Assembly: GCF_013408175.1 (NCBI RefSeq)
Contig: NZ_JACBYW010000005.1
Span: 186,001-250,000 of the forward strand
Source: Actinopolyspora biskrensis
GTDB taxonomy: Bacteria > Actinomycetota > Actinomycetes > Mycobacteriales > Pseudonocardiaceae
Reading direction: 5' to 3'
DNA: 64,000 nucleotides
Shown here: piece by piece, positions 1 to 64,000 of the stretch
Position numbering within the stretch: position 1 is the stretch's first letter
Layout: each line of letters begins with the position of its first letter
The notes under the pieces: generated by a model
Database searches by the model: none
What the model was told of the DNA's origin: nothing
What the model saw: only the letters and a program-made list of their open reading frames with translations
Made by a program: the position numbers and the translations under genes

Positions 1-2100
1 GGGCTGTTCTACCGCTCGGGCTACTTCCGCCAGTCGCTGTCCGGTGAGGGCTGGCAGGTGGAGCAGTACCCGGTGCTCGATCCGCGTGGACTGCCGCTGG
101 AGCTGGTGACCCGTCCTTCGGGGGACCCGGTGCTGGTCCACGTCGCGATGCCCGAGGGGAGGACCCTGCGGGCGAGGATCTGGAAGGCCCAGGTCGGCCG
201 GGTTCCGCTGTTGCTGATGGACAGCGACCTCGAGGACAACGACGAGGACCTGCGCGGGGTGACCGACCGGCTCTACGGAGGTGACTCGAGCCACCGGATC
301 CGGCAGGAGATCCTCGCCGGCATCGGTGGGGTGCGGGCCGTCCGGGCCTACTGCGAGCTGACCGGGATGGCCTCCCCCGAGGTGTTCCACATGAACGAGG
401 GGCACGCGGGTTTCCTGGGGCTGGAACGCATCCGCGAGCTGCTGGCCGGCCCCGGACTGCAGTTCGACGAGGCCGTGGCGGCCGTGCGGGCGGGGACCGT
501 TTTCACCACCCACACCCCGGTTCCCGCCGGTCTGGACCGGTTCCCCACGCACCTGGTTCGGCACTACTTCGGCGACGGCTCCGCGCAGTCCCTGCTGCCG
601 GGAGTTCCGACCGACGAGATCCTGGAGCTCGGCGTGGAGAACAAGCCGGGCACCTTCAACATGGCCAACATGGGGTTGCGGCTGGCGCAGCGGGCCAACG
701 GTGTTTCCGAGCTGCACGGCGACGTCAGCCGCAAGATGTTCAGCGGGCTGTGGCCCGGCTTCGACACCGCGGAGATCCCCGTCTCCTCGGTCACCAACGG
801 AGTGCACGGCCCCACCTGGTCGGCGCGGGAGCTCGGCAAACTGCTCGGCGAGTCCGAGATGGACCAGGGAGCGGGGCTGCGCGGCATCGAACCCGTCAGT
901 GACTCGTTGCTGTGGGAGCTGCGCAGCTCGTTGCGGCAGCGGCTCGTCGAGGAGGTGCGTCGCAGGCTGCGGTACGCCTGGCTGCAGCGCGGGGCCTCGG
1001 ACCTGGAGCTGGGCTGGTGCGACTCGGTATTCGACCCGGACGTGCTCACGATCGGTTTCGCGCGGAGGGTGCCGACCTACAAGCGCCTGACGCTGATGCT
1101 GCGCGACCCCGAGCGGTTGCGGGCCCTGCTGCTCGACCCGGACCACCCGGTGCAGGTGGTGGTGGCGGGCAAGTCGCACCCCGCCGACGAGGGCGGCAAG
1201 GCGATGATCCAGCACATCGCGCGTTTCGCCGACGACCCCGAGGTGCGCCACCGCATCGTCTTCCTGCCCGACTACGACATGTCGCTGGCCCGCTACCTCT
1301 ACGCCGGTTGCGACGTCTGGTTGAACAACCCGGTGCGCCCGTTGGAGGCCTGCGGGACCTCGGGCATGAAGTCCGCGCTGAACGGCGGGCTGAACCTGTC
1401 GGTCCGGGACGGCTGGTGGGACGAGATGTACGACGGCCACAACGGGTGGGCGATCCCCAACGCGAACGGGGTGAGCGATCCGGAACGCAGGGACGACCTC
1501 GAAGCGGGCGCGCTCTACGAACTGATCGGCGAGCACGTGGCGCCGATGTTCTACGAGCGGAACAGCGAAGGGGTTCCCGGGCGGTGGATGTCGATGGTGC
1601 GGCACACCCTGGCGACCCTGGGGCCGCGGGTGCAGTCCTCCAGGATGGTCCGCGAGTACGTCGACAACTTCTACTCGCCCGCGATCCGTTCCGTGCAGGC
1701 CGCCTCGGCGGACCGCTATCGGGGCGCCAAGGAGATAGCGGCCTACAGGGAGCGGCTCGAACAGGCGTGGAGCGAGGTGCGGATAACCGACACGTACATG
1801 TCCGTCGAGGACGGTTCGACCCCGCTGCTGGGGGGCAAGGTCACCGTGCGCGCCCTGGTCGAGCTGGCCGGGCTGGACGACTCCGACGTGAAGGTGGAGG
1901 TCGTCGTCGGCAGAGTGGACGATTCGGACGAGTTGCGCGACTTCGTCACCACGTCGATGAGTTGCGTCGCCGACGGCGGGTACCAGGCCACGGTGACCCT
2001 GCCGCACACCGGCCCCGCCGGCTACACCGTTCGTGTGCTGCCGCAGCACCGGCTGCTGTCCAGCCCGGCCGAACTCGGCAAGGTCGTCCTCGCTGGGTAG
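1..2100 (+). CDS. glgP: Alpha-glucan (glycogen) phosphorylase, 5'-truncated by window edge
   Basis: Releases glucose-1-phosphate from alpha-1,4-glucan with pyridoxal phosphate as cofactor, in the cytoplasm. The frame is open from the first base, so the N terminus lies outside the window; 699 residues are visible. The PLP-binding stretch EACGTSGMKSALNGG is present, with the cofactor lysine at about visible residue 457, followed by the WWDEMYDGHNGWAIP region typical of the short actinobacterial alpha-glucan phosphorylases (TIGR02094 type) rather than the E. coli GlgP form. HMNEGHAGF near residue 130 is also family-typical. The last 100 residues form a small beta-rich tail. Downstream lies a long inverted repeat and a convergent gene. 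The family call is secure; the exact glucan substrate is inferred. Confidence 0.93.
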   Translation, partial: GLFYRSGYFRQSLSGEGWQVEQYPVLDPRGLPLELVTRPSGDPVLVHVAMPEGRTLRARIWKAQVGRVPLLLMDSDLEDNDEDLRGVTDRLYGGDSSHRIRQEILAGIGGVRAVRAYCELTGMASPEVFHMNEGHAGFLGLERIRELLAGPGLQFDEAVAAVRAGTVFTTHTPVPAGLDRFPTHLVRHYFGDGSAQSLLPGVPTDEILELGVENKPGTFNMANMGLRLAQRANGVSELHGDVSRKMFSGLWPGFDTAEIPVSSVTNGVHGPTWSARELGKLLGESEMDQGAGLRGIEPVSDSLLWELRSSLRQRLVEEVRRRLRYAWLQRGASDLELGWCDSVFDPDVLTIGFARRVPTYKRLTLMLRDPERLRALLLDPDHPVQVVVAGKSHPADEGGKAMIQHIARFADDPEVRHRIVFLPDYDMSLARYLYAGCDVWLNNPVRPLEACGTSGMKSALNGGLNLSVRDGWWDEMYDGHNGWAIPNANGVSDPERRDDLEAGALYELIGEHVAPMFYERNSEGVPGRWMSMVRHTLATLGPRVQSSRMVREYVDNFYSPAIRSVQAASADRYRGAKEIAAYRERLEQAWSEVRITDTYMSVEDGSTPLLGGKVTVRALVELAGLDDSDVKVEVVVGRVDDSDELRDFVTTSMSCVADGGYQATVTLPHTGPAGYTVRVLPQHRLLSSPAELGKVVLAG

Positions 2101-2119
2101 TGGCTCGGCGGTTTTAGGG

Positions 2120-2289
2120 TTCGGCGGCTCGGTTTGCGTGGCGGTGCGGGTGGCGGAACCTCGGTCGGCGCCCGGCTGCGGGAGCGCGCCCATCGAGTAG
2201 CCACGGTCGCACCCGATGTCGGGGCACTCGCAGCGAGAGCCCGCGAGAGGTTCCGCCACGCAACCACCTACGGCAACCGAGCCGCCGAA
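2120..2289. repeat. Long imperfect inverted repeat between convergent genes
   Basis: Two 43-nt arms (2120-2162 and 2247-2289) are inverted copies of each other with about 34 of 43 positions matching; the outer 15 and inner 12 positions of each arm are identical. The loop is 84 nt. The left arm recurs almost unchanged at 26340-26378 and related arms occur at 13937, 24980 and 46062, so this is a copy of a dispersed intergenic element. Between two convergent genes it could also end transcription from both sides. Confidence 0.7.
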
Positions 2290-2295
2290 AGTCAC

Positions 2296-3456
2296 TCAGC
2301 GGATCGTCAGTCGCTCTCGGGTGGAGCGCACGCGCGGCCACCACGCCGCGAGACCTTCCGCTTCGGCGAGCGCGGCGCGGGCACTCGCGTTGTCGCCCCG
2401 CGCCATGTGCGCGCGGGCCAGTGTGGCCAGGTTGTCCGCCCGGGTGGTCCCGGAAGTGGCGTGCCGCGCGCCGAGCTCGGCGAGGTGCGTGGCACGGTCG
2501 GTCTCGCCGTTGGCCAGCGCGAGCAGTCCGAAGGTCCCGCTCAGCTCGAAGCCGGGGAAGCCGAGCTTGACCGAGTCGTGCAGCGCCTGCTCGGCCGTGG
2601 GGATGAGATCCTCGGAAGGCAGCTGCCCCGCCTCCGCGGCCGCGAGCGCCAGTCCGGCGAGTCCGGCCAGCAGGTAGGACATCTCCCGCGCTTCCGGGGA
2701 GTGCGTGGACAGCGTGTGCAGCAACAGCATCGTGGCCTCGTCGAACTCGCCACGGGCCTCGTGCACGGTCGCCCGGCAGGAGGCGGTGGTCCGCGCGTTC
2801 GGAGCGATCTCGGCGAGTTCGTCCACAACGGCCTCCGCCGCGTCGATCCTGCCGTCCTGCAGCAGCGCGTGCGCCTCGGCGGCGCGGGCCCCGGCGCGGA
2901 ACTCCAGGCGGCGCGGTTCGCTCATGCGCGGGAGACCGAAGAGCAACCACCCGGTGGAGGTGCCCAGCGGTGCCCTGCGCGGTACCAGCGCGTGGATCAT
3001 CGAGGCCGTTGTGGCCAGGAAGAGGCCGCGCCCGAAGGAGGAGTCCGCGGCGAGCAGGCAGGCGCCGACGACGAGGAGCCCGGCCAGCGCCGAGGTCACC
3101 GCCGCGAGGACGGAACGCGTCACGACCGGCTCCCTGCGGGGGCCGATGTCGGCGCTGAGCACTACGGGGAGGGCGCGCACGGTCACGAGCACCCCGCCCA
3201 GCCGGAAGGTCGCCACCCGCCGCATCGCCCCGATCACGATGTTGTGCACCCGCAGGCCGAACAGGAAGGACCCGAGCAGCAGCCCCGCCCGGACCCCGGC
3301 GGGCAGCACGATCGCCCCGAGCAGCGCTCCCGCGGCCGCGAGCGCGACCCCGCCGAACCCGTTGTCCAGGACGACCTCGAGCACGGTCAGCACCACCGGA
3401 CCGGCCAGCGCCGTCGCGCACCACGGTTCACGGAGCGGTTTCCACAACGCACGCAC
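2296..3456 (-). CDS. Membrane protein with C-terminal TPR-like helices, function unknown
   Basis: 386 residues. The N-terminal half holds several hydrophobic segments (about residues 15-60, 85-100 and 105-150), interrupted by short basic loops. From about residue 175 the protein becomes an alpha-helical Ala/Leu/Glu-rich region with repeated helix pairs resembling tetratricopeptide repeats, e.g. AHALLQDGRIDAAEAVVDEL and later THLAELGARHATSG. This suggests a membrane-anchored scaffold with a cytoplasmic binding domain. It stands alone, convergent with glgP and divergent from the ABC ATPase gene. No catalytic motif is visible, so no function is assigned. Confidence 0.7.
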   Translation of the reverse strand: MRALWKPLREPWCATALAGPVVLTVLEVVLDNGFGGVALAAAGALLGAIVLPAGVRAGLLLGSFLFGLRVHNIVIGAMRRVATFRLGGVLVTVRALPVVLSADIGPRREPVVTRSVLAAVTSALAGLLVVGACLLAADSSFGRGLFLATTASMIHALVPRRAPLGTSTGWLLFGLPRMSEPRRLEFRAGARAAEAHALLQDGRIDAAEAVVDELAEIAPNARTTASCRATVHEARGEFDEATMLLLHTLSTHSPEAREMSYLLAGLAGLALAAAEAGQLPSEDLIPTAEQALHDSVKLGFPGFELSGTFGLLALANGETDRATHLAELGARHATSGTTRADNLATLARAHMARGDNASARAALAEAEGLAAWWPRVRSTRERLTIR

Positions 3457-3668
3457 GGGAAGTGGATGCTACCCGCGTGAGGCGGGTGGTGTGGTGCGGT
3501 CGTGGAATCGTCCTATGGTGGCCGCGGCGGCGTGGTCCCGGGCGCACGTCCGTTCCGGGGTACCGGGAGAATGAAGGAAGTGGATCGGAGTGATCCCACG
3601 ATCCACGCGGATACGACCGCGTGCCGACCGGCACGCGAACTACGGCCGGTCGCGGCTGGGAGGTAGAC

Positions 3669-4457
3669 GTGGACGACCTGGTCATCCGAATGGATGGCGT
3701 CAGTGTCCGGCGGGCGGAGAGCACGCTCGTGACCGACGTGAACTGGTCGGTGGAGCTCGACGAGCGCTGGGTGGTGCTCGGGCCGAACGGCGCGGGGAAG
3801 ACCACCGTGCTCAAACTCGCCGGAGCCGAGCTGTACCCGACGACCGGCACGGTCGACGTGCTCGGTGAGCGGCTGGGCAGCACCAACGTTTTCGAGCTGC
3901 GTCCGCGCATCGGTTTCTGCTCGGCGGCCACGGCCGCCAGGATGCCGGAGGACGAGCTCGTGCGGGACGCCGTCGTCAGCGCCGGTTACGCCGTTGTCGG
4001 CCGGTGGCGCGAGGAATACGAAAGCATGGACACCGAACGGGCCGACGAGCTGCTCGAGGACATGGGAGTGGCCGAGCTGTCGGGACGCGCGTTCGGGACG
4101 CTGTCCGAGGGGGAGCGCAAGCGGGTACTGCTGGCGCGGGCGCTGATGACCGATCCCGAGATGCTGCTGCTGGACGAGCCCGCGGCAGGGCTGGATCTCG
4201 GTGGGCGCGAGGACCTGGTGGCCAGGTTGTCGAAGCTCGCCCTCGACCCCGACGCTCCCGCGATGACCCTGGTGACCCATCACGTCGAGGAGATACCTCC
4301 CGGCTTCACGCACGCTTTGCTGCTGCGCGAGGGAGGTGTGGTTGCCGAGGGGATGCTCGACGACGTGCTCACCGAGGACAACCTGTCCAAGACCTTCGAT
4401 CAGGATCTCGAGCTGCGGCGCAACGGCGACCGCTACTTCGCGCAGCGCAGGCGATGA
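3669..4457 (+). CDS. Stand-alone ABC-type ATP-binding protein
   Basis: A single ATP-binding cassette of 262 residues. Walker A GPNGAGKT lies at about residues 38-45, the signature LSEGERKR and the Walker B MLLLDEPAAGLD follow in order, and the H-loop histidine sits in LVTHHVEEI. The GTG start at 3669 was chosen because GGGAGG (3658-3663) precedes it at good spacing and the cassette fold begins at once. No permease gene is adjacent, so it is either the ATPase of a transporter encoded elsewhere or a soluble ModF-like ATPase. The next gene, an enoyl-CoA hydratase on the same strand, begins about 120 nt later. Confidence 0.87.
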   Translation: MDDLVIRMDGVSVRRAESTLVTDVNWSVELDERWVVLGPNGAGKTTVLKLAGAELYPTTGTVDVLGERLGSTNVFELRPRIGFCSAATAARMPEDELVRDAVVSAGYAVVGRWREEYESMDTERADELLEDMGVAELSGRAFGTLSEGERKRVLLARALMTDPEMLLLDEPAAGLDLGGREDLVARLSKLALDPDAPAMTLVTHHVEEIPPGFTHALLLREGGVVAEGMLDDVLTEDNLSKTFDQDLELRRNGDRYFAQRRR

Positions 4458-4575
4458 TCCCGCTTGGTCCGGCCGTCGTCGTCCGGTGACGGTGGAGAGC
4501 AACGACACAGATTCCGGTGCCGTCCGCGCGCGGTAGTCTGCGGCACCGTTCACGATTCGACGAGGAGGTTGCGCC

Positions 4576-5358
4576 GTGGGTGAGTTCGTCAGGCTGGAGG
4601 TCGACGGCGGCATCGGGACGATCAGGTTGGATCGTCCCAAGATGAACGCGCTCAACAGTCAGGTCGAGCAGGAGATCCGTGCCGTCGCCGAGGAGGCGGC
4701 CGAGCGCTCCGACGTTCGGGCCGTGATCGTCTACGGCGGTGAGAAGGTCTTCGCGGCAGGGGCGGACATCAAGGAGATGTCCGAGAAGTCCGCGCCCGAG
4801 ATGGCGGAGAAGGAGCGCCGTGGCCTCTCGGACGCGTTGAGCGCGGTGGCCGGGATCCCGAAACCCACGGTGGCGGCTCTCACCGGTTACGCGCTCGGCG
4901 GTGGCTTCGAGCTGGCCCTCACCTGTGATCGGCGTGTCGCCGCCGAGGGGCTGAAGGTCGGTCAGCCGGAGATCCTGCTCGGTGTCATCCCCGGTGCGGG
5001 CGGCACGCAGCGGCTGGCGCGGCTGGTCGGCCCGAGCAAGGCCAAGGACGTGGTCTTCAGCGGCCGCTTCGTGGATTCCGACGAGGCGCTCTCCTCGGGG
5101 ATGGTGGACGAGGTCGTGCCCGCGGAAGAGGTGTACGCCACCGCGCGCCGGTGGGCGGAGCAGTTCGTCAACGGGCCCGCGCACGCCCTGGCCGCCGCCA
5201 AGCGGGCGATCGACGAGGGACTCGAGACGGACCTGAACACCGGACTGCGGATCGAGACCCATCTGTTCACCTCGCTGTTCGCGACCGAGGACCAGAAGAT
5301 CGGCATGCGCTCGTTCATCGAGAACGGCCCGGGCAAGGCCGAGTTCACCGGCGAATGA
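4576..5358 (+). CDS. Enoyl-CoA hydratase/isomerase (crotonase family)
   Basis: Adds water to trans-2-enoyl-CoA in fatty-acid beta-oxidation or related acyl-CoA catabolism. 260 residues, the usual length. The oxyanion-hole and first catalytic region GYALGGGFELALTCD and the second region GQPEILLGVIPGAGGTQRL are both intact, including the glutamates expected of a true hydratase. The GTG start at 4576 follows GAGGAGG. The C-terminal helix ending in EFTGE is typical of actinobacterial EchA proteins. It precedes the THUMP-like gene by 15 nt, so the two are probably co-transcribed although no functional link is evident. Confidence 0.93.
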   Translation: MGEFVRLEVDGGIGTIRLDRPKMNALNSQVEQEIRAVAEEAAERSDVRAVIVYGGEKVFAAGADIKEMSEKSAPEMAEKERRGLSDALSAVAGIPKPTVAALTGYALGGGFELALTCDRRVAAEGLKVGQPEILLGVIPGAGGTQRLARLVGPSKAKDVVFSGRFVDSDEALSSGMVDEVVPAEEVYATARRWAEQFVNGPAHALAAAKRAIDEGLETDLNTGLRIETHLFTSLFATEDQKIGMRSFIENGPGKAEFTGE

Positions 5359-5373
5359 TCCGGCTGGTCGGGC

Positions 5374-6555
5374 GTGGCTTACACCTTTGACGTCGACGAC
5401 GTCGCCTTCCTGCGATCCCCCGAGGGGGAGCGGGCGCTGACCGAGGTCGCCGGGCTGCCCCTGACGTCCTCCTCCCGGTTGGCCGACACGGCCACCGCAC
5501 GTGAGGTCGCGGGCAGGCGGTTCGCCCCCGCCGTGCTGGAGACCGTGGCGCTGCGCCGACGTGCCGCGGCCAAGCTGAGCGGGGCGGACGAGTGGTTGTT
5601 CACGGATCCGGCGTTGCAGCAGGCCACGGCGACTCCGGTGGCCCGGCTCCGCGCCGCTCGGCTGGCCGGGAGGGACGTGCACGACGTCACCTGCTCGATC
5701 GGGGCCGATCTCGCGGAGATCGCCCCGGTCGCCCGGCGCTGCGTCGGCTCCGACCTCGACGAGGTCCGGTTGGCGATGGCGCGGGGCAACCTGGCCGCCC
5801 GTGGGGTGCGGGCGGGGCTGGTGCGGGCCGACGCGTTGCGGCCGGTCACCACGGGAACCACTGTGCTCGCCGATCCGGGCAGGCGGGACGGCACCGGGCG
5901 CAGGAGGTGGAAGCCGGACGACCTGGAACCCCCGCTCCGTGAACTGCTCGCCGCCCACCACGGGCGGGATCTGGTGGTCAAGTGCGCCCCCGGCCTGGAC
6001 TTCGACCTGGTTCCGGGGGACGCCGAGGTCGAGTTGATCTCGTTGGGCGGTCAGGTGCGGGAGGCCTCGGTCTGGCTGGGCGATCCGGCCGAGCCGGGAG
6101 CGCACCGGACCGCGACCGTGCTGCGCGGCGACGGTGGTGTCGCCCTGCGGATCACCGATGCCGAGCCCGACGACTGCCCGGTGCGTGACACGGGGAGGTG
6201 GTTGGTCGAGCCCGACGGTGCGGTCATCCGCGCCGGGCTGGTCCGCCAGTACGCCGCGCGCCACGGCCTGGGGCAGCTCGACCACCGGATCGCCTATCTC
6301 ACCGGGGACACCCCTCCTCCGGGGGTGCGTGCGTTCCGCGTGCTCGAACAGGGCAAATACAGTGAGAAGTCCTTGCGCGCGCTGCTGCGGCGCCACGGGG
6401 TCGGACGGCTGGAGATCCTGGTGCGCGGCTTGGACGTGGATCCGGACGCGCTGCGCCGGAGGATGAAGCTCTCCGGTGACGCGGCGGCCACCGTGGTGCT
6501 CACCCGCGTAGGTGACACTCCCACAGCCGTGCTCTGCGAAGCGGAGCTGACCTGA
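5374..6555 (+). CDS. THUMP-like / class I SAM-dependent methyltransferase domain protein
   Basis: 393 residues. The middle part carries a Rossmann-type SAM-binding pattern: VHDVTCSIGADLAEIAPVA is a degenerate glycine-rich loop, followed by VGSDLDEVRLAMARGN (acidic residue at the end of strand 2) and LADPGRRDG in the motif IV position. The C-terminal third (after about residue 300) matches the small domain of the actinobacterial family named THUMP-like. Members are thought to act on RNA, but no substrate can be read from the sequence. The GTG start at 5374 lies 15 nt after the hydratase stop. Confidence 0.8.
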   Translation: MAYTFDVDDVAFLRSPEGERALTEVAGLPLTSSSRLADTATAREVAGRRFAPAVLETVALRRRAAAKLSGADEWLFTDPALQQATATPVARLRAARLAGRDVHDVTCSIGADLAEIAPVARRCVGSDLDEVRLAMARGNLAARGVRAGLVRADALRPVTTGTTVLADPGRRDGTGRRRWKPDDLEPPLRELLAAHHGRDLVVKCAPGLDFDLVPGDAEVELISLGGQVREASVWLGDPAEPGAHRTATVLRGDGGVALRITDAEPDDCPVRDTGRWLVEPDGAVIRAGLVRQYAARHGLGQLDHRIAYLTGDTPPPGVRAFRVLEQGKYSEKSLRALLRRHGVGRLEILVRGLDVDPDALRRRMKLSGDAAATVVLTRVGDTPTAVLCEAELT

Positions 6556-6829
6556 GCGCGTCCGCACCGCGGTGCGGGGACCCGAGCCGGATGCTCCCGG
6601 GGAGCCACTTCGGGCCGGGGCCCCGCCGCGGAGGCGCGTCCGGGCTGGAATCCCAGCCGACGTCGTGACGTTCCGGGGAACGGTTGGCTCGTCCCGCGGG
6701 TCTTTCGCGCCGACAGGTGTTCGGCTGCCGGGACCGCCGTCCCGCCCCGCGGATCGGTCGAGCACGTGATGTGAGTCCGCCGAAATGCGGCGGCACGACA
6801 GGAGACGGGATCTCTATCCTGGGGAGGCT

Positions 6830-9800
6830 ATGGCCACTGCACCCGTTTCGCCCTCGCTGTCCGAACTGCGTGAGAGCCTGTCCGAGCTGATGACACAGGA
6901 TCAGCGTCGGCTGCGTCGTCGTATCGACGGAGCCCGCAAGATCCGGGAGGAACAGGCGCTGCGCTCGGTGGTCGAGGAGATCTCCGCGGACCTCGCGACG
7001 GCACGGGAACGCGTCACGCGGCGCCGTGAGCGGGTTCCCGAGCTCAACTACCCACCGGAACTCCCCGTCACGCAGCGGCGCGAGGACCTGCTGGCAGCCA
7101 TCAGGGACAACCAGGTGGTCGTCGTCGCGGGCGAGACCGGCTCGGGCAAGACCACGCAGCTTCCGAAGATGTGCCTGGAGCTCGGGCGCGGGGTGCTCGG
7201 GTCCATCGGCCACACCCAGCCGCGCAGGCTCGCGGCCAGGACCGTGGCGGAACGACTCGCCGCCGAGCTGGACACCGAGGTCGGCGCTCCGGTCGGGTAC
7301 CAGGTCCGCTTCACCGAACGGGCGAACGAGGACACGTTGGTCAAGCAGATGACCGACGGCATCCTGCTCGCCGAGATCCAGCGCGACGCGCTGCTGCGGC
7401 GCTACGACACGCTGATCATCGACGAGGCGCACGAGCGCAGCCTCAACATCGACTTCATCCTCGGCTACCTCAAGCGGATCCTGCCCAAGCGCCCCGACCT
7501 GAAGGTGATCATCACCTCGGCCACCATCGATCCCGAACGGTTCTCCGAGCACTTCGGCGGAGCCCCGATCGTCGAGGTGTCGGGGCGCACCTACCCGGTG
7601 GAGGTGCGCTACCGGCCCCTGGTGGACGACTCCGACGAACTGGAGGACGTCGAGCGCGACCAGACCACGGCCATCGGGGACGCGGTGGACGAGCTGTGCG
7701 CGGAGGGCCCCGGCGACGTCCTCGTCTTCCTCAGCGGCGAACGGGAGATCAGGGACACCGCCGAGGCCCTGGAACAGCGCAAGCCCCCGCGCACCGAGGT
7801 GCTTCCGCTCTACGCGCGACTGTCCTCGGCCGAGCAGCAGCGCGTGTTCCAGAGGCACTCCCACCGGCGCGTGGTGCTGGCCACGAACGTGGCCGAGACC
7901 TCGTTGACCGTGCCGGGGATCAAGTACGTCGTCGACCCGGGCACGGCCCGCATCTCGCGGTACAGCTATCGCACCAGGGTGCAGCGGCTCCCCATCGAAC
8001 CCGTCTCGCAGGCCTCGGCCAACCAGCGCAAGGGGCGGTGTGGCCGCGAGTCCGAGGGAATCTGCATCCGGCTGTACTCCGAGCAGGACTTCCTGGCGCG
8101 CCAGGAGTTCACCGACCCGGAGATCCTGCGCACGAACCTGGCCTCGGTGATCCTGCGGATGACCTCGTTGGGGCTCGGCGACGTCGCCTCGTTCCCCTTC
8201 GTGCAGCCGCCGGACAAGCGCCAGATCACCGACGGTGTCAACCTGCTGCACGAGCTCGGTGCCCTGGACCGGCCCAGCAAGCAGGGCGATCAACGGCTGA
8301 CGAGGATCGGTGGCAAGCTCGCCCAGCTCCCCATCGATCCGCGGCTGGCGCGGATGATCGTCGAGGCCGAGAACAACGGTTGCGTGCACGAGACGATGGT
8401 CATCGCGGCTGCTCTGTCCATCCAGGACCCCCGGGAGCGCCCGGCCGAGCACCAGCAGGCCGCCGACCAGCAGCACGCGCGGTTCACCGCCAAGCACTCC
8501 GATTTCCTGGGTTACCTGAACCTGTGGCAGTACCTGCGGGAGCAGCGGGACGAGCTCTCCTCGAACCAGTTCCGCAAGACGTGCCGGAGCGAGTACCTGA
8601 ACTACCTCCGCATCCGGGAGTGGCAGGACCTCTACGGCCAGCTGCGCCAGGTGGTCAACTCGCTGGACGTCTCCGTCAACGAGCAGGCCGCGGACGAGGA
8701 CCGCGTCCACCAGTCGTTGCTGGCCGGTCTGCTCTCGCACATCGGCCTCAAGGACACCGAACGCAAGTCCGACTCCGGTAAGCGCGGGCAGAGCGAGTAC
8801 CTCGGTGCGCGCGGCGCGAAGTTCGCGATCTTCCCCGGCTCGGCGCTGTTCAAGAAGCAGCCCCAGTGGGTGATGGCCGCCGAACTGGTGGAGACCTCGA
8901 AGCTGTTCGCGCGGACCGTCGCCCGCGTCGAGCCCGCCTGGATCGAGCGCCTCGCGGGCCACCTGGTCAAACGTCACTACAGCGAACCGCACTGGGAGAA
9001 GGACAAGGGCGCGGTCATGGCCTACGAGCGGGTGACGCTGTACGGCGTGCCGCTGGTGGCAGGCCGCAAGGTCAACTACGGGCGCATCGAGCCCGAGCTG
9101 TGTCGCGAGCTGTTCATCCGCCACGCCCTCGTGGAGGGCGAGTGGGACACCCGGCACGAGTTCTTCCACACCAACCGCAGGTTGCTCGCCGAAGTGGAGG
9201 AGCTGGAGCAACGGGCACGGCGCAGGGACATCGTCGTCGACGACGACACGCTCCACGAGTTCTACGACCAGCGGATCGGCTCCGAGGTGGTCTCGGCACG
9301 CCACTTCGACACCTGGTGGAAGAAGGTCCGCGGGGACCAACCGGACCTGCTGACCTTCCCGAGATCGCTGCTGTTCAACGAGACCTCCGCCGCGGTCACC
9401 GACAGCGACTACCCGGACTTCTGGCAGCAGGGCAGGCACAGCCTCGCGCTGAGCTACCAGTTCGAGCCGGGGGCCGATGCCGACGGAGTGACCGTGCACG
9501 TCCCCGTCTCCGTGCTCAACCAGCTCAGTCCGGCCGGGTTCGACTGGCAGATCCCCGGTCTGCGCGAGGAGCTGGTGATCGCGCTGCTGAAGACGCTGCC
9601 CAAACAGCTGCGGCGCGAGTTCGTGCCCGTTCCCGACCACGCCAAGGCGACGCTGGCCCGGGTGACCCCGCACGAGAAGCCGCTGCTGGAGGCGCTCTCG
9701 GAGGAACTGCGCCGGATGACCGGGGTGCGGGTTCCGCTCGACGCGTGGGATCCGCAGCGGGTGCCCGACCACCTGAGGATGACGTTCCGCGTGGTGGAGG

Positions 9801-10774
9801 GACAGTCCTCCGGAGGGGGCGAACGAGTCCTCGGCGAGAGCAAGGACCTCTCCGAACTGGCCGACCGGCTGCGTCCCCAGCTGCGGGCCGAGATCTCGGC
9901 CGCTGCCGAGACGATCGAGCGGCACGGCCTGCGGGACTGGAGCTTCGGAGAACTTCCGGCGACGTTCGAGCAGCAGCGCAACGGCCAGGTCGTCAAGGCC
10001 TATCCCGCGCTGGTGGACGAGGGCGACAGCGTGGGGATCCGCGCGTTCGACTCGGCCGAGGAACAGCGTCAGGCCCAGTGGCGCGGCATCAGGCGACTGG
10101 TGCTGCTCAAGGTGCCCTCGCCGGTCAAGTACCTGCAGCGGCAGTTGAGCAATTCGTCCAAGCTGGTCTTCGGCCGCAGCCCGCACGGCGACCAGGCGAC
10201 CCTGTTCGAGGACTGCATCGCCTGCGCGGTGGACGCTCTGATCGAGCAGTTCGGCGGTCCTCCGAACGGGGAGGAAGGGTTCGCCCGGCTGGTGGAACGG
10301 GTGCGTGCCGGGTTGAACGAGACCGCCGCGCACGCGGTGTCGCGGGTGGAGCGGATCCTGGCCGAGCAGCAACGTGTGGAAGCCGAACTGGACGGGGCCC
10401 GGGGACTTTCCGCGGACGCGGCCGAGGACATCCGCACCCAGTTGACCAATCTGGTCCACCCCGGCTTCGTCACGGAGACCGGTTTGCGGAGGTTGGGCGA
10501 TGTTCAGCGGTACTTGCAAGCGATCTCCTACCGGCTCCGCAAGGTCGCGCACCATCCGCGGCGCGACCGGGAACTGATGGACCGCGTGGGCGAGGTCGAA
10601 CAGCGCTACCAGGAAATGCTGGATTCGCTCGGCCCCGGGAAGCCGGCGGGACAGCAGCTCCGATCCATCGGGTGGATGATCGAGGAGCTCCGCGTGAGCT
10701 ACTTCGCCCAGGAACTGGGGACGCCGCACTCGATCTCGGAGAAGCGGATCCACCGGGCCATGGACAAGATCTGA
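6830..10774 (+). CDS. hrpA: ATP-dependent RNA helicase HrpA (DEAH box)
   Basis: 1314 residues, the full length of bacterial HrpA. Walker A GETGSGKTTQ, the DEAH box in LIIDEAHERSLN, motif III (SATID), motif V-like TNVAETSLTV and motif VI QRKGRCGRESEG are all present, followed by the winged-helix, HA2 and OB-fold regions and the long C-terminal HrpA-specific domain (DUF3418). The ATG at 6830 was chosen because GGGGAGG lies directly upstream at 6821; an ATG 45 nt earlier has no ribosome-binding site. DEAH helicases of this type remodel RNA; E. coli HrpA has been linked to mRNA processing and rescue of stalled ribosomes. Confidence 0.95.
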   Translation: MATAPVSPSLSELRESLSELMTQDQRRLRRRIDGARKIREEQALRSVVEEISADLATARERVTRRRERVPELNYPPELPVTQRREDLLAAIRDNQVVVVAGETGSGKTTQLPKMCLELGRGVLGSIGHTQPRRLAARTVAERLAAELDTEVGAPVGYQVRFTERANEDTLVKQMTDGILLAEIQRDALLRRYDTLIIDEAHERSLNIDFILGYLKRILPKRPDLKVIITSATIDPERFSEHFGGAPIVEVSGRTYPVEVRYRPLVDDSDELEDVERDQTTAIGDAVDELCAEGPGDVLVFLSGEREIRDTAEALEQRKPPRTEVLPLYARLSSAEQQRVFQRHSHRRVVLATNVAETSLTVPGIKYVVDPGTARISRYSYRTRVQRLPIEPVSQASANQRKGRCGRESEGICIRLYSEQDFLARQEFTDPEILRTNLASVILRMTSLGLGDVASFPFVQPPDKRQITDGVNLLHELGALDRPSKQGDQRLTRIGGKLAQLPIDPRLARMIVEAENNGCVHETMVIAAALSIQDPRERPAEHQQAADQQHARFTAKHSDFLGYLNLWQYLREQRDELSSNQFRKTCRSEYLNYLRIREWQDLYGQLRQVVNSLDVSVNEQAADEDRVHQSLLAGLLSHIGLKDTERKSDSGKRGQSEYLGARGAKFAIFPGSALFKKQPQWVMAAELVETSKLFARTVARVEPAWIERLAGHLVKRHYSEPHWEKDKGAVMAYERVTLYGVPLVAGRKVNYGRIEPELCRELFIRHALVEGEWDTRHEFFHTNRRLLAEVEELEQRARRRDIVVDDDTLHEFYDQRIGSEVVSARHFDTWWKKVRGDQPDLLTFPRSLLFNETSAAVTDSDYPDFWQQGRHSLALSYQFEPGADADGVTVHVPVSVLNQLSPAGFDWQIPGLREELVIALLKTLPKQLRREFVPVPDHAKATLARVTPHEKPLLEALSEELRRMTGVRVPLDAWDPQRVPDHLRMTFRVVEGQSSGGGERVLGESKDLSELADRLRPQLRAEISAAAETIERHGLRDWSFGELPATFEQQRNGQVVKAYPALVDEGDSVGIRAFDSAEEQRQAQWRGIRRLVLLKVPSPVKYLQRQLSNSSKLVFGRSPHGDQATLFEDCIACAVDALIEQFGGPPNGEEGFARLVERVRAGLNETAAHAVSRVERILAEQQRVEAELDGARGLSADAAEDIRTQLTNLVHPGFVTETGLRRLGDVQRYLQAISYRLRKVAHHPRRDRELMDRVGEVEQRYQEMLDSLGPGKPAGQQLRSIGWMIEELRVSYFAQELGTPHSISEKRIHRAMDKI

Positions 10775-10978
10775 GGGGCCTCGTGGAGTGGCTTGCTCGG
10801 GTGCCGCCAGGCGGCTGCGCCGCTTGGGCTGATTCCCGGGGGGCGACTACGCGGCGAGCGTCCCCGGATTTTGTACGGTTTCGCGCGAAACGCTCCCAGC
10901 GGGCGGGGAGGGGAGCCGCGAGGTGCGTTCCCCGCGAAGCGCTCCCCGAAGCACCCGCCGCGGTGCCGAACGGGCTGA

Positions 10979-11821
10979 TCAGGCCGGCGTCACGGACAGC
11001 ACCATCGAACCGGGACCGGTGTGCGCTCCGATGACCGCGCTGCTTTCCGCGAGGATGGGTTCGTTCGCGGGTTCCACGCGCCGCCGCAGCTCCTCGAGGG
11101 CGGCGCTGGCCCGCTGCTCGGCCATGAAGTGCTCGGCCGCGATGTTGACCCGCCGGGACCCCGCGGTTCTCGCCGCGTGGTCGACGGCTTTCCGCACGGC
11201 CCGCTCGGTGCCGACCGCCTGCCCCACCTGGGTGAGGACGCCTTCGCGCAGTCCCAGCACCGGTTTCAGGGACAGGGCCGTGCCCAGGCTCGCCCGGGCC
11301 GGTCCGATCCGCCCGCCGCGGCGCAGGTACTCGAGGGTGTCCACGTACACCGTTTCGCTGCTTCCGCTCAGCCGGTGGTTCAGCACGTCCAGCACGGTTC
11401 GCACGTCGGCTCCCGCGGCGGCCGTCTCCGCGGCGGCTATGACGGCGTAGCCGAGTCCGAGGCAACAGGTGCTCGAGTCCACCACGTGGATGGGGGTGTC
11501 GAACTCGGCGGCCGCCGTGCGTGCCGCGGCGCAGGTCTGGGACAGGCCGGCGGAGATGTGCACCGAGACCACCGCCTCGACACCCGTGCTGACCGCGTCC
11601 GAGTAGTTCCAGAAGAAGGCCGGGGGCGGGGGTGCTGCCGTGGTCACTTCCTGACCGGAGCGCAGTGCCTCGGCGAGCTGGGCGTGCGGGATGCGTCGCT
11701 CGTCGTTGCTCTCCTCGCCGACGGTCAGTTCCAGCTGCACGACCGAGATGCCGAGTCGTTCGACGAGGTGCGCGGGGACCGATGCGGTGGAATCGGTGAC
11801 GATGGCGACGCGCTGGTTCAT
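10979..11821 (-). CDS. DegV family fatty-acid-binding protein
   Basis: 280 residues. The N terminus VAIVTDSTASVPAHLVERLG is the DegV signature, and later SAGLSQTCAAAR and DSSTCCLGLGYAVIAA match the family's ligand pocket. DegV/FakB proteins bind a fatty acid; in Firmicutes they present it to a fatty-acid kinase, but no FakA gene is in the window. The gene is convergent with hrpA. Upstream there is no Shine-Dalgarno; a TANNNT hexamer sits 6 nt before the ATG, so the mRNA is probably leaderless. Confidence 0.9.
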   Translation of the reverse strand: MNQRVAIVTDSTASVPAHLVERLGISVVQLELTVGEESNDERRIPHAQLAEALRSGQEVTTAAPPPPAFFWNYSDAVSTGVEAVVSVHISAGLSQTCAAARTAAAEFDTPIHVVDSSTCCLGLGYAVIAAAETAAAGADVRTVLDVLNHRLSGSSETVYVDTLEYLRRGGRIGPARASLGTALSLKPVLGLREGVLTQVGQAVGTERAVRKAVDHAARTAGSRRVNIAAEHFMAEQRASAALEELRRRVEPANEPILAESSAVIGAHTGPGSMVLSVTPA

Positions 11822-11827
11822 GCTTTC

Positions 11828-11833
11828 AGGTTA
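11828..11833 (-). promoter_or_regulatory. -10 hexamer for leaderless degV-like mRNA
   Basis: TAACCT on the minus strand, 6 nt upstream of the ATG at 11821. With this spacing transcription would begin at or next to the A of the start codon, which suits the absence of a ribosome-binding site. Confidence 0.45.
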
Positions 11834-11967
11834 GCCATGACCAGCCTTTCGTGTGGTCACCCGTCGAGAGTGACCTGCGTCGCTGACAGGCGGAAATTCG
11901 GCAGGGGTGTCCCAACTTCGGGGGTGAAGTGAGTACCGTCACTCCTATACCCTGGTTACGCTGGGGC

Positions 11968-11979
11968 TACCGGTCGGTA
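11968..11979 (+). promoter_or_regulatory. TACCG-N2-CGGTA palindrome upstream of etfB
   Basis: A perfect 5-2-5 inverted repeat lies in the 290-nt gap before the ETF operon, about 130 nt upstream of the etfB start. A GTTAC at 11955 pairs with the GTAAC that ends the site, extending the symmetry. The form resembles operators of TetR-type regulators of acyl-CoA metabolism, but no regulator gene is adjacent. Confidence 0.35.
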
Positions 11980-12110
11980 ACATCCTTGGTGGTTGGTGTC
12001 ACTGTGCTTTCTACGGGCCACGTGGCAAGGTCAACCTTCCCGGGGACGTGCCGCGCCGGTAGGACCAGCCGGGAAGCCGTCAACAGTCCGCAGGAGGTCG
12101 GAGAGGACCC

Positions 12111-12893
12111 ATGAATATTGCCGTCCTGGTGAAGCAGGTGCCCGACACGTGGTCCGAGCGCAAGCTGTCCGACTCGGACCACACGCTGGATCGGGCGTCC
12201 GCGGACGCGGTGCTGGATGAGATCAACGAGCGGGCCGTTGAGGAGGCGTTGCTGGCCAAGGAGGCCCACGGTGGCGAGGTGACCGTGGTCTGCATGGGCC
12301 CCGAGCGCGCGACCGAGGCGATCCGCAAGGCGCTGTCGATGGGTGCGGACAAGGCGGTGCACCTGGCCGACGAGGCGCTGCACGGAACGGATGCGGTGTC
12401 CACGGCCAAGGCCCTGTCCAAGGTGATCGGCACCCTGGAGTCGGTCGACATGGTGGTCGCGGGCAACGAGTCCACCGACGGTCGCAGCGGCGCGGTCCCC
12501 GCGATGCTGGCCGAGCTGCTCGGCTGGCCGCAGCTGACCTACGCGCGCTCGCTCTCCGTCGACGGGTCGAACGTGTCCATCGAGCGCGAGACCGACGCGG
12601 GAGTGACCAGCGTGCGGGCGGAACTGCCCGTGGTGGTTTCCGTGACGGAGAAGATCAACGAGCCGAGGTACCCCTCGTTCAAGGGGATCATGGCCGCCAA
12701 GAAGAAGCCCGTTTCCACGCTGACCCTGGCCGACGCCGGTATCGAACCGAACGAGGTCGGGCTGTCCGGTGCGGCGACCCAGGTGGTCTCGTCGGCTCCC
12801 GCGCCGCCGAAGGAAGCAGGCCAGCAGGTCACCGACGAGGGCGAGGGCGGTACGCAGATCGTCGATTTCCTGGCGGGCAAGAACCTCGTCTGA
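12111..12893 (+). CDS. etfB: Electron transfer flavoprotein, beta subunit
   Basis: Carries electrons from acyl-CoA and other dehydrogenases to ETF:quinone oxidoreductase as a heterodimer with EtfA. 260 residues, the normal length. MNIAVLVKQVPDTWSE is the standard N terminus and AKGNESTDG-type sequence (VVAGNESTDGRSGAVPA) marks the nucleotide-binding region. The ATG at 12111 follows GGAGGTCGGAGAGG. etfA starts 68 nt downstream on the same strand, forming the usual two-gene operon. Confidence 0.95.
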   Translation: MNIAVLVKQVPDTWSERKLSDSDHTLDRASADAVLDEINERAVEEALLAKEAHGGEVTVVCMGPERATEAIRKALSMGADKAVHLADEALHGTDAVSTAKALSKVIGTLESVDMVVAGNESTDGRSGAVPAMLAELLGWPQLTYARSLSVDGSNVSIERETDAGVTSVRAELPVVVSVTEKINEPRYPSFKGIMAAKKKPVSTLTLADAGIEPNEVGLSGAATQVVSSAPAPPKEAGQQVTDEGEGGTQIVDFLAGKNLV

Positions 12894-12961
12894 GTCGTTC
12901 CGGGTGCTGTGTCACCCCCACCCGGCTTCGTTCGGGTCGCGTTTGAGAAGGGGCTTAATCC

Positions 12962-13921
12962 ATGTCTGAGGTGTTGGTCCTCGTCGACCACGCGGGTGGC
13001 GAGGTCAAGAAGGTCACGTACGAGATGCTCACCGCGGCGCGCAGGTTGGGCGAACCCGCCGCGGTGGTTACCGGTGGGCCCGGTTCCACCGACAAGGTGG
13101 CCGAGGAACTGGCTTCCTCGGGAGCCGCGAAGATCTACACGGCCGAATCGGCCGACATAGACAACTACCTGGTCACACCGCAGGTGGACGTGCTGGCGAG
13201 CCTGGTCGAGCGGGGCTCGCCCGCGGCCGTGCTGACCTCGGCCAGCGTGGACGGCAAGGAGATCGCGGGCAGGCTGGCCGTGCGCACCGGTGCCGGGCTG
13301 CTCTCCGAGGCGGTGGACGTGAACTCCGACGGGGTGGCGAGCCATTCGCTGTTCGGTGGTTCCTACCAGGCCGACGCGAAGTCGGTCTCCGGTATGCCCG
13401 TGATCTCGATGCTGCCGGGAAGCGTGGAGCCGGAAAGCGGTCAGGGCTCGGCCGCCACCGAGTCGGTCGAGGTGCCAGGAGTCGACGCGGCCAAGGCCGG
13501 CGCCGTCACCGGCAGGCAGCCGGCCGAGTCCGGGGACCGGCCGGAACTGACCGAGGCCAACGTCGTGGTTTCCGGCGGACGCGGTGTCGGCAGCTCCGAG
13601 AGCTTCGAGGTGATCGAGAAGCTGGCGGACTCGCTCGGCGCGGCGGTCGGTGCCTCGCGTGCCGCGGTCGACTCCGGCTACTACCCGGCCCAGTTCCAGG
13701 TGGGACAGACCGGTAAGACCGTGTCCCCGCAGCTGTACCTGGCGCTGGGGATCTCCGGCGCCATCCAGCACCGTGCCGGTATGCAGACCTCCAAGACCAT
13801 CGTGGCGGTCAACAAGGACGCCGAGGCCCCGATCTTCGAGATCGCCGACTTCGGTGTCGTCGGTGACCTGTTCAAGGTCGCCCCGCAGCTGACCGAGGAG
13901 GTCGGCAAGCGCAAGGGCTGA
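12962..13921 (+). CDS. etfA: Electron transfer flavoprotein, alpha subunit
   Basis: 319 residues. The C-terminal FAD-binding domain is complete, with [16 protein letters not shown], the [25 protein letters not shown] stretch and the terminal [17 protein letters not shown]. It contributes the FAD site of the ETF dimer. Operon partner of etfB, preceded by GAGAAGGGG. A GC-rich hairpin at 14074-14100 follows and probably ends the transcript. Confidence 0.95.
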
Positions 13922-13936
13922 CCAAGGGAGTCGGCA

Positions 13937-13971
13937 GCTCGGTTTGGCTCGGGTGGTTGCGCGGCGGTGCC
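13937..13971. repeat. Copy of the dispersed intergenic palindrome family
   Basis: About 35 nt starting GCTCGGTTTGGCTCGGGTGG closely matches the inverted form of the right arm of the repeat at 2247-2289. It lies in the gap after etfA. Confidence 0.5.
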
Positions 13972-14073
13972 GTGGACGAGCGTGGATAAAAGCGGCTGGT
14001 GCCGCCTTGCCCGACGACCGGTCCAGCCGAGCGAGCACTCATCCGAACCGCGGACTCTCCTGAAAGGTGCAAC

Positions 14074-14100
14074 GGGGCGGGTCCACTTCGGGCCCGCCCC
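14074..14100 (+). terminator. GC-rich hairpin after the etf operon
   Basis: GGGGCGGG at 14074 pairs with CCCGCCCC ending at 14100, with three further inner pairs possible and a 5-nt loop. No T tract follows, as is common for actinobacterial terminators. Confidence 0.5.
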
Positions 14101-14199
14101 GGACGCTGTCCGCGATGCACCGCGCATTCACCGAGATTTCCCGTCCCGGCTCCCCGGCGCGCCTACCGGCCGTAGCGCGCACGCGGCTACATCTCGGGT

Positions 14200-14988
14200 A
14201 TGGCAGAAACAGGGCGATCCGGCTCGACGGTGCTGGCTTCGACCGGCGGATCGAACCGGGACGGGACCAACCGCTATTCACTGCACCTGACGGGGAAGGC
14301 CTCCGACGTCCGCGCCGCGCAGCGGTTGCGCCACCGGGTGTTCGCCGGGGAGATGGGGGCCACCGTCCAGGGGGACGCCCCCGGGCGGGAGAGCGACGAC
14401 TTCGACGAGTTCTGCGACCACCTGGTCGTCCGGGACGACGGCTCCGGCGAGCTGGTCGGTACCTACCGGATGCTGCCACCGCACCGCGCGTCGGCCGCCG
14501 GACGGCTCTACTCCGACGCCGAGTTCGACCTGGCGCGACTGGATCCGATACGTCCCGACACGGTCGAGACGGGACGTTCCTGCGTGCATCCGCGCCACCG
14601 GAACGGAGCGGTGGTCGGCCTGATGTGGGCGGGCATCGCGCGCTACATGCTGCTGCACGGTCACCGCTGGTTGGCCGGCTGCGCCTCGGTGCCGCTGCGC
14701 GACGGCGGCGGTACGGCCGCAGGGGTCTGGAACGTGGTCAGCCGGCGCTACTACGCCCCGGAGACCCGGCGGGTCCGTCCCTACACGCCGTGGCGGGTTG
14801 ACTCCCGGGAGCAACCGGAGCGGGGTGGAACCCCTCCGCTGCTGCGCGGGTACCTGCGACTGGGAGCGCGGGTCTGCGGTCCACCCGCGCACGACCGCGA
14901 GTTCGAGGTGGCCGACTTCTTCGTGCTGTTGGACACCGAGGCGATGGACCGCCGGTACCTCGAACGTTTCCTGGGGGCGGCGGGATGA
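14200..14988 (+). CDS. GNAT-type N-acyltransferase, OlsB/hemolysin-like
   Basis: 262 residues. The arrangement (AQRLRHRVFAGEMGA, then LVGTYRMLPPHRA, then ETGRSCVHPRHRNGAV and LMWAGIARYMLL) is that of the OlsB-like family, which in other bacteria moves a 3-hydroxyacyl chain from ACP to an amine such as ornithine. The following gene is an OlsA/PlsC-type O-acyltransferase that overlaps it by ATGA, so the pair could make an acylated amino lipid. In mycobacteria the equivalent pair (Rv3027c/Rv3026c) also sits between etfA and iscS. The lipid product is inference. Confidence 0.82.
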   Translation: MAETGRSGSTVLASTGGSNRDGTNRYSLHLTGKASDVRAAQRLRHRVFAGEMGATVQGDAPGRESDDFDEFCDHLVVRDDGSGELVGTYRMLPPHRASAAGRLYSDAEFDLARLDPIRPDTVETGRSCVHPRHRNGAVVGLMWAGIARYMLLHGHRWLAGCASVPLRDGGGTAAGVWNVVSRRYYAPETRRVRPYTPWRVDSREQPERGGTPPLLRGYLRLGARVCGPPAHDREFEVADFFVLLDTEAMDRRYLERFLGAAG

Positions 14989-16007
14989 GCCCGCCCCGGG
15001 GCTGGTTCCCCGAGTCCCCGTGCGGGCGGCACTGCCTCCCGCGCAGCGGATCCCTTCCCCGGGCCGGGCCGGTAGGCAGGATTCGGCGCCTGCTCGTCGT
15101 GGCGGTGCTGCTGTGCTGCGGGATCCCGCTCGGCTGCGTGTCCCCGCTGCTGCCGACAGGGCTCCGGCGCCGTGCGGCGCGCTTCTGGTTCGGGAGTGTG
15201 CTGGCAGGCTTCGGTGCGGAGCTGCGGGTGCACGGGGACACGTCGTTTCCCGGCGGAGGGGTGGGGACGCTGGTCGTGGCCAACCACGTCTCCTGGCTGG
15301 ACGTCCTGGCGTTGCAGGCGGTATGCCCGATGAGGATGCTCGCCAAGTCGGAACTGCGGAGCTGGCCCCTGCTGGGAACGTTCGCGGTCCGCTCGGGCAC
15401 CCTGTTCATCGAGCGGGGCAGGCTGCGCCGACTGCCCGCCGCGGTGGGCGGGATCGCGGAGGCGCTGAGAACGGGCTCCGTCGTCGGGGTGTTCCCGGAG
15501 GGGACCACGCGGTGCGGGCGGGTCTCCGGGGAGTACCGTCCCGCTGTTTTCCAGGCCGCCCTGGACGCGAACGCCCAGGTCCGTCCCGCCGTGCTGCGTT
15601 ACCGCATCGGCGGGGAGGCGACGACCGCCGCCGCCTTCGTGGGGGACGACACGTTGCTGCGCTCCGTGGTGAACGTGGTGGGAGCGCGCGGTCTCGTGGT
15701 CGAGTTGGAGCTGTTGCCGCCGTTCCCCGCACGGGCGCACGCACCCGCCCCGCGGGAAACGCGGGGCGCGACCACGGGGCGGGGAATTTCCGGCGGCGCT
15801 GACCGGTGTGCGCGTCGTGAACTGGCGCTGCGCTGCGCGCGCGCCGCGGGGTCGGCCGCGCCGGACCGGTCCGTGCCGACGAGCTGGACTTCCAGCAGGG
15901 TCGAAGGTGCAGGATTTCCGGGTGAGCGCTTCGACCGACCCGAGAACCACCCGCAAGGCGACGCGTCAGTGCAAGAAGAGTTCACTGTGGACTCCGCCGT
16001 ACCGTAG
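14985..16007 (+). CDS. 1-acyl-glycerol-3-phosphate acyltransferase-like (PlsC/OlsA family)
   Basis: One hydrophobic N-terminal segment (about residues 35-55) precedes an acyltransferase core with the HX4D motif in NHVSWLD and the FPEGTT motif. It probably puts a second acyl chain on the product of the preceding gene, whose stop it overlaps (ATGA). The core ends near residue 250; the last 90 residues are Arg/Ala/Pro-rich, unlike the family, and run 86 nt into the MFS gene. Either the true protein is shorter and a frameshift hides its stop, or the frame reads on by chance in GC-rich sequence. The catalytic call is firm, the C terminus is not. Confidence 0.8.
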   Translation: MSPPRGWFPESPCGRHCLPRSGSLPRAGPVGRIRRLLVVAVLLCCGIPLGCVSPLLPTGLRRRAARFWFGSVLAGFGAELRVHGDTSFPGGGVGTLVVANHVSWLDVLALQAVCPMRMLAKSELRSWPLLGTFAVRSGTLFIERGRLRRLPAAVGGIAEALRTGSVVGVFPEGTTRCGRVSGEYRPAVFQAALDANAQVRPAVLRYRIGGEATTAAAFVGDDTLLRSVVNVVGARGLVVELELLPPFPARAHAPAPRETRGATTGRGISGGADRCARRELALRCARAAGSAAPDRSVPTSWTSSRVEGAGFPGERFDRPENHPQGDASVQEEFTVDSAVP

Positions 16008-17325
16008 CTTCACGATCGGCCTGCTGCTCGTCGTCACGCTGGTCGCGTTCGAGGCGATGGGGGTGGCCACGGCCCTGCCGACCATAGCCTCCGAATTGGA
16101 CGGACAGCGCTGGTATTCCTGGTCCTTCACACTGTTCATGGCCGCGAGCGCGGTCGGAACCGTCCTGGCGGGGCGGCTCGCCGACCACCGCGGCCCCGCG
16201 CTGCCCCTGCTGCTGGCACTGCCCCTGTTCGCGGCCGGGCTGGTGCTGGCCGGTGCGGCTCCGAACATGCCGGTACTGCTGGTGGCCAGAGCGCTGCAGG
16301 GAATGGGCGGGGGCAGCGTGGCCGTCCCGCTCTACGTGCTGATCGCCAGGGTCTACCCGGAGCGGGACCGTCCCGAGGCGTTCGGGGTGATGTCGGCCGC
16401 GTGGGTGGTTCCCTCGCTGCTCGGCCCGGCCGTCTCGGGGGTGGTCACCGAATACCTGCACTGGAGGTGGGTCTTCCTCGGACTGGCTCCGCTCGTGCTG
16501 CTCGGGGCGGTTTTCCTCGCCTCTACCGTGCTGCGCTCGGGAAGCGAGCGGGAAGGCGCCGCGAGGGAGCGGCGCGGACTCGTTCCCGCCGCGTTGGGCG
16601 CCGGGGCTGGCACGATCGGGATCAACTGGGCCGCCCAGCACCCCGGAGCGGTTTCGGCGGTGTTCGGTGCGCTGGCCGCCGTGCTGCTGTGGCGGTGCTT
16701 TCTCGTGCTGCTGCCCGCGGGAACACTGCGGGCGCGCCCCGGTGTGCCGATGCTGGTGCTGGCTCGTGGACTGCTGGCGGGGGTCTTCTTCACCGCCGAG
16801 GCGTTCGTCCCCCTGGTGCTGACCGTGGTGCACGGTTACTCACCGGCGTTGGCGGGGATTCCGCTCACGCTGGCCTCGCTCGGGTGGACCCTGGGGGCCT
16901 TCCTGCAGAGCCGGTGGGAACGGATCAGCAGAGAGGGCATGATCGCACGGGGTTTCCTGCTGGTCGTGGCGGCGGTGGCCGGAGTGGGCGCCATCGCCCC
17001 CTCGTGGGGGCCTGCCTGGGTGGTTCTGCTGTCCTGGTCGCTCGGCGGGGCGGGGATGGGAATCGCCATAACGAGCACAGCGGTGGGGGTGCTCGGCCGT
17101 TCGGAGGAGTCCGAACGCGGATTCAACTCAGCCGCGCTGCAGATCTCGGACATGCTCGGCCAGGCACTGCTGATAGGGCTGGGAGGCGTGCTGGTCAACC
17201 TGCTCTCCAGCACCGGTGAGCCCACGGTGGGGGTGCTCGTGCTGACCGCGACGTTGATCGTCATCGGTCTGACGGGTGCGCGCCTGGTCATCCGTTCCGG
17301 AAGGACTATCCTGGACGGGCGATGA
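15922..17325 (+). CDS. MFS drug-efflux-type transporter
   Basis: A major facilitator protein of about 467 residues with 12-14 hydrophobic segments starting at [20 protein letters not shown]. Features of the DHA2-like exporters are visible: [11 protein letters not shown] in the loop after TM2 and [20 protein letters not shown] in motif C position. The GTG at 15922 (AGGA 7 nt upstream) is preferred; GTG at 15907 is nearly as good, and an ATG at 15808 would add an unlikely Arg-rich leader. The substrate cannot be told. Its stop overlaps the cysteine desulfurase start (ATGA). Confidence 0.85.
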
Positions 17326-18545
17326 CGTACCTGGACCATGCGGCAACCACTCCCATGAGGGCCCGCGCGATCGCCGTGATGAGCGATGCGTTGAGCACGC
17401 TCGGCAACGCCTCCTCACTGCACACCTCCGGCCGACGAGCGCGTCGTGCCGTGGAGGAGTCGCGGGAGGACATCGCGGACGCCCTCGGTGCGCGCCCGTC
17501 CGAGGTGCTGTTCACGGCAGGCGGCACCGAGAGCGACAACCTGGCGGTCAAGGGCATCTTCTGGGCCCGCCGCGCGGTCGACGAGCGGCGGCGCCGGGTG
17601 CTGGCCTCCGCCGTGGAGCACCACGCCGTGCTCGACACGGTGGAGTGGTTGGCCGAGCACGAGGGTGCGGAGGTCACCTGGCTGGAGGCCGACTCCTGGG
17701 GGAGGGTGGCTCCCGAGACGTTCGAGCGGGCCGTGCGGGAGGCCCCGGACGAGGTGGCGCTGGCCACCGTGATGTGGGCCAACAACGAGGTCGGCACGAT
17801 CAACCCGGTCCCGGAGATCGCCGAGATCGCCGAGCGCTACGGTGTTCCGCTGCACACGGACGCGGTCCAGGCCGTGGAGACGCTTCCGGTGGACTTCGGG
17901 AGCAGCGGTGTGTCCGCGTTGACCATGACCGGGCACAAGATCGGTGGCCCCTACGGGGTGGGGGTGCTGGTGCTGTCCAGGGAGGTCGCCTGCACGCCGC
18001 TGCTGCACGGCGGTGGCCAGGAGCGCGAGGTGCGCTCGGGGACTCTCGACACCCCGGCCGTGCTGGCTCTGGCCAGCGCGTTGCGGGAGGCGGTTGACGT
18101 TCGGGACCGGCACGCCGACGAGCTCACGCGCCTGCGGGACCGGCTGATCACGGGAGTTCGCGAGGCGGTGCCCGACGCGGTGCTCAACGGAGACCCGGGT
18201 ACCGTCGAGGGTGGGCGCCTGCCCGGAAACGCGCACTTCACGTTCCCCGGATGCGAGGGTGACAGCCTCCTGATGCTGCTGGACGCGAAGGGGATCGAGT
18301 GCTCCACGGGATCCGCCTGCACCGCCGGCGTCGCCGAGCCCAGCCACGTGCTGCTGGCGATGGGGGCGGATGTGCGGGTCGCGCGTGGTTCGCTGCGGCT
18401 GACACTCGGGCACGATTCGACGGCCGAGGACGTGCGGACGTTTCTGGAGGCGCTCGAACCGGCCGTGCGGCGTGCCCGCAGCGCCGGCCTTTCCGGTTTG
18501 AGCAAGACTTCGGTGGGATCGGCCACCGCCCCTACGGAGGTGTGA
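17322..18545 (+). CDS. iscS: Cysteine desulfurase (IscS/NifS family)
   Basis: Removes sulfur from cysteine through a PLP intermediate and a cysteine persulfide; here it very likely feeds MnmA next door. 407 residues. [16 protein letters not shown] is the family N terminus, [11 protein letters not shown] holds the PLP lysine (Lys206), and the active-site loop [11 protein letters not shown] holds the persulfide cysteine (Cys332). The ATG at 17322 overlaps the MFS stop, and mnmA begins one nucleotide after this gene's stop, so sulfur donor and acceptor are tightly coupled. Confidence 0.95.
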
Positions 18546-18546
18546 G

Positions 18547-19635
18547 GTGCGAGTACTCGCGGCGATGAGCGGCGGGGTGGATTCAGCGGTGGCCGCAGCG
18601 CGAGCGGTCGACGCGGGCCACGACGTGACCGGGGTCCACCTGGCGCTGTCCGCCAAGCCCGGGACGTTGCGCGAGGGAGCGCGTGGCTGCTGCACGGTGG
18701 AGGACTCGCGGGACGCCCGGCGCGCCGCGGACATCCTCGGCATCCCGTTCTACGTCTGGGACTTCGCGGAAAGGTTCAGCGAGGAGGTCATCGAGACCTT
18801 CGTCGGGGAGTACGCGGCAGGGCGCACGCCGAACCCCTGCATGACCTGCAACGAGAAGATCAAGTTCGAGGCCCTGCTGGAAAAGGCCATGGCGTTGGGC
18901 TTCGACGCGGTTTCCACGGGTCACTACGCGCGGCTGTCCAACGAGTCCGGCGTTCCGGAGCTGCGGCGCAGCAGGGACGAGGGCAAGGACCAGTCCTACG
19001 TGCTGGCCTCGCTGACCCCGCAGCAGCTGCGGCACGCGATGTTCCCGCTGGGGCACTCGTTGAAGTCCGAGGTGCGCGCGGAGGCCGAGCAGCGGGACCT
19101 CGCCGTGGCGCAGAAGCCGGACAGCCACGACATCTGCTTCATCCCGGACGGGGACACCAAGAAGTTCCTGGAGTCCAAGCTGGGGGAGCGGCCCGGTGAC
19201 ATGGTCGACGCCGACTCCGGGGAGGTGCTCACCCAGCACTCCGGTGTGCACGGTTTCACCGTGGGACAGCGCAAGGGGCTGGGGGTCGACAAGCCCGCAC
19301 CGGACGGGCGGCCGCGTTACGTGCTGTCCCTGGAGCCGGTTTCCGGGACGGTGAAGGTGGGCTCGGCGGACAAGCTGGGGGTCACCGAGATCGACGCGAC
19401 CCGGCCGGTGTGGCCTTCGGAGAGCGCGTTGGACGGTCCGACCGAGTGCGTGGCTCAGATCCGGGCTCACGGGGAGACGGGTGAAGCCGTGGCCGAGATG
19501 ACCGGTGAGGGCCTCCGGGTGCGGTTGAGCGAGCCGATGCGCGGTGTGGCTCCCGGGCAGTCGGTGGTGCTCTACCGCCCGGATCCGGCCGGGGACCTGG
19601 TGCTGGGCAGCGCGAAGATCTCCGAGACGCGGTGA
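18547..19635 (+). CDS. mnmA: tRNA-specific 2-thiouridylase MnmA
   Basis: Uses ATP and persulfide sulfur to make 2-thiouridine at position 34 of tRNAs for Glu, Gln and Lys. 362 residues. The PP-loop SGGVDS is at residues 8-13, the nucleophilic cysteine lies in [13 protein letters not shown] and the second catalytic cysteine in [14 protein letters not shown] start at 18547, directly after iscS. A short convergent gap separates it from the NUDIX gene. Confidence 0.96.
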
Positions 19636-19717
19636 GGCGGCTCCTCCGGGTGAGGTGCGCCAATTTTGCCTATGACTGTGAGCCCCGCGCGAGTGGTGTA
19701 GCTGCCCGCGCGTCCGG

Positions 19718-20140
19718 TCACCCGGGATAGGTACGCACCGCTGGGGTGTCCCGCAGTGCGTCGGTCACCCGCGCGGCGCGGGACTCGGTCATCAGCGCCA
19801 GCGCGTCGGCGAGCTCGAACCAGTCGGCGGCGGAGCTTTCCTCGGTCGCCCGGGGAGAGCCCCCGAGGGCGTGACAGCGGAAGACCAGGGTGACCACTCC
19901 GCGCGCGAGGTGCTTGTAGGCCCCGGTAAGCCGGTCCACGCCGACGGAGACCTCCGTCTCCTCCAGGATCTCGCGCCGCACCCCGTGCTCGAAGGACTCC
20001 TCCGGCTCGAGGACGCCTCCTGGCGGTTCCCAGCGGCCGTTGTCCCTGCGTCGGGCCAGCAGGATCCGCCCCCGGCTGTCGAGGACCACACCGGCCACGC
20101 TGACCGAGTGCTTCGGCAGGTCGGGCAAGGGGGCCTCCAA
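19718..20140 (-). CDS. NUDIX hydrolase
   Basis: 140 residues, a single NUDIX domain. The box is complete: GGVLEPEESFEHGVRREILEET fits G-x5-E-x7-R-E-U-x-E-E-x-G-U apart from the final glycine region, including both metal-binding glutamates. The domain starts at HSVSVAGVVLDSRGRILLARR. The start is uncertain: TTG at 20140 gives the longest form and has no clear ribosome-binding site; a start a few codons later is possible. The substrate, some nucleoside diphosphate derivative, cannot be predicted. Confidence 0.85.
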   Translation of the reverse strand: MEAPLPDLPKHSVSVAGVVLDSRGRILLARRRDNGRWEPPGGVLEPEESFEHGVRREILEETEVSVGVDRLTGAYKHLARGVVTLVFRCHALGGSPRATEESSAADWFELADALALMTESRAARVTDALRDTPAVRTYPG

Positions 20141-20370
20141 GCGTGCCGTGTGGGGCCGACCATCTCCGATTCTGCCCGTAACGGCGCTTCGTGTGCCCTT
20201 TTTGACCCGTTCGTGGACATGATGTCCCCAGCGGCGGTGGAGGGCTGCTCGTCACCTCGCGGCGGGACGGGCCTCCGGGGTCCCGCAGCGGCCCGCGCCC
20301 GGCCGGGAGCCACGGGACCACCGCGGCCCGTGCGGCGTGTGCCGTGCCTTCCGGCTGCGAGAATCGCCGT

Positions 20371-21405
20371 GTGACGCAACAGCCTTGGAAACCCGGTACT
20401 GCCACCGCGATCGGCTCCATGCCGGGAACCGATTCCTCGGAGGCCGCCCGGATCGTCGCGGGCGAGCTGCCCGAGCTGACCCCGGTGCCGGAACTGCCCG
20501 CCAGGGGGGTGGGCGGCGACCTGATCGGACACGCCGCGGGGATGCTGCGCGATCTGGCTGTGGAGGTGGTGCCCTCCGGGTACCGCGTGGCACGCGTCGA
20601 GGGACGCGACCACCGGCGCGCGTTGGACCTGCTGCGGTGGGACCTGGACGCCATGGAAGCGGCCACGGCCGGAGACACCGAACCACGGTTGATCAAGCTG
20701 CAGGTGGCCGGGCCGTGGAGTCTGGCCGCGGGGATCGAGCTGGAGCGCGGCCACCGCGTGATGACCGACCACGGTGCGCTGCGCGACTTCTCCGAAGCCC
20801 TGGTGGAAGGAGTCCGGGAGTACGTCGGGCAGCTGGTGGCGCGCACCGGAGGGCGAGTGCTCCTCCAACTCGACGAACCGACCCTGCCCGCCGTCCTCGC
20901 CGGAGAGCTGCCCACCCCCTCCGACTACGGAACGGTGCCCGCTGTTCCCGCGCCCGAGGCGGAGCGGGTGCTCGCCGATGTGATCAGCCGACTCGGCGAG
21001 GCAGCCGCGGGCCCCGTGATGGTGCACTGCTGCGCGCAGCGCCCACCGGTACGGCTGCTGCACCGGGCCGGGGCCGGAGTGATCGGTCTGGACACCGCCG
21101 TGCTCGGTTCCCCCGAGGGGGAGCTGGCCGAGGAGATCGGCGATGCCTGGGACAAGGGGATCACACTGATGCTCGGCATGGTGCCCGCATCACAACCGGC
21201 GCGGGAGCCGGGGCTGCGTGAGCTCGCGGAGCCGGCGCGGAGGTTCGTGAACGACCTCGGATTCCCCGAGAGGGTGTTGGCCGAGCAGGTGCTGCCCACC
21301 CCGGTTTGCGGCCTGGCCGGGGCTTCCCCGCGCTGGGCCCACCGCGCGTTGGGACTGAGCCGCGAGCTCGGAAAGATGCTGCGGGAGGACACCGCGCAGA
21401 ACTGA
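20371..21405 (+). CDS. Methionine synthase-like protein (MetE C-terminal/UROD fold)
   Basis: About 344 residues, half the length of full MetE. It corresponds to the C-terminal catalytic barrel: GTATAIGSMPGTD at the N terminus, LIKLQVAGPWSLAAG, VLLQLDEPTLPA and the putative zinc ligands in VMVHCCAQRP. Orthologues next to mnmA (Rv3015c in M. tuberculosis) are annotated methionine synthases, but the missing N-terminal half of MetE makes methyl-folate use uncertain. GTG 20371 is preferred because the family N terminus begins here; an ATG 27 nt upstream is possible. In mycobacteria ligA follows; here tRNA-His and orn do. Confidence 0.8.
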   Translation: MTQQPWKPGTATAIGSMPGTDSSEAARIVAGELPELTPVPELPARGVGGDLIGHAAGMLRDLAVEVVPSGYRVARVEGRDHRRALDLLRWDLDAMEAATAGDTEPRLIKLQVAGPWSLAAGIELERGHRVMTDHGALRDFSEALVEGVREYVGQLVARTGGRVLLQLDEPTLPAVLAGELPTPSDYGTVPAVPAPEAERVLADVISRLGEAAAGPVMVHCCAQRPPVRLLHRAGAGVIGLDTAVLGSPEGELAEEIGDAWDKGITLMLGMVPASQPAREPGLRELAEPARRFVNDLGFPERVLAEQVLPTPVCGLAGASPRWAHRALGLSRELGKMLREDTAQN

Positions 21406-21613
21406 TCCGGGGGAACTCGACCGGCTCGGGTTCGTGCGGGTAGGTCGCTCGGCGGCCCCCCTCGCGGGCTCGTGAGCGGGCGCCCCGGCGTCGGGTGGTG
21501 GTTCTGCACGACGTCGGGGCGGACCTCGCGGGGCACCGCGGGAGCTCCCGCGGTCACTCGCCCCGGCGGGGTGGAGCACTTCGGTGCCGCCGCGCCGGAG
21601 GAGAGGACCGATG

Positions 21614-21657
21614 AAAACGGCGGCCCCGATCTCGACCAAGCGAGATCGGGGCCGCCG
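21614..21657 (-). terminator. Rho-independent terminator after tRNA-His
   Basis: A perfect 17-bp stem (21618-21634 with 21641-21657) with a 6-nt loop is followed, on the minus strand, by TTTTCAT. It lies just past the 3' end of tRNA-His and is the clearest intrinsic terminator in the window. Confidence 0.9.
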
Positions 21658-21664
21658 TCGGCCG

Positions 21665-21738
21665 GGTGAGTGACGGGATTCGAACCCGCGACTCCTGGGA
21701 CCACAACCCAGTGCTCTACCGCCTGAGCTACACCCACC
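21665..21738 (-). tRNA. tRNA-His (anticodon GUG)
   Basis: A complete cloverleaf on the minus strand: acceptor GTGGGTG pairs with CACTCAC (one G-U), D arm GCTC/GAGC, anticodon stem CTGGG/CCCAG around TTGTGGT, and T arm GCGGG-TTCGAAT-CCCGT. The base before the acceptor is G and the discriminator is C, the G-1:C73 pair that marks tRNA-His. CCA is not encoded. Confidence 0.97.
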
Positions 21739-21869
21739 GTGCTTGCCCGGGATCACGCCCGAACAACGGACTCCATCCTAGCGTGGCCGATCCACGCTTT
21801 TGCAACGGGATCCCCTTTCGCGGTTCACCAGGAAGAAATCGCTGCGCAGGCCCGGACAGCTTCCGGGAT

Positions 21870-22517
21870 TCAGCTTTCGTCCAGTTGTCGCCTCGCCTGT
21901 TCGGTGCCCCCCACCTCTTCCTCGGACAGCAGCTCCGTGGCGACCCGCTGGGCCTCCTCGCTCGACGGGCCCGGATCCGGGACGAAAGCGGTCCGTCGGT
22001 AGTAGGCGAGTTCGCGGATCGACTCCCGCACGTCGGCCAGGGCCCGGTGCGCCAGCCCCTTCTCCGGCTGCGCGTAGTAGATGCGCGGGTACCACCTGCG
22101 GCAGAGCTCCTTGACGGAGGAGACGTCCACCATTCGGTAGTGCAGGTACTGATCGAGTTCGGGCATGTCCCTGGCGATGAACCCGCGGTCCGTCGCGATC
22201 GAATTGCCGGCCAGCGGGGCGGAACGCCCGTCCGGGACGTGCTGGCGCAGGTAGTCCAGGACCTGCTGTTCGGCCTGGGCGAGCGTGACGGGGGAACGGC
22301 GAACCTCTTCGGTCAGTCCCGAGCGGTCGTGCATCTCCCGCACGACCTCGGGCATCCCCCCGAGGGTCTCCTCGTCGGCGTGGATGACCACATCCACGCC
22401 CTCCCCGAGAATGTTCAGGTCGGCATCGGTGACAAGAGCGGCTATCTCGATCAACGCGTCCTTGCCGAGCTCCAGCCCGGTCATTTCGCAGTCGATCCAC
22501 ACGAGACGGTCATTCAC
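21870..22517 (-). CDS. orn: Oligoribonuclease (3'-5' exoribonuclease, DEDDh)
   Basis: Degrades 2-5 nt RNA fragments and pGpG to mononucleotides. About 215 residues from the GTG at 22517, chosen because the family begins M-N-D-R-L-V-W-I-D; the longer reading frame adds 11 unlikely residues. The DEDDh residues are visible: [10 protein letters not shown] (D, E), the aspartate in [17 protein letters not shown], and [11 protein letters not shown] (H, D). It lies beside tRNA-His on the same strand, an arrangement also seen in other actinobacteria. Confidence 0.95.
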
Positions 22518-22580
22518 CGTGGTGAGCCTAACGTGCCACGGGGCGTGCACGCGAAACCGTCGGTGCGTCGTCGGGACCGG

Positions 22581-24272
22581 TCACCGGCTTTGTTCCGGGG
22601 TCACCGCGGGCAACCCGCCCGGTACCACCTTGCCGGTGGCGTTCCTGGGCAGCGCGTCCAGAAAGACCACGTCGCGTGGGCGTGCGAAGTTCGACAACCG
22701 CTCCCGGGTGCGTTCGCGCACGGTGTCCGCGTCCAGTGTCGCGCCCTCGTGCAGCACCACGAAAGCGGCCAGCCGCTGTCCGTACTTCGGATCCTCGACC
22801 CCGGTCACCACCGCTTCGCTCACCTCGGGGAATCCGGAGATGAGGTCCTCGGTTTCCTTGGGGTAGACGTTCTCCCCGCCCGAGACGATCATGTCGTCGG
22901 CGCGGCCGACCACGAACAGGCTTCCGCTCTCGTCGAGGTAGCCGAGGTCTCCGGTGGGCATGAGACCGTCGTGCTGCTCCGAACTCCTGCCGTTGGTGTA
23001 GCCCTCGAAGAGCATGTCGTTGCGGACGTGGATGTTGCCCGTCTCGCCCCGCCTCACGGAAGCGCCGGTGTCGTCCAGGATGCTCAGCGTGGTGCCACGG
23101 GGCGGCCGTCCTGCGGTGTCCGGGTTCGCGCGCAGGTCCCCCGGAGTCGCGATGCTCACCCAGGAGGCTTCCGTCGAGCCGTAGAAGTTGTACAGCACGG
23201 AGCCGAAGACGCGCTGGAAGTCCTTCGCGAGCTCTCCGGGCAGCGCGGACCCGCTGCAGGCCACGATGCGCAGTCCGCGGTGGTCGTAGGACCTTCGCTG
23301 TTCGGGAGGCAGTTCGAGCAGGCGTTGCAGCATCACGGGGACGGCGAACATCGAAGTGCAGCGGTGGCGTTGCAGGGCCGCCATGGTCTGCTGCGGGTCG
23401 AATCTGCGGTGCAGCACCAGCGTGGCACCGAGCACGGTTCCGAGCTGGAAACCGGCCAACCCCCAGGTGTGGAACAGGGGAGCGCACACCATCATGCGTT
23501 CACCGCTGCGCAGCGGAACCCTGGACATGATCGTGGTGGCCGGGCTCAGGCTCGCCGGGTCGGGACGGCGAGCTCCCTTCGGGGTGCCGGTGGTCCCCGA
23601 GGTGAGTACGATCATCCGGCCGTGTCGTGGCCGTTTCGGCAGGGCGTCCGTCCCGGAGCGGCCGATCAGCTGTTCCACCGTGGTGTGGCTCGTCGTGCCC
23701 TCGGTCCAGCTGACCACCAGTTCCACGCCTTCCGGCGGGGAGACGTGCCCCGTGAACTCGGAGTCGGCGATCACCAGCCGCACTCCCTGCTCGGCGAGCA
23801 CGGCCGAGACCTGCTCTCCGCTCATACCGGTGTTGACCAGCACCGAGTCCGCGCCCAGCTTGCTGGCGGCCAGCACCGCCTCGACGAAGCCGTGGTGGTT
23901 GCGGCACAGGATCGCGACTCTGGAGCCGGACTCGACCCCGTGCTCCCGGAGAGCGTTGGCCAGGCGGGTGGTGCGCTGGTCCACCTCGGCGAAGCTCAGC
24001 GCCCCTCGCTCGTCGATCACGGCGGGTCGATCGGGGTGGCGTATCGCGCCCACCGCGTACCCGAGCGGGATCGCGATTCCCCAGCGGCGGTAGGCGAACG
24101 CCGTGCGCAGCAGTTTGTCCGGACGCATCGGACGGACGACTCCCTGCTTGACCAGGGTCAGCGCGTCGAGCGCTGCCGGGACGCGCCGTTCCGCCCAGCG
24201 CGTGATCCTCGCGGCGGTGTCCGCGGCCCACCTGGGTCGACGCCGTGCCTTCGCAATCCGCTCACTGGTCAC
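22581..24272 (-). CDS. Fatty-acyl-CoA synthetase (AMP-binding family)
   Basis: 563 residues. It activates a carboxylic acid to acyl-AMP and then acyl-CoA. The P-loop-like LTSGTTGTPKGA, the YGSTEASW motif and the hinge GRADDMIVSGGENVYPKE are intact, and the C-terminal lysine is in NATGKVV. The basic N terminus (MTSERIAKARRRPRWAA) and overall pattern resemble mycobacterial FadD12-like proteins. A TetR-type palindrome at 24289-24306 sits 16 nt above the start, so expression is probably repressed in the absence of an acyl-CoA ligand. Chain-length preference is unknown. Confidence 0.9.
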   Translation of the reverse strand: MTSERIAKARRRPRWAADTAARITRWAERRVPAALDALTLVKQGVVRPMRPDKLLRTAFAYRRWGIAIPLGYAVGAIRHPDRPAVIDERGALSFAEVDQRTTRLANALREHGVESGSRVAILCRNHHGFVEAVLAASKLGADSVLVNTGMSGEQVSAVLAEQGVRLVIADSEFTGHVSPPEGVELVVSWTEGTTSHTTVEQLIGRSGTDALPKRPRHGRMIVLTSGTTGTPKGARRPDPASLSPATTIMSRVPLRSGERMMVCAPLFHTWGLAGFQLGTVLGATLVLHRRFDPQQTMAALQRHRCTSMFAVPVMLQRLLELPPEQRRSYDHRGLRIVACSGSALPGELAKDFQRVFGSVLYNFYGSTEASWVSIATPGDLRANPDTAGRPPRGTTLSILDDTGASVRRGETGNIHVRNDMLFEGYTNGRSSEQHDGLMPTGDLGYLDESGSLFVVGRADDMIVSGGENVYPKETEDLISGFPEVSEAVVTGVEDPKYGQRLAAFVVLHEGATLDADTVRERTRERLSNFARPRDVVFLDALPRNATGKVVPGGLPAVTPEQSR

Positions 24273-24288
24273 GCAGCACCTCGCAAAT

Positions 24289-24306
24289 CTACCTACTGGT
24301 GAGTAG
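24289..24306 (-). promoter_or_regulatory. TetR-type operator palindrome before the acyl-CoA synthetase
   Basis: CTACCTACTGGTGAGTAG is an 18-bp inverted repeat with 12 of 18 positions symmetric. Its shape (TACT-N-ACC-N-GTA) is that of actinobacterial TetR-family fatty-acid regulators. It lies 16 nt upstream of the start codon, where bound repressor would block transcription. The regulator gene is not in the window. Confidence 0.5.
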
Positions 24307-24454
24307 ATAATGCCTTGAGCGCCGCCGTGAGGAAAGAGGTACCGAGCGACGAATATCCACGGATGTGAACCGGCTGACAGACTGAAACGCGCGTGCTCTC
24401 CGCAGCGTGCGGTGCGCGCCCGGCCGCTGTCCCGGCACGTGCGGCGACGCCGAG

Positions 24455-24895
24455 ATGTCCGAACCGGTACCGAGGGGAGAGCCCGGAGAAGTGAGCGACT
24501 ACGACGTGCGACTGTGGCGGGCGGTGCACAGGGTGCTGCTCGTGCTGGCCCTCGGGACGGTGGTCCTGTTGATCGGCCTGGGGCGGGGGGCGCAGCGCGC
24601 CGACTCGCTGTTCGGCGTGCTGATCCTGGCCCTGGCGGTGGCGCCCGCCGCGTTGGCCGTGCGGGGGATGCCGCCGCACGCGCGGGCCAAACTCCCGGAA
24701 CTGCCGAAGCGCCGCCTGCTGTTGACGATCACGGCAGCGCTGCTGGCCTGCTCGGCGGTGTTCCTCGCCCTCTGGGTACTGGTGAACCTGGTCGCCCCGG
24801 GGGTGCTGGCCCCGTTGTCCCTGGCGGTCCCCGTGCTCGCCGGGGCCGGGTTGACGGCTCTGGCCGGTCGTCTGACCCGGACCCGGCGGCGTTGA
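24455..24895 (+). CDS. Small integral membrane protein, unknown
   Basis: About 146 residues with four hydrophobic segments: VLLVLALGTVVLLIGLG, LFGVLILALAVAPAALAV, LLLTITAALLACSAVFLALW and VLAPLSLAVPVLAGAGLTAL. The short loop PPHARAKLPELPKRR is basic. No conserved catalytic residue is visible. ATG 24455 is used; GTG at 24491 with GGGGAG upstream would remove 12 hydrophilic residues. It is divergent from the acyl-CoA synthetase gene. Confidence 0.6.
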   Translation: MSEPVPRGEPGEVSDYDVRLWRAVHRVLLVLALGTVVLLIGLGRGAQRADSLFGVLILALAVAPAALAVRGMPPHARAKLPELPKRRLLLTITAALLACSAVFLALWVLVNLVAPGVLAPLSLAVPVLAGAGLTALAGRLTRTRRR

Positions 24896-24979
24896 GGTCT
24901 TGCGGCCGGACCGTCGGTGGGGTATCGGGTTCTTCTCCGGCGCGGCAGCGCCTGAACACCACTTACGCGGTCGGCGCCG

Positions 24980-25017
24980 CCGCGAGGGGCTCCGCCGAGT
25001 GGCCACCTGCGGCAACC
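24980..25017. repeat. Copy of the dispersed intergenic palindrome family (inverted)
   Basis: Read on the minus strand it begins GGTTGCCGCAGGTGG and continues into a GGCGGA core, matching the inverted right arm of the repeat at 2247-2289. It sits between two convergent genes. Confidence 0.5.
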
Positions 25018-25034
25018 GGGACGGGAAAGCTCTG

Positions 25035-25769
25035 TCAGACCGAGTGGACGACCAGGCCGTCCTGCTCGCAGCTGAAATCCAGCGATCCCTCGAACTCGGC
25101 GACCGGCATCTCGTCCCTGATCAGCCGGTGCGCCCCTCCGTGCGTCTCCACGCTCAGCCGTTCGGCCTCGAAGCGCTGCTCGGCGTAGTCGGGGCCCTGC
25201 AGCCGGATGTCCATCCGCCCCTCGTGCAGGGTGATGGTCACCTGGCCACCGGGAATGGAGAGCGTTTCGCCGTCCCTGGTCAGGGTGATGCTGCTTTCGT
25301 CGGTGGTCTCCGGCAGCACCACGACCCGCGTCAGCGCGGCGTCCCTGCTGGAGTCCTGACGTGTCATTCCGATGACGTCCCGGCGCGCGCTCTCCCCCGG
25401 TTCGCTCTCCTCGGGGGAGGGGGCCAACAGCGCCGCCCGCTTCTTCGCGGCCAGGCGGTAGGGCTGCCAGGATCCGGTGCCGACGAGGTTGACCACCGAA
25501 TTGACCTCGGTCCCGGTCAGCAGTTCCTCGCTGTCCGGGGCCGGGGTGATCTCCACGGCGTTCGCACCGCGTTCGTTGAGCAGCTGTCGCAGTGCCCGGG
25601 CGCGTTCGCGTGCCTTGCGGTCGAACCCGCGGTTGATGGCCACCGTCGTGGAGTCGCTCGCGGTTCGCGCTGCCGCATCGGCGAGGCTGGTCAGCGGACC
25701 CCATACTGCGGCGGGGTCCTGGTCGGCCTGCCGAGAGCGCGTGCTGAGTCCCTCGGTAGTGCTATTCAT
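25035..25769 (-). CDS. Hypothetical protein with C-terminal beta-rich domain
   Basis: 244 residues, not recognised. The first third is helical and charged (TTVAINRGFDRKARERARAL), then comes NAVEITPAPDSEELLTGTEVNSVVNLVGTG and a Glu/Ser-rich linker near residues 118-128. The last 100 residues alternate hydrophobic and polar (ITLTRDGETLSIPGGQVTIT), suggesting a beta sandwich. No signal peptide or membrane segment. The mRNA looks leaderless: a TAGAGT hexamer ends 7 nt before the ATG and there is no ribosome-binding site at normal spacing. Codon use is like its neighbours, so it is probably a real, lineage-specific gene. Confidence 0.7.
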   Translation of the reverse strand: MNSTTEGLSTRSRQADQDPAAVWGPLTSLADAAARTASDSTTVAINRGFDRKARERARALRQLLNERGANAVEITPAPDSEELLTGTEVNSVVNLVGTGSWQPYRLAAKKRAALLAPSPEESEPGESARRDVIGMTRQDSSRDAALTRVVVLPETTDESSITLTRDGETLSIPGGQVTITLHEGRMDIRLQGPDYAEQRFEAERLSVETHGGAHRLIRDEMPVAEFEGSLDFSCEQDGLVVHSV

Positions 25770-26075
25770 TACCCCAACTCTAGTCCGGGGGTGCGTACCG
25801 ATTCACGGGTGCTGTTCGGCTGTGTGGTGTGATTTACCGCAGTTGTGACGTAATTCGCCGTGAGTGGCGATCACACGGCCGATGCGGCCGACGGGTGAAT
25901 CGGCTAGTGCACGTCCGCGGTGGCTGCCTACCCGGGAGGGACCGGGTAGGCACGGTCTTGTCCCGGCGACGCCGTGTTGTACAGGCTCCGTTCGCGGGGA
26001 AGCCGGTACCGCTCGTCCACGTCGAAAGCGGTCGAGGCGGGCACGGTACGTGAATCGGATGGTCGGAGACGATCG
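25770..26075. other. 306-nt gap without a recognised gene
   Basis: It holds the minus-strand -10 element at 25777 and presumably the promoter of the small lipoyl-like gene. No ORF with family resemblance, RNA fold or strong terminator was seen. Confidence 0.5.
25777..25782 (-). promoter_or_regulatory. -10 hexamer for leaderless mRNA
   Basis: TAGAGT on the minus strand, 7 nt before the ATG at 25769. The spacing places the transcription start on the start codon. Confidence 0.45.
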
Positions 26076-26318
26076 ATGACGGAGTTGCTGTACTGCGCCG
26101 AACGCCCCGACGCCGGGGGTTTCGGAACCGCTCGTGCCGTGCTGGTCCGGTGGCTGGTCGCCGAGGGGAGTCCCGTGCGCTCGGGGCAACCGCTGGCGGA
26201 GATACGCACCGGGCAGCACCACACCCGCATGCACGCGCTGGCGACCGGAACACTGCGCCAGCAGGTCAGGGCGGGAGAGCCGGTGCTTCCCGGATTTCCG
26301 GTGGGGTTGATCGAGTAG
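26076..26318 (+). CDS. Stand-alone biotin/lipoyl-like domain without the modified lysine
   Basis: 80 residues, consisting only of a lipoyl/biotinyl-type hammerhead: TARAVLVRWLVAEGSPVRSG, then QPLAEIRTGQHHTRMHALAT, then GTLRQQVRAGEPVLPGFPVG. In E2 lipoyl domains the turn reads ETDKA with the lysine carrying lipoate; here the equivalent positions are TGQHH, so the acceptor lysine is replaced. It therefore cannot be lipoylated in the normal way and may be a binding or scaffolding domain. The ATG at 26076 follows GGAGA. It stands upstream of the TPP riboswitch with no dehydrogenase gene nearby. Confidence 0.7.
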   Translation: MTELLYCAERPDAGGFGTARAVLVRWLVAEGSPVRSGQPLAEIRTGQHHTRMHALATGTLRQQVRAGEPVLPGFPVGLIE

Positions 26319-26339
26319 CCCCCGGTGTTGAGAGGGCCC

Positions 26340-26378
26340 GCGGAGCGGTTTGCTCGGCGGTGCGGGTGGTGGAACCTC
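26340..26378. repeat. Copy of the dispersed intergenic palindrome family
   Basis: 39 nt matching the left arm at 2124-2162 at 34 of 39 positions; the 23-nt core at 26356 differs by one base. It lies between the lipoyl-like gene and the TPP riboswitch. Confidence 0.7.
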
Positions 26379-26591
26379 CCGCGGCGGCGCGAGCTGCTCG
26401 GGTGGCCACAAGCCGACTGCCCGGGTGGCGGTAAGCGGCTGCGTCTCTTGCCCAGCGGCCGATCAGTCCGGGCGGGTGCTCGCCCGAGCCGCGCTGGCAC
26501 CGAGCGGGCGGAAAGGCCGTGGCCCGGTGCGCTGTTGACCTCCGCTGCTATGTTTGTTCCACCGAATCGGGGAAGGCTCCCACGATTCCGG

Positions 26592-26675
26592 TGAGTGACG
26601 CGGGGTGCCCGGACTTCGGACCGGGCTGAGAAAGACCCGTCGAACCTGAACTAGTTCGTACTAGCGGAGGGACGT
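26592..26675 (+). ncRNA. TPP (THI-element) riboswitch
   Basis: The conserved parts occur in the right order: CGGGGTGCCC at 26601, a GGACTTCGGACC hairpin, GGCTGAGA at 26624, ACCC at 26635, CGAACCTGAACTAG at 26641 and CGGAGGGA at 26665. It controls thiamine genes by binding thiamine pyrophosphate. thiD starts about 145 nt downstream, where the ribosome-binding site can be hidden in a small hairpin, which suits translational control. Confidence 0.93.
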
Positions 26676-26799
26676 CGCAGTGCTGCCGGTACTCCTGTGC
26701 TGTCGTCACGCTCGCCGCTCGCGGCCCGAGTCGCCCGGTGTGGAGCCGGTGCACCGGGAACGGCCGCGTGCGGGCGGCGGTGTGACCCGCGTGCGCGTC

Positions 26800-26814
26800 C
26801 CCCTCGGAAAGGGG
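26800..26814 (+). promoter_or_regulatory. Hairpin covering the thiD ribosome-binding site
   Basis: CCCCT (26800-26804) can pair with AGGGG (26810-26814) across a 5-nt loop. AAGGGG is the Shine-Dalgarno of thiD, 5 nt before its GTG. This would be the expression platform through which the TPP riboswitch blocks translation; the switching partner was not traced. Confidence 0.45.
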
Positions 26815-26819
26815 CGCCA

Positions 26820-27620
26820 GTGATTCGGAACGTCCTGACCATCGCGGGGACCGATCCCAGCGGGGGAGCGGGCGTCCAAGCCGACCTGAAGGCGTTCTCG
26901 GCTCACGAGACCTACGGGATGTCGGTGACCACGGCGCTGGTCGCCCAGACCACGACAGGGGTTTCCTCGGTGCACGAGGTGCCAGCCGGGTTCGTCACCG
27001 AGCAGTTACGCACCCTGCTGGACGACGTGCGGGTGGACGCGGTCAAGATCGGCATGCTTTCGGACGCCGCGATCATCGGTGCGGTCGCCGCGGAACTGGA
27101 GCGGTACTCCCCGCCGAACGTCGTGCTCGATCCCGTCATGGTCGCCAAGAGCGGGGACAGGCTGCTGGCGGGGGAAGCCGTGCTGGCCCTGCGCGATGAG
27201 CTGCTCCCCCGCGTGGACCTGATAACGCCGAACCTGCCGGAAGCCGCCGACCTGCTGGGCGCGGAGGAGATCACCGACGTCGGGGAGATGCCCGAACAGG
27301 CGGCCCGTCTGAGGGAGCTCGGTGCCGCACGGGTGCTGCTGAAGGGCGGACACCTCGGCGGGAGCTCCAGTGTCGACGTGCTGGACGCGGACGGTGCGGT
27401 CGAGTCCCTGCGCGGGGAGCGGGTGGACACGAGGAACGACCACGGAACCGGCTGTACCCTTTCCGCTTCGATAGCCGCCCTGCGCGCACGACGCCCCGAC
27501 TGGTCGACGGCGGTCCGGGAGGCGAAGGAGTACCTGAGCGGAGCCCTGCGTGCCGCCGACCAGCTCGAAGTGGGAAACGGGCACGGGCCGGTGCACCACT
27601 TCTACGCCTGGTGGGGTTGA
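26820..27620 (+). CDS. thiD: Hydroxymethylpyrimidine/phosphomethylpyrimidine kinase
   Basis: Phosphorylates HMP and HMP-P to HMP-PP for thiamine synthesis. About 266 residues from the GTG at 26820, which follows AAGGGG; the frame is open further up but that part is Arg-rich and unlike the family. VLTIAGTDPSGGAGVQADLK binds HMP, KIGMLSDAAIIGAVA and VVLDPVMVAKSGDRLL are standard, and DTRNDHGTGCTLSASIAA holds the anion hole and catalytic residues (the family reads TXNTHGTGC). A TPP riboswitch precedes it and tenA follows. Confidence 0.95.
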   Translation: MIRNVLTIAGTDPSGGAGVQADLKAFSAHETYGMSVTTALVAQTTTGVSSVHEVPAGFVTEQLRTLLDDVRVDAVKIGMLSDAAIIGAVAAELERYSPPNVVLDPVMVAKSGDRLLAGEAVLALRDELLPRVDLITPNLPEAADLLGAEEITDVGEMPEQAARLRELGAARVLLKGGHLGGSSSVDVLDADGAVESLRGERVDTRNDHGTGCTLSASIAALRARRPDWSTAVREAKEYLSGALRAADQLEVGNGHGPVHHFYAWWG

Positions 27621-27745
27621 TGCCCCCCGCGGGCCGCTCCGCGTAGCGGTCCGGTGCGGGAAACCCCGGACCTCTGCGGGAGCCGGGACGCGGAGAGCAA
27701 CCAACCGGAACGCCCCGGCCCACACGTCGAGGCGGGAGGAGAACC

Positions 27746-28480
27746 ATGACTCGTCGACTGCCCGAGCCCGATCCGGACGGTTTCTGCGCCGCCGCATGGG
27801 CGCACACCGCCGAGCTGCAGGACGCGATCGTGCGCCATCCGTTCAACCTGGCGCTCGCCGACGGAACGCTGCAGCGCGACCGCTTCGCGTTCTACATCGT
27901 TCAGGACGCGCGCTACCTGTTCGGATTCGCCCGGGCTCTGGCCGCGACGGCGGCACGAGCCGAGGACCCGGCGGACTCCGCTTTCCTCGCGGGCAGCGCG
28001 CACGGGGCCCTGGCCGAGGAACGCAGGCTGCACGCGGGCTACGTCGAGCAGCTCGGTCTCACCGGGGAGGAGATGTCCGGTATCGAGACCTCGCCGACCT
28101 GCTTGGCCTACACCTCGTACCTGCGGGCGAGCGCGCAGAGCGAGCCCTACCCGGTGGCGGTCGCCGCGCTGCTGCCGTGCTTCTGGGTGTACCAGCACGT
28201 GGGCAGCACGATTCTGGAGAAGACGGGGGACACGTCCGAACACCCCTACGGCAGGTGGATCGAGACCTACGCCGACGAGGAGTTCGCCGCAACGGTGCTC
28301 GGCGCCAGGGAGCTGGCCGACAGGTTGGCCGCCGCTGCCGACGAGCGAACCCGTGAGCGGATGCTCACTGCTTTCGTCCGGTGCAGCGAGTACGAGTGGC
28401 TCTTCTGGAACAGCGCGTGGGAGAAGCAGGAGTGGCCGACCGCGCGCTGGCTTCCCCGGCGGGGGGACCACGTGGAGTGA
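27746..28480 (+). CDS. tenA: TenA family thiaminase II / aminopyrimidine aminohydrolase
   Basis: Hydrolyses aminopyrimidine thiamine breakdown products to HMP, which ThiD then phosphorylates. 244 residues. The nucleophilic cysteine of TenA_C proteins is in AALLPCFWVYQHVG and the catalytic glutamate region is SEYEWLFWNSAW; FYIVQDARYLFGFARAL supplies the substrate-binding aspartate and tyrosine. It follows thiD by 125 nt on the same strand under the same riboswitch, so a salvage role is likely. A hairpin terminator follows at 28545. Confidence 0.9.
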   Translation: MTRRLPEPDPDGFCAAAWAHTAELQDAIVRHPFNLALADGTLQRDRFAFYIVQDARYLFGFARALAATAARAEDPADSAFLAGSAHGALAEERRLHAGYVEQLGLTGEEMSGIETSPTCLAYTSYLRASAQSEPYPVAVAALLPCFWVYQHVGSTILEKTGDTSEHPYGRWIETYADEEFAATVLGARELADRLAAAADERTRERMLTAFVRCSEYEWLFWNSAWEKQEWPTARWLPRRGDHVE

Positions 28481-28544
28481 CCGCTCGTGCGGTCCCGCTC
28501 CTGGCGCCGGGGGACCGTTCGAGCTCGGGCGCCCGGAGCGAGAA

Positions 28545-28574
28545 CCGGCGGGGCCGACCGGCGAACCCCGCCGG
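28545..28574. terminator. Hairpin between convergent tenA and pyruvyltransferase genes
   Basis: CCGGCGGGG (28545-28553) pairs perfectly with CCCCGCCGG (28566-28574) over a 12-nt loop. It lies between convergent genes and can serve both strands. Confidence 0.55.
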
Positions 28575-28593
28575 GCCGAACGCGGGACCTCGC

Positions 28594-29721
28594 TCAGTAG
28601 ATCCGGCGCGCGAGCGAGACCTTGGAGGCGCGCAGTTTGCGCAGCGTCCCCGAGTCGAAGCCACCCGTCGGTGGCTGGGACATGCTCAGGTCCGTGTTCA
28701 GCGACCACCCCGAGCCGCGTTCGACCAGCGAACGGTGCTTGTTGGTGTAGTAGTTCGTGTCGATCACGATCGCCGTACCGCAGGCGCCGGCCGCGGCCGC
28801 CATCAGATGCATGTGGAAGCGGGTGGACAACCAGCGTTGCCCCGCTGTGGCGGGCAGACCGTTGTCCATGATCTCGGAGAAGGGGTAGAAACGCGCCCCC
28901 GGCAGCTCGTGTTCGACCAGGGCGAATATCTCCCGGTCCACCCGGGGGATCCCCTCCACGAAGCCGACCTGCTCGGAAGGAACTCCCCACTGGCGCAGCG
29001 TGTCCAGCACGTGTCCTGCGAGCGCGGGAGCGCTCAGCGTGAGCAGATCCGACTGGATGCAGACCATGACCTCGGGAACCTGATCGTCCCGGTAGAGCCC
29101 GGCTCCGGTGTCGAAGAAGAGATCGTCCCCCGTGGAGGTGACTCCCGGAACGTCGGCCAGTACCTCGGACGACGGTTCGTCCCGGACGTCGACGACGTCG
29201 AAGTGCCGTGCCAGCTCCCGCACCAGCGGGCGAGCGTCGGCCGCCACGGGTGTGAGGCCCTGTCCGGTCATGGCCAGCCGCCCCCCGGAGTGCTCGCTGC
29301 TGGCCACAGCTGCGGCCAGCAGTCCGATGTGGTGCGGCCAGATGCCGTTGATGTAGCCGCCTCCGATGACGTGGAACACATCGGCGCGAGCGGCCACCCT
29401 GATTCCGGCCACCCAGCGGGGGGCCATTCCGGGGTTGTCGATCGCCTGCTTGACGAAGGAGGCCACTTGCCAGGGCTCGCTGGACGAGGCCTGCCAGCAC
29501 AACCGCCAGAAGGTGTCGGTGAAGCGCACGTTCGGGTGCAGTTCCCCCAGCAGCACCTCGCTGGGCCCCGGATTCGGGCAGTCCAACCACACCGTGGATT
29601 CCGGTGCGTGATGGGCGAGGTACTTCAACCAGGTGGCGGCGATGAGTTCGTCACCGTAGTTGGGGTTGCCCGTGGTTCCCACGAGATAGAAGGTGCTGTG
29701 CCCCGGGGGCGAGTTGCTCAC
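28594..29721 (-). CDS. Polysaccharide pyruvyl transferase family protein
   Basis: 375 residues. Family members add a ketal-linked pyruvate to cell-surface polysaccharides. TTGNPNYGDELIAATWLKYL at the N terminus, VFHVIGGGYINGIWP, the linker VVDVRDEPSSEVL and the late STRFHMHLMAAAAGACGTAIVID region match PS_pyruv_trans. No membrane segment. It is the last gene of a minus-strand cluster whose other members are two coiled-coil/membrane protein pairs, 73 nt after the second membrane protein, so a role in wall or capsule modification at growth sites is an attractive inference. Confidence 0.85.
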   Translation of the reverse strand: MSNSPPGHSTFYLVGTTGNPNYGDELIAATWLKYLAHHAPESTVWLDCPNPGPSEVLLGELHPNVRFTDTFWRLCWQASSSEPWQVASFVKQAIDNPGMAPRWVAGIRVAARADVFHVIGGGYINGIWPHHIGLLAAAVASSEHSGGRLAMTGQGLTPVAADARPLVRELARHFDVVDVRDEPSSEVLADVPGVTSTGDDLFFDTGAGLYRDDQVPEVMVCIQSDLLTLSAPALAGHVLDTLRQWGVPSEQVGFVEGIPRVDREIFALVEHELPGARFYPFSEIMDNGLPATAGQRWLSTRFHMHLMAAAAGACGTAIVIDTNYYTNKHRSLVERGSGWSLNTDLSMSQPPTGGFDSGTLRKLRASKVSLARRIY

Positions 29722-29794
29722 TACGTGCTCCTTGACCGGTCTCGGAGGGCGCTGCGTCTCGAGCGTCCCCTGAGAACGGTCGTCGCGGAGTGAG

Positions 29795-30268
29795 TCACTC
29801 GATACCGAGCTCCCTGGTGACGCTCAACAGGCGCGCTCTGGCCCGACCGAATCGTACCGCGCAGTCGGAAGTGCAGAGATCAACCCGCTTTTCCCACCTG
29901 CTCGTGGTGGTGCCGAACGAGCGTTCCGCGTCCTCCCAGGTGGGGGTTGCCTGTGGGGATTCCGTGTCGGGCAGGGTGTCCTCCCCGCCCTCTCCCCCCT
30001 CCTGCCGTGCCGTCGGGGATTCCCACCCGGGCCTCTCCGGGGAGGACGTCGACTCGGGGCTCCGCCGTTTCGTGGAGACCCGCTCCGCGGCGGGGGAGGC
30101 GCCGGGACGGGTCCGGCCGGACCGCCCCGAGCGCGCTGCCCTCTTGCCGCCCCTGCGGTGCTCGCGGCGCAACAGCGGCACGAACACCGCGGCGGCGAGT
30201 CCGAAACCGACGAGGAAGGTAAGCACCAGCATGTCGATGGCGGGGAAGGTGGACTGCGCCAATGGCAT
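29795..30268 (-). CDS. Single-pass membrane protein paired with DivIVA-like gene (copy B)
   Basis: About 157 residues. One transmembrane helix lies at the N terminus (MLVLTFLVGFGLAAAVFVPLL), then a basic stretch (RREHRRGGKRAARSGRSG), a long low-complexity Ser/Pro/Glu linker, and a conserved-looking C-terminal segment WEDAERSFGTTTSRWEKRVD ending at GRARARLLSVTRELGIE. The cytoplasmic tail would face the coiled-coil protein encoded 20 nt upstream. The ATG at 30268 follows GGAGAG; GTG 30283 is an alternative. The architecture is the same as that of the protein at 31555-32244. Function unknown. Confidence 0.7.
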   Translation of the reverse strand: MPLAQSTFPAIDMLVLTFLVGFGLAAAVFVPLLRREHRRGGKRAARSGRSGRTRPGASPAAERVSTKRRSPESTSSPERPGWESPTARQEGGEGGEDTLPDTESPQATPTWEDAERSFGTTTSRWEKRVDLCTSDCAVRFGRARARLLSVTRELGIE

Positions 30269-30288
30269 GATGTCTCTCCACACGTCGT

Positions 30289-31392
30289 TCAGTTACGAGC
30301 CGCCGGACCGGTGGTGTCCGTTCCGCGGAGCTCCCGCCCGGAATCGGACTCCTCGTCCTGACGAAGGGACTGCGCCGTGGCGTCCGCCGTGAACTCCCGG
30401 GAGTTCTCGTCGCCGGGGGGTCCGCTCGGATCGCGGTAGACGGATTCGGGGGACTCGAAGTAGGTGACTTCCGCGTTCGTCGGATCCCCCCACTGGACGG
30501 GCAGCCACATCTGCCCGTCCGGGACCTCGCCCTCCACCGGAGTTCCCGCCGGGGGCTCCTTCGAGGACTGCTCCGGAATCGACCGGCTCGCCGGCCGCTC
30601 GTCCGAGCCCACGTTCTCGACGGTGCTCCGCTGCAGCGAGGTCACCGAGGACCCGATCCTGTCGGTGGCCGTGTCCAGGGCGGTCAGCACTTGGGTGCGG
30701 AGCGTTTCCAGCTCCGAGCGGTTGTGCTCGATCTCCTCGAGAACACGTTGCCGGTAGTCCTCGGTCTCGGTCTCGCGGCGTGCGCACTCCTGCCGCGTCC
30801 GCTCGTCGAGTTCCTCGGCTTGCTGCTCGGCCGCGCTCATCAGGGACTTGTAGGCGTCCCGAATCGAACGGCGCATCCGCTGTTCCCGCTCACGGAGCTC
30901 TTTCAGCTGATGTGTCCGTTCCCGGTTCAGCTGATCGCGCCGTCTCTCTATCTCGGCCAGTACCTGCTCGCACTGCTCGTGCAGTTCTCCGGCAGTTCCT
31001 TCGGCCTGCTCGATCAGCCGGTCGGCCTCGGTCTCGGCGGCCCCACGAATGATCTCGGCTTCGTGTCTGGCCTGCTCGCGCAGTGTCTGCAGCTCCTCCT
31101 CGGCCATGTTCAGCATTTCCTGCACACGCTGGGAGGCCACGGGCAATCCGGTGTCGGAGGTCTCCAGGTGACGCAGCCGCTGCTGGGTCGCGTTGAGCTC
31201 CTCGCGGGTCCGGTCGTAGAGCGCCCGCAGATCCGAGTTGAGCCGGGCGGCCTCGTTGCGGTCGATGGTGACCAGCTCCAGCTGGTTCTCCAGCACTTCG
31301 AGGTGTTCGAGGACCTGGTCCCGATGAAAACCGCGGAACGTGACGTCGAACCCCGGCCGGAGTGGCACCACGGCGTCGGCGGCGTCTTCCAT
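30289..31392 (-). CDS. DivIVA/FilP-like coiled-coil protein (copy B)
   Basis: 367 residues. The N-terminal 60 residues (VVPLRPGFDVTFRGFHRDQV) have the DivIVA membrane-binding pattern FRGY-x2-x-x-V. Residues 40-250 are a heptad-rich coiled coil, e.g. AEEELQTLREQARHEAEIIR. The C-terminal 110 residues are acidic and unstructured. Such proteins recruit wall synthesis to poles in actinomycetes. It is a clear paralogue of the protein at 32249-33331: both begin MED-x-A, share VPLRPGFD and QEMLNMAEEE-type sequence. AGGAGG precedes the ATG at 31392. The pairing with a single-pass membrane protein is repeated in both copies. Confidence 0.85.
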   Translation of the reverse strand: MEDAADAVVPLRPGFDVTFRGFHRDQVLEHLEVLENQLELVTIDRNEAARLNSDLRALYDRTREELNATQQRLRHLETSDTGLPVASQRVQEMLNMAEEELQTLREQARHEAEIIRGAAETEADRLIEQAEGTAGELHEQCEQVLAEIERRRDQLNRERTHQLKELREREQRMRRSIRDAYKSLMSAAEQQAEELDERTRQECARRETETEDYRQRVLEEIEHNRSELETLRTQVLTALDTATDRIGSSVTSLQRSTVENVGSDERPASRSIPEQSSKEPPAGTPVEGEVPDGQMWLPVQWGDPTNAEVTYFESPESVYRDPSGPPGDENSREFTADATAQSLRQDEESDSGRELRGTDTTGPAARN

Positions 31393-31554
31393 GTCGAATC
31401 CTCCTGTCCGCCACTGCCCCTGCGAAGTCGGTTCGATGTTCGAAAAGAGTGGATGTGTCGTCGGAGCGCCGCCCGGCGAACGGGGGAGGAACCGTGAAGC
31501 GGGAACGGTCTCCCCCGTTCGCGGGGCTGGTTTCGGTTCTTCGCACCGACTCGG

Positions 31555-32244
31555 TCAGTTCTCCGGCCGGTGTCCGTTGGTCGAGGGCTCCGCTTCGCCC
31601 GTGCGCAGTTCTCCGCTCAGCCTGCTGCGGAGCTGATCCAATCGGTTCTTGCTGTCGTCCAGCGCCTCCATGTATTCGCGGCGGAACCGTTCGGCGATTT
31701 CCTGACTGCCGAAGTCCAGGTTCTCCGTGGAGGTGTGCTGTGTCCTGTTCTGTTCCTGGTTCCTTTCCCGCGGGGGTTCGTTGTTCGGTTCCCGCGGGGG
31801 TTCGTTCGGATGACCGTTCCCGGTCGTTGTTTCCGTTCGCGTGGTGTCGTCCCGGTCGGGCATCTCGTTCCGTGCGGTCGGTCGGGGTTGGTCGGGCACC
31901 GTCTCGGGGTCGGGGAACACGCCGGGGGAGGGTGGCCGGGGCGTTTCGGAGGAGGAACTCGTGTGGGAGGTGGCCGGGGCGGTCTCGGTTCTCCCCGCGG
32001 GCCCCTCCTCCGGGTCCCCCGTGCCGACCCTGCGTGGTTGACCGTTTCGACCCGTGCCGGTGAGCAGGGCCGTGGAAGTGGTCAGCCTGGCCAGTTGGCT
32101 GCGCAAACGTGCTTGGCGGTGCCGTGCTCGGACCAGCAGTATCGTGGCCGGGATCGCGGTGACCAGCGCCCCGCACAGCACCGCCAGCCCCAGCTGGAGA
32201 GCTCGCTCTCCGGCCGGGCCCCATGACGTCAGTTCAGCAAGCAT
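31555..32244 (-). CDS. Single-pass membrane protein paired with DivIVA-like gene (copy A)
   Basis: 229 residues. A transmembrane helix at about 17-38 (LGLAVLCGALVTAIPATILL) is followed by a basic juxtamembrane part (VRARHRQARLRSQLARL), a 110-residue Pro/Thr/Glu/Asn-rich linker, and a C-terminal amphipathic segment AERFRREYMEALDDSKNRLD. It begins 4 nt after the stop of the upstream coiled-coil gene, so translation is coupled. Same layout as the protein at 29795-30268 but with little sequence identity outside the anchor. Function unknown. Confidence 0.72.
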   Translation of the reverse strand: MLAELTSWGPAGERALQLGLAVLCGALVTAIPATILLVRARHRQARLRSQLARLTTSTALLTGTGRNGQPRRVGTGDPEEGPAGRTETAPATSHTSSSSETPRPPSPGVFPDPETVPDQPRPTARNEMPDRDDTTRTETTTGNGHPNEPPREPNNEPPRERNQEQNRTQHTSTENLDFGSQEIAERFRREYMEALDDSKNRLDQLRSRLSGELRTGEAEPSTNGHRPEN

Positions 32245-32248
32245 CGAA

Positions 32249-33331
32249 TCAGTGTCCGTATTCGACTGAATAGGGTTGGTTTCCGCCGTCCGCTCCCCGC
32301 GTTCCCGTGCGGTTCAGTACGGGGACCTCCTCGTGCACCGGGTCGTCCTCGGTGACCGGATCGAGCGGAATCGGACGGTTGAGCGCGTCCGACGCCCCAT
32401 GACCCGGTTGAGCGGGTATCCCGCCGTCCGCCGGTTCCGCGGCCGAACGCGCGACGTTGTGCTGCGGAGCGGAAGCGGGGCGGCCGTCGTCCACCGCGGA
32501 GTGGGCGTCCGCACCGGAGGATCCGGTGGTCGACTCGGACGCCTGGTCGACGACCAGCAGTGGTTTCAGCTGCTCGTCGAGCACCGTGCGCTGCTGGCCG
32601 ATGAAGTTCGCGGCCGCGTCCACGTTCTGCAACAGCCTGCTCCGCATCTCCTCCAGCTGCTCCGCCCTGGAGCGCAGGTCGGACATGAGCTCGGAATGCT
32701 TGCGGAGGGTGCCCTCCTCGAGCTCCGCGCACTGCTCCCTGGTGTTCTGGAGCAGTTCGTCGGCCTCCTTGCGTGCAGCGTTCAACGCTTCCTCGTAGGT
32801 GTTGTTGTAAACGTGCTGCAGCTGGTCAGCCTTGGCGTCGAGGTCGGCCGAGCGCGCCGCGTGCTCCTCGTCCATGTGCTGGCGGCGCCGTTCGAGGTCG
32901 TCGACGAGCTCGGCGCACTCCTTGCGGAGCTCGGCAGCCCGGTTCTCCGCCTCACTCCTGATCTGCTCGGCGTCGTTCTCGGCGACCCCGCGGACCGTTT
33001 CGGCCTCCCGGTTGGCGTGCTCGCGGATGGCCGCGGCTTCCTCCTCGGCCATGTTGAGCATGTGATGCATCCGCGCCGTGGCGTACGGTTGTCCCGTCTC
33101 GGCGTTCTGGAGTCGTTTGAGTTCTCCGGTGGTCTCCTCCATCTGCCTGCGGGTCTCGTCGGTGATACGCCGCTGGTCCTCGTTCAGTCGAATGGCCTCG
33201 TCGCGGTCGGTGACGAGGATTCGGATCTGGTCCTCGAGCAGTTCGATATGTTCCAAAACCTGTTTTCGGTTGAATCCGCGGAACTCGTTATCGAACCCCG
33301 GCCTGAGGGGAACGATGGCCTCGTCTTCCAT
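32249..33331 (-). CDS. DivIVA/FilP-like coiled-coil protein (copy A)
   Basis: 360 residues from the ATG at 33331. That start matches the paralogue's MED N terminus; an ATG four codons earlier and a much longer open frame have no support. IVPLRPGFDNEFRGFNRKQV is the DivIVA-type N-terminal motif, then a long coiled coil from about 25 to 270 (EQLEEMRSRLLQNVDAAANF near its end), then an acidic tail. Expected to assemble at curved membrane or growing tips. First gene of a five-gene minus-strand cluster; a TAGGAT -10 element lies 39 nt upstream. Confidence 0.85.
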   Translation of the reverse strand: MEDEAIVPLRPGFDNEFRGFNRKQVLEHIELLEDQIRILVTDRDEAIRLNEDQRRITDETRRQMEETTGELKRLQNAETGQPYATARMHHMLNMAEEEAAAIREHANREAETVRGVAENDAEQIRSEAENRAAELRKECAELVDDLERRRQHMDEEHAARSADLDAKADQLQHVYNNTYEEALNAARKEADELLQNTREQCAELEEGTLRKHSELMSDLRSRAEQLEEMRSRLLQNVDAAANFIGQQRTVLDEQLKPLLVVDQASESTTGSSGADAHSAVDDGRPASAPQHNVARSAAEPADGGIPAQPGHGASDALNRPIPLDPVTEDDPVHEEVPVLNRTGTRGADGGNQPYSVEYGH

Positions 33332-33369
33332 AGTCCACCGCATTTCCGATCGAAACTGTGCTGATCTGT

Positions 33370-33375
33370 ATCCTA
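33370..33375 (-). promoter_or_regulatory. Likely -10 element of the coiled-coil cluster
   Basis: TAGGAT on the minus strand, 39 nt before the start at 33331, in the 285-nt gap between divergent genes. A TTGAAC lies 21 nt further upstream, a little too far for an ideal -35. Confidence 0.35.
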
Positions 33376-33616
33376 GGCGGGTTCGGGTCCCTGGTTGTTC
33401 AAGCTTGCTGTGCACGTCTGCGTTCTCACTCGAACGAGCGACGTGCGATAAACATGAATGTTTTGTCCCTATTTCGTGAAAAATTCCTCCGAAAGTCTCT
33501 TTCCGGTCAGAGTTCCGGCGCCGGGGTCCGCTCCCTCCCGGAGTCCGGCAGCGCGCCCGCTCGGCCACCAACCCCGGGCGGGAACAATCGTCGGGGGCGA
33601 AGGGTTGCACCGGGCG

Positions 33617-34720
33617 ATGGATTCCGTCGCCAACCCGGACCGCACCTCGCTGGGCGGCACCCCGGACGGGGAGACCCCGGCGAGGATCGCGGGAGTCGCC
33701 CGCGGCCGGTCGCCCGTTCCGCTCTCGGTGCTCGACCTCGCCCCGGTGGCGGTGGACACCGACGCCTCCGAGGCGTTGCTCACCTCCACGGAACTGGCGA
33801 AGGCCACCGAGCGGTGGGGGTTCCACCGTTACTGGGTCGCCGAACACCACGGGATGCCCGGCATCGCCAGCTCCTCACCCGCCGTGCTGCTCGCCCACCT
33901 GGCGGCGGCGACCAGCTCGCTGCGACTCGGCTCCGGCGGCGTGATGCTGCCCAACCACGCGCCGCTGGTCGTGGCCGAGCAGTTCGGGATGCTCGAAGCG
34001 CTGCACCCGGGGAGGTTCGACCTCGGGCTCGGACGGGCCCCCGGGACCGACCAGGGAACCGCGCGGGCGCTGCGCCGGACCAGCGGTCCCCCCTCCGCGG
34101 ACGAGTTCCCCCGGCAGCTGGGGGAACTGCTGGGGCTTCTCCAGGACGAGCTCCCCATCGATCACCCCCACGTGGATGTGCACGCGGTCCCGCGGGAGAC
34201 CCAGCCCGTCGTCTGGCTGCTCGGCTCCAGCGACTACAGCGCCGGGCTCGCGGCCTCGCTCGGACTGCCGTTCTCGTTCGCGCACCACTTCGCGTCCTCG
34301 AACACGGTCCCGGCGCTGGGGCTCTACCGGGACTCCTTCCAGCCGTCGGGCGTGCTCGACCGTCCGTACGCGATGGTCGGCGCCCAGGTCATCGCGGCGG
34401 ACACGCACGAACGGGCGCTGCACCTGGCTCGTCCGATCGCGTTGAGCATGCTGCGGCTCCGCTCCGGAAACCCCGGAAGGCTGCCGACCCCCGAGGAGGC
34501 GGCGTCCCACGAGTTCACCGAGCGCGAGCAGGCGTTCATCGACAACTGGCTGGCCGATGCCATCTACGGCACCCCCGGAACCGTGCGGGAGGAGCTGGAC
34601 GCGCTCGGGGAGCGAACCGGGGCGGACGAAATCATGATCACGGCGAACATCGCCGACCGGGAGGCGAAGCTGCGTTCCTACGAGCTGATCGCCGAGGCCT
34701 ACCGCCTGCCGGGGACGTAG
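33617..34720 (+). CDS. LLM class flavin-dependent oxidoreductase
   Basis: 367 residues in the luciferase-like monooxygenase fold, using FMNH2 or F420. [20 protein letters not shown] at the start, [40 protein letters not shown] and [16 protein letters not shown] are standard for the YhbW/MsnO8-type subgroup (TIGR03558). The ATG at 33617 is used; no strong Shine-Dalgarno is visible. The substrate is unknown and the neighbours give no clue. Confidence 0.88.
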
Positions 34721-34973
34721 CGACACGGCGAGGGCGTCCAGCGGCCGGGTGATCTCCGTCGGGCGCATGGTGTGACGTGGGCGGCGCCACTCTCGGCGTC
34801 AGGTAGTCGCGAGCGGCGCGAAGGCGTGGCGTACGGTTTCCAACGATGGGCAGCCACGGTGTCCCGCCTCATCCGTCGGGCTGCGGTCGGCGGCCGAGCC
34901 TTCGTCCTGGAGCGGGACGAACATCGCTGCCGCGGTCCTGGTGGAGGCACGAGGCGGGATTGAGGGAGTTGTC

Positions 34974-35357
34974 GTGAAGCCGAGTGTTCTGCTGGCCGGT
35001 TACCGGGTGATGGCGTACGTGACGGCCGTGCTGCTGATCGCGTTGTGCGTGGCCATGGTGGGTAAGTACGGCTGGCCGAGCGGTACCGACGTCCAGCACG
35101 CCGGTGAGGCAGCCACTACCACGATCGGTATCGCCCACGGGTGGTTGTACATGGTCTATCTGGTGCTGGCCCTGCTGATCACCCGGTTGCTGCGGGTTCC
35201 GGTCGGTCCGATGTTGTTGGTCCTGCTGGCCGGGACGATCCCCTTCGGCGCGTTCTTCGCCGAGCGCAGGGTGGTCCAGTGGTTCCGCACGTGGAACGCA
35301 GCGAAGTCCGGTCCCGGTGCAGGGGCCGCCGAGCAGACCGGGTCGGCACACTCATGA
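34974..35357 (+). CDS. DUF3817 integral membrane protein
   Basis: 127 residues with three transmembrane helices (AYVTAVLLIALCVAMVG, WLYMVYLVLALLITRLL, VGPMLLVLLAGTIPFGAFFA). The histidine-containing HGWLYMVY and FFAERRVVQWF are typical of DUF3817, often found beside haem A and cytochrome oxidase genes. GTG 34974 follows GAGGGAG. Its stop overlaps the ctaB start (ATGA), so the two are translationally coupled and a role near haem O synthesis or the respiratory chain is plausible. Confidence 0.82.
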   Translation: MKPSVLLAGYRVMAYVTAVLLIALCVAMVGKYGWPSGTDVQHAGEAATTTIGIAHGWLYMVYLVLALLITRLLRVPVGPMLLVLLAGTIPFGAFFAERRVVQWFRTWNAAKSGPGAGAAEQTGSAHS

Positions 35358-36289
35358 CAACCACGAAGCGATCCGTCAGCGGCGAGGCGACGTCGGGCAG
35401 AGCGGGAGTCCGCGGACTGCTCGGTGCCTACCTCTCCTTGACCAAACCACGTGTCATCGAGCAGCTGCTGGTGACCACGATTCCGGCCATGTTCCTCGCC
35501 GAGCGAGGAATCCCCTCGCTCTGGCTGGTGCTGATCACCCTGATCGGCGGGACCATGGCGGCGGGCAGCGCCAACGCCCTGAACTGCGTGGTCGATTCCG
35601 ACATCGACGCGGTCATGGATCGGACCAAGTCGCGCCCCCTGGTCAGCTACCGCATCTCGCGTGGGCACGCGCTCGTGTTCAGCATCGCTCTCAGCGTGCT
35701 GTCCTTCGCCGTGCTCTGGGCGGGAGCCAACGTGCTGGCGGCGGCTCTGGCGTTGTCGGCCACGCTGTTCTACGTCTTCGTGTACACCCTGCTGCTCAAG
35801 CGCCGCACCGCCCAGAACATCGTCTGGGGCGGTGCTGCCGGGTGCATGCCGGTGCTGGTCGGCTGGGCCGCCGTGGCCGACACGGTGGAGTGGCCCGCTC
35901 TGGTGATGTTCGCGGTGGTCTTCCTGTGGACCCCGCCGCACTTCTGGTCCCTGGCCATGAAGTACCGCGAGGACTACGAACGCGCCGCCGTGCCGATGCT
36001 GCCCGTCGTGGCCACCCCTCGTCAGGTGTCCGTGCGGATCCTCGCCTATTCGTGGGCGACGGTGGCCAGCACGCTGTTACTGATCCCGGTGACCAGCTGG
36101 ATCTACGTCGCCTGGGCGGTGATCGTCGGAGTCACCTTCCTGGTCATGGCCCACCGGCTGCACAGCGGAATAAGCCGGGGCCACGAGGTCAATCCGATGA
36201 AGCTGTTCCACCTGTCGAACAGCTACCTCACCGGGCTGTTCCTGGCCATCGCTGTCGACGCCGCGGTGGGGCTGCCGGTGCTGGCCTGA
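35354..36289 (+). CDS. ctaB: Protoheme IX farnesyltransferase (haem O synthase)
   Basis: Adds a farnesyl group to haem B for cytochrome oxidase. 311 residues with about nine transmembrane helices. The first Asp-rich prenyl-binding motif is in NCVVDSDIDAVMDRTKSRPL and the second region YREDYERAAVPMLPVV is intact. ATG 35354 overlaps the preceding stop by ATGA. The convergent permease gene lies 139 nt downstream. Confidence 0.95.
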   Translation: MTTTKRSVSGEATSGRAGVRGLLGAYLSLTKPRVIEQLLVTTIPAMFLAERGIPSLWLVLITLIGGTMAAGSANALNCVVDSDIDAVMDRTKSRPLVSYRISRGHALVFSIALSVLSFAVLWAGANVLAAALALSATLFYVFVYTLLLKRRTAQNIVWGGAAGCMPVLVGWAAVADTVEWPALVMFAVVFLWTPPHFWSLAMKYREDYERAAVPMLPVVATPRQVSVRILAYSWATVASTLLLIPVTSWIYVAWAVIVGVTFLVMAHRLHSGISRGHEVNPMKLFHLSNSYLTGLFLAIAVDAAVGLPVLA

Positions 36290-36428
36290 CCGGGCTTCTC
36301 CGGCGCCGCCGCAGGGTCCCGTCGCTCGGCGGGACCTCCCGCGGGCTCCCGCTCCGGGGAGGTCCGACGTCGAGCGGGCACCGCGGCCCACCCGGGGCCC
36401 GGGGGCGTGCCGGGTGGACGCCCGGGGG

Positions 36429-37757
36429 TCAGCCGGAGGCGGTGGGTTCGCTGTCGGCCTCCCGCGGCGGGCTCGGTTCGGCGAGATCACGCTTGTACGT
36501 CTCGGTCAGCAGATACGCGGATCCGCACGAGATCACGGCCAGTACCGCCATGTATCCGGCGATCGCCACGGGGGAACCGGTCGCCGTGTACAGCCCCGTG
36601 CAGATCATCGGGGCGATGCCCCCGCCGAGGATCGAGGCCAGCTGGTAGCTGATGGAGATACCGCTGTAGCGCAGTCGCGTGGAGAACAGTTCGGAGTAGT
36701 AGGCCGACTGCGGCCCGTACACCGATGTCCGGCACAGCTGCAGCACCATGCCGCCGAGCAGGTACAGCACGATGGATCCGCTGTCCACCAGCAGCATGTA
36801 GGGAAGGGCGAACAGCGCCATGACCGCCATGCCGCTGATCATCATGCGGCGCCTGCCCAGGTAGTCCGAGAGCAGCCCGAAGGCGAGCATGAACGGTATG
36901 TCGACGAAGCTCAGCAGCGAGTTGGCGTTGAGCACGGTGGTCCGTTCGAACAGCCCCTCCTCTGTGGTGTAGAAGACCAGCCAGGTGCTCGTTATGTAGA
37001 AGGTGGCGTGGGTTCCGAGGAAGGTCCCCGTGGCGAGCACGATCGTCCTCGGGTGCGAGCGCAGCGCTTCGAGGACGGGGACGCGGGACTTCTCCTTGGT
37101 GCGCATCACACGTTCGAACACCGGGCTTTCGCTGATCTTGAGCCGGATGAACAGCCCGAGCACGATGAGCGCCGCGCTCATCAGGAACGGAATCCGCCAG
37201 CCCCAGGTCATGAACTGCTCGTCGGTCACATTGGCCGACACCAGCGAGAACGTCGTGTTGCCCAGCAGCAGACCGGCGGGAACGCCGACCTGCGGCCAGG
37301 CCCCGTAGAAGCCCCGTCGCCTGTCGGGGGCGTGTTCGACGGCCATCAGCGCCGCCCCGCCCCACTCCCCTCCGACGCCGAGCCCCTGGGCGAATCGCAG
37401 CAGCACCAGCAGCACGGGAGCCCACACCCCGATGGAGTCGTAGGCGGGCAGCGTGCCGATCAGCAGCGTGGCCACGCCCATCAGCATCAGGGACCAGATC
37501 AGCATCGGTTTGCGCCCCAGCCGGTCCCCGAAGTGCGAGAAGACGACTCCGCCCAGGGGGCGGGCCAGGAACCCGATGGCGAACGAGGCGAAGGCGGCCA
37601 GGGCGCCGACCAGCGGGTCGAAGGCGGGGAAGAAGAGTTCGTTGAACACCAGCGAGGCGGCGGTGCCGTAGATGAAGAAGTCGTACCACTCGATCGTCGT
37701 ACCGATCAGACTGGCCAGGGCCACTCTCCCGGACTGCGTGGTCGTCGAACCGGCCAT
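36429..37757 (-). CDS. MHS-type MFS metabolite:H+ symporter
   Basis: 442 residues, 12 transmembrane helices. TTIEWYDFFIYGTAASLVFN at the first helix and FLARPLGGVVFSHFGDRLGRK after the second are the marks of the metabolite:H+ symporter group (ShiA, ProP, KgtP). GYWRGFYGAW-type sequence appears as RRRGFYGAWPQVGVPAG. It imports a small organic acid, betaine or similar compound; which one cannot be told. It is divergent from the snapalysin gene over a 284-nt gap. Confidence 0.9.
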   Translation of the reverse strand: MAGSTTTQSGRVALASLIGTTIEWYDFFIYGTAASLVFNELFFPAFDPLVGALAAFASFAIGFLARPLGGVVFSHFGDRLGRKPMLIWSLMLMGVATLLIGTLPAYDSIGVWAPVLLVLLRFAQGLGVGGEWGGAALMAVEHAPDRRRGFYGAWPQVGVPAGLLLGNTTFSLVSANVTDEQFMTWGWRIPFLMSAALIVLGLFIRLKISESPVFERVMRTKEKSRVPVLEALRSHPRTIVLATGTFLGTHATFYITSTWLVFYTTEEGLFERTTVLNANSLLSFVDIPFMLAFGLLSDYLGRRRMMISGMAVMALFALPYMLLVDSGSIVLYLLGGMVLQLCRTSVYGPQSAYYSELFSTRLRYSGISISYQLASILGGGIAPMICTGLYTATGSPVAIAGYMAVLAVISCGSAYLLTETYKRDLAEPSPPREADSEPTASG

Positions 37758-38041
37758 CGCTACGCACCCTTCGTGTCGGTGTAACTCTCGGGTGTGTCCT
37801 GAATAACTAACGCTGTAAGTTTTTCGGTACCGTAGCGGCGGCCCCGGCTCAGGACAAGAGCGTCGGAAAAGTCGGTTCCGCTCCGTCGGGGCCGCCGGCG
37901 CTCGAGAGGCGCCGAAGGGGGTGCTCGCAGGCGCCGGGGGTCGTGGGTCGAACGACGGTGCCGCCCTGCGACTTCCGCCGGTGGTCCGGGCCCGGAACGC
38001 GCTCTAGGTTGCGACCGGTCACCCGAGATCGAGGAGTAGTC

Positions 38042-38617
38042 ATGCAGCCACGCGCGATCAGATTCGTGCTCCCGGTGCTCGCCCTCGCGTTGTTCACGTT
38101 GGTCGGTTTCTCGCCGGGGAGCGGGACAGCTCTGGCCGCCGACGGCGGACCGGCGCGTTCGCAGGCGACGACCGTGGTCACCTACGACGCGGGAGGGGCG
38201 GCCGAGTTCGGCGATGTGGTGCGTCGAGCGACCGGCATCTGGAACGAACATTTGTCCAATGTGGAATTCGAAGCGGTCGACGGCTCCGCCGACGTCGTGA
38301 TCCTCGCCGACGACGGATGGCCGCGGGCCCGCCCCACCGGGCTGGGAACCGGCACCGTGTGGATGGGCCGTCAGGCCGTGGAGGAGGGGCACGACCCGAC
38401 GCGCATAGCCGCGCACGAGCTCGGTCACATCCTCGGCCTGCCCGACAGGCGCACCGGAGTCTGCGAGGAGCTGATGTCCGGACACAGCGCCGGGACCGAC
38501 TGCACCAGTGCCACCCCGAACGCGGCCGAGGTCGCCGAGGTCGAGCGCAACTTCTCCGCGGACGTGTTCCTCCCGCTGGGAACCCACGTCTACGGTGAGC
38601 CGACCCCGGCTCCTTGA
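38042..38617 (+). CDS. Snapalysin-type secreted zinc metalloprotease (M7)
   Basis: 191 residues. A signal peptide is present (basic MQPRAIR, then VLPVLALALFTLVGF, with ALA before the mature part). The zinc motif HELGHILGLPD fits the snapalysin form HEXXHXXGXXD, with aspartate as third ligand. Two cysteines flank the following loop (VCEELMSGHSAGTDC) and probably form a disulfide. It is a small extracellular protease of the kind common in soil actinomycetes. ATG at 38042 follows GAGGAG. A perfect hairpin follows the stop. Confidence 0.92.
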   Translation: MQPRAIRFVLPVLALALFTLVGFSPGSGTALAADGGPARSQATTVVTYDAGGAAEFGDVVRRATGIWNEHLSNVEFEAVDGSADVVILADDGWPRARPTGLGTGTVWMGRQAVEEGHDPTRIAAHELGHILGLPDRRTGVCEELMSGHSAGTDCTSATPNAAEVAEVERNFSADVFLPLGTHVYGEPTPAP

Positions 38618-38624
38618 GCCGACC

Positions 38625-38656
38625 CCGGCGGCGGAGGCCACGTCCTCCGCCGCCGG
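38625..38656 (+). terminator. 13-bp perfect hairpin after the snapalysin gene
   Basis: CCGGCGGCGGAGG pairs without mismatch with CCTCCGCCGCCGG across a 6-nt loop, 8 nt past the stop codon. No T tract, as usual in this genome. Confidence 0.7.
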
Positions 38657-38875
38657 ACCACCTCGGGGACACTCCCCCGCGGCAGCACGCCTCCGCCGGG
38701 GAGCGCGCCCGCCCAACGGCTCCCGAAGTGCGACGCGCGGGTGACGGGGGGATAGTGATGCCCGGGCGCACGGACGGTGTCCAGCGATGTTGTCGTGCCA
38801 CCCGGTGAAAGACCCCAGCCGGGACAAGCCGATCGGCACAGTCGGGTTCGTGAACCGCGCCGGAGGTGGTCGATC

Positions 38876-39871
38876 ATGAGTCCGCGAAGATCGCACCGAC
38901 GAGGAGCAGGTACGGCCTCCGAGAAGCAGGAGTGGCCTCCCGAGGACATCCGGAGCATGGAGCAGTCCGTGGGACGGGCACCATCGGTGCACAACACGCA
39001 ACCGTGGTCACTCGTCATCAGGGACCGCACGGCGAGCCTGTACGAGCGGTCGGAGGTCTCCCTGGAGCAGCACGACCCCGCGGGAAGGGACCGCCGGGTC
39101 TCCTGCGGGGCAGCCCTGACGAACCTGTTCCTCGCCGTGCGCGGGACAGGGTGGGAGGCCGCGCTGCGCCGCGGACCGAGCGCGGAGGAACCGGAGCTCG
39201 TGGGGGCGGTCACCGGAGCAGGCCGTCGGGAGCCCTCCGTGCTGGAGGGGCAGCGGTTCAGGGCCATCGCACGGCGCAGCAGCCACCGGCGCCCCTTCCA
39301 CGAACAGGGACTCGCGCACGTCGCCAGGGAGGCTCTGCTCGCGGCGGGCGGCTCCTCCGGCGTACGCGCCCGCTGGATCACGGGCTCGGCGGAGGCGCGG
39401 CACGTGGCGGAGCTGCTCGGGTACGCGGCACGGGTGCACAAGAAGGACCGCCACTACCAGCGCGAGCTGGCGATGTGGATGCTCGACAGGTCCGGTCGAG
39501 CGGGGGACCCCGGAAGTGGCTTCGACGGGGACGACCTGGCCGGGGAGGGGGTTCCCGGCGTCGGGCTGACCACATCGGGAACCCGACTGCCCGACGAGGG
39601 CAAGCTCGCCGAGTGGATAGCGGCCGAATCGGTCATGGTGCTCTGCACCGACTCCGACGAGCGGTCCGACCACTTCCGAACCGGGGAGGCACTGCAACTG
39701 GCCTGGTTGACGGCAACCAGCCTCGGACTGGTCTCCTCGGTCATCACCCAGCCGCTGCACCTGGCCGAGGTTCGGCGGGGGCTGCGCGAACGCCTCGGGC
39801 TCGCGGGGGAGCCGCACGTGCTGGCCAGGTTCGGCTACCCCGCCCCCGTGCCCGGCCAACGTCGAGGTTGA
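38876..39871 (+). CDS. Acg-family FMN-binding nitroreductase-like protein
   Basis: 331 residues. GRAPSVHNTQPW near the N terminus and the late WLTATSLGLVSSVITQPL are typical of the Acg/Rv2032 group, double nitroreductase folds that bind FMN but often lack enzymatic activity because a lid closes the site. In mycobacteria such genes belong to the DosR hypoxia regulon. The ATG at 38876 follows GGAGGTGG. No DosR-type box was identified upstream. Stands alone, convergent with the DUF574 gene. Confidence 0.87.
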   Translation: MSPRRSHRRGAGTASEKQEWPPEDIRSMEQSVGRAPSVHNTQPWSLVIRDRTASLYERSEVSLEQHDPAGRDRRVSCGAALTNLFLAVRGTGWEAALRRGPSAEEPELVGAVTGAGRREPSVLEGQRFRAIARRSSHRRPFHEQGLAHVAREALLAAGGSSGVRARWITGSAEARHVAELLGYAARVHKKDRHYQRELAMWMLDRSGRAGDPGSGFDGDDLAGEGVPGVGLTTSGTRLPDEGKLAEWIAAESVMVLCTDSDERSDHFRTGEALQLAWLTATSLGLVSSVITQPLHLAEVRRGLRERLGLAGEPHVLARFGYPAPVPGQRRG

Positions 39872-39973
39872 CCGCCGCGGGCGCGGGGCGGCCCCGACGA
39901 CTGCCCCGGGGAGTGCGGGAGGGACGGGACGCCTCGCCCGCGCGGTCCTTCCGCGAAGCGACGCGCTCGGGGA

Positions 39974-40819
39974 TCACCCATCGAGACGGCCGACAGCCCC
40001 GTAGGCGTTGGCGATGTTCACCTCGTCCTCCGTCACCGTGGAGTCGGGCCGCCACAGCGGGAGGGGAACCAGGCCGGGGTCCACCGGAGAGAACCCCTCC
40101 AGGAGCTCCTCGATCTCGTGCGGAGCTCGCCATCTGACCGGGGTGGGGGTGCGGGCCATGACCTCTTCGGCCGCGGCCACCTGCTGAGGAGTCGCGGACA
40201 GGGCGGAAATGTGGGACAGCACGAGATGGCTTCCGGGCGCGCAGACCCCGCGGTACGTCGCCAGCACCTCGCGCGCCTCGTCCTGGTCGGGGACGAAGGG
40301 CAGCACCGCGACGGCCAGCAGGCCGACGGGGCGGCTGAAGTCCAGCAGCTCCGCCACGCCGGGTGCGGACAGCACCGCCTCCGGATCGCGGATGTCGGCG
40401 AGCGTCATCGTGACTCCGGACAGGTCGTTCAGCAGGCGCTGGGCGTGCGCCACGGCGACCGGTTCGTGGTCGACGTAGGCCACCCTGGCCCGCTGGTTGA
40501 ACTGCCCGGCCACCTCGTGGACGTTGCCGACGGTCGGGATGCCCGATCCGAGATCGATGAACTGGTCGATGCCGTTCCCGGCGAGGAAGGTGACCGCCCG
40601 CTGCAGGAACGCGCGGTTCGCCCGCGCGTACTCGCGTGCGTGCGGCATCGCCGCGGAACCGGCTTCGGCCGCCTCCCGGTCCGCCGCGAAGTTGGTGGAA
40701 CCCCCGAGGTAGTAGTCGTACATCCGCGCGGCGTTCGGCAGGTCGGTTCGGACCTCCTCGCGGGGCGGGGGAGCTGAACCGAAAAGCGTCTCTTCGTCGC
40801 GATTCTCGTGCTGGTTCAT
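39974..40819 (-). CDS. SAM-dependent methyltransferase, DUF574 family
   Basis: 281 residues. The family mark ARMYDYYLGGSTNFAADREA is near the N terminus, followed by the SAM-binding pattern IDQFIDLGSGIPTVGNVHEV and RVAYVDHEPVAVAHAQ. These proteins are very numerous in Streptomyces and relatives and have no fixed substrate. The ATG at 40819 follows GGAGGTG; a longer frame is open but Arg/Pro-rich and unlike the family. Confidence 0.9.
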   Translation of the reverse strand: MNQHENRDEETLFGSAPPPREEVRTDLPNAARMYDYYLGGSTNFAADREAAEAGSAAMPHAREYARANRAFLQRAVTFLAGNGIDQFIDLGSGIPTVGNVHEVAGQFNQRARVAYVDHEPVAVAHAQRLLNDLSGVTMTLADIRDPEAVLSAPGVAELLDFSRPVGLLAVAVLPFVPDQDEAREVLATYRGVCAPGSHLVLSHISALSATPQQVAAAEEVMARTPTPVRWRAPHEIEELLEGFSPVDPGLVPLPLWRPDSTVTEDEVNIANAYGAVGRLDG

Positions 40820-41042
40820 TCCGGGGCACCTCCGAGTCGCTCGCGGCCGGAACCGGTCGGCGCTGCGAACCACGATACCGCGCATCCGCTTCTTGCCCGG
40901 GACGAGAGCTGTGGGCCGCCGCCCCGGCCGCGCGGAAGCGCTCCGGCCCGGCAGCTCCCCGTCCTGCCCGCGGGCGGCGGGCGGCGGGCGGGAGCGCGCT
41001 CGCGTGCCGCCCGCCACCCGTGCGGAGGTGCCTCGGCGTGCC

Positions 41043-41672
41043 TCAGCAGTCGTCGAGCATGTTCGACAACGCCGTCTTCTCGGCCGAGTCGACGCTCAGC
41101 CCCCACTTGTGCTTGACGTTGATCCAACCGCGCGCGTAGATGCAGTGGTAGCCGGTGTTCGACGGTTTCCACTCGGCGGGGTCGGAGTCACTCTTGTCCA
41201 TGTTGGACGTTCCGGACACCGCGATCAGCTGCTGGCTGTCCAGGTCGTTGGCGAAGTTCTCGCGTTCGGAGTCGCTCCAGTTCGCGGTGCCCGACCTCCA
41301 GGACTCCGCCAGCGGGACCATGTGGTCGATGTGCACCTCACTGGGGTCCTGGACCCACTGCTGGTCGTAGACGCTGTACCAGCTTCCCGAGGTCGGGTAG
41401 CAGTCGCTTCCGACGCTCACCTCGCTGCCGTCCCTCTTCAGCACGGTCTCGCGGGTGTCGCAGCTGCCGGACCGACTCGACCAGTGGGGGAAGCGGTCCC
41501 TGTCGTAGCCGTTCATGGAGCCCTCGGAGCGCACCGTGAGCTCGGCCAGTTGCTGGCTCGCGGTGCTCCGGTCGGGCGGGGTGGGTGGATAGGCTGTGGC
41601 CGTTCCCGCCGAAACGGCCAGCAGAGCCACCGCGGAGAGCGCGGTGGTGAGCGTGGTGACGAGCTGTCGCAC
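41043..41672 (-). CDS. Secreted HNH-family endonuclease (DUF1524)
   Basis: 209 residues. The GTG at 41672 gives a proper signal peptide (VRQLVTTLTTALSAVALLAV ending at TATA) and follows GAGGAGG at 6 nt. The mature part holds VHIDHMVPLAESWRSG, the HxDH-type metal site, then SQQLIAVSGTSNMDKSD and WKPSNTGYHCIYARGWINVK, all typical of the GmrSD C-terminal/DUF1524 nuclease of actinomycetes. Four cysteines suggest disulfides outside the cell. Probably an extracellular nutritional or defensive DNase. Confidence 0.9.
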   Translation of the reverse strand: MRQLVTTLTTALSAVALLAVSAGTATAYPPTPPDRSTASQQLAELTVRSEGSMNGYDRDRFPHWSSRSGSCDTRETVLKRDGSEVSVGSDCYPTSGSWYSVYDQQWVQDPSEVHIDHMVPLAESWRSGTANWSDSERENFANDLDSQQLIAVSGTSNMDKSDSDPAEWKPSNTGYHCIYARGWINVKHKWGLSVDSAEKTALSNMLDDC

Positions 41673-41910
41673 GACCGTCCTCCTCACGTAGCGGTTGGGG
41701 CGACCACCGCAGCGTGACAAGCGCCGGTCAACGCGGGTCAATAGTGCGGTGAAGAGTGGATGGACGTCGTGACACGTTCGGACCAGCCCCCCGGCGGTGC
41801 CGGTTGCTCCGGTGGTGGTTCCGGTGCTGCCGGAGCCGAGGGAGTACCCCGGCGGTGAGCGAGCGGCCCCGAGCGGGGAAACCCGCCGATGTCGACGGAG
41901 AACCGCACCG

Positions 41911-42669
41911 TCAGGACAAGGGGATCCGCAGTCCTTCAGTGGCCACCAGGGTATCCCCGGGAAAGACCTCGGCCGCTTCGGCTCGGCTGACCTCTCGGTC
42001 GTTGCCCGGCCGGAAGTGCGTGAGCAGCAACCGCTCCGCGTGAGCCCGTGCTGCCAGTGCGGCGGCCTCGCGGGCCGTCAGATCACAACGACGGTCCGAG
42101 TCGGACTCGGCTACCCCGGGCCGCTGGTGACGGTCGGTGGCTTCGGCCACGAACAGGTCAGCCTCGCTGGCCAGCTCGACGACCGCGGGGTCCGGACCGG
42201 TGTCACCGGTGTAGACGACGGTCGCTTCCGAACTCGCCAACCGCACACCCGCGTTGGGCACGAAGTGCGGCAACGCCACCGAGTCGAGCCGAAAAGGACC
42301 GCAGCGGTACGGTCTCGCCGGCAGTGGCCACGGCTCGAACACGCGGATCAGCGCCTCGTTCGTTCCGTCCTCGAAGGCCTGCAGCCTGTCGAACACCTCG
42401 CGCGGTGCGTACAGCGGCAACGACGGAGCTCCGCGCCTTCCGAACCACCGTGCGCGGAACAGGCCGTGCAGATCGACCACGTGGTCCGGGTGCTCATGGG
42501 TGATCACCACGGCGTCCAACCCGTCGGCGGCAGGACTTTCCAGCAGTGAGAGCAGGCGAGGCAGGGTTCCGTATCCCAGGTCGACGACCACGCGGAACCC
42601 GGCCGACTCCAGCAGGAAACCGCTGCACGCGCGCCCGGGTTCCGGCCATCCGCCGCAGCTGCCCAGCAC
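41911..42669 (-). CDS. MBL-fold metallo-hydrolase (RNase Z/cyclic phosphodiesterase-like)
   Basis: About 252 residues. VLGSCGGWPEPGRACSGFLL is the start of the beta-lactamase fold, and VITHEHPDHVVDLHGLF carries the HXHXDH metal motif; VVYTGDTGPDP and LLLTHFRPGNDREV supply the remaining ligands. Orthologues near murI and rphA in actinobacteria are annotated as cyclic nucleotide phosphodiesterase or RNase Z-like, without proof. The start is uncertain: the GTG at 42669 lies within the first strand and a few upstream residues may belong to the protein. Confidence 0.85.
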   Translation of the reverse strand: MLGSCGGWPEPGRACSGFLLESAGFRVVVDLGYGTLPRLLSLLESPAADGLDAVVITHEHPDHVVDLHGLFRARWFGRRGAPSLPLYAPREVFDRLQAFEDGTNEALIRVFEPWPLPARPYRCGPFRLDSVALPHFVPNAGVRLASSEATVVYTGDTGPDPAVVELASEADLFVAEATDRHQRPGVAESDSDRRCDLTAREAAALAARAHAERLLLTHFRPGNDREVSRAEAAEVFPGDTLVATEGLRIPLS

Positions 42670-42849
42670 CGTCAGCGCGGAGCTCTCGTCCGGAATCGCT
42701 CTTCTCCGTGATCGGCGTCGTCGCCAGTGCAGGACGAACGCGGGTGGTGCCGCCCGCGTCGGGCCGGATCACTGCTCGAACGGCTGACCCCGCTTCTCGG
42801 CCGCCGCCGATGCCGGAGCCGACGGTGGTCGGGAAGCGGGACGTCGGGC

Positions 42850-44352
42850 TCAGGCCGCTCGGCGTCGGTTGCGCGCTCGCAGCACGAGCGAGACCACCAC
42901 GGCGAGCACCAGGACCGAGTAGAGCGCCACCGCGAAGGGACTGTCCACGAGCACTCCGACGTCGCCCTGGCTCATCGCCATCGCACGGCGCAGCGACGTC
43001 TCGGCCAGCGGTCCGAGGATGACCCCGATGAGGACCGGGGCGATCGGGAACCCGTAGCGACGCAGCAGGAAACCCAGCGCCCCGATCACGTACAACAGCA
43101 GCACGTCGAACACCGCCGACCTGGTGGTGTAAACCCCGAGGGTCGCGAACACCACGATCCCCGCGTAGAGGTAGTTGCGCGGAATGCGCAGCAGTTTCGC
43201 CCAGATCGGGGCGAACGGCAGGTTCAGCACCAGCAGCATCGCGCTGCCGATGAACAGGCTGGCCAGCAACGCCCAGACCAGGTCGGACTCCTGCGTGAAC
43301 AACAGCGGCCCCGGACGCATCCCGTACTGCTGGAACGCGCCGAGCATGATCGCCGCGGTCGCCGAGGTGGGCAGCCCCAGCCCGAGCAGCGGAACCAGCG
43401 AGGTCGCCGTCGTCGCGTTGTTCGCCGCCTCCGGGCCCGCGACCCCTTCGATGGCACCACGATCGAACTCGTCGCCGCCGCCGCGTCGCCTGGAGAGGCT
43501 CTTCTCGGTGCCGTAGGACAGGAAGGTGGGAATCTCGGCCCCGCCCGCAGGGATCACCCCGAAGGGAATCCCGAGCGCGGTGCCGCGCAACCAGGGACGC
43601 CAGGAGCGGCTCAGGTCCCGCCTGCTCAGCCACGGGCGTCCCGAGGCGACGGTCTCGGTGGCCGGTGCGCGCCGGGAACGCGACGCGACGTGCAGCACCT
43701 CCCCGATGGCCAGCAGCCCCACCGTGACGACCACGACGCTGATCCCGTCCAGCAGCTGGGTGCTGCCCAACGTGAACCGCACGGCCCCGCTCTGCTCGTC
43801 GATCCCGACCATCGCCACGGCCAGCCCGATGCCGAGCGAGCTCAGCCCGCGCAGCATGTCGCCGGTCACCACGGCCGAGGTTGCCAGGAAGGCCAGCACG
43901 GTCAGCGCGAAGTACTCGGGAGGACCGAAACCGACGGCCAGGTTCACCATCAGCGGGGAGAAGAACACCACCAGGGTCACCGCGACGATGCTCGCGAGGA
44001 AGGAACCGAGCACCGCGGTGGCCAGCGCCTGGGGAGCGCGCCGGTTCTTCGCCATCAGGAAGCCCTCGAAGGCCGTGGCCATCGAGGAGCTCTGCCCGGG
44101 GGTGTTGAGCAGGATCGCGGTCGTGGCGCCGCCGAACTGCCCTCCGAAGTAGACCCCGGCGAACATGATGAACGCGCCGGTGGGGTCGAGTTGGAAGGTG
44201 ACCGGGACGAGCAGCGCGATCGCCATGGCCGTGCCCAGCCCCGGCAGCACGCCGACCACGGTGCCGAGTATCACCCCGGTCAGGCACAGCAGCAGGTTCA
44301 GCGGGGTCACCGCTTCGGCGAAACCCCCGCCCAGCAAGGACAACGTTTCCAC
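42850..44352 (-). CDS. tctA: Tripartite tricarboxylate transporter, large permease TctA
   Basis: 500 residues, about 11-12 transmembrane helices. [20 protein letters not shown] and [20 protein letters not shown] are family signatures, as is the second copy TNASAT-type loop [20 protein letters not shown]. With TctB it forms the membrane part of a secondary transporter that takes tricarboxylates or other carboxylates delivered by TctC. Directly after tctB (one nucleotide apart), last gene of the operon. Confidence 0.93.
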
Positions 44353-44946
44353 TCAGAACACCCCAACCAGGACACCGGAGGGAAGCGGCAGGCCGAGCCC
44401 CGCGGAGAAGGCCAGCTGCACCGCGGCCGAGACGACGAAGGAGATCCCGAGGTCGCGCAACTTGTGCCCGCTCCCGAGCGCGCAGGAGACGCCCCAGAAC
44501 AGCAGGGCGCCCGCGATGACCCACCCCGCCGTCTGCAACAGCGCCAGGTGCGCGGCCAAGGTCGCGCCGGTCAGCAGCAGCGGTTTCCAGTCGCTGCGCG
44601 CTCCGGCCTCCGCGGAGTCGGACTCGGCCGAGGACACGGCGGAACCGTCCCCGCCGCCCGCCTCGTCGGCGGTGGCAGCGCTGCGGGGCAGCAGCGTCCG
44701 CACGGACAGCGCCACTCCCAGCACGGCCAGCAGCGTGCCGACCACGACGGGGAAGAACCGCGGCCCGAGGAAGCTCACCGAGGAGGGAACGTCCATCATC
44801 GCCGAGCGGATCAGCAGGAATCCGCCCAGCGCGATCACGAGGACACCGACGAACAGCTCACTGCGTCCGGTCCAGAAGGACCGCGCGCCGTCGCCCAGGG
44901 CGGGGCTTTCCCCCGCCGGGGTGGTTCGGTGCACCGATGCGCTCAT
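44353..44946 (-). CDS. tctB: Tripartite tricarboxylate transporter, small permease TctB
   Basis: 197 residues, four transmembrane helices. FVGVLVIALGGFLLIRSAMM and GPRFFPVVVGTLLAVLGVAL match TctB. Between helices 2 and 3 is a hydrophilic loop rich in Ala, Glu and Ser (DEAGGGDGSAVSSAESDSAE). Overlaps the end of tctC by ATGA and abuts tctA. Confidence 0.9.
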   Translation of the reverse strand: MSASVHRTTPAGESPALGDGARSFWTGRSELFVGVLVIALGGFLLIRSAMMDVPSSVSFLGPRFFPVVVGTLLAVLGVALSVRTLLPRSAATADEAGGGDGSAVSSAESDSAEAGARSDWKPLLLTGATLAAHLALLQTAGWVIAGALLFWGVSCALGSGHKLRDLGISFVVSAAVQLAFSAGLGLPLPSGVLVGVF

Positions 44947-45932
44947 GACAGCCCGAGCTCCTCACTGATCCCCTTGATGCGTGCGGTCTCGGATTCGAGG
45001 AATCCCTCGAACTCGGCTCCCGTCTGGAAGGTGTCCTGCCAGCCGTTGCGGCGCACCGCCTGCTGCCACTGATCGGTGCCGTGCACCTGTTCGACGATCC
45101 TCTCCAGCTCGGCGCGCTGTTCGGGGCTGATCCCAGGAGGAGCGATCACGCCGCGCCAGTTGGCCAGCGTCGCGTCCACGCCCTGCTCCACGAAGGTGGG
45201 AATGTCGATGCCGTCCAGGCGGTGCTCCGAGGAGATGCCGAGCGGCCGCAGGTTCCCGGCCTCGATCTGTCCGGCGAACTCCTGGTAGCTGGACACCCCG
45301 ACGTCGAGCCCGCCGTCGAGCAGACCGGTGACCACTTCGCCGCCGCCGGAGTAGGCGATGTAGTTCAGCTTCGATATGTCGACCCCGGCCTCCCGCAGCA
45401 GCATCCCGGCGAACAGGTGGTCGGTCCCGCCGGCGGAGCCACCGCCGACCGCCACCGAGCCCGGAGACCTCCGCCAGGCGTTCATGAGGTCCTGCACCGT
45501 GTGGAACGGCGAGTCGGCCGGCACGACCACGGCCTCGTAGTCGTCGGCCAGCCGGGCGACGGGGGTGGCGTCGTCGAGGGTCACCCGCGAATCGGTCGTC
45601 TGGATGGAACCGGTCATGACGGCCCCGGTCATCATCAGCTCGTTGTCCTGGCCCGATTGGTTGGCCAGCCGTGAGAGACCGATGGTGCCGCCCGCCCCGG
45701 GGACGTTGAGCACCTCGGTGGTGCGGGAGAGTCCGTGTGCGTCCACCGCGCTCTGGATCTCGCGCGCCACGCTGTCCCAGCCACCGCCGGGGTCGGCTGG
45801 AGCGATCAGGTGCAGTTTGTCCCGTGGGCCGGTTCCGCTGGAGGCTTTCGTGTGGGCGTCGGCCAGCCCGGCGCCCACGACGACCACGCCCAGGACCGCG
45901 GCGGCCACGCGGAGGATCAGTCGTCCTGTCAT
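44943..45932 (-). CDS. tctC: Tripartite tricarboxylate transporter, solute-binding protein TctC
   Basis: 329 residues. An N-terminal hydrophobic signal (ILRVAAAVLGVVVVGAGLADA) precedes the Bug-family fold: LHLIAPADPGGGWDSVAREI, NVPGAGGTIGLSRLAN and AVGGGSAGGTDHLFAGMLL are its ligand-binding loops. There is no lipobox cysteine, so anchoring is by the uncleaved signal or not at all. First gene of tctCBA; divergent from citA-like kinase. The ligand is probably a di- or tricarboxylate, judged from the paired regulator. Confidence 0.92.
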   Translation of the reverse strand: MTGRLILRVAAAVLGVVVVGAGLADAHTKASSGTGPRDKLHLIAPADPGGGWDSVAREIQSAVDAHGLSRTTEVLNVPGAGGTIGLSRLANQSGQDNELMMTGAVMTGSIQTTDSRVTLDDATPVARLADDYEAVVVPADSPFHTVQDLMNAWRRSPGSVAVGGGSAGGTDHLFAGMLLREAGVDISKLNYIAYSGGGEVVTGLLDGGLDVGVSSYQEFAGQIEAGNLRPLGISSEHRLDGIDIPTFVEQGVDATLANWRGVIAPPGISPEQRAELERIVEQVHGTDQWQQAVRRNGWQDTFQTGAEFEGFLESETARIKGISEELGLS

Positions 45933-45974
45933 GGTCCTTCCCTGCGAATTTAGTGTGAACAGCGTGTTAAGAGC

Positions 45975-45999
45975 TGTGGATCACAGGGTGTGGGTCACA
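45975..45999. promoter_or_regulatory. Tandem TGTGG-R-TCACA sites between tctC and the kinase gene
   Basis: TGTGGATCACA (45975-45985) and TGTGGGTCACA (45989-45999) are near-palindromes repeated with a 14-nt period in the divergent control region. Their form and place suggest the binding sites of the CitB/DcuR-like response regulator encoded nearby. Confidence 0.55.
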
Positions 46000-46061
46000 C
46001 CCGTTCGTGGGAAATGTGGTGTTCATAAATTCAGTAGTGGTCGTTGTGGTCACGGGAGCGG

Positions 46062-46090
46062 GGCGGTGCGGTGGAACCCTCCGCGGCGTG
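46062..46090. repeat. Copy of the dispersed intergenic palindrome family (short)
   Basis: GGCGGTGCGGTGGAACC followed by TCCGCGGCG matches the core at 26356 with small deletions. It lies just upstream of the kinase start. Confidence 0.45.
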
Positions 46091-46136
46091 ATGCCCTTCA
46101 TACCGTGCTGCCGTTCCACGAGGACGATCGCCGACC

Positions 46137-47834
46137 GTGAGGAGGATGGACGTCATCGCCGAGGGCAACACCGCGCGTGGCCGCGGGCCGGTGCGGCGCT
46201 GGCCGCTGGCAGGCCAGTTCTTCGCGCTGCAGCTGGTGCTGATCGTGATAGCTCTCGTGGCAAGCGGGCTTTTCTGGTGGCGCAACACCCGAGCCGAACT
46301 CGACGAGCAGTACGCCCAGCGCGTGTTGGTGATCGCCGAGTCGGTGGCCTCGCTGCACACGGTCCGGGAGGCCTTCGACGATCCGAGTCCCGAGGACACG
46401 ATCGCGCCGTTGGCCGAACGGATACGCCGAGCGACCGGGGCCTCGTTCATCGTCGTCGCCAACAGGCAGCAGATCCGCTACTCCCACCCGGACCCCGGGC
46501 GTATCGGCGAGCACCTGTCCACCGACGCCTCGCCCGCGCTGGCGGGTGAGGCGTGGACCGGTGTGCAGACCGGGACCACCGGGCGGTCCATGCGGGCGAA
46601 GGTGCCGGTGCTCGACGACTCCGGCCGGGTCATCGGGGTCGTCTCGGTGGGAGTCCCGGTCTCGACCGTCAGCGAGGAAGTGGCCCAGAGCCTGCCCGAG
46701 CTGCTCGGAACCGTGCTGACGCTGATGCTGCTCGGCGGCTTCGGGACCTATCTGGTCTTCCGGAGGATGCGCCGGAAGACCTTCGGCATGGCCTCCGACG
46801 AGATCGGGAGACTGGTCGACCACCGGGTGGCCATGCTGCACGCGCTCAAGGAGGGAGTGGTGGCGTTCGACTCGGACGGCAGGATCACGCTGATCAACGA
46901 CGAGGCGCACCGGCTGCTGGGGCTGCCCGCCGACGCGGAGGGACGCCGTCTCGACGAGCTGGGGCTGCCGGAGCGACTGCACGAGGTGTTGGCGGGCGAG
47001 GCCGACGGGACGGACCAGATCGTCCTGCGCGCGGGCAGGGTGCTCGCCCTCAACCGGATGCCGATACGTTCGGACCGCAGCGACGGTGGTTCCGTGGTCA
47101 CGCTGCGGGACCGCACCCAGCTCGACCAGCTCGCGCAGGAGCTGGACGGCGCGCGTACCACCACGGACGCGCTGCGCGCCCAGGCCCACGAGTTCTCCAA
47201 CCGCATCCACACGATCTCGGGGCTGTTGGAGCTCGGCGAGCACGAGGAGGCGCGGACCTTCGTCGCGGAACTCAGCGCCGCCCACGGCCGCTTCACCGAG
47301 GAGCTCACCACTCGCGTCCGGGACGCGGCGGTCTCGGCCCTGCTGCTGGCGAAGTCCGCCGCGGCCGGTGAGCGCGGTGCCGAGTTCGTGCTGGACCCGG
47401 AGACCGACCTCGGGGCGCTGCCCAGCTCCACCGCGCGCGACGACCTGATCCTCGTCGTCGGCAACCTGATCGACAACGCCCTGGACTCGCTGGACGGGGA
47501 AGGTGGCAGGGTGCGTGTGTCACTGCGCTCCACGGAGGAGGGCGGGACGGCGGCCACCGGCATCGAGGTCGGGGACTCGGGAGCGGGAATCGCCCCTGAC
47601 CTGGTGAACGAGGTGTTCCGGGCCGGATTCACCACGAAAGTGGCCGAACAGGGCGGAACCGGCGGTCTGGGCCTGGCTCTGGTGCGTCAGACCTGCCGCA
47701 ACCGGGGCGGCTGGGTCCGGGCCGACAACGACGGAGGTGCCGTGTTCACCGCACTGCTGCCCACGGTGGAGGAACCCGTCACGGCGGTGGGTCGTGGGAC
47801 TACGGACACAGCGGACTCGGGAGGCGAGCGATGA
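46137..47834 (+). CDS. CitA/DcuS-type sensor histidine kinase
   Basis: 565 residues. Two transmembrane helices (about 27-47 and 199-217) bracket a periplasmic-type PASp domain (LAERIRRATGASFIVVANRQ, GIVSVGVPVS-like GVVSVGVPVSTVSEE), followed by a cytoplasmic PAS domain and the kinase. The phosphorylated histidine is in RAQAHEFSNRIHTISGLLEL, the N box is NLIDNALDSL and the G boxes DSGAGI and GGTGGLGLAL. It probably senses an external carboxylate and controls tctCBA opposite. GTG start at 46137. Overlaps the regulator gene by ATGA. Confidence 0.93.
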   Translation: MRRMDVIAEGNTARGRGPVRRWPLAGQFFALQLVLIVIALVASGLFWWRNTRAELDEQYAQRVLVIAESVASLHTVREAFDDPSPEDTIAPLAERIRRATGASFIVVANRQQIRYSHPDPGRIGEHLSTDASPALAGEAWTGVQTGTTGRSMRAKVPVLDDSGRVIGVVSVGVPVSTVSEEVAQSLPELLGTVLTLMLLGGFGTYLVFRRMRRKTFGMASDEIGRLVDHRVAMLHALKEGVVAFDSDGRITLINDEAHRLLGLPADAEGRRLDELGLPERLHEVLAGEADGTDQIVLRAGRVLALNRMPIRSDRSDGGSVVTLRDRTQLDQLAQELDGARTTTDALRAQAHEFSNRIHTISGLLELGEHEEARTFVAELSAAHGRFTEELTTRVRDAAVSALLLAKSAAAGERGAEFVLDPETDLGALPSSTARDDLILVVGNLIDNALDSLDGEGGRVRVSLRSTEEGGTAATGIEVGDSGAGIAPDLVNEVFRAGFTTKVAEQGGTGGLGLALVRQTCRNRGGWVRADNDGGAVFTALLPTVEEPVTAVGRGTTDTADSGGER

Positions 47835-48529
47835 TCCGGGTTCTCGTGGTCGACGACGACGTCCTCGTGGCCAGGAACCATCGCAAGCTCGTCGACAGCC
47901 TGGACGGGTTCGAAGCGGTCGGCGTCGCCCACACGGCCGCGGAGGCGTCGCGGTTGACGGAGGAGCTGCGACCCGAGCTGGTGCTGCTGGACCTGTACCT
48001 TCCGGACGACTCCGGGGTGCGGGTGCTGCAAAGGCTGCGCGGCAACGCTCGTTCCGTGGATGTCCTCGTGATCACCGCGGTCAGGGACGTGGAGACGGTG
48101 AAGGCCTCCATGCAGGGAGGCGCGGTGCACTACCTGCTGAAGCCCTTCCCGTTCAGCGAGCTGCGCAACCGGCTGAACAACTACGCCGAGGCGCAGCGGA
48201 AGCTGGACTCGGTGGTCGAGGCGGAGCAGGACGATGTGGACCGGGCCTACGGGCTGCTGCGGGCCGGGGAGCGGAAGAGCGTGCCCACCGAGCTGCCCAA
48301 GGGGCTCTCACCGGTTACGGCGCGGCTGGTGACCGAAACGCTGCGCGCGGCCGACGCGGACCTCTCCGCCGTGGAGGTGGCGAGGAGATCAGGGCTGTCC
48401 CGGGTGAGCGCGCGGCGCTACCTCGACCATTTCACCGCGATCGGCAGGGTGGAGCTGAACCTGCGGTACGGATCCGCGGGAAGGCCCGAACACCGGTACC
48501 GGTGGGTCGCGGACGACCGGGCCCGGTAG
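47831..48529 (+). CDS. CitB/DcuR-type response regulator
   Basis: 232 residues. Receiver domain with the acidic pocket VVDDD, the phosphorylated aspartate in LVLLDLYLPDDSG and the lysine of YLLKPF. The C-terminal DNA-binding domain is the CitB-type winged helix (VEVARRSGLSRVSARRYLDH). Partner of the kinase upstream, likely binding the tandem sites at 45975. A hairpin at 48565 ends the operon. Confidence 0.93.
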   Translation: MIRVLVVDDDVLVARNHRKLVDSLDGFEAVGVAHTAAEASRLTEELRPELVLLDLYLPDDSGVRVLQRLRGNARSVDVLVITAVRDVETVKASMQGGAVHYLLKPFPFSELRNRLNNYAEAQRKLDSVVEAEQDDVDRAYGLLRAGERKSVPTELPKGLSPVTARLVTETLRAADADLSAVEVARRSGLSRVSARRYLDHFTAIGRVELNLRYGSAGRPEHRYRWVADDRAR

Positions 48530-48564
48530 GACCTCGCCGTTCGGTTCCCGGGGGCTCCCGGTCC

Positions 48565-48584
48565 GGTGAGCTGAACGGCTCACC
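48565..48584 (+). terminator. Hairpin after the two-component operon
   Basis: GGTGAGC pairs with GCTCACC across TGAACG, 36 nt after the response regulator stop. Confidence 0.45.
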
Positions 48585-48688
48585 AGGGGTGTTGAGGGAG
48601 TCTTGTCTTTCGGGGCGGGAAGGGATCAGCGTCAACGTTTTTGTCAGCCCTGTCGGTTACCGCGCACCTGTGCAAGGAGGGACGTCCG

Positions 48689-49697
48689 GTGAGCGGCCAC
48701 GAATCCATGCGCTACACCTACCGGCTGCGCGTGTCGAACACCGCTTGCCGGGCGTTGTCGGCCGGGTGGGGCCGGTGCCGGTGGGTGTGGAACGAATGCG
48801 TCGCCGCCGCGCAGCGTGCCTACCGCGATGGCGAGAAGGTCGGTCCGGCCGCGCTGGATAAGATGCTGACCCGAGCCCGGAGGGTGACGCCGTGGCTGCG
48901 CGAGGGCGGTTCGGTGCCGCAGCAGCGCAGCAGCAGAGCATCCGCGATTTCGGGTGGTCTAAAGCTGAGGCACGGAAAGACATCCGGGACCGGCCGCCGC
49001 GACATCGCCGTGCCGGAATGCCCAAGTTCGAGAAGAACGACGCGGCGCCGACGTTGAACTGCACACGGCGCGGGCTCAGCCTCCACGACGGGCGGCTGTT
49101 GCTGGCAGGCGGTATCGAGGCCCGACCGGTGTGGTCGCGCGATCTGTCCGCCGACCCGTCGAGTGTGCGGGTGTACCGCGACACCCTCGGACACTGGTAT
49201 CGCTCGTTCGTCGTGCCCGCCCAGACCGAGCCGTTGCCGGAAATCGGCCCGGTGCTCGGGGTGGACTGGGGCGTGACCGACACCGCCACCACCAGCGACG
49301 ACGCCCGTAAGTGGGCCAAACGCGTGGTCACCGACCACGACGGGATCGCCGTGGAGGACCCCGCCCGGAGTTTCCGGGCAAAACCACGATGGCGCGCAAA
49401 GCCGCCGACGCGGCCATCGGAACGATCAAGAGCGAACTGCTGAGCACGGGGCGCAAGCACGGGCGTGGCGTGCGGCTGGTCGGCCCGAAACACACGACGA
49501 GGGACTGCGGACGGTGCCATGCGAGAACCAAGCACGCGCTGCCGCTGTCGGAACGCACCTACACCTGCACCGCGTGCGGAACCTCAATGCCGAGAGACAG
49601 GAACTCCGCACACGTGATGCTGGTCCGGGCAGGTTTCGTCCCGGTTGGTGTTGAAGGCGTGGGCCCCGGGCGTCCGCCGGACGCTCAGGCAGTCTGA
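48689..49697 (+). pseudogene. tnpB: Decayed TnpB (IS605 OrfB) gene with two frameshifts
   Basis: Three frames together make most of a TnpB. The first (from GTG 48689, after AAGGAGGG) gives the N terminus MRYTYRLRVSNTACRALSAG and CRWVWNECVAAAQRAYRDG. The second, from about 48940, gives the wedge and the first RuvC aspartate in GPVLGVDWGVTDTATTSDD and the glutamate in GIAVEDP. The third, from about 49380, gives ARKAADAAIGTIKSELL and the zinc finger TRDCGRCHART..YTCTACG. About 80 residues are missing between the first two RuvC motifs. It cannot make an active nuclease from this copy. Confidence 0.85.
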
Positions 49698-49698
49698 A

Positions 49699-49735
49699 CC
49701 AGGAATCTCCCACCCCCGAACGGGAGAGGAGTCAA
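49699..49735 (+). mobile_element. Right end of the TnpB element (hairpin and TCAA)
   Basis: Directly after the pseudogene, CTCCC and GGGAG form a hairpin that is followed by GAGGAGTCAA. This is the usual IS605-family right end, where the single-strand transposase cuts after TCAA and where the TnpB guide RNA scaffold lies. No TnpA gene is present. Confidence 0.55.
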
Positions 49736-49948
49736 TATGGTGCCGGTAATGCGACCCGGAAAGTCGGAGTACGGTGGTCCTGCCGGGCCGCGGTCGATTG
49801 CGCACTCGCCCACACCGATCGGATGCCGAGGTTGACGAGGTTGGCTGCTCGTCCGCGTCCTTCCGCTCTTCCTCCCTGGTTTCGTGCGGTGGGACCACGA
49901 GGGGTTCGAATGGTGGCGGCCAGCTGAGCATCCGGAAAGGACCCACTG

Positions 49949-51259
49949 GTGACCACTGAGAACGCCGCACACGCCACCCGCTCACGTTCGGGACGAGCGG
50001 GGGACAGCGCCGAGGCCGAGCGTTTGGCCGCTGTCGAGCACTACAGCATCCTGGACACTCCTCCGGAGGGGGCCTTCGACCGCATAGCCGCGCTGGCCGC
50101 GCGGTGGCTGGACGCACCCTTCGCGACGGTCTCGTTCGTGGATGCCGACCGGGTCTGGTTCAAGGCCGTGTACGGCTCGGAGGGGATCTCCCAGATCAGC
50201 CGCGATCACGGGCTCTCGTCCTCCGCGATCCTGGACGACGAGCCGTGCGTGATCCGGGACGCCCTGCCCGGCCCGCAGGGGGTGGGGACCTCACCGGTGC
50301 CCGGCGAGCAGGACGTCCGGTCCTACGCCGCCGCGCCGATCATCTCCCCCGAGGGGCATCGCCTGGGAACGGTCGACGTGTTCGACACCCGGCACCGTCA
50401 GTTCCAGGACTCCGCGCTGTCCACCCTGGCCGATCTGGCGGCGGTGGCCATGGACACGCTGGAGTTACGGCTGTCGACGCTGAGGACGTTGCGACACGAA
50501 CGCCAGTTGCGCAAACAGCTCGAGGGCTTCGCCTCGACGCTGCAGCGGACGCTGTTGCCCCCGTCCCTGCCCACCGTGCCGGGGCTGCAGCTGTCCTGCC
50601 ACTACCACACGGCCGACCCCGGTGAGGTGACCGGGGACTTCTACGACGTGTTCGCGCTCGCCGACGGCCGATGGGCCTTCTTCCTCGGCGACGTATCGGG
50701 GCACGGTGCCCCGGCTGCCACGGTGGCCTCGTTGACCCGCTACACCCTGCGGGCCGCCGCGATGCACAGCTCCGATCCCACCGACGTGCTCGAAGAGCTG
50801 AACACCGTGCTGCTGCACGACCCCAACGTCTCCCACTCGGCCACGGTGCTCTTCGGTGTTCTCGCGCCCGATTCGGAAGGGGGCTTCGACATCGTCCTCG
50901 CCGGTGGGGGACACCCCCCTGCGTTGTGGTTGCGTCCCGGATCCGGCAACGGTCCCGGTGTCGAGGAGGTGTGGCCGGAGGGCGGGATGCTCGTCGGGGC
51001 GCTGCCCGACGCGTCGTTCGCCACTCGCCGGCTGCGGTTGCGGCCCGGTCAGACCCTGCTGCTCTACACCGACGGCCTCACCGAGGCCCGTCCCGGCGGG
51101 GACATCTACGGTGCGGAACGGTTGACGGAGTTCCTCACCAGGCACACCGAAGCCGGTGCCACCGCGCTGGTCGGTGAGCTCGACGCGCTGATCGCGGAAC
51201 TCGGGTCCGCGGTCACCGACGACGTGGCGTTGCTGGCGATGAGCGTGCCCCGCGAGTGA
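49949..51259 (+). CDS. GAF-SpoIIE (PP2C) serine phosphatase
   Basis: 436 residues. A GAF domain (about 25-175: HYSILDTPPEGAFDRIAALA, FATVSFVDADRVWFKAVYG, SYAAAPIISPEGHRLGTVDV) is joined by a coiled linker (RTLRHERQLRKQLEGFASTL) to a SpoIIE/RsbU-type phosphatase (GDFYDVFALADGRWAFFLGD, LLLYTDGLTEARPG, TDDVALLAM) with the metal aspartates in place. It would dephosphorylate an anti-anti-sigma factor, turning on a sigma factor. The RsbW-like kinase and STAS genes are next door. GTG start after GGAAAGG. Confidence 0.92.
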   Translation: MTTENAAHATRSRSGRAGDSAEAERLAAVEHYSILDTPPEGAFDRIAALAARWLDAPFATVSFVDADRVWFKAVYGSEGISQISRDHGLSSSAILDDEPCVIRDALPGPQGVGTSPVPGEQDVRSYAAAPIISPEGHRLGTVDVFDTRHRQFQDSALSTLADLAAVAMDTLELRLSTLRTLRHERQLRKQLEGFASTLQRTLLPPSLPTVPGLQLSCHYHTADPGEVTGDFYDVFALADGRWAFFLGDVSGHGAPAATVASLTRYTLRAAAMHSSDPTDVLEELNTVLLHDPNVSHSATVLFGVLAPDSEGGFDIVLAGGGHPPALWLRPGSGNGPGVEEVWPEGGMLVGALPDASFATRRLRLRPGQTLLLYTDGLTEARPGGDIYGAERLTEFLTRHTEAGATALVGELDALIAELGSAVTDDVALLAMSVPRE

Positions 51260-51322
51260 GCCAGCGCGTGAGATACGCGGCCACGGCGGGTACTCGTCTC
51301 GGTGCCGGACGGCGTGGAATCC

Positions 51323-51772
51323 TCATGCCTCCGGGACCGGGTCCTGGGCCGGAGTCCAGCTCATCCGCACCGTGGTGCCTTCACCGCCGGTGAGGACCTC
51401 GGCGTGCTCGGCCAGGCTGCGCAGCAGTATCAGCCCGCGCCCGCCGAGGTCCCGGCGTTGCTCCGACTCCGGACACCAGCGCCCGTAGTCGGTCACGGTC
51501 ACTTCGACCCGCGTGGGCTCGGGCAGCAGGCGTGCCTCCAGATCCAACACACCGCTGCCGTCCGGGTAGGCGTGCGCGACCACGTTGGCCAATGCCTCGT
51601 AGCTCGCCAGCATCAGCACTTCAACCTGCTCCGCGTCCAAACCGACCGTTCCGGCCCATTCGGCGAGCGCGTTGCGCAACGGGGGAAGCCGCTCGGGAGC
51701 GGCGGGGACGTCCCGGTAGCACAACTCGGAGTCGGGGTCACCGCGAGCAGAGGGTGGGCGGGCGGTCATCAT
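51323..51772 (-). CDS. RsbW-like anti-sigma factor / serine kinase (HATPase_c_2)
   Basis: 149 residues, a single GHKL ATPase domain. The N box is SYEALANVVAHAYPD and the G1 box GRGLILLRSLAEHAEV. Such proteins bind a sigma factor and phosphorylate the STAS partner. Convergent with the phosphatase gene and upstream neighbour of the STAS gene on the same strand (120 nt apart). No sigma factor gene is in the window. Confidence 0.87.
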   Translation of the reverse strand: MMTARPPSARGDPDSELCYRDVPAAPERLPPLRNALAEWAGTVGLDAEQVEVLMLASYEALANVVAHAYPDGSGVLDLEARLLPEPTRVEVTVTDYGRWCPESEQRRDLGGRGLILLRSLAEHAEVLTGGEGTTVRMSWTPAQDPVPEA

Positions 51773-51893
51773 TCGTACTCACTCGGTCCTCGTGCGATTC
51801 GGAGGTCGGACTCCCGTCCGGGTTACCACACGGGGACGTTCTTCTATGCCCGGCGGCGTCCCTCGTGCGGGTGTGCCGCCGTGGCGGTCGTAC

Positions 51894-52292
51894 TCACCGG
51901 TCCGCGGACAGAGCCTCCTCCCGGGAGGAGTACACGGCGATCTTGCGGTCCAGAGCGGTGACCCGTAGCGGTCGTGCGGTCGCGCTGTTGCCGGCCACGA
52001 CGCGCAGGGAGGTGCTTTCCCCGGCCTGCTGGTACGCCGCGACCAGTGCCGACAGTCCCGCCGAGGCGAAGAAGTCGACGTGCTCCAGGTCGACCACCAG
52101 CACAGGGGGGCGGTGCTCCTCCAACGTGGAGGTCAGCTTCCCCTGGACCCGCGGAGCGGTCACCATGTCGACCTCTCCGGTGATCACCAGCACAGCGGTC
52201 CGCCCGTGCCACTGAAGGGACGTGCTTACCTTCTCGGCCCCTTCCACCGACGCGGGGTCGTCCGTACGGGTAGGTGTATCGAACATAGCCAC
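51894..52292 (-). CDS. STAS-domain anti-anti-sigma factor
   Basis: About 132 residues. STSLQWHGRTAVLVITGEVD and VLVVDLEHVDFFASAGLSAL are the STAS core; the serine of FASAGL is the site expected to be phosphorylated by the neighbouring kinase and cleared by the SpoIIE phosphatase. GTG 52292 (GAGGG 7 nt upstream) or ATG 52286 is the likely start; the longer frame adds a cysteine-rich leader unlike the family. Confidence 0.87.
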   Translation of the reverse strand: MAMFDTPTRTDDPASVEGAEKVSTSLQWHGRTAVLVITGEVDMVTAPRVQGKLTSTLEEHRPPVLVVDLEHVDFFASAGLSALVAAYQQAGESTSLRVVAGNSATARPLRVTALDRKIAVYSSREEALSADR

Positions 52293-52343
52293 AACACGAC
52301 CCTCGCATACTGGCAAGAAGTAGCAAAACAGTAACGATTCCAT

Positions 52344-53190
52344 CTTCTATCGGGTAACGCCGATCCGCTGCCCGGGTACGTAGTGCGATCAGCCCGCACG
52401 GAACTCGCGCACGCGGGGGTTCGCATGGGTGTCCGGCGCCCCTGGGGTGCTACTTCCCCCGGAGAGGTGCTTGGCGCCGGAGGAAAGCACGCACCCCGGG
52501 CGAGGCCGAGTCGCGGACGAACGCGCAGTCCGCCACGCGCTCGGCGGTGCAGAGCAGCAGCAGGGTCTCCGCGTAGCCGGTTCCCCAGCGAGCTGCGCCA
52601 CGCCTTCCCCGGCCGCCGACCTCGACAGCGGGTGTGCTCACAGGCCCGCTGTCCGAAGCTCGGATCTCGCGAGAAGCCGCGGCGGTCGGAGGAGTGCACC
52701 ACCCGGCGCTCAGGTGGCGCGGCGGCCGGTTGACGTTGGCGAAGTCGGGCGAGCAGCTGCACCTGCGCACGTGGACCTGCTCCGGCTGCGGCACCACGCG
52801 CGACCGCGACCTCAACGCCGCGAGCAACATCGAGGCCGCCGGGCTGGCGGTGCACGCGACCGGGTGCGGTTCGATGAACAGGCTGGGCCGCCGAGCTGAT
52901 CGGCCAGGAGCTCGCGGGCAGGGTCGGCGAGTGCCGGGGACTCGGCTCCGGCGCGGCCAAGGCCCCCGGTGCCTGGAGGGCTCTGGTTCCACGGTGGAAA
53001 CCTGCGCCAGGCGCGGCGCTGCTCGCCGTCCCCGCTCTGCAGTTCGAGGCCCGTTACGAGAACATCCCGCCCCCGTCCGCGGGATGCAGGAGGTGCGCCA
53101 CCTGAGCTGACCGCTTCGGGCGTCGGTGCCGGTCGCCGGTCGCCGACCCGGCCACCGTGAACGGCCGTGCGTTCCAGCGGCGGGTTCCGG
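52344..53190. other. Intergenic stretch holding a TnpB remnant
   Basis: Nearly 850 nt without an intact gene. Apart from the TnpB fragment at 52706-52880 there is an unassigned coding-like stretch on the minus strand (52450-52590, ending RAFLRRQAPLRGK) that may be the tail of another lost gene. Confidence 0.5.
52706..52880 (+). pseudogene. tnpB: Internal-deletion remnant of a second TnpB gene
   Basis: The frame reads LRWRGGRLTLAKSGEQLHLR, part of the TnpB wedge domain, and passes straight into TWTCSGCGTTRDRDLNAASN, the second half of the zinc finger with the third RuvC aspartate. More than 150 residues that normally separate these parts are missing, so this is a deletion product. It is a different copy from the one at 48689. 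Confidence 0.75.
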
Positions 53191-53691
53191 TCAGAACAGT
53201 CTGCCCGCCTCCTCGGCGGGCGGTTCCTCCAGGCGCAGCAGGTAGCGTTTGCGATCGAGTCCGCCGCCGAAGCCGGTCAGGCTGCCGTCCGCGCCGAGCA
53301 CCCGGTGGCAGGGCACGATCACGACTATCGGATTGCGGCCGGTGGCCGTGCCCACCGCTCTCGCCAGTCCGGGATCGCCGAGTTGCTCGGCCAAGCGGCC
53401 GTAGCTGCGGGTCTCGCCGTAGCCGATCCCGGTGAGCAGGTTCCACACGCGCTTCGCGAACTCGTCGCCGTGGAAAGCCAGCGGGAGGTCGAAGCGGGTG
53501 CGCTCGCCCGCGAAGTACTCGTCCAGCTGGCGTCTGGTCTCCCGGAACTCCGTGTCGACACGGGGTCCGAACACCGCCTCGGGGTCCTTGTTCTCGCGGC
53601 CTTCGAAGTGCAACCCGATCAGCCGGTCCTCTTCGGACACGGCGGTCAGCTGCCCCAGGGGCGAATCGATCACCGTGTGCTTGGTGTCCAT
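53191..53691 (-). CDS. ogt: Methylated-DNA--protein-cysteine methyltransferase
   Basis: Takes the alkyl group from O6-alkylguanine in DNA onto its own cysteine. 166 residues from the ATG at 53691, which follows GAGGACGG; 40 extra upstream residues in the open frame do not fit the family. The active-site motif VPCHRVLG is intact, as is the DNA-binding helix SYGRLAEQLGDPGLARAVG. Single-domain Ogt type. Confidence 0.94.
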   Translation of the reverse strand: MDTKHTVIDSPLGQLTAVSEEDRLIGLHFEGRENKDPEAVFGPRVDTEFRETRRQLDEYFAGERTRFDLPLAFHGDEFAKRVWNLLTGIGYGETRSYGRLAEQLGDPGLARAVGTATGRNPIVVIVPCHRVLGADGSLTGFGGGLDRKRYLLRLEEPPAEEAGRLF

Positions 53692-54030
53692 GGACCGTCC
53701 TCGTCGTTGGCAGCCGGATGCGCCGTCGCGCGCATCGTATCCACTGCCACGTTCCCGCTGGAGAGGTGTTGTTTCCGGTCCTCCTCGCGCCACGGCTTCG
53801 CGGAACGTCAAATTCCGGGCCGGTTCCGTCGCTGTGGTGGGGCGGGGCGGTCGTTACGGATTCCGCCGTCGTCGGACGGCCCGCGACGGGGCCACGAATC
53901 ACCCGGTCGGCGACGTGGCCGCCCACGCCCTGGTGGATGACCTGCACGATCAGGACTGAGCAAAAGTGGGGACAAAACGGGGGTGGATCTTGCTCGTGAT
54001 CAGCCCCCACGTCTGTGCCCTGCTGGAAGG
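53692..54030. other. 339-nt gap, nothing recognised
   Basis: Lies between ogt and the tRNA fragment. No gene, RNA or strong repeat was seen; it is the last part of the core-like region. Confidence 0.4.
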
Positions 54031-54072
54031 CGCCCCCGGCAGGATTCGAACCTGCGACCTAGAGATTAGAAG
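54031..54072 (-). repeat. 3' fragment of tRNA-Arg(UCU): probable attachment site
   Basis: On the minus strand the sequence runs from the anticodon loop CTTCTAA through the variable loop and the intact T arm GCAGG-TTCGAAT-CCTGC to the acceptor strand CGGGGGC and discriminator G. The bases upstream (GACGC) cannot pair with the 3' anticodon strand TCTCT, and no D arm or 5' acceptor follows. A tRNA gene cut exactly in the anticodon loop is the product expected when a tyrosine-recombinase element inserts at a tRNA 3' end. Confidence 0.75.
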
Positions 54073-54736
54073 GCGTCCGAGCTGCGTAAACCTTGCCAAC
54101 GACCAGCGACAACAGCCACACGATCGACCACACGAGCCACATCAACCACTCTCGTCGACTCCGTTCCGCACCACGATTGATGCCACGCCTGGCACCTGTA
54201 CTCTCGAACCCTTCCTGGGCTGCAAAGTAACCGGCGGACCCTCGGAGCTCGTGATCCAAGCTCGTTAGTGTGCCTATGTACAGCGTGAGTGGGCTTCGGA
54301 CGAGCGAGTGGGGCGTGGAAACTGGTTGGCGACGACTGGCGCTTGGTAGGCAACCAGAGCCGGGTGATTCGGCTGGGGTTTGTCCTGCTGCTGAAGTTAT
54401 TCGAGATCGAAACCCGGTGAGCGGTGAGGTCTTGTTCGTCGGTGGAGCAGCGTGCGTGGCCGACCGGGGTTCCGGACGTGATCGGCAGTGTAGCGGTTAG
54501 CCACTCTTCATTGAGATTTTATTTTCTCCGTGCCAGGTGTCCGAGACGCTCCTGGTCAGCGTTGCGCCTGCTCGATGACCGCCACCGGTTCAAGAGCGAA
54601 ATAACCAGAAGGGATTCCTCAGCGGACGGTATCGGTGTAGTTCTCCGGTTCCTGCACAGGGCCGTAGGGGTAGTGATCGCTCGATCGTGGTGTGTGCCGG
54701 TATATTCGGAGCCGATGGGGATTAGCCTGCCGAGAT
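54073..54736. other. 664-nt stretch without a recognised gene
   Basis: Right of the tRNA fragment composition is visibly less GC-rich and no reading frame shows family resemblance. No integrase gene is here; if this is the end of an island it has lost or never had one at this side. Confidence 0.45.
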
Positions 54737-55229
54737 ATGCGCCGGATCGCAGTCGTCGGGAGTGGTGGGGCGGGGAAAACGACGTTCGCCCATGAGCTCG
54801 GGCGTCGTACGGGGATTCCTGTGGTTAGCCTCGACGAGTTCTACTGGCGCCCCGGATGGTGCCGTCCCGATCGCCGGTTTTGGCGCAAGCGGCAGGAGCA
54901 GCTACTGAGCCGTGATGCCTGGATTGTCGACGGCAACTACTGGTCCACCCTCGACATCCGGTTGAGCCGGGCTGACACGGTCATCATCCTCGACCAGCCC
55001 CGCTGGGTGTGTCTGATGCGGGTGCTGCGACGGAACTGCTGGTATTACGGGAAAGCACTGCAAGCCGCGCCGGCTGCCCCGAACGACTCTCTTGGGACTT
55101 CCTGCGCTACCTGTGGTCCTTTTCTCGCCAGCACCGGCCACGCCTGTTCGCCTAGACCGGTACGCACTCGATCAAGTGATACTTCTGTGGTCGAACCGGA
55201 ACACCCACCGTTTTCTCGCCGCGATGTAA
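54737..55229 (+). pseudogene. Frameshifted P-loop kinase, FlaR/topology-modulation type
   Basis: The first frame gives MRRIAVVGSGGAGKTTFAHE, VVSLDEFYWRPGW and AWIVDGNYWSTLDIRLSRAD, which is the adenylate-kinase-like FlaR family (Walker A GSGGAGKTT). Near 55065 the sense moves to another frame (CPERLSWDFLRYLWSFSRQH) and near 55155 to a third (DRYALDQVILLWSNRNTHRF, stop at 55227). All three parts align to one protein of about 165 residues, so two indels have broken a once intact gene. Sequencing error is possible but two in 100 nt is unlikely. Confidence 0.75.
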
Positions 55230-55659
55230 GCGGCGTGCGAGCCCGACCACGGATCTCCTCGTACCCGTTACGCCGTCTTCTCACGAAGGAAGGGCTCCAG
55301 AACAGCACAGGGCAGTATGTCGTTTGTCCCGTTCTCGGCGACGACTCGGCCACACTGGATCAACACCCATCGCCCAGTCGGTCTGGGAGCTGCGGCGACA
55401 CGTCGCAGCTAAAGGGTGGGGCGGGAATGTTTTGCGTTAGTCAGGGCTTTTCGAGTGAGCAAAGACGGAGCCAACGATCACAATGCTGTCCCACGACTGA
55501 CCCGCACTGTCACCTTCGAGTCGCCCGCTGGCGACCTCGAGGGGACTGTCGACACTGCTCCCGGGACGGGACAACATCACTCCGTGTAGACGAAGGTCGT
55601 GACAGAAGCTCGGTGGGATTTCTGGCCTCTGTCACGACCTTCGTGGGGTCACCCCGGGG
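55230..55659. other. Gene-free stretch with a 16-bp perfect inverted repeat
   Basis: About 430 nt with no recognisable coding sequence. It ends with the hairpin at 55590-55644. Confidence 0.5.
55590..55644 (-). terminator. 16-bp perfect inverted repeat after the bacteriocin-like pair
   Basis: ACGAAGGTCGTGACAG (55590-55605) and its exact reverse complement (55629-55644) flank a 23-nt loop, 16 nt past the end of the small membrane protein gene. A terminator is the simplest reading; no T run follows. Confidence 0.5.
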
Positions 55660-55863
55660 CTATCTGCCGTTCGATCTCGACGTCGATGGACGCCAGTACA
55701 GCACCCCCGCTGCGAAAGCCACGGTAAGGCACGCGAGTATCCCGAGACCCCAGAAGCTGCTCTGCTCGCCCGCGTGGAACAGCGATGGGAGCTGCAAGAT
55801 CACTGCGGCAGCCGACACGGCCATCCCGACCAGGCTGACCACGAACAGCCACGTTTCTTTCAT
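55660..55863 (-). CDS. Small two-TM membrane protein, possible immunity partner
   Basis: 67 residues. Two hydrophobic helices, WLFVVSLVGMAVSAAAVILQ and FWGLGILACLTVAFAAGVLY, joined by a short loop and closed by a basic tail (WRPSTSRSNGR). The ATG at 55863 follows GGTGAG and lies only 10 nt after the stop of the cysteine-rich precursor gene, so the two are almost certainly translated together. Position and size are those of a bacteriocin immunity or export helper, but this is inference from context only. Confidence 0.65.
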   Translation of the reverse strand: MKETWLFVVSLVGMAVSAAAVILQLPSLFHAGEQSSFWGLGILACLTVAFAAGVLYWRPSTSRSNGR

Positions 55864-55873
55864 TGTTCTCACC

Positions 55874-56674
55874 TTAACCGAAGCAGCTGGCGACAGCGGT
55901 GACCGACGCGCTACCGACGGTGGCGTAGGCGCCGATGCACGCGACACACACCCCCGTGCCTACCCCGGGAGTCGCGCACGCACCCGTGCAGGCACTCACG
56001 ATGAGATATCCGGTGGCGCCACTCACGCCAAGTACTGCCGCGACGCAGGCGGCCGTGCTCCCGGCCCCCATCGCAGTCATGGAGTCAGAACTACCAGTGC
56101 CGCTGCCCGCTCCCTGCCGCAGCTGGTCGTCTGTCATGTACGGCTGATCCGTGTCGTTGCTGTTCACGAGAACGCCGTCGGTGAAACTCGTGATGTTGAA
56201 GTTCCCGGATTCGTTCTCACTGATGAGCGTCTCGCTGTACTGGACGATGTCTCCGCTCTCGTCGAAGAGAACCGTGAGATTGCTGACCAGACTGTAGTCC
56301 CCGCCGACGGGAATCGTCACCGACGTGGACGTGGTTTCCTCGGAGTCCACTGTATAGACCTTGGCCTGACCCCGGGACAGCGCACTTTGTGGGGCCTGAA
56401 CAGAGATCTCGCCGTTTTTCACGGCCTCGAAGGCCGTGCCCGTCAGGTCCCGTGCGTCCTGGCCCTCGACCAGTGTCATCTCGGTCGTCGACTCTGCCGA
56501 GGAACCCTGGGCCGAGCAGGAGCTACCCGCATCGCGAGCAGCCGTGGAGGCAGACCTCGGGGCCTCCTGAGTCGCCGCCATGGTAGGTGTCGATGTCATA
56601 CCTCCCACTACGAGTGCCAGCGCCAAGGGAGCAACTGCCATCACCGGCTTCCGGAACTTCGTCGTCGTTAAAAT
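55874..56674 (-). CDS. Secreted cysteine-rich precursor, halocin C8-like C terminus
   Basis: 266 residues if started at ATT 56674. The N terminus is a good signal peptide (TTTKFRKPVMAVAPLALALV, then a TMA cleavage site). A middle pro-region (about 35-205) is Ser/Thr/Glu-rich with beta-type stretches such as TSVTIPVGGDYSLVSNLTVL. The last 58 residues are hydrophobic, Gly/Ala-rich and hold six cysteines (210, 229, 233, 243, 246, 264), as in YLIVSACTGACATPGVG. This layout, a long pro-part and a cysteine-rich hydrophobic end peptide, is that of halocin C8-like bacteriocin precursors. GGGAG stands 6 nt before ATT; the GTG at 56644 has no ribosome-binding site and would cut off the basic n-region. 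Confidence 0.65.
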   Translation of the reverse strand: MLTTTKFRKPVMAVAPLALALVVGGMTSTPTMAATQEAPRSASTAARDAGSSCSAQGSSAESTTEMTLVEGQDARDLTGTAFEAVKNGEISVQAPQSALSRGQAKVYTVDSEETTSTSVTIPVGGDYSLVSNLTVLFDESGDIVQYSETLISENESGNFNITSFTDGVLVNSNDTDQPYMTDDQLRQGAGSGTGSSDSMTAMGAGSTAACVAAVLGVSGATGYLIVSACTGACATPGVGTGVCVACIGAYATVGSASVTAVASCFG

Positions 56675-57634
56675 GTGGTTCTCCCTATTTCCAACTGCGT
56701 TGGTGAATTGCGGAAACTCTGAGCACCGTTGAGCATCGGTTAGCGAGAGCTAGCCGAAAAAGTCGGTGTCAAGGGGGGCTACGTCACGGCGTACGTGCAT
56801 GACACGCAGACACGATCCTTAACGTGACCTTGAGTCTTGTGGCGTGAGCGCAACCTTCGTGAGAGATTTTCGCATATTGAACAGCATGGCGCTGTACTGC
56901 AAACAGGTGAAAAACTTTAATACCAAAAAATAGCATTCCTATAACGAATGTAGGATACTTGTAACGGGCACGCTCGCCACTCCCATGGGACTTACCCGGA
57001 ATACGGTTCGAATCCGCCACGGGACGACGCCGGGTGATCAGCCGTCCCGCCGTCCGATGTCTCGCCGTCGCCACCGACGGGTGGTACCCGCACGTCTGCG
57101 CCACTTCCGGTTGACCCGCGCAGGCGAAGACGGGGCCATCGAGGCCAATTTGATGAATCTGTCGGACCGCGAATACCGTCGTAGTCTGCAGCGATACTTC
57201 AATCCCTCCAAAAACGGCACTCACAGGCGCTTGGACGAGCTCGGTTTGGCACAGGAGCCCGGAACCAGGTCCTGGCGAGATCGCCTCCAGGATCGCTGAG
57301 GCGGACCGTCACGAGCTAACCGGTCAGACCACGGTGTCTGTGCTCGGTTACGACATCGAAGATACCGAGAGAACCTCCCAGACCGAGAGAGCTAAGTCAG
57401 CCTCCCCAGAGCACTCCGGCTTTCCCACCTCAACACTCCACGCCGAAGATGTCCCGCCGCTGTAGTCGCTACACCGATGCCGAGGTCGACAGCTACCAGC
57501 TCGAGCAGCTACGTAGCTGTACCCCTACCTCTGTTCGGACAACTCACGCACGACATACGCGAATAACGACACCCAGGATCCCGTCACTGCCTTGGCCTCT
57601 TCCGTAGGTCGTCCTTCCCGGCTGTGATGCTCGG
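56675..57634. other. 960-nt stretch, AT-rich, no firm gene
   Basis: It includes the least GC-rich part of the window (about 56,860-56,960) and must hold the promoter of the cysteine-rich precursor. A plus-strand frame at 56985-57299 (104 codons, Arg-rich start, then SDREYRRSLQRYFNPSKNGT) is not recognised and may be a gene remnant. Confidence 0.45.
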
Positions 57635-59296
57635 ATGGCCGTCTCAGCGTCGCGTGTGGACCGTTCCGGTGTTGTGTCTCCGCTGCGTCTTCGGGGTTTT
57701 CGGTGGTTGTTCGTGGGGCGGGTGTTGTCGTCGTTCGGGGACAGCTTGGTGCCGTTGACGGTGGCGTTCGCGGCGTTGGACCTGACCGGTTCGGCGGTGG
57801 GGTTGGGTGGGGTGCTGCTGGCGAATCGGTTGCCGGTGGTGGTGGCGACGCTGGCCGGTGGAGTACTGGGGGATGTGTTCGACCGGCGATGGGTGATGGT
57901 GGTCGCCGATGTGTGGCGCATGGCCTCCCAGGCGGTGTGCGGGACCCTGCTGCTGGCCGGTCAACTTCCGCTGTGGGCGCTGATCGTGCTGCAGGGCTGC
58001 GCGGGTGTGGGCACGGCGCTGTTCACCCCGGCTTCCGCGGGGCTGGTTCCCGCGCTGGTGCCGGAGAACCTTCTGCGGCAGGCCAACGCGTTGTTGGGGC
58101 TGGCGGCCAATGTGAACAAGGTGGCCGCGATCAGCGTGGCCGGCCTGCTGGTGGCCGGGCTGGGATCCGGTTGGGCGTTGCTGGTCGATGCGGCCACGTT
58201 CGCGGCCAGCGCGCTCTCGTTGCTGCTGATCGGCTCGGTGACCGCGCTCGCCGGGAAGTGGGAACGCCGGGGCGTGCTGGCCGAGGTGTGGGGCGGTTGG
58301 CGGCACGTGGTGGTCACGCCGTGGCTGCGGACCCTGCTGGGCTACACCGCGCTGCTGCAGGCGCTGGTGCTCGGCCCGCACATGCTGCTGGGGCCGTTGC
58401 TGGCGCGGCAGCTTTACCACGGTGCCGCCTCGTGGGCGGTGATCGGAGCCATCCAGGCGCTCGGTTCGATCGCAGGCAGCGCGCTGGCGCTGCGGCTGCG
58501 CCCATCACGCCCGCTCGTGGCGGCCGTGGCCGCCTCGCTGCTGATGCTGCCGTACCTGGCGTTGTCGGTGCAGAACCAGGTGTACATCGCGGCGGCGAAG
58601 CTGGTCACCAAGATCGGTGATGGTCAGTTGGCCTGGGTCGCCGCCGATCGGGCGGTGACGGCCGCGATGCGGGCCGAAGCGCCCACGTTGGGGGCGGGTG
58701 CGGCGTATCAGGTGGCGTGCGCGTTCCTGAAGCTCGACCAGCTCGATCGGGCCGAGCACGTGGCCATGACCACTGCCGAGCAGTTGGACGACGACGGTCC
58801 GCTGGGGGTGTCGTATCAGGGCGCGCTGTTCTTGATCGGCTCGGTCATCGCCGGACGTCGCAGCGATCACGCTGAGGCCACCGACCGGTTGCGGCGGGCG
58901 CAGTACCTGGCCGATGCGCTGGGCGAGGACGGCAACTACGGCTGGACCGCCTTCGGGCCGACCAATGTGGCCATCCACCGGGTGTCGGCCGCGGCCGAGC
59001 TGGGGGATGCCAAGCACGCGATCACGCTGGCCGAGGGCATCGACACCCAGGGGCTGCCGGAGGGGTTGAGCAGCCGGAGGGCGCAGGTGCACATCGACAC
59101 GGCGTGGGCGTATTCGCAGCACCGCGAGGACGCTGCGGTGGTGGTGAACCTGATGGAGGCCGAGCGGGTGGCGCCGCAGGCGTTGCACTACAACGTGATC
59201 GTGCGGGAGCTGCTGCGCGAGATGCTCAAGCGGGAGCGTCGGTCGGCCACGCCGGGGCTGCGGCCGTTGGCGCAGCGGGCGGGGGTGCTGTCATGA
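57635..59296 (+). CDS. Chimera: MFS transporter N-part fused to TPR-regulator C-part
   Basis: 553 residues. Residues 1 to about 312 are an MFS exporter (FRWLFVGRVLSSFGDSLVPL, GGVLGDVFDRRWVMVVADVW) with only 8-9 transmembrane helices. From about residue 313 the sequence is the C-terminal sensor part of the helix-turn-helix/TPR regulators common in Pseudonocardiales (KIGDGQLAWVAADRAVTAAM, TAFGPTNVAIHRVSAAAELG, NLMEAERVAPQALHYNVIVR), lacking its HTH domain. The junction at about 58565-58585 is in frame. The flavoprotein gene that normally follows such regulators is in place and overlaps by ATGA. Probably a deletion fusion; activity of either half is doubtful. Confidence 0.8.
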   Translation: MAVSASRVDRSGVVSPLRLRGFRWLFVGRVLSSFGDSLVPLTVAFAALDLTGSAVGLGGVLLANRLPVVVATLAGGVLGDVFDRRWVMVVADVWRMASQAVCGTLLLAGQLPLWALIVLQGCAGVGTALFTPASAGLVPALVPENLLRQANALLGLAANVNKVAAISVAGLLVAGLGSGWALLVDAATFAASALSLLLIGSVTALAGKWERRGVLAEVWGGWRHVVVTPWLRTLLGYTALLQALVLGPHMLLGPLLARQLYHGAASWAVIGAIQALGSIAGSALALRLRPSRPLVAAVAASLLMLPYLALSVQNQVYIAAAKLVTKIGDGQLAWVAADRAVTAAMRAEAPTLGAGAAYQVACAFLKLDQLDRAEHVAMTTAEQLDDDGPLGVSYQGALFLIGSVIAGRRSDHAEATDRLRRAQYLADALGEDGNYGWTAFGPTNVAIHRVSAAAELGDAKHAITLAEGIDTQGLPEGLSSRRAQVHIDTAWAYSQHREDAAVVVNLMEAERVAPQALHYNVIVRELLREMLKRERRSATPGLRPLAQRAGVLS

Positions 59297-59823
59297 CCGC
59301 TGGGGACGGGCCGGTGGTGTATCTGGTCGGTACCGCTGCGCCGCCGGTGCGGGAGCTGGCCGAACCGGTCGGGCTGCTGCGCCGGGCGGGTTGGGACGTG
59401 TGCGTGGTGCTGACTCCCACCGCCGCGGACTGGGTCGACGGGGAGGAGCTCGCCGAGCGGTCCGGTCGTCCGGTGCGTGTGCACCCCAGGCTGCCCAGCG
59501 AGCAGGATCCGTTGCCGAAGGCCGATGCCGTGCTGGTCGCGCCGGTGACGTTCAACAGCCTCACCAAGATCGCCACCGGTGTCAGCGACACCTTGGCGGT
59601 CAGCCTGGTCAACGAGCTGCTGGCCGGCGAGGTGCCCATCACCCTGGCGCCCTGCGTGAAGCCCGTGCTGCGCCGGCACCCCGCTTACCCGGCCAATATC
59701 CGGCTGCTGACCGATGCCGGCGTGCGCCTGCTCGATCCGGACAGCCTCACCAGCCGCGGCACCGACGGCCTGGCCACCTTCGACTGGAACACGGCAATCA
59801 CCGAGTTCCTGCGCGCCGAATGA
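59293..59823 (+). CDS. Flavoprotein (HFCD/CoaC-like fold)
   Basis: 176 residues. MTAGDGPVVYLVGTAAPPVR opens a flavin-binding Rossmann-type fold; RAGWDVCVVLTPTAADWVDG, DAVLVAPVTFNSLTKIATGV and ITLAPCVKPVLRRHPAYPAN are typical of the small actinobacterial flavoproteins that accompany HTH/TPR regulators. It overlaps the upstream chimera by ATGA. It ends only 12 nt before the degenerate last repeat of the CRISPR array. Role unknown. Confidence 0.82.
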   Translation: MTAGDGPVVYLVGTAAPPVRELAEPVGLLRRAGWDVCVVLTPTAADWVDGEELAERSGRPVRVHPRLPSEQDPLPKADAVLVAPVTFNSLTKIATGVSDTLAVSLVNELLAGEVPITLAPCVKPVLRRHPAYPANIRLLTDAGVRLLDPDSLTSRGTDGLATFDWNTAITEFLRAE

Positions 59824-59834
59824 GTTCGAGGTGA

Positions 59835-61276
59835 CCTACGAGTGGCGCCAGCCCCGGAGGGCTGGCGCCACCGGAGGGGACCACTCGACCTCGACTTCGT
59901 TGAGCCGGTTGTGATCCTCGCCAGCCCCGAAGGGCTGGCGCCACGGCTACGCCCCGGCCACGATCGTCGGCGCGGACTGGTTGCGATCCTCGCCAGCCCC
60001 GAAGGGCTGGCGCCACGTGTACGGGTCGATCCCGTGGGCGGCGCACCACCCGTCGTTGCGATCCTCGCCAGCCCCGAAGGGCTGGCGCCACGCGACATCT
60101 CGTCAATCCGGGAGGATGTCACGGAGTTGTTGCGATCCTCGCCAGCCCCGGAGGGCTGGCGCCACGCTGCTCGAGCTGGACCAGCCGGTGGGTAAACGCG
60201 GCGTTGCGATCCTCGCCAGCCCCGGAGGGCTGGCGCCACCAGCCGCAGCGAGGCGTCCTTTTCCCACTGGGCGTGGTTGCGATCCTCGCCAGCCCCGGAG
60301 GGCTGGCGCCACCCCGGCATCCCAGTGGAAACCCAGCTCACCGACAAGGTTGCGATCCTCGCCAGCCCCGGAGGGCTGGCGCCACCAGCAGCAATCCACC
60401 CAGGTCGACATGGCCGGGCCCGGTTGCGATCCTCGCCAGCCCCGGAGGGCTGGCGCCACCCGGAGCCAGGACGTTGGCCACGTTCGGATTCGCGAGGTTG
60501 CGATCCTCGCCAGCCCCGGAGGGCTGGCGCCACGACCGCGCGGTGCCAGGAGGCCGGGAGTTCCGCGTCGGGTTGCGATCCTCGCCAGCCCCGGAGGGCT
60601 GGCGCCACCTTTCTCTCCTCGCCCCACGACCGCACCGACACACGCGGTTGCGATCCTCGCCAGCCCCGGAGGGCTGGCGCCACTGCACACCACGATCGAC
60701 CTGGTCGCCGAGCATCACAACGTTGCGATCCTCGCCAGCCCCGGAGGGCTGGCGCCACTCGTCGGGGTCGACGGGTACCTTTTCGCCGGTTTCGGGTTGC
60801 GATCCTCGCCAGCCCCGGAGGGCTGGCGCCACCTCCGTCGACCTCGACGGAGTTCCCGACGAGCTCGCGGGTTGCGATCCTCGCCAGCCCCGGAGGGCTG
60901 GCGCCACCAGCACGACCAACGCCATTTTTGCGGTAGAACTCCAGTTGCGATCCTCGCCAGCCCCGGAGGGCTGGCGCCACTCAGCATCCGGCCCGGCGGC
61001 GGCCTTCATGCACGACTCGTTGCGATCCTCGCCAGCCCCGGAGGGCTGGCGCCACCATTTCGCCTTTGGCGAGGATGACGCTGGCTTCGGAGTTGCGATC
61101 CTCGCCAGCCCCGGAGGGCTGGCGCCACACCACACCCCGCTGCGCACACCCCCGTCAACATGTGCGTTGCGATCCTCGCCAGCCCCGGAGGGCTGGCGCC
61201 ACCCTACCCGAGGATGCGCCCGCCCCGACAGCGCAAACAGTTGCGATCCTCGCCAGCCCCGGAGGGCTGGCGCCAC
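59835..61276 (-). CRISPR. CRISPR array, 19 full repeats plus one degenerate, type I-C
   Basis: Repeats are 37 nt and start at 59908, 59980, 60055, 60129, 60203, 60276, 60349, 60423, 60497, 60572, 60647, 60722, 60796, 60871, 60944, 61019, 61092, 61166 and 61240; spacers are 35-38 nt, 19 in all. A degenerate repeat (59835-59871) that keeps only the inner palindrome marks the far end. Read on the minus strand the repeat begins GTGGCGCC, holds the perfect stem GCCAGCCC-TCCG-GGGCTGGC and ends GAGGATCGCAAC, which would be the 5' handle of the crRNAs. The three full repeats nearest the degenerate end carry a G-to-A change and the first a further change, so the leader lies on the cas2 side. Confidence 0.97.
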
Positions 61277-61433
61277 GGCGATTGAGCAGGGGTTTTCAGG
61301 GTAGTCACCTCGCCGTTGTGACTATCCCGTGACCGACACGCCGAGCAGGTGCTTGGGAACCTCGCGGCGTGTCGAGACACGCTTGCACCTCCGAAGCCGT
61401 ACATCGTCACTCGCTGATGCTCTTGCCGGAAAC
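61277..61433 (-). promoter_or_regulatory. CRISPR leader region
   Basis: 157 nt between cas2 and the first repeat. Repeat polarity, unmutated repeats on this side and the adjacent adaptation genes place the leader and crRNA promoter here. No specific -10 box is assigned. Confidence 0.6.
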
Positions 61434-62738
<1,305 letters not shown>

Positions 62739-62746
<8 letters not shown>

Positions 62747-63383
62747 CCCAGTCCCCCAGGGGTAGTGGTGTGAACAACGAGGCGGAAGGCCGGACGTTCG
62801 CTTCCGGCATGCACCCCGCACGCAACGAGCACCGATCGCATCGCGAGTCGTTGACCGCCTCGGGAACCACTTCGGACCGAAGCATTTCGCGCAGTTCGCT
62901 GACGGTGTCGCGCAGCCGATTCTCGAGCGAGTCGTCGACAGTCACCTCGTAACGTCGTCGGTGCTTGCCCGCGAAGACGATCCCTTTCGGCACGGCGGTG
63001 TCGAACATGCCGCGCAGGCACACGGCCTGCGCGGCGACCTGCAGATCCGCCGCGCTTCCGGAGCGGTAGCTGCCGGACTTGTGCTCGACCGGAATCGGCC
63101 CCTCGGCTCCGAATTCCACCACGTCGCAGATGCCGTGAATCCCGAGGAGGTCGTCCCACACCGGAAGCGCGGTCCAACGTCGCTGCCCGGACCTGCTGGT
63201 TCTCGAATCACCGCGGTCGACGGCCTCGTGGGCGATCTGCCCTCGAGCCGTCTCCGCGCTGTCCTCGAAGTAGCGTTCGAGGTGAATCAGAGCGGCCTGC
63301 CTGGGGCAGTAGGCGTAGTGCTCGATCGCGGCGATCGGAATGCTCGACCACGCGGGTTCGTCCGCTCTTTCCGCCGGGTACAT
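62739..63383 (-). CDS. cas4: CRISPR-associated exonuclease Cas4
   Basis: 214 residues. RecB-like nuclease with PVEHKSG and the preceding CDVVEFG, GQIAHEAVD and QVAAQAVCLRGMF, and four cysteines for an iron-sulfur cluster (CPRQ near the N terminus and CDRCSLRAGC near the end). It trims pre-spacers and helps choose the PAM. Stop-start contact with cas7 upstream and overlap with cas1 downstream. Confidence 0.95.
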
Positions 63384-64000
63384 CAGGCGACGACCTTGGT
63401 CATCGTCACTCCGCGCGGCAGGTCGTCATCGGCCACGCTGACGGAGTAGTCCCCGAAACCACGAGGTGTCTTCCCGGCTTCCGCGGCCGAGGAGACATCC
63501 ACCCTGTTGAGCAGGGTGTGCGCGGGGGCGCTGCCGAACGCGTTGTCGTGGCTGAACACGTGCAGCCCACGGGCCGTCATGGTTCCTCGTGCCGAGGAGC
63601 GATCGTGATCGAACATCATGGCCAGCGTGCGGTAGAACAGCTCCAGGTCCGTGCTGTCCACACCGGTCTGCTGACCGCGGCTGGCTGAGTAGTAGATCTC
63701 GGCACGGTAGAGGGCGTAGGGAACGGTCCACTTGCCACCCATCTCCGTGGTCTCGCCCTTGTCGATGTCCTCCTGCCTGGTCTGGGTGATGCGGGTTATG
63801 GCGTGGTGCTGCGGCATCACCGGATCGACGCTCCGGGCGTTGGTTACCTGCACCGGGCCGTAGATCTGGCCGAGGTCCTTGGTGGTCCCGGTGTTGAGCA
63901 CGGCCCCGAACAGGCGCATGTCCGCATAGCGCTCGGTCAACCAGGAACGCGCCGTTCTGCGGTCCTCGTCGGTGAGGGACTTCTTCTTGTCCAAGCCGGT
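63383..64000 (-). CDS. cas7: Cascade backbone protein Cas7 (Csd2, type I-C), cut by window edge
   Basis: The last 205 residues of Cas7/Csd2. RLFGAVLNTGTTKDLGQIYG, VQVTNARSVDPVMPQHHAIT and TVPYALYRAEIYYSASRGQQ match the type I-C backbone, which coats the crRNA. The usual RRM-type N terminus with NPNGDP lies beyond the right edge, where cas8c, cas5 and cas3 are expected. The frame reads through the last base of the window, so the internal TTG at 63994 is not the start. Confidence 0.93.
   Translation of the reverse strand, partial: TGLDKKKSLTDEDRRTARSWLTERYADMRLFGAVLNTGTTKDLGQIYGPVQVTNARSVDPVMPQHHAITRITQTRQEDIDKGETTEMGGKWTVPYALYRAEIYYSASRGQQTGVDSTDLELFYRTLAMMFDHDRSSARGTMTARGLHVFSHDNAFGSAPAHTLLNRVDVSSAAEAGKTPRGFGDYSVSVADDDLPRGVTMTKVVA

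Follow-up and report, generated by a model that had tools for sequence, protein, structure and literature searches.

Two adjacent genes of Actinopolyspora biskrensis, one for an apparently secreted protein with a hydrophobic, cysteine-bearing end and one for a small protein with two transmembrane (TM) segments, raise the question of whether they form a toxin and its antidote or a surface protein and its helper. They lie on the minus strand of the window, by which the whole stretch of 64,000 nucleotides analysed here is meant. The reading favoured below, with a probability of roughly 0.7, is that the pair encodes a bacteriocin and an immunity protein of a family outside Pfam and NCBIfam. An earlier note on the locus had proposed a halocin C8-like bacteriocin precursor whose partner would be either an immunity protein or an export helper, and, as an alternative, an adhesin-like protein.

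Layout of the locus

The features of the locus are as follows.

55874..56674, minus strand: precursor gene, 266 aa, start ATT at 56672-56674, stop at 55874-55876 (from translation and homologues)
56681..56685, minus strand: Shine-Dalgarno sequence GGGAG of the precursor, 6 nt ahead of the ATT (from alignment)
56576..56674, minus strand: predicted signal peptide, about residues 1-33 (read from the sequence; pN/pS 0.41 over residues 2-33)
56060..56575, minus strand: pro-region, about residues 34-205 (from charge count, pN/pS by segment and a weak AF2 model)
55877..56059, minus strand: putative mature peptide, about residues 206-266 (six Cys, uncharged, GRAVY 1.37, pN/pS 0.19)
55660..55863, minus strand: two-TM protein gene, putative immunity gene, 67 aa, with the Shine-Dalgarno sequence AAGGTGAG overlapping the precursor stop
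55590..55644, no strand assigned: 20-bp inverted repeat, 95% complementary, 3' of the two-TM gene; relatives keep part of it
56675..56972, minus strand: conserved upstream DNA (nucleotide similarity with other Actinopolyspora genomes)

Translation reproduced exactly the two frames described earlier (from 56674 to the stop at 55874-55876, and from 55863 to 55660 for 67 aa), with 10 nt between the precursor stop and the two-TM ATG; a script count returned the same six-cysteine spacing, C-18-C-3-C-9-C-2-C-17-C, and two peaks in a 19-residue hydropathy profile bore out the two TM segments. The precursor, its partner, the approximately 300 bp of upstream DNA and the hairpin together make up the cassette. 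Full-length identity to the precursors of three further Actinopolyspora genomes is 81-84%, and nowhere is constraint stronger than in the cysteine segment, so the layout is not a chance observation.

Start codon and flanking DNA

The start of the precursor had been placed at position 56674, which comparison supports, but the codon there is ATT, and not ATG, GTG or TTG. In the alignment the same codon is found in A. mortivallis (G006), and ATC takes its place in two other Actinopolyspora genomes (G002 and G008). A start at ATT or ATC in Actinopolyspora is likely from these alignments for three reasons: a Shine-Dalgarno sequence stands at the identical distance in four of four precursor genes of the genus (GGGAG, or TGGAG in G008); some 18 nt before the start, an indel of one base puts the two species pairs in different frames, so that coding cannot extend further upstream in all four; and a start at the downstream GTG or ATG codons would lose the positive n-region KFRK, with no conserved ribosome site there as judged by eye. 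AUU serves as the start codon of infC. The Streptomonospora precursor has a TTG behind AAAGGAG at almost the same point, and the Arthrobacter precursor has an in-frame ATG.

Upstream of the start, nucleotide similarity reaches as far as 56965-56972 in three other Actinopolyspora genomes, and the conserved region 56675-56972 is probably promoter and leader; a scan of it gave no match to a sigma-70 type promoter. The inverted repeat at 55590-55644 is perhaps a transcription terminator. It was not among the terminator-like sites of a scan that demands a T-run, and Rfam yielded two sub-threshold hits to this hairpin (E 0.0048 and 0.07), which were taken as chance. A second inverted repeat (55279-55297 and 56846-56864) has its right arm inside the conserved unit.

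Segments of the precursor

The signal peptide consists of the KFRK n-region, a hydrophobic core and a TMA-A end, and reads as Sec type. The pro-region that follows is acidic (25 D/E against 7 K/R over residues 34-205) and consists of a conserved core (81-182) flanked by a variable spacer (34-80) and a variable linker (183-205). Residues 206-266 are Gly/Ala-rich and contain no D, E, K or R at all. Pairwise pN/pS among five whole precursors follows these divisions, with 0.41 for residues 2-33, 0.84 for 34-80, 0.26 for 81-182, 0.69 for 183-205 and 0.19 for 206-266, the lowest of all segments. Two conserved blocks with a free linker between them are the pattern expected if a propeptide gives rise to a processed C-terminal product. 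AF2 modelling of the whole precursor from four sequences had low confidence (mean pLDDT 39); in the pro-core it hints at a helix together with a meander of six strands.

All eight C-terminal segments that were compared, from Actinopolyspora through to a Bacillota plasmid, have six cysteines. The spacing is nearly fixed, except that the gap between the third and fourth cysteine ranges from 7 to 11 and that the first and last loops also vary in one remote relative (L008). Charged residues are absent from five of the eight segments and number four in each of the other three; some of the cysteines are gone from decayed copies such as that of Nocardiopsis (L014). A precursor that is secreted, as judged from its sequence, and that combines a conserved C-terminal peptide with a variable linker has the make-up of the large-precursor bacteriocins, and it probably works like one.

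Family models, halocin C8 and SDP

Neither the whole precursor against Pfam and NCBIfam nor eight members of its family against NCBIfam gave a match at E up to 10. Pfam returned three unrelated weak names for the eight members (DUF359, NQRA_N and BAT2_N, E 0.019 or worse), and the sole NCBIfam name for the C-terminal tail alone was heterocycloanthracin/sonorensin (TIGR03601, E 2.6), whose 8.7 bits lie far short of the cut-off of 35. For the two-TM protein all Pfam and NCBIfam matches were below cut-off (best DUF5924, E 0.031), and a weak PADLOC match (SAVED_TM, E 0.0085) was taken as generic TM similarity. A search of the PDB by sequence gave only Spc24 (E 2.1). By these searches the family is undescribed in Pfam and NCBIfam.

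The likeness to halocin C8 lies in a long exported precursor, a C-terminal cysteine-rich peptide and halophilic producers, and it invites the reading that the precursor is a true member of that family, with the pro-region as the immunity domain and the two-TM protein as a helper. The general layout of a long pro-region ahead of a hydrophobic cysteine-rich peptide is indeed the same, and the host is presumably halophilic as well. The HMM search that had been proposed as a check went against the kinship: TIGR04449 gave no match at E up to 10 with the window protein, its tail or the eight family members, and none in the A. biskrensis genome, with Haloferax volcanii matching as control. A class-wide search with the same model yielded one of 296 genomes (L025, 25.4 bits against a cut-off of 24), and this candidate was dropped because its frames, rich in Ala and Ser, seem to be another gene read out of frame. 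According to the published account, ProC8 is a 283-aa precursor of a 76-aa peptide, is exported by Tat, and carries the immunity function, HalI, in its pro-region (PMC11509114). By comparison, the window peptide has about 58-61 residues and six cysteines, the signal is of Sec type (KFRKPV, by eye with no twin arginine), and a separate two-TM gene stands where halocin C8 has immunity by its pro-region; moreover, it is the two-TM gene that relatives retain, and not the pro-region. Membership in the halocin C8 family is very improbable on this evidence. Within the sources covered by a limited literature search on Actinopolyspora bacteriocins and halocin C8, no description of this gene pair was found.

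The SDP system of Bacillus subtilis offers a second comparison. SdpC and SdpI follow a plan of a Sec-exported precursor, a C-terminal toxin and a separate membrane immunity protein, which is also the plan of the pair described here, and conservation over some 300 bp upstream points to regulation, as would befit a cannibalism or signalling toxin directed at its own colony, with the two-TM protein in self-protection and perhaps as a regulator. There is, however, no sequence match, the peptide here has six cysteines, and no maturation genes of the SdpAB type were seen: at the nucleotide level no neighbour is common to the window and the A. mortivallis copy, so that no SdpA- or SdpB-like genes were seen to travel with the pair. 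The whole precursor lacks a Pfam or NCBIfam match, and the whole-library scans list none to SdpC, for which these libraries may hold no model. An SDP-like toxin is a quite doubtful reading. The yitPOM operon is described as a paralogue of sdpABC (PMC6818787).

Relatives and their distribution

Named relatives of the precursor are those of A. mortivallis (L010, 84% identical), A. xinjiangensis (L011, 81%) and Streptomonospora alba (L012, 73%), and partial relatives occur in Halosaccharopolyspora lacisalsi (L013) and Nocardiopsis sp. JB363 (L014); most of these hosts we take to be halophilic. Whole-genome searches in which every first-look candidate was scored placed the precursor in four of ten Actinopolyspora genomes. 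Searches of the family (8 of 297 genomes) and of the class (profile A2; 4 of 394 genomes) were limited in each genome to the 8 or 6 top-ranking first-look candidates, so that misses are possible in these counts. Five of the eight family genomes are clear cases, namely the four Actinopolyspora and G014; the others comprise a remote relative (G165, L008), a short pro-region remnant that was excluded from the alignments (G068, L007) and a candidate that was dropped because it lies opposite a frame resembling, by eye, a subtilase (G138, L009).

Plasmid records contributed two further relatives, on pAAG24-152 of Arthrobacter agilis (41%) and in Pseudalkalibacillus hwajinpoensis, a diverged copy from the Bacillota (28%), and phage records and viral contigs contributed none. 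The patchy occurrence and the plasmid copies fit horizontal spread. Between the window and the A. mortivallis copy the common nucleotide stretch covers only 55612-56972 (1.4 kb), and the wider region around the cassette is common to G002, G008 and the window. Comparison of the loci at the nucleotide level gave no common exporter, protease, regulator or modifying enzyme, and no tRNA that would point to tRNA-borne integration was found between 45 and 64 kb in the window.

In H. lacisalsi there are two separate broken copies (L024 9253-9863 and L023 9206-9668), one of them with the pro-region and a cut mature part, the other with the mature part and an intact two-TM gene. Genes annotated as a TasA family protein and a signal peptidase I are found about 2 kb away from the Arthrobacter plasmid copy (L015 7715-9417).

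The two-TM gene without its precursor

The two genes do not share the same fate. The two-TM gene is present in all ten Actinopolyspora genomes, as against four for the precursor, and its profile (A4, with 20 candidates per genome scored) matched 11 of 297 family genomes, that is, the ten Actinopolyspora and G014. In the class, where 19 candidates were scored, it matched 5 of 316 genomes, including two new loci (L046 and L047) with no trace of a precursor in the stretch examined around the two-TM gene. All searches taken together gave seven whole pairs (the window, L002, L003, L004, L012, L015 and L017), in each of which the two-TM gene immediately follows the precursor, 13 intact two-TM genes with the precursor deleted or truncated, and four precursor pieces with no recognised partner (L005, L007, L008 and L016). 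For L015, L017 and L019 the partner was identified by alignment and by visual inspection of the frames, and the profile later matched that of L017 as well. The Arthrobacter partner, directly after its precursor, is 30% identical, and since a search of plasmid records with the two-TM protein gave no match, even to this one, it must be too diverged for such a search.

Six of the ten Actinopolyspora genomes (G001, G003, G004, G005, G007 and G009) have no precursor match, and A. mortivallis (G006) carries a second two-TM copy that lacks one. Each of the seven retains an intact two-TM frame and ribosome site together with only about the last 15-60 nt of the 801-nt precursor gene, to which G005 adds nucleotides 646-692. 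Outside the genus, truncated precursors stand beside intact two-TM genes in Halosaccharopolyspora (L006), Nocardiopsis (L014), L018 and L019; in L006, L014 and L018 much of the cysteine segment is kept, in a frame that has no signal peptide. The converse is seen in L008 and L016, which keep the six-cysteine segment with no recognised two-TM partner and have their N-termini missing or in another frame. In window-gene numbering and going by the BLAST boundaries, the retained piece starts at 518 (L018), 613 (L014), 646 (G005), 652 (Halosaccharopolyspora), 672 (L019) and 773-788 (the rest), and these differing boundaries make several separate losses likely. G003, G004, G007 and G009 have flanking DNA in common and may trace to one loss, while G001, G005 and the second G006 copy match them only in the two-TM stretch (14-16.5 kb compared).

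Pairwise pN/pS of the two-TM gene is 0.51 beside a whole precursor (five genes, 10 pairs), 0.52 among the seven in-genus orphans (21 pairs) and 0.73 (6 pairs) among the four orphans outside the genus whose precursors have decayed. A tree of 16 two-TM genes, which left out L015, L017, L046 and L047, gave for terminal branches to orphan copies a synonymous fraction of 0.39, where 0.28 was expected (p 0.004, omega about 0.62). The fraction was 0.51 (omega about 0.38) on terminal branches to genes beside a precursor and 0.32 (p 0.38, omega about 0.83) on internal branches of orphan clades. By these values constraint on the orphan copies persists but is looser; some of each branch may also be older than the loss.

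This retention bears on the roles that had been proposed for the partner. An export helper would not be expected to persist once its cargo is lost, and neither that role nor that of an adhesin partner or of a surface protein's companion predicts survival of the partner in several lineages; immunity does. A small membrane gene that adjoins the precursor and is kept in its absence also agrees with the class of large-precursor secreted bacteriocins with dedicated immunity. Orphan bacteriocin immunity genes of other bacteria are likewise kept without the toxin; they belong to other families, whereas here the two-TM protein has only sub-cut-off matches in Pfam and NCBIfam. Of the two roles suggested earlier, immunity is supported by layout, conservation and, most of all, the 13 orphan loci, and that of export helper is not.

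The orphan pattern is also difficult to square with the adhesin alternative. In its broader form it would make the precursor a hydrophobic structural surface protein, chaplin- or adhesin-like, of mycelial actinomycetes, with the two-TM protein aiding export or anchoring. A secreted protein with a hydrophobic, cysteine-bearing end that is uncharged in five of eight segments would suit such a role, and several of the hosts are, we assume, mycelial. Pfam includes a chaplin model, yet the Pfam scans gave no chaplin or adhesin match; a precursor found in just four of ten genomes of the genus, and also on plasmids of Arthrobacter and the Bacillota, whose hosts are presumably not mycelial, is hard to reconcile with a structural part, as is a partner that is intact at 13 loci lacking a whole precursor. 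We regard a surface protein as unlikely.

A proposed bacteriocin and its immunity protein

Starting from the observed architecture, conservation, adjacency and retention of the partner without the precursor, we infer cleavage, disulfide formation, killing and direct neutralisation in the following course. Sec would export the precursor. Held in solution and inactive by the pro-region, the hydrophobic end with its cysteines would be set free when a protease cleaves the variable linker around residue 205. The freed peptide, uncharged and braced by disulfides, would then enter the membrane of close relatives and depolarise it, and the 67-residue two-TM protein in the producer's own membrane would block it. 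Non-producing relatives would hold the protector gene alone. Several results weigh against this reading: the lack of any family-model match or of an exporter, protease or regulator common to the loci, the looser constraint on orphan copies, the six-cysteine segments with no recognised partner (L008 and L016), the cysteine segments left at L006, L014 and L018, and the possible single loss behind G003, G004, G007 and G009.

A more far-reaching version of the bacteriocin reading is offered only tentatively, and we would sooner bet against it as a whole: in this undescribed family a near-cognate AUU or AUC start, held by selection, might throttle the toxin and so leave the immunity protein, with an AUG start and a Shine-Dalgarno sequence of its own, always in excess, and the immunity gene might have spread free-standing through halophilic actinomycetes as a resistance gene. 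The conserved ATT or ATC start is in any event a testable case of toxin dosing through the choice of start codon. With candidate producers (four of ten) and protector-bearing non-producers (six of ten) in one genus, both roles are directly testable, and if the killing holds true, the pair would represent a new family of disulfide-rich, mostly uncharged bacteriocins whose immunity protein has already been singled out by evolution.

Neighbouring genes in the window

About 3 kb from the cassette lies a CRISPR array with 18 copies of a 22-nt repeat word at a spacing of 73-75; the array, cas2 and cas1 occupy 59980-61261 and 61437-62821. Among 14 stretches checked for arrays, one more was found, at the orphan locus of G009 (L040), with 5 copies less than 3 kb from the two-TM gene. 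The frame at 57635-59293 joins an MFS-type transporter domain (Pfam, residues 13-351 of 553) to an uncovered tail, and its junction near residue 320-330 looks, by eye, like a fusion or deletion. Further away, at 49949-52343, a SpoIIE phosphatase with GAF, a HATPase_c_2 protein and a STAS protein probably form a partner-switching set.
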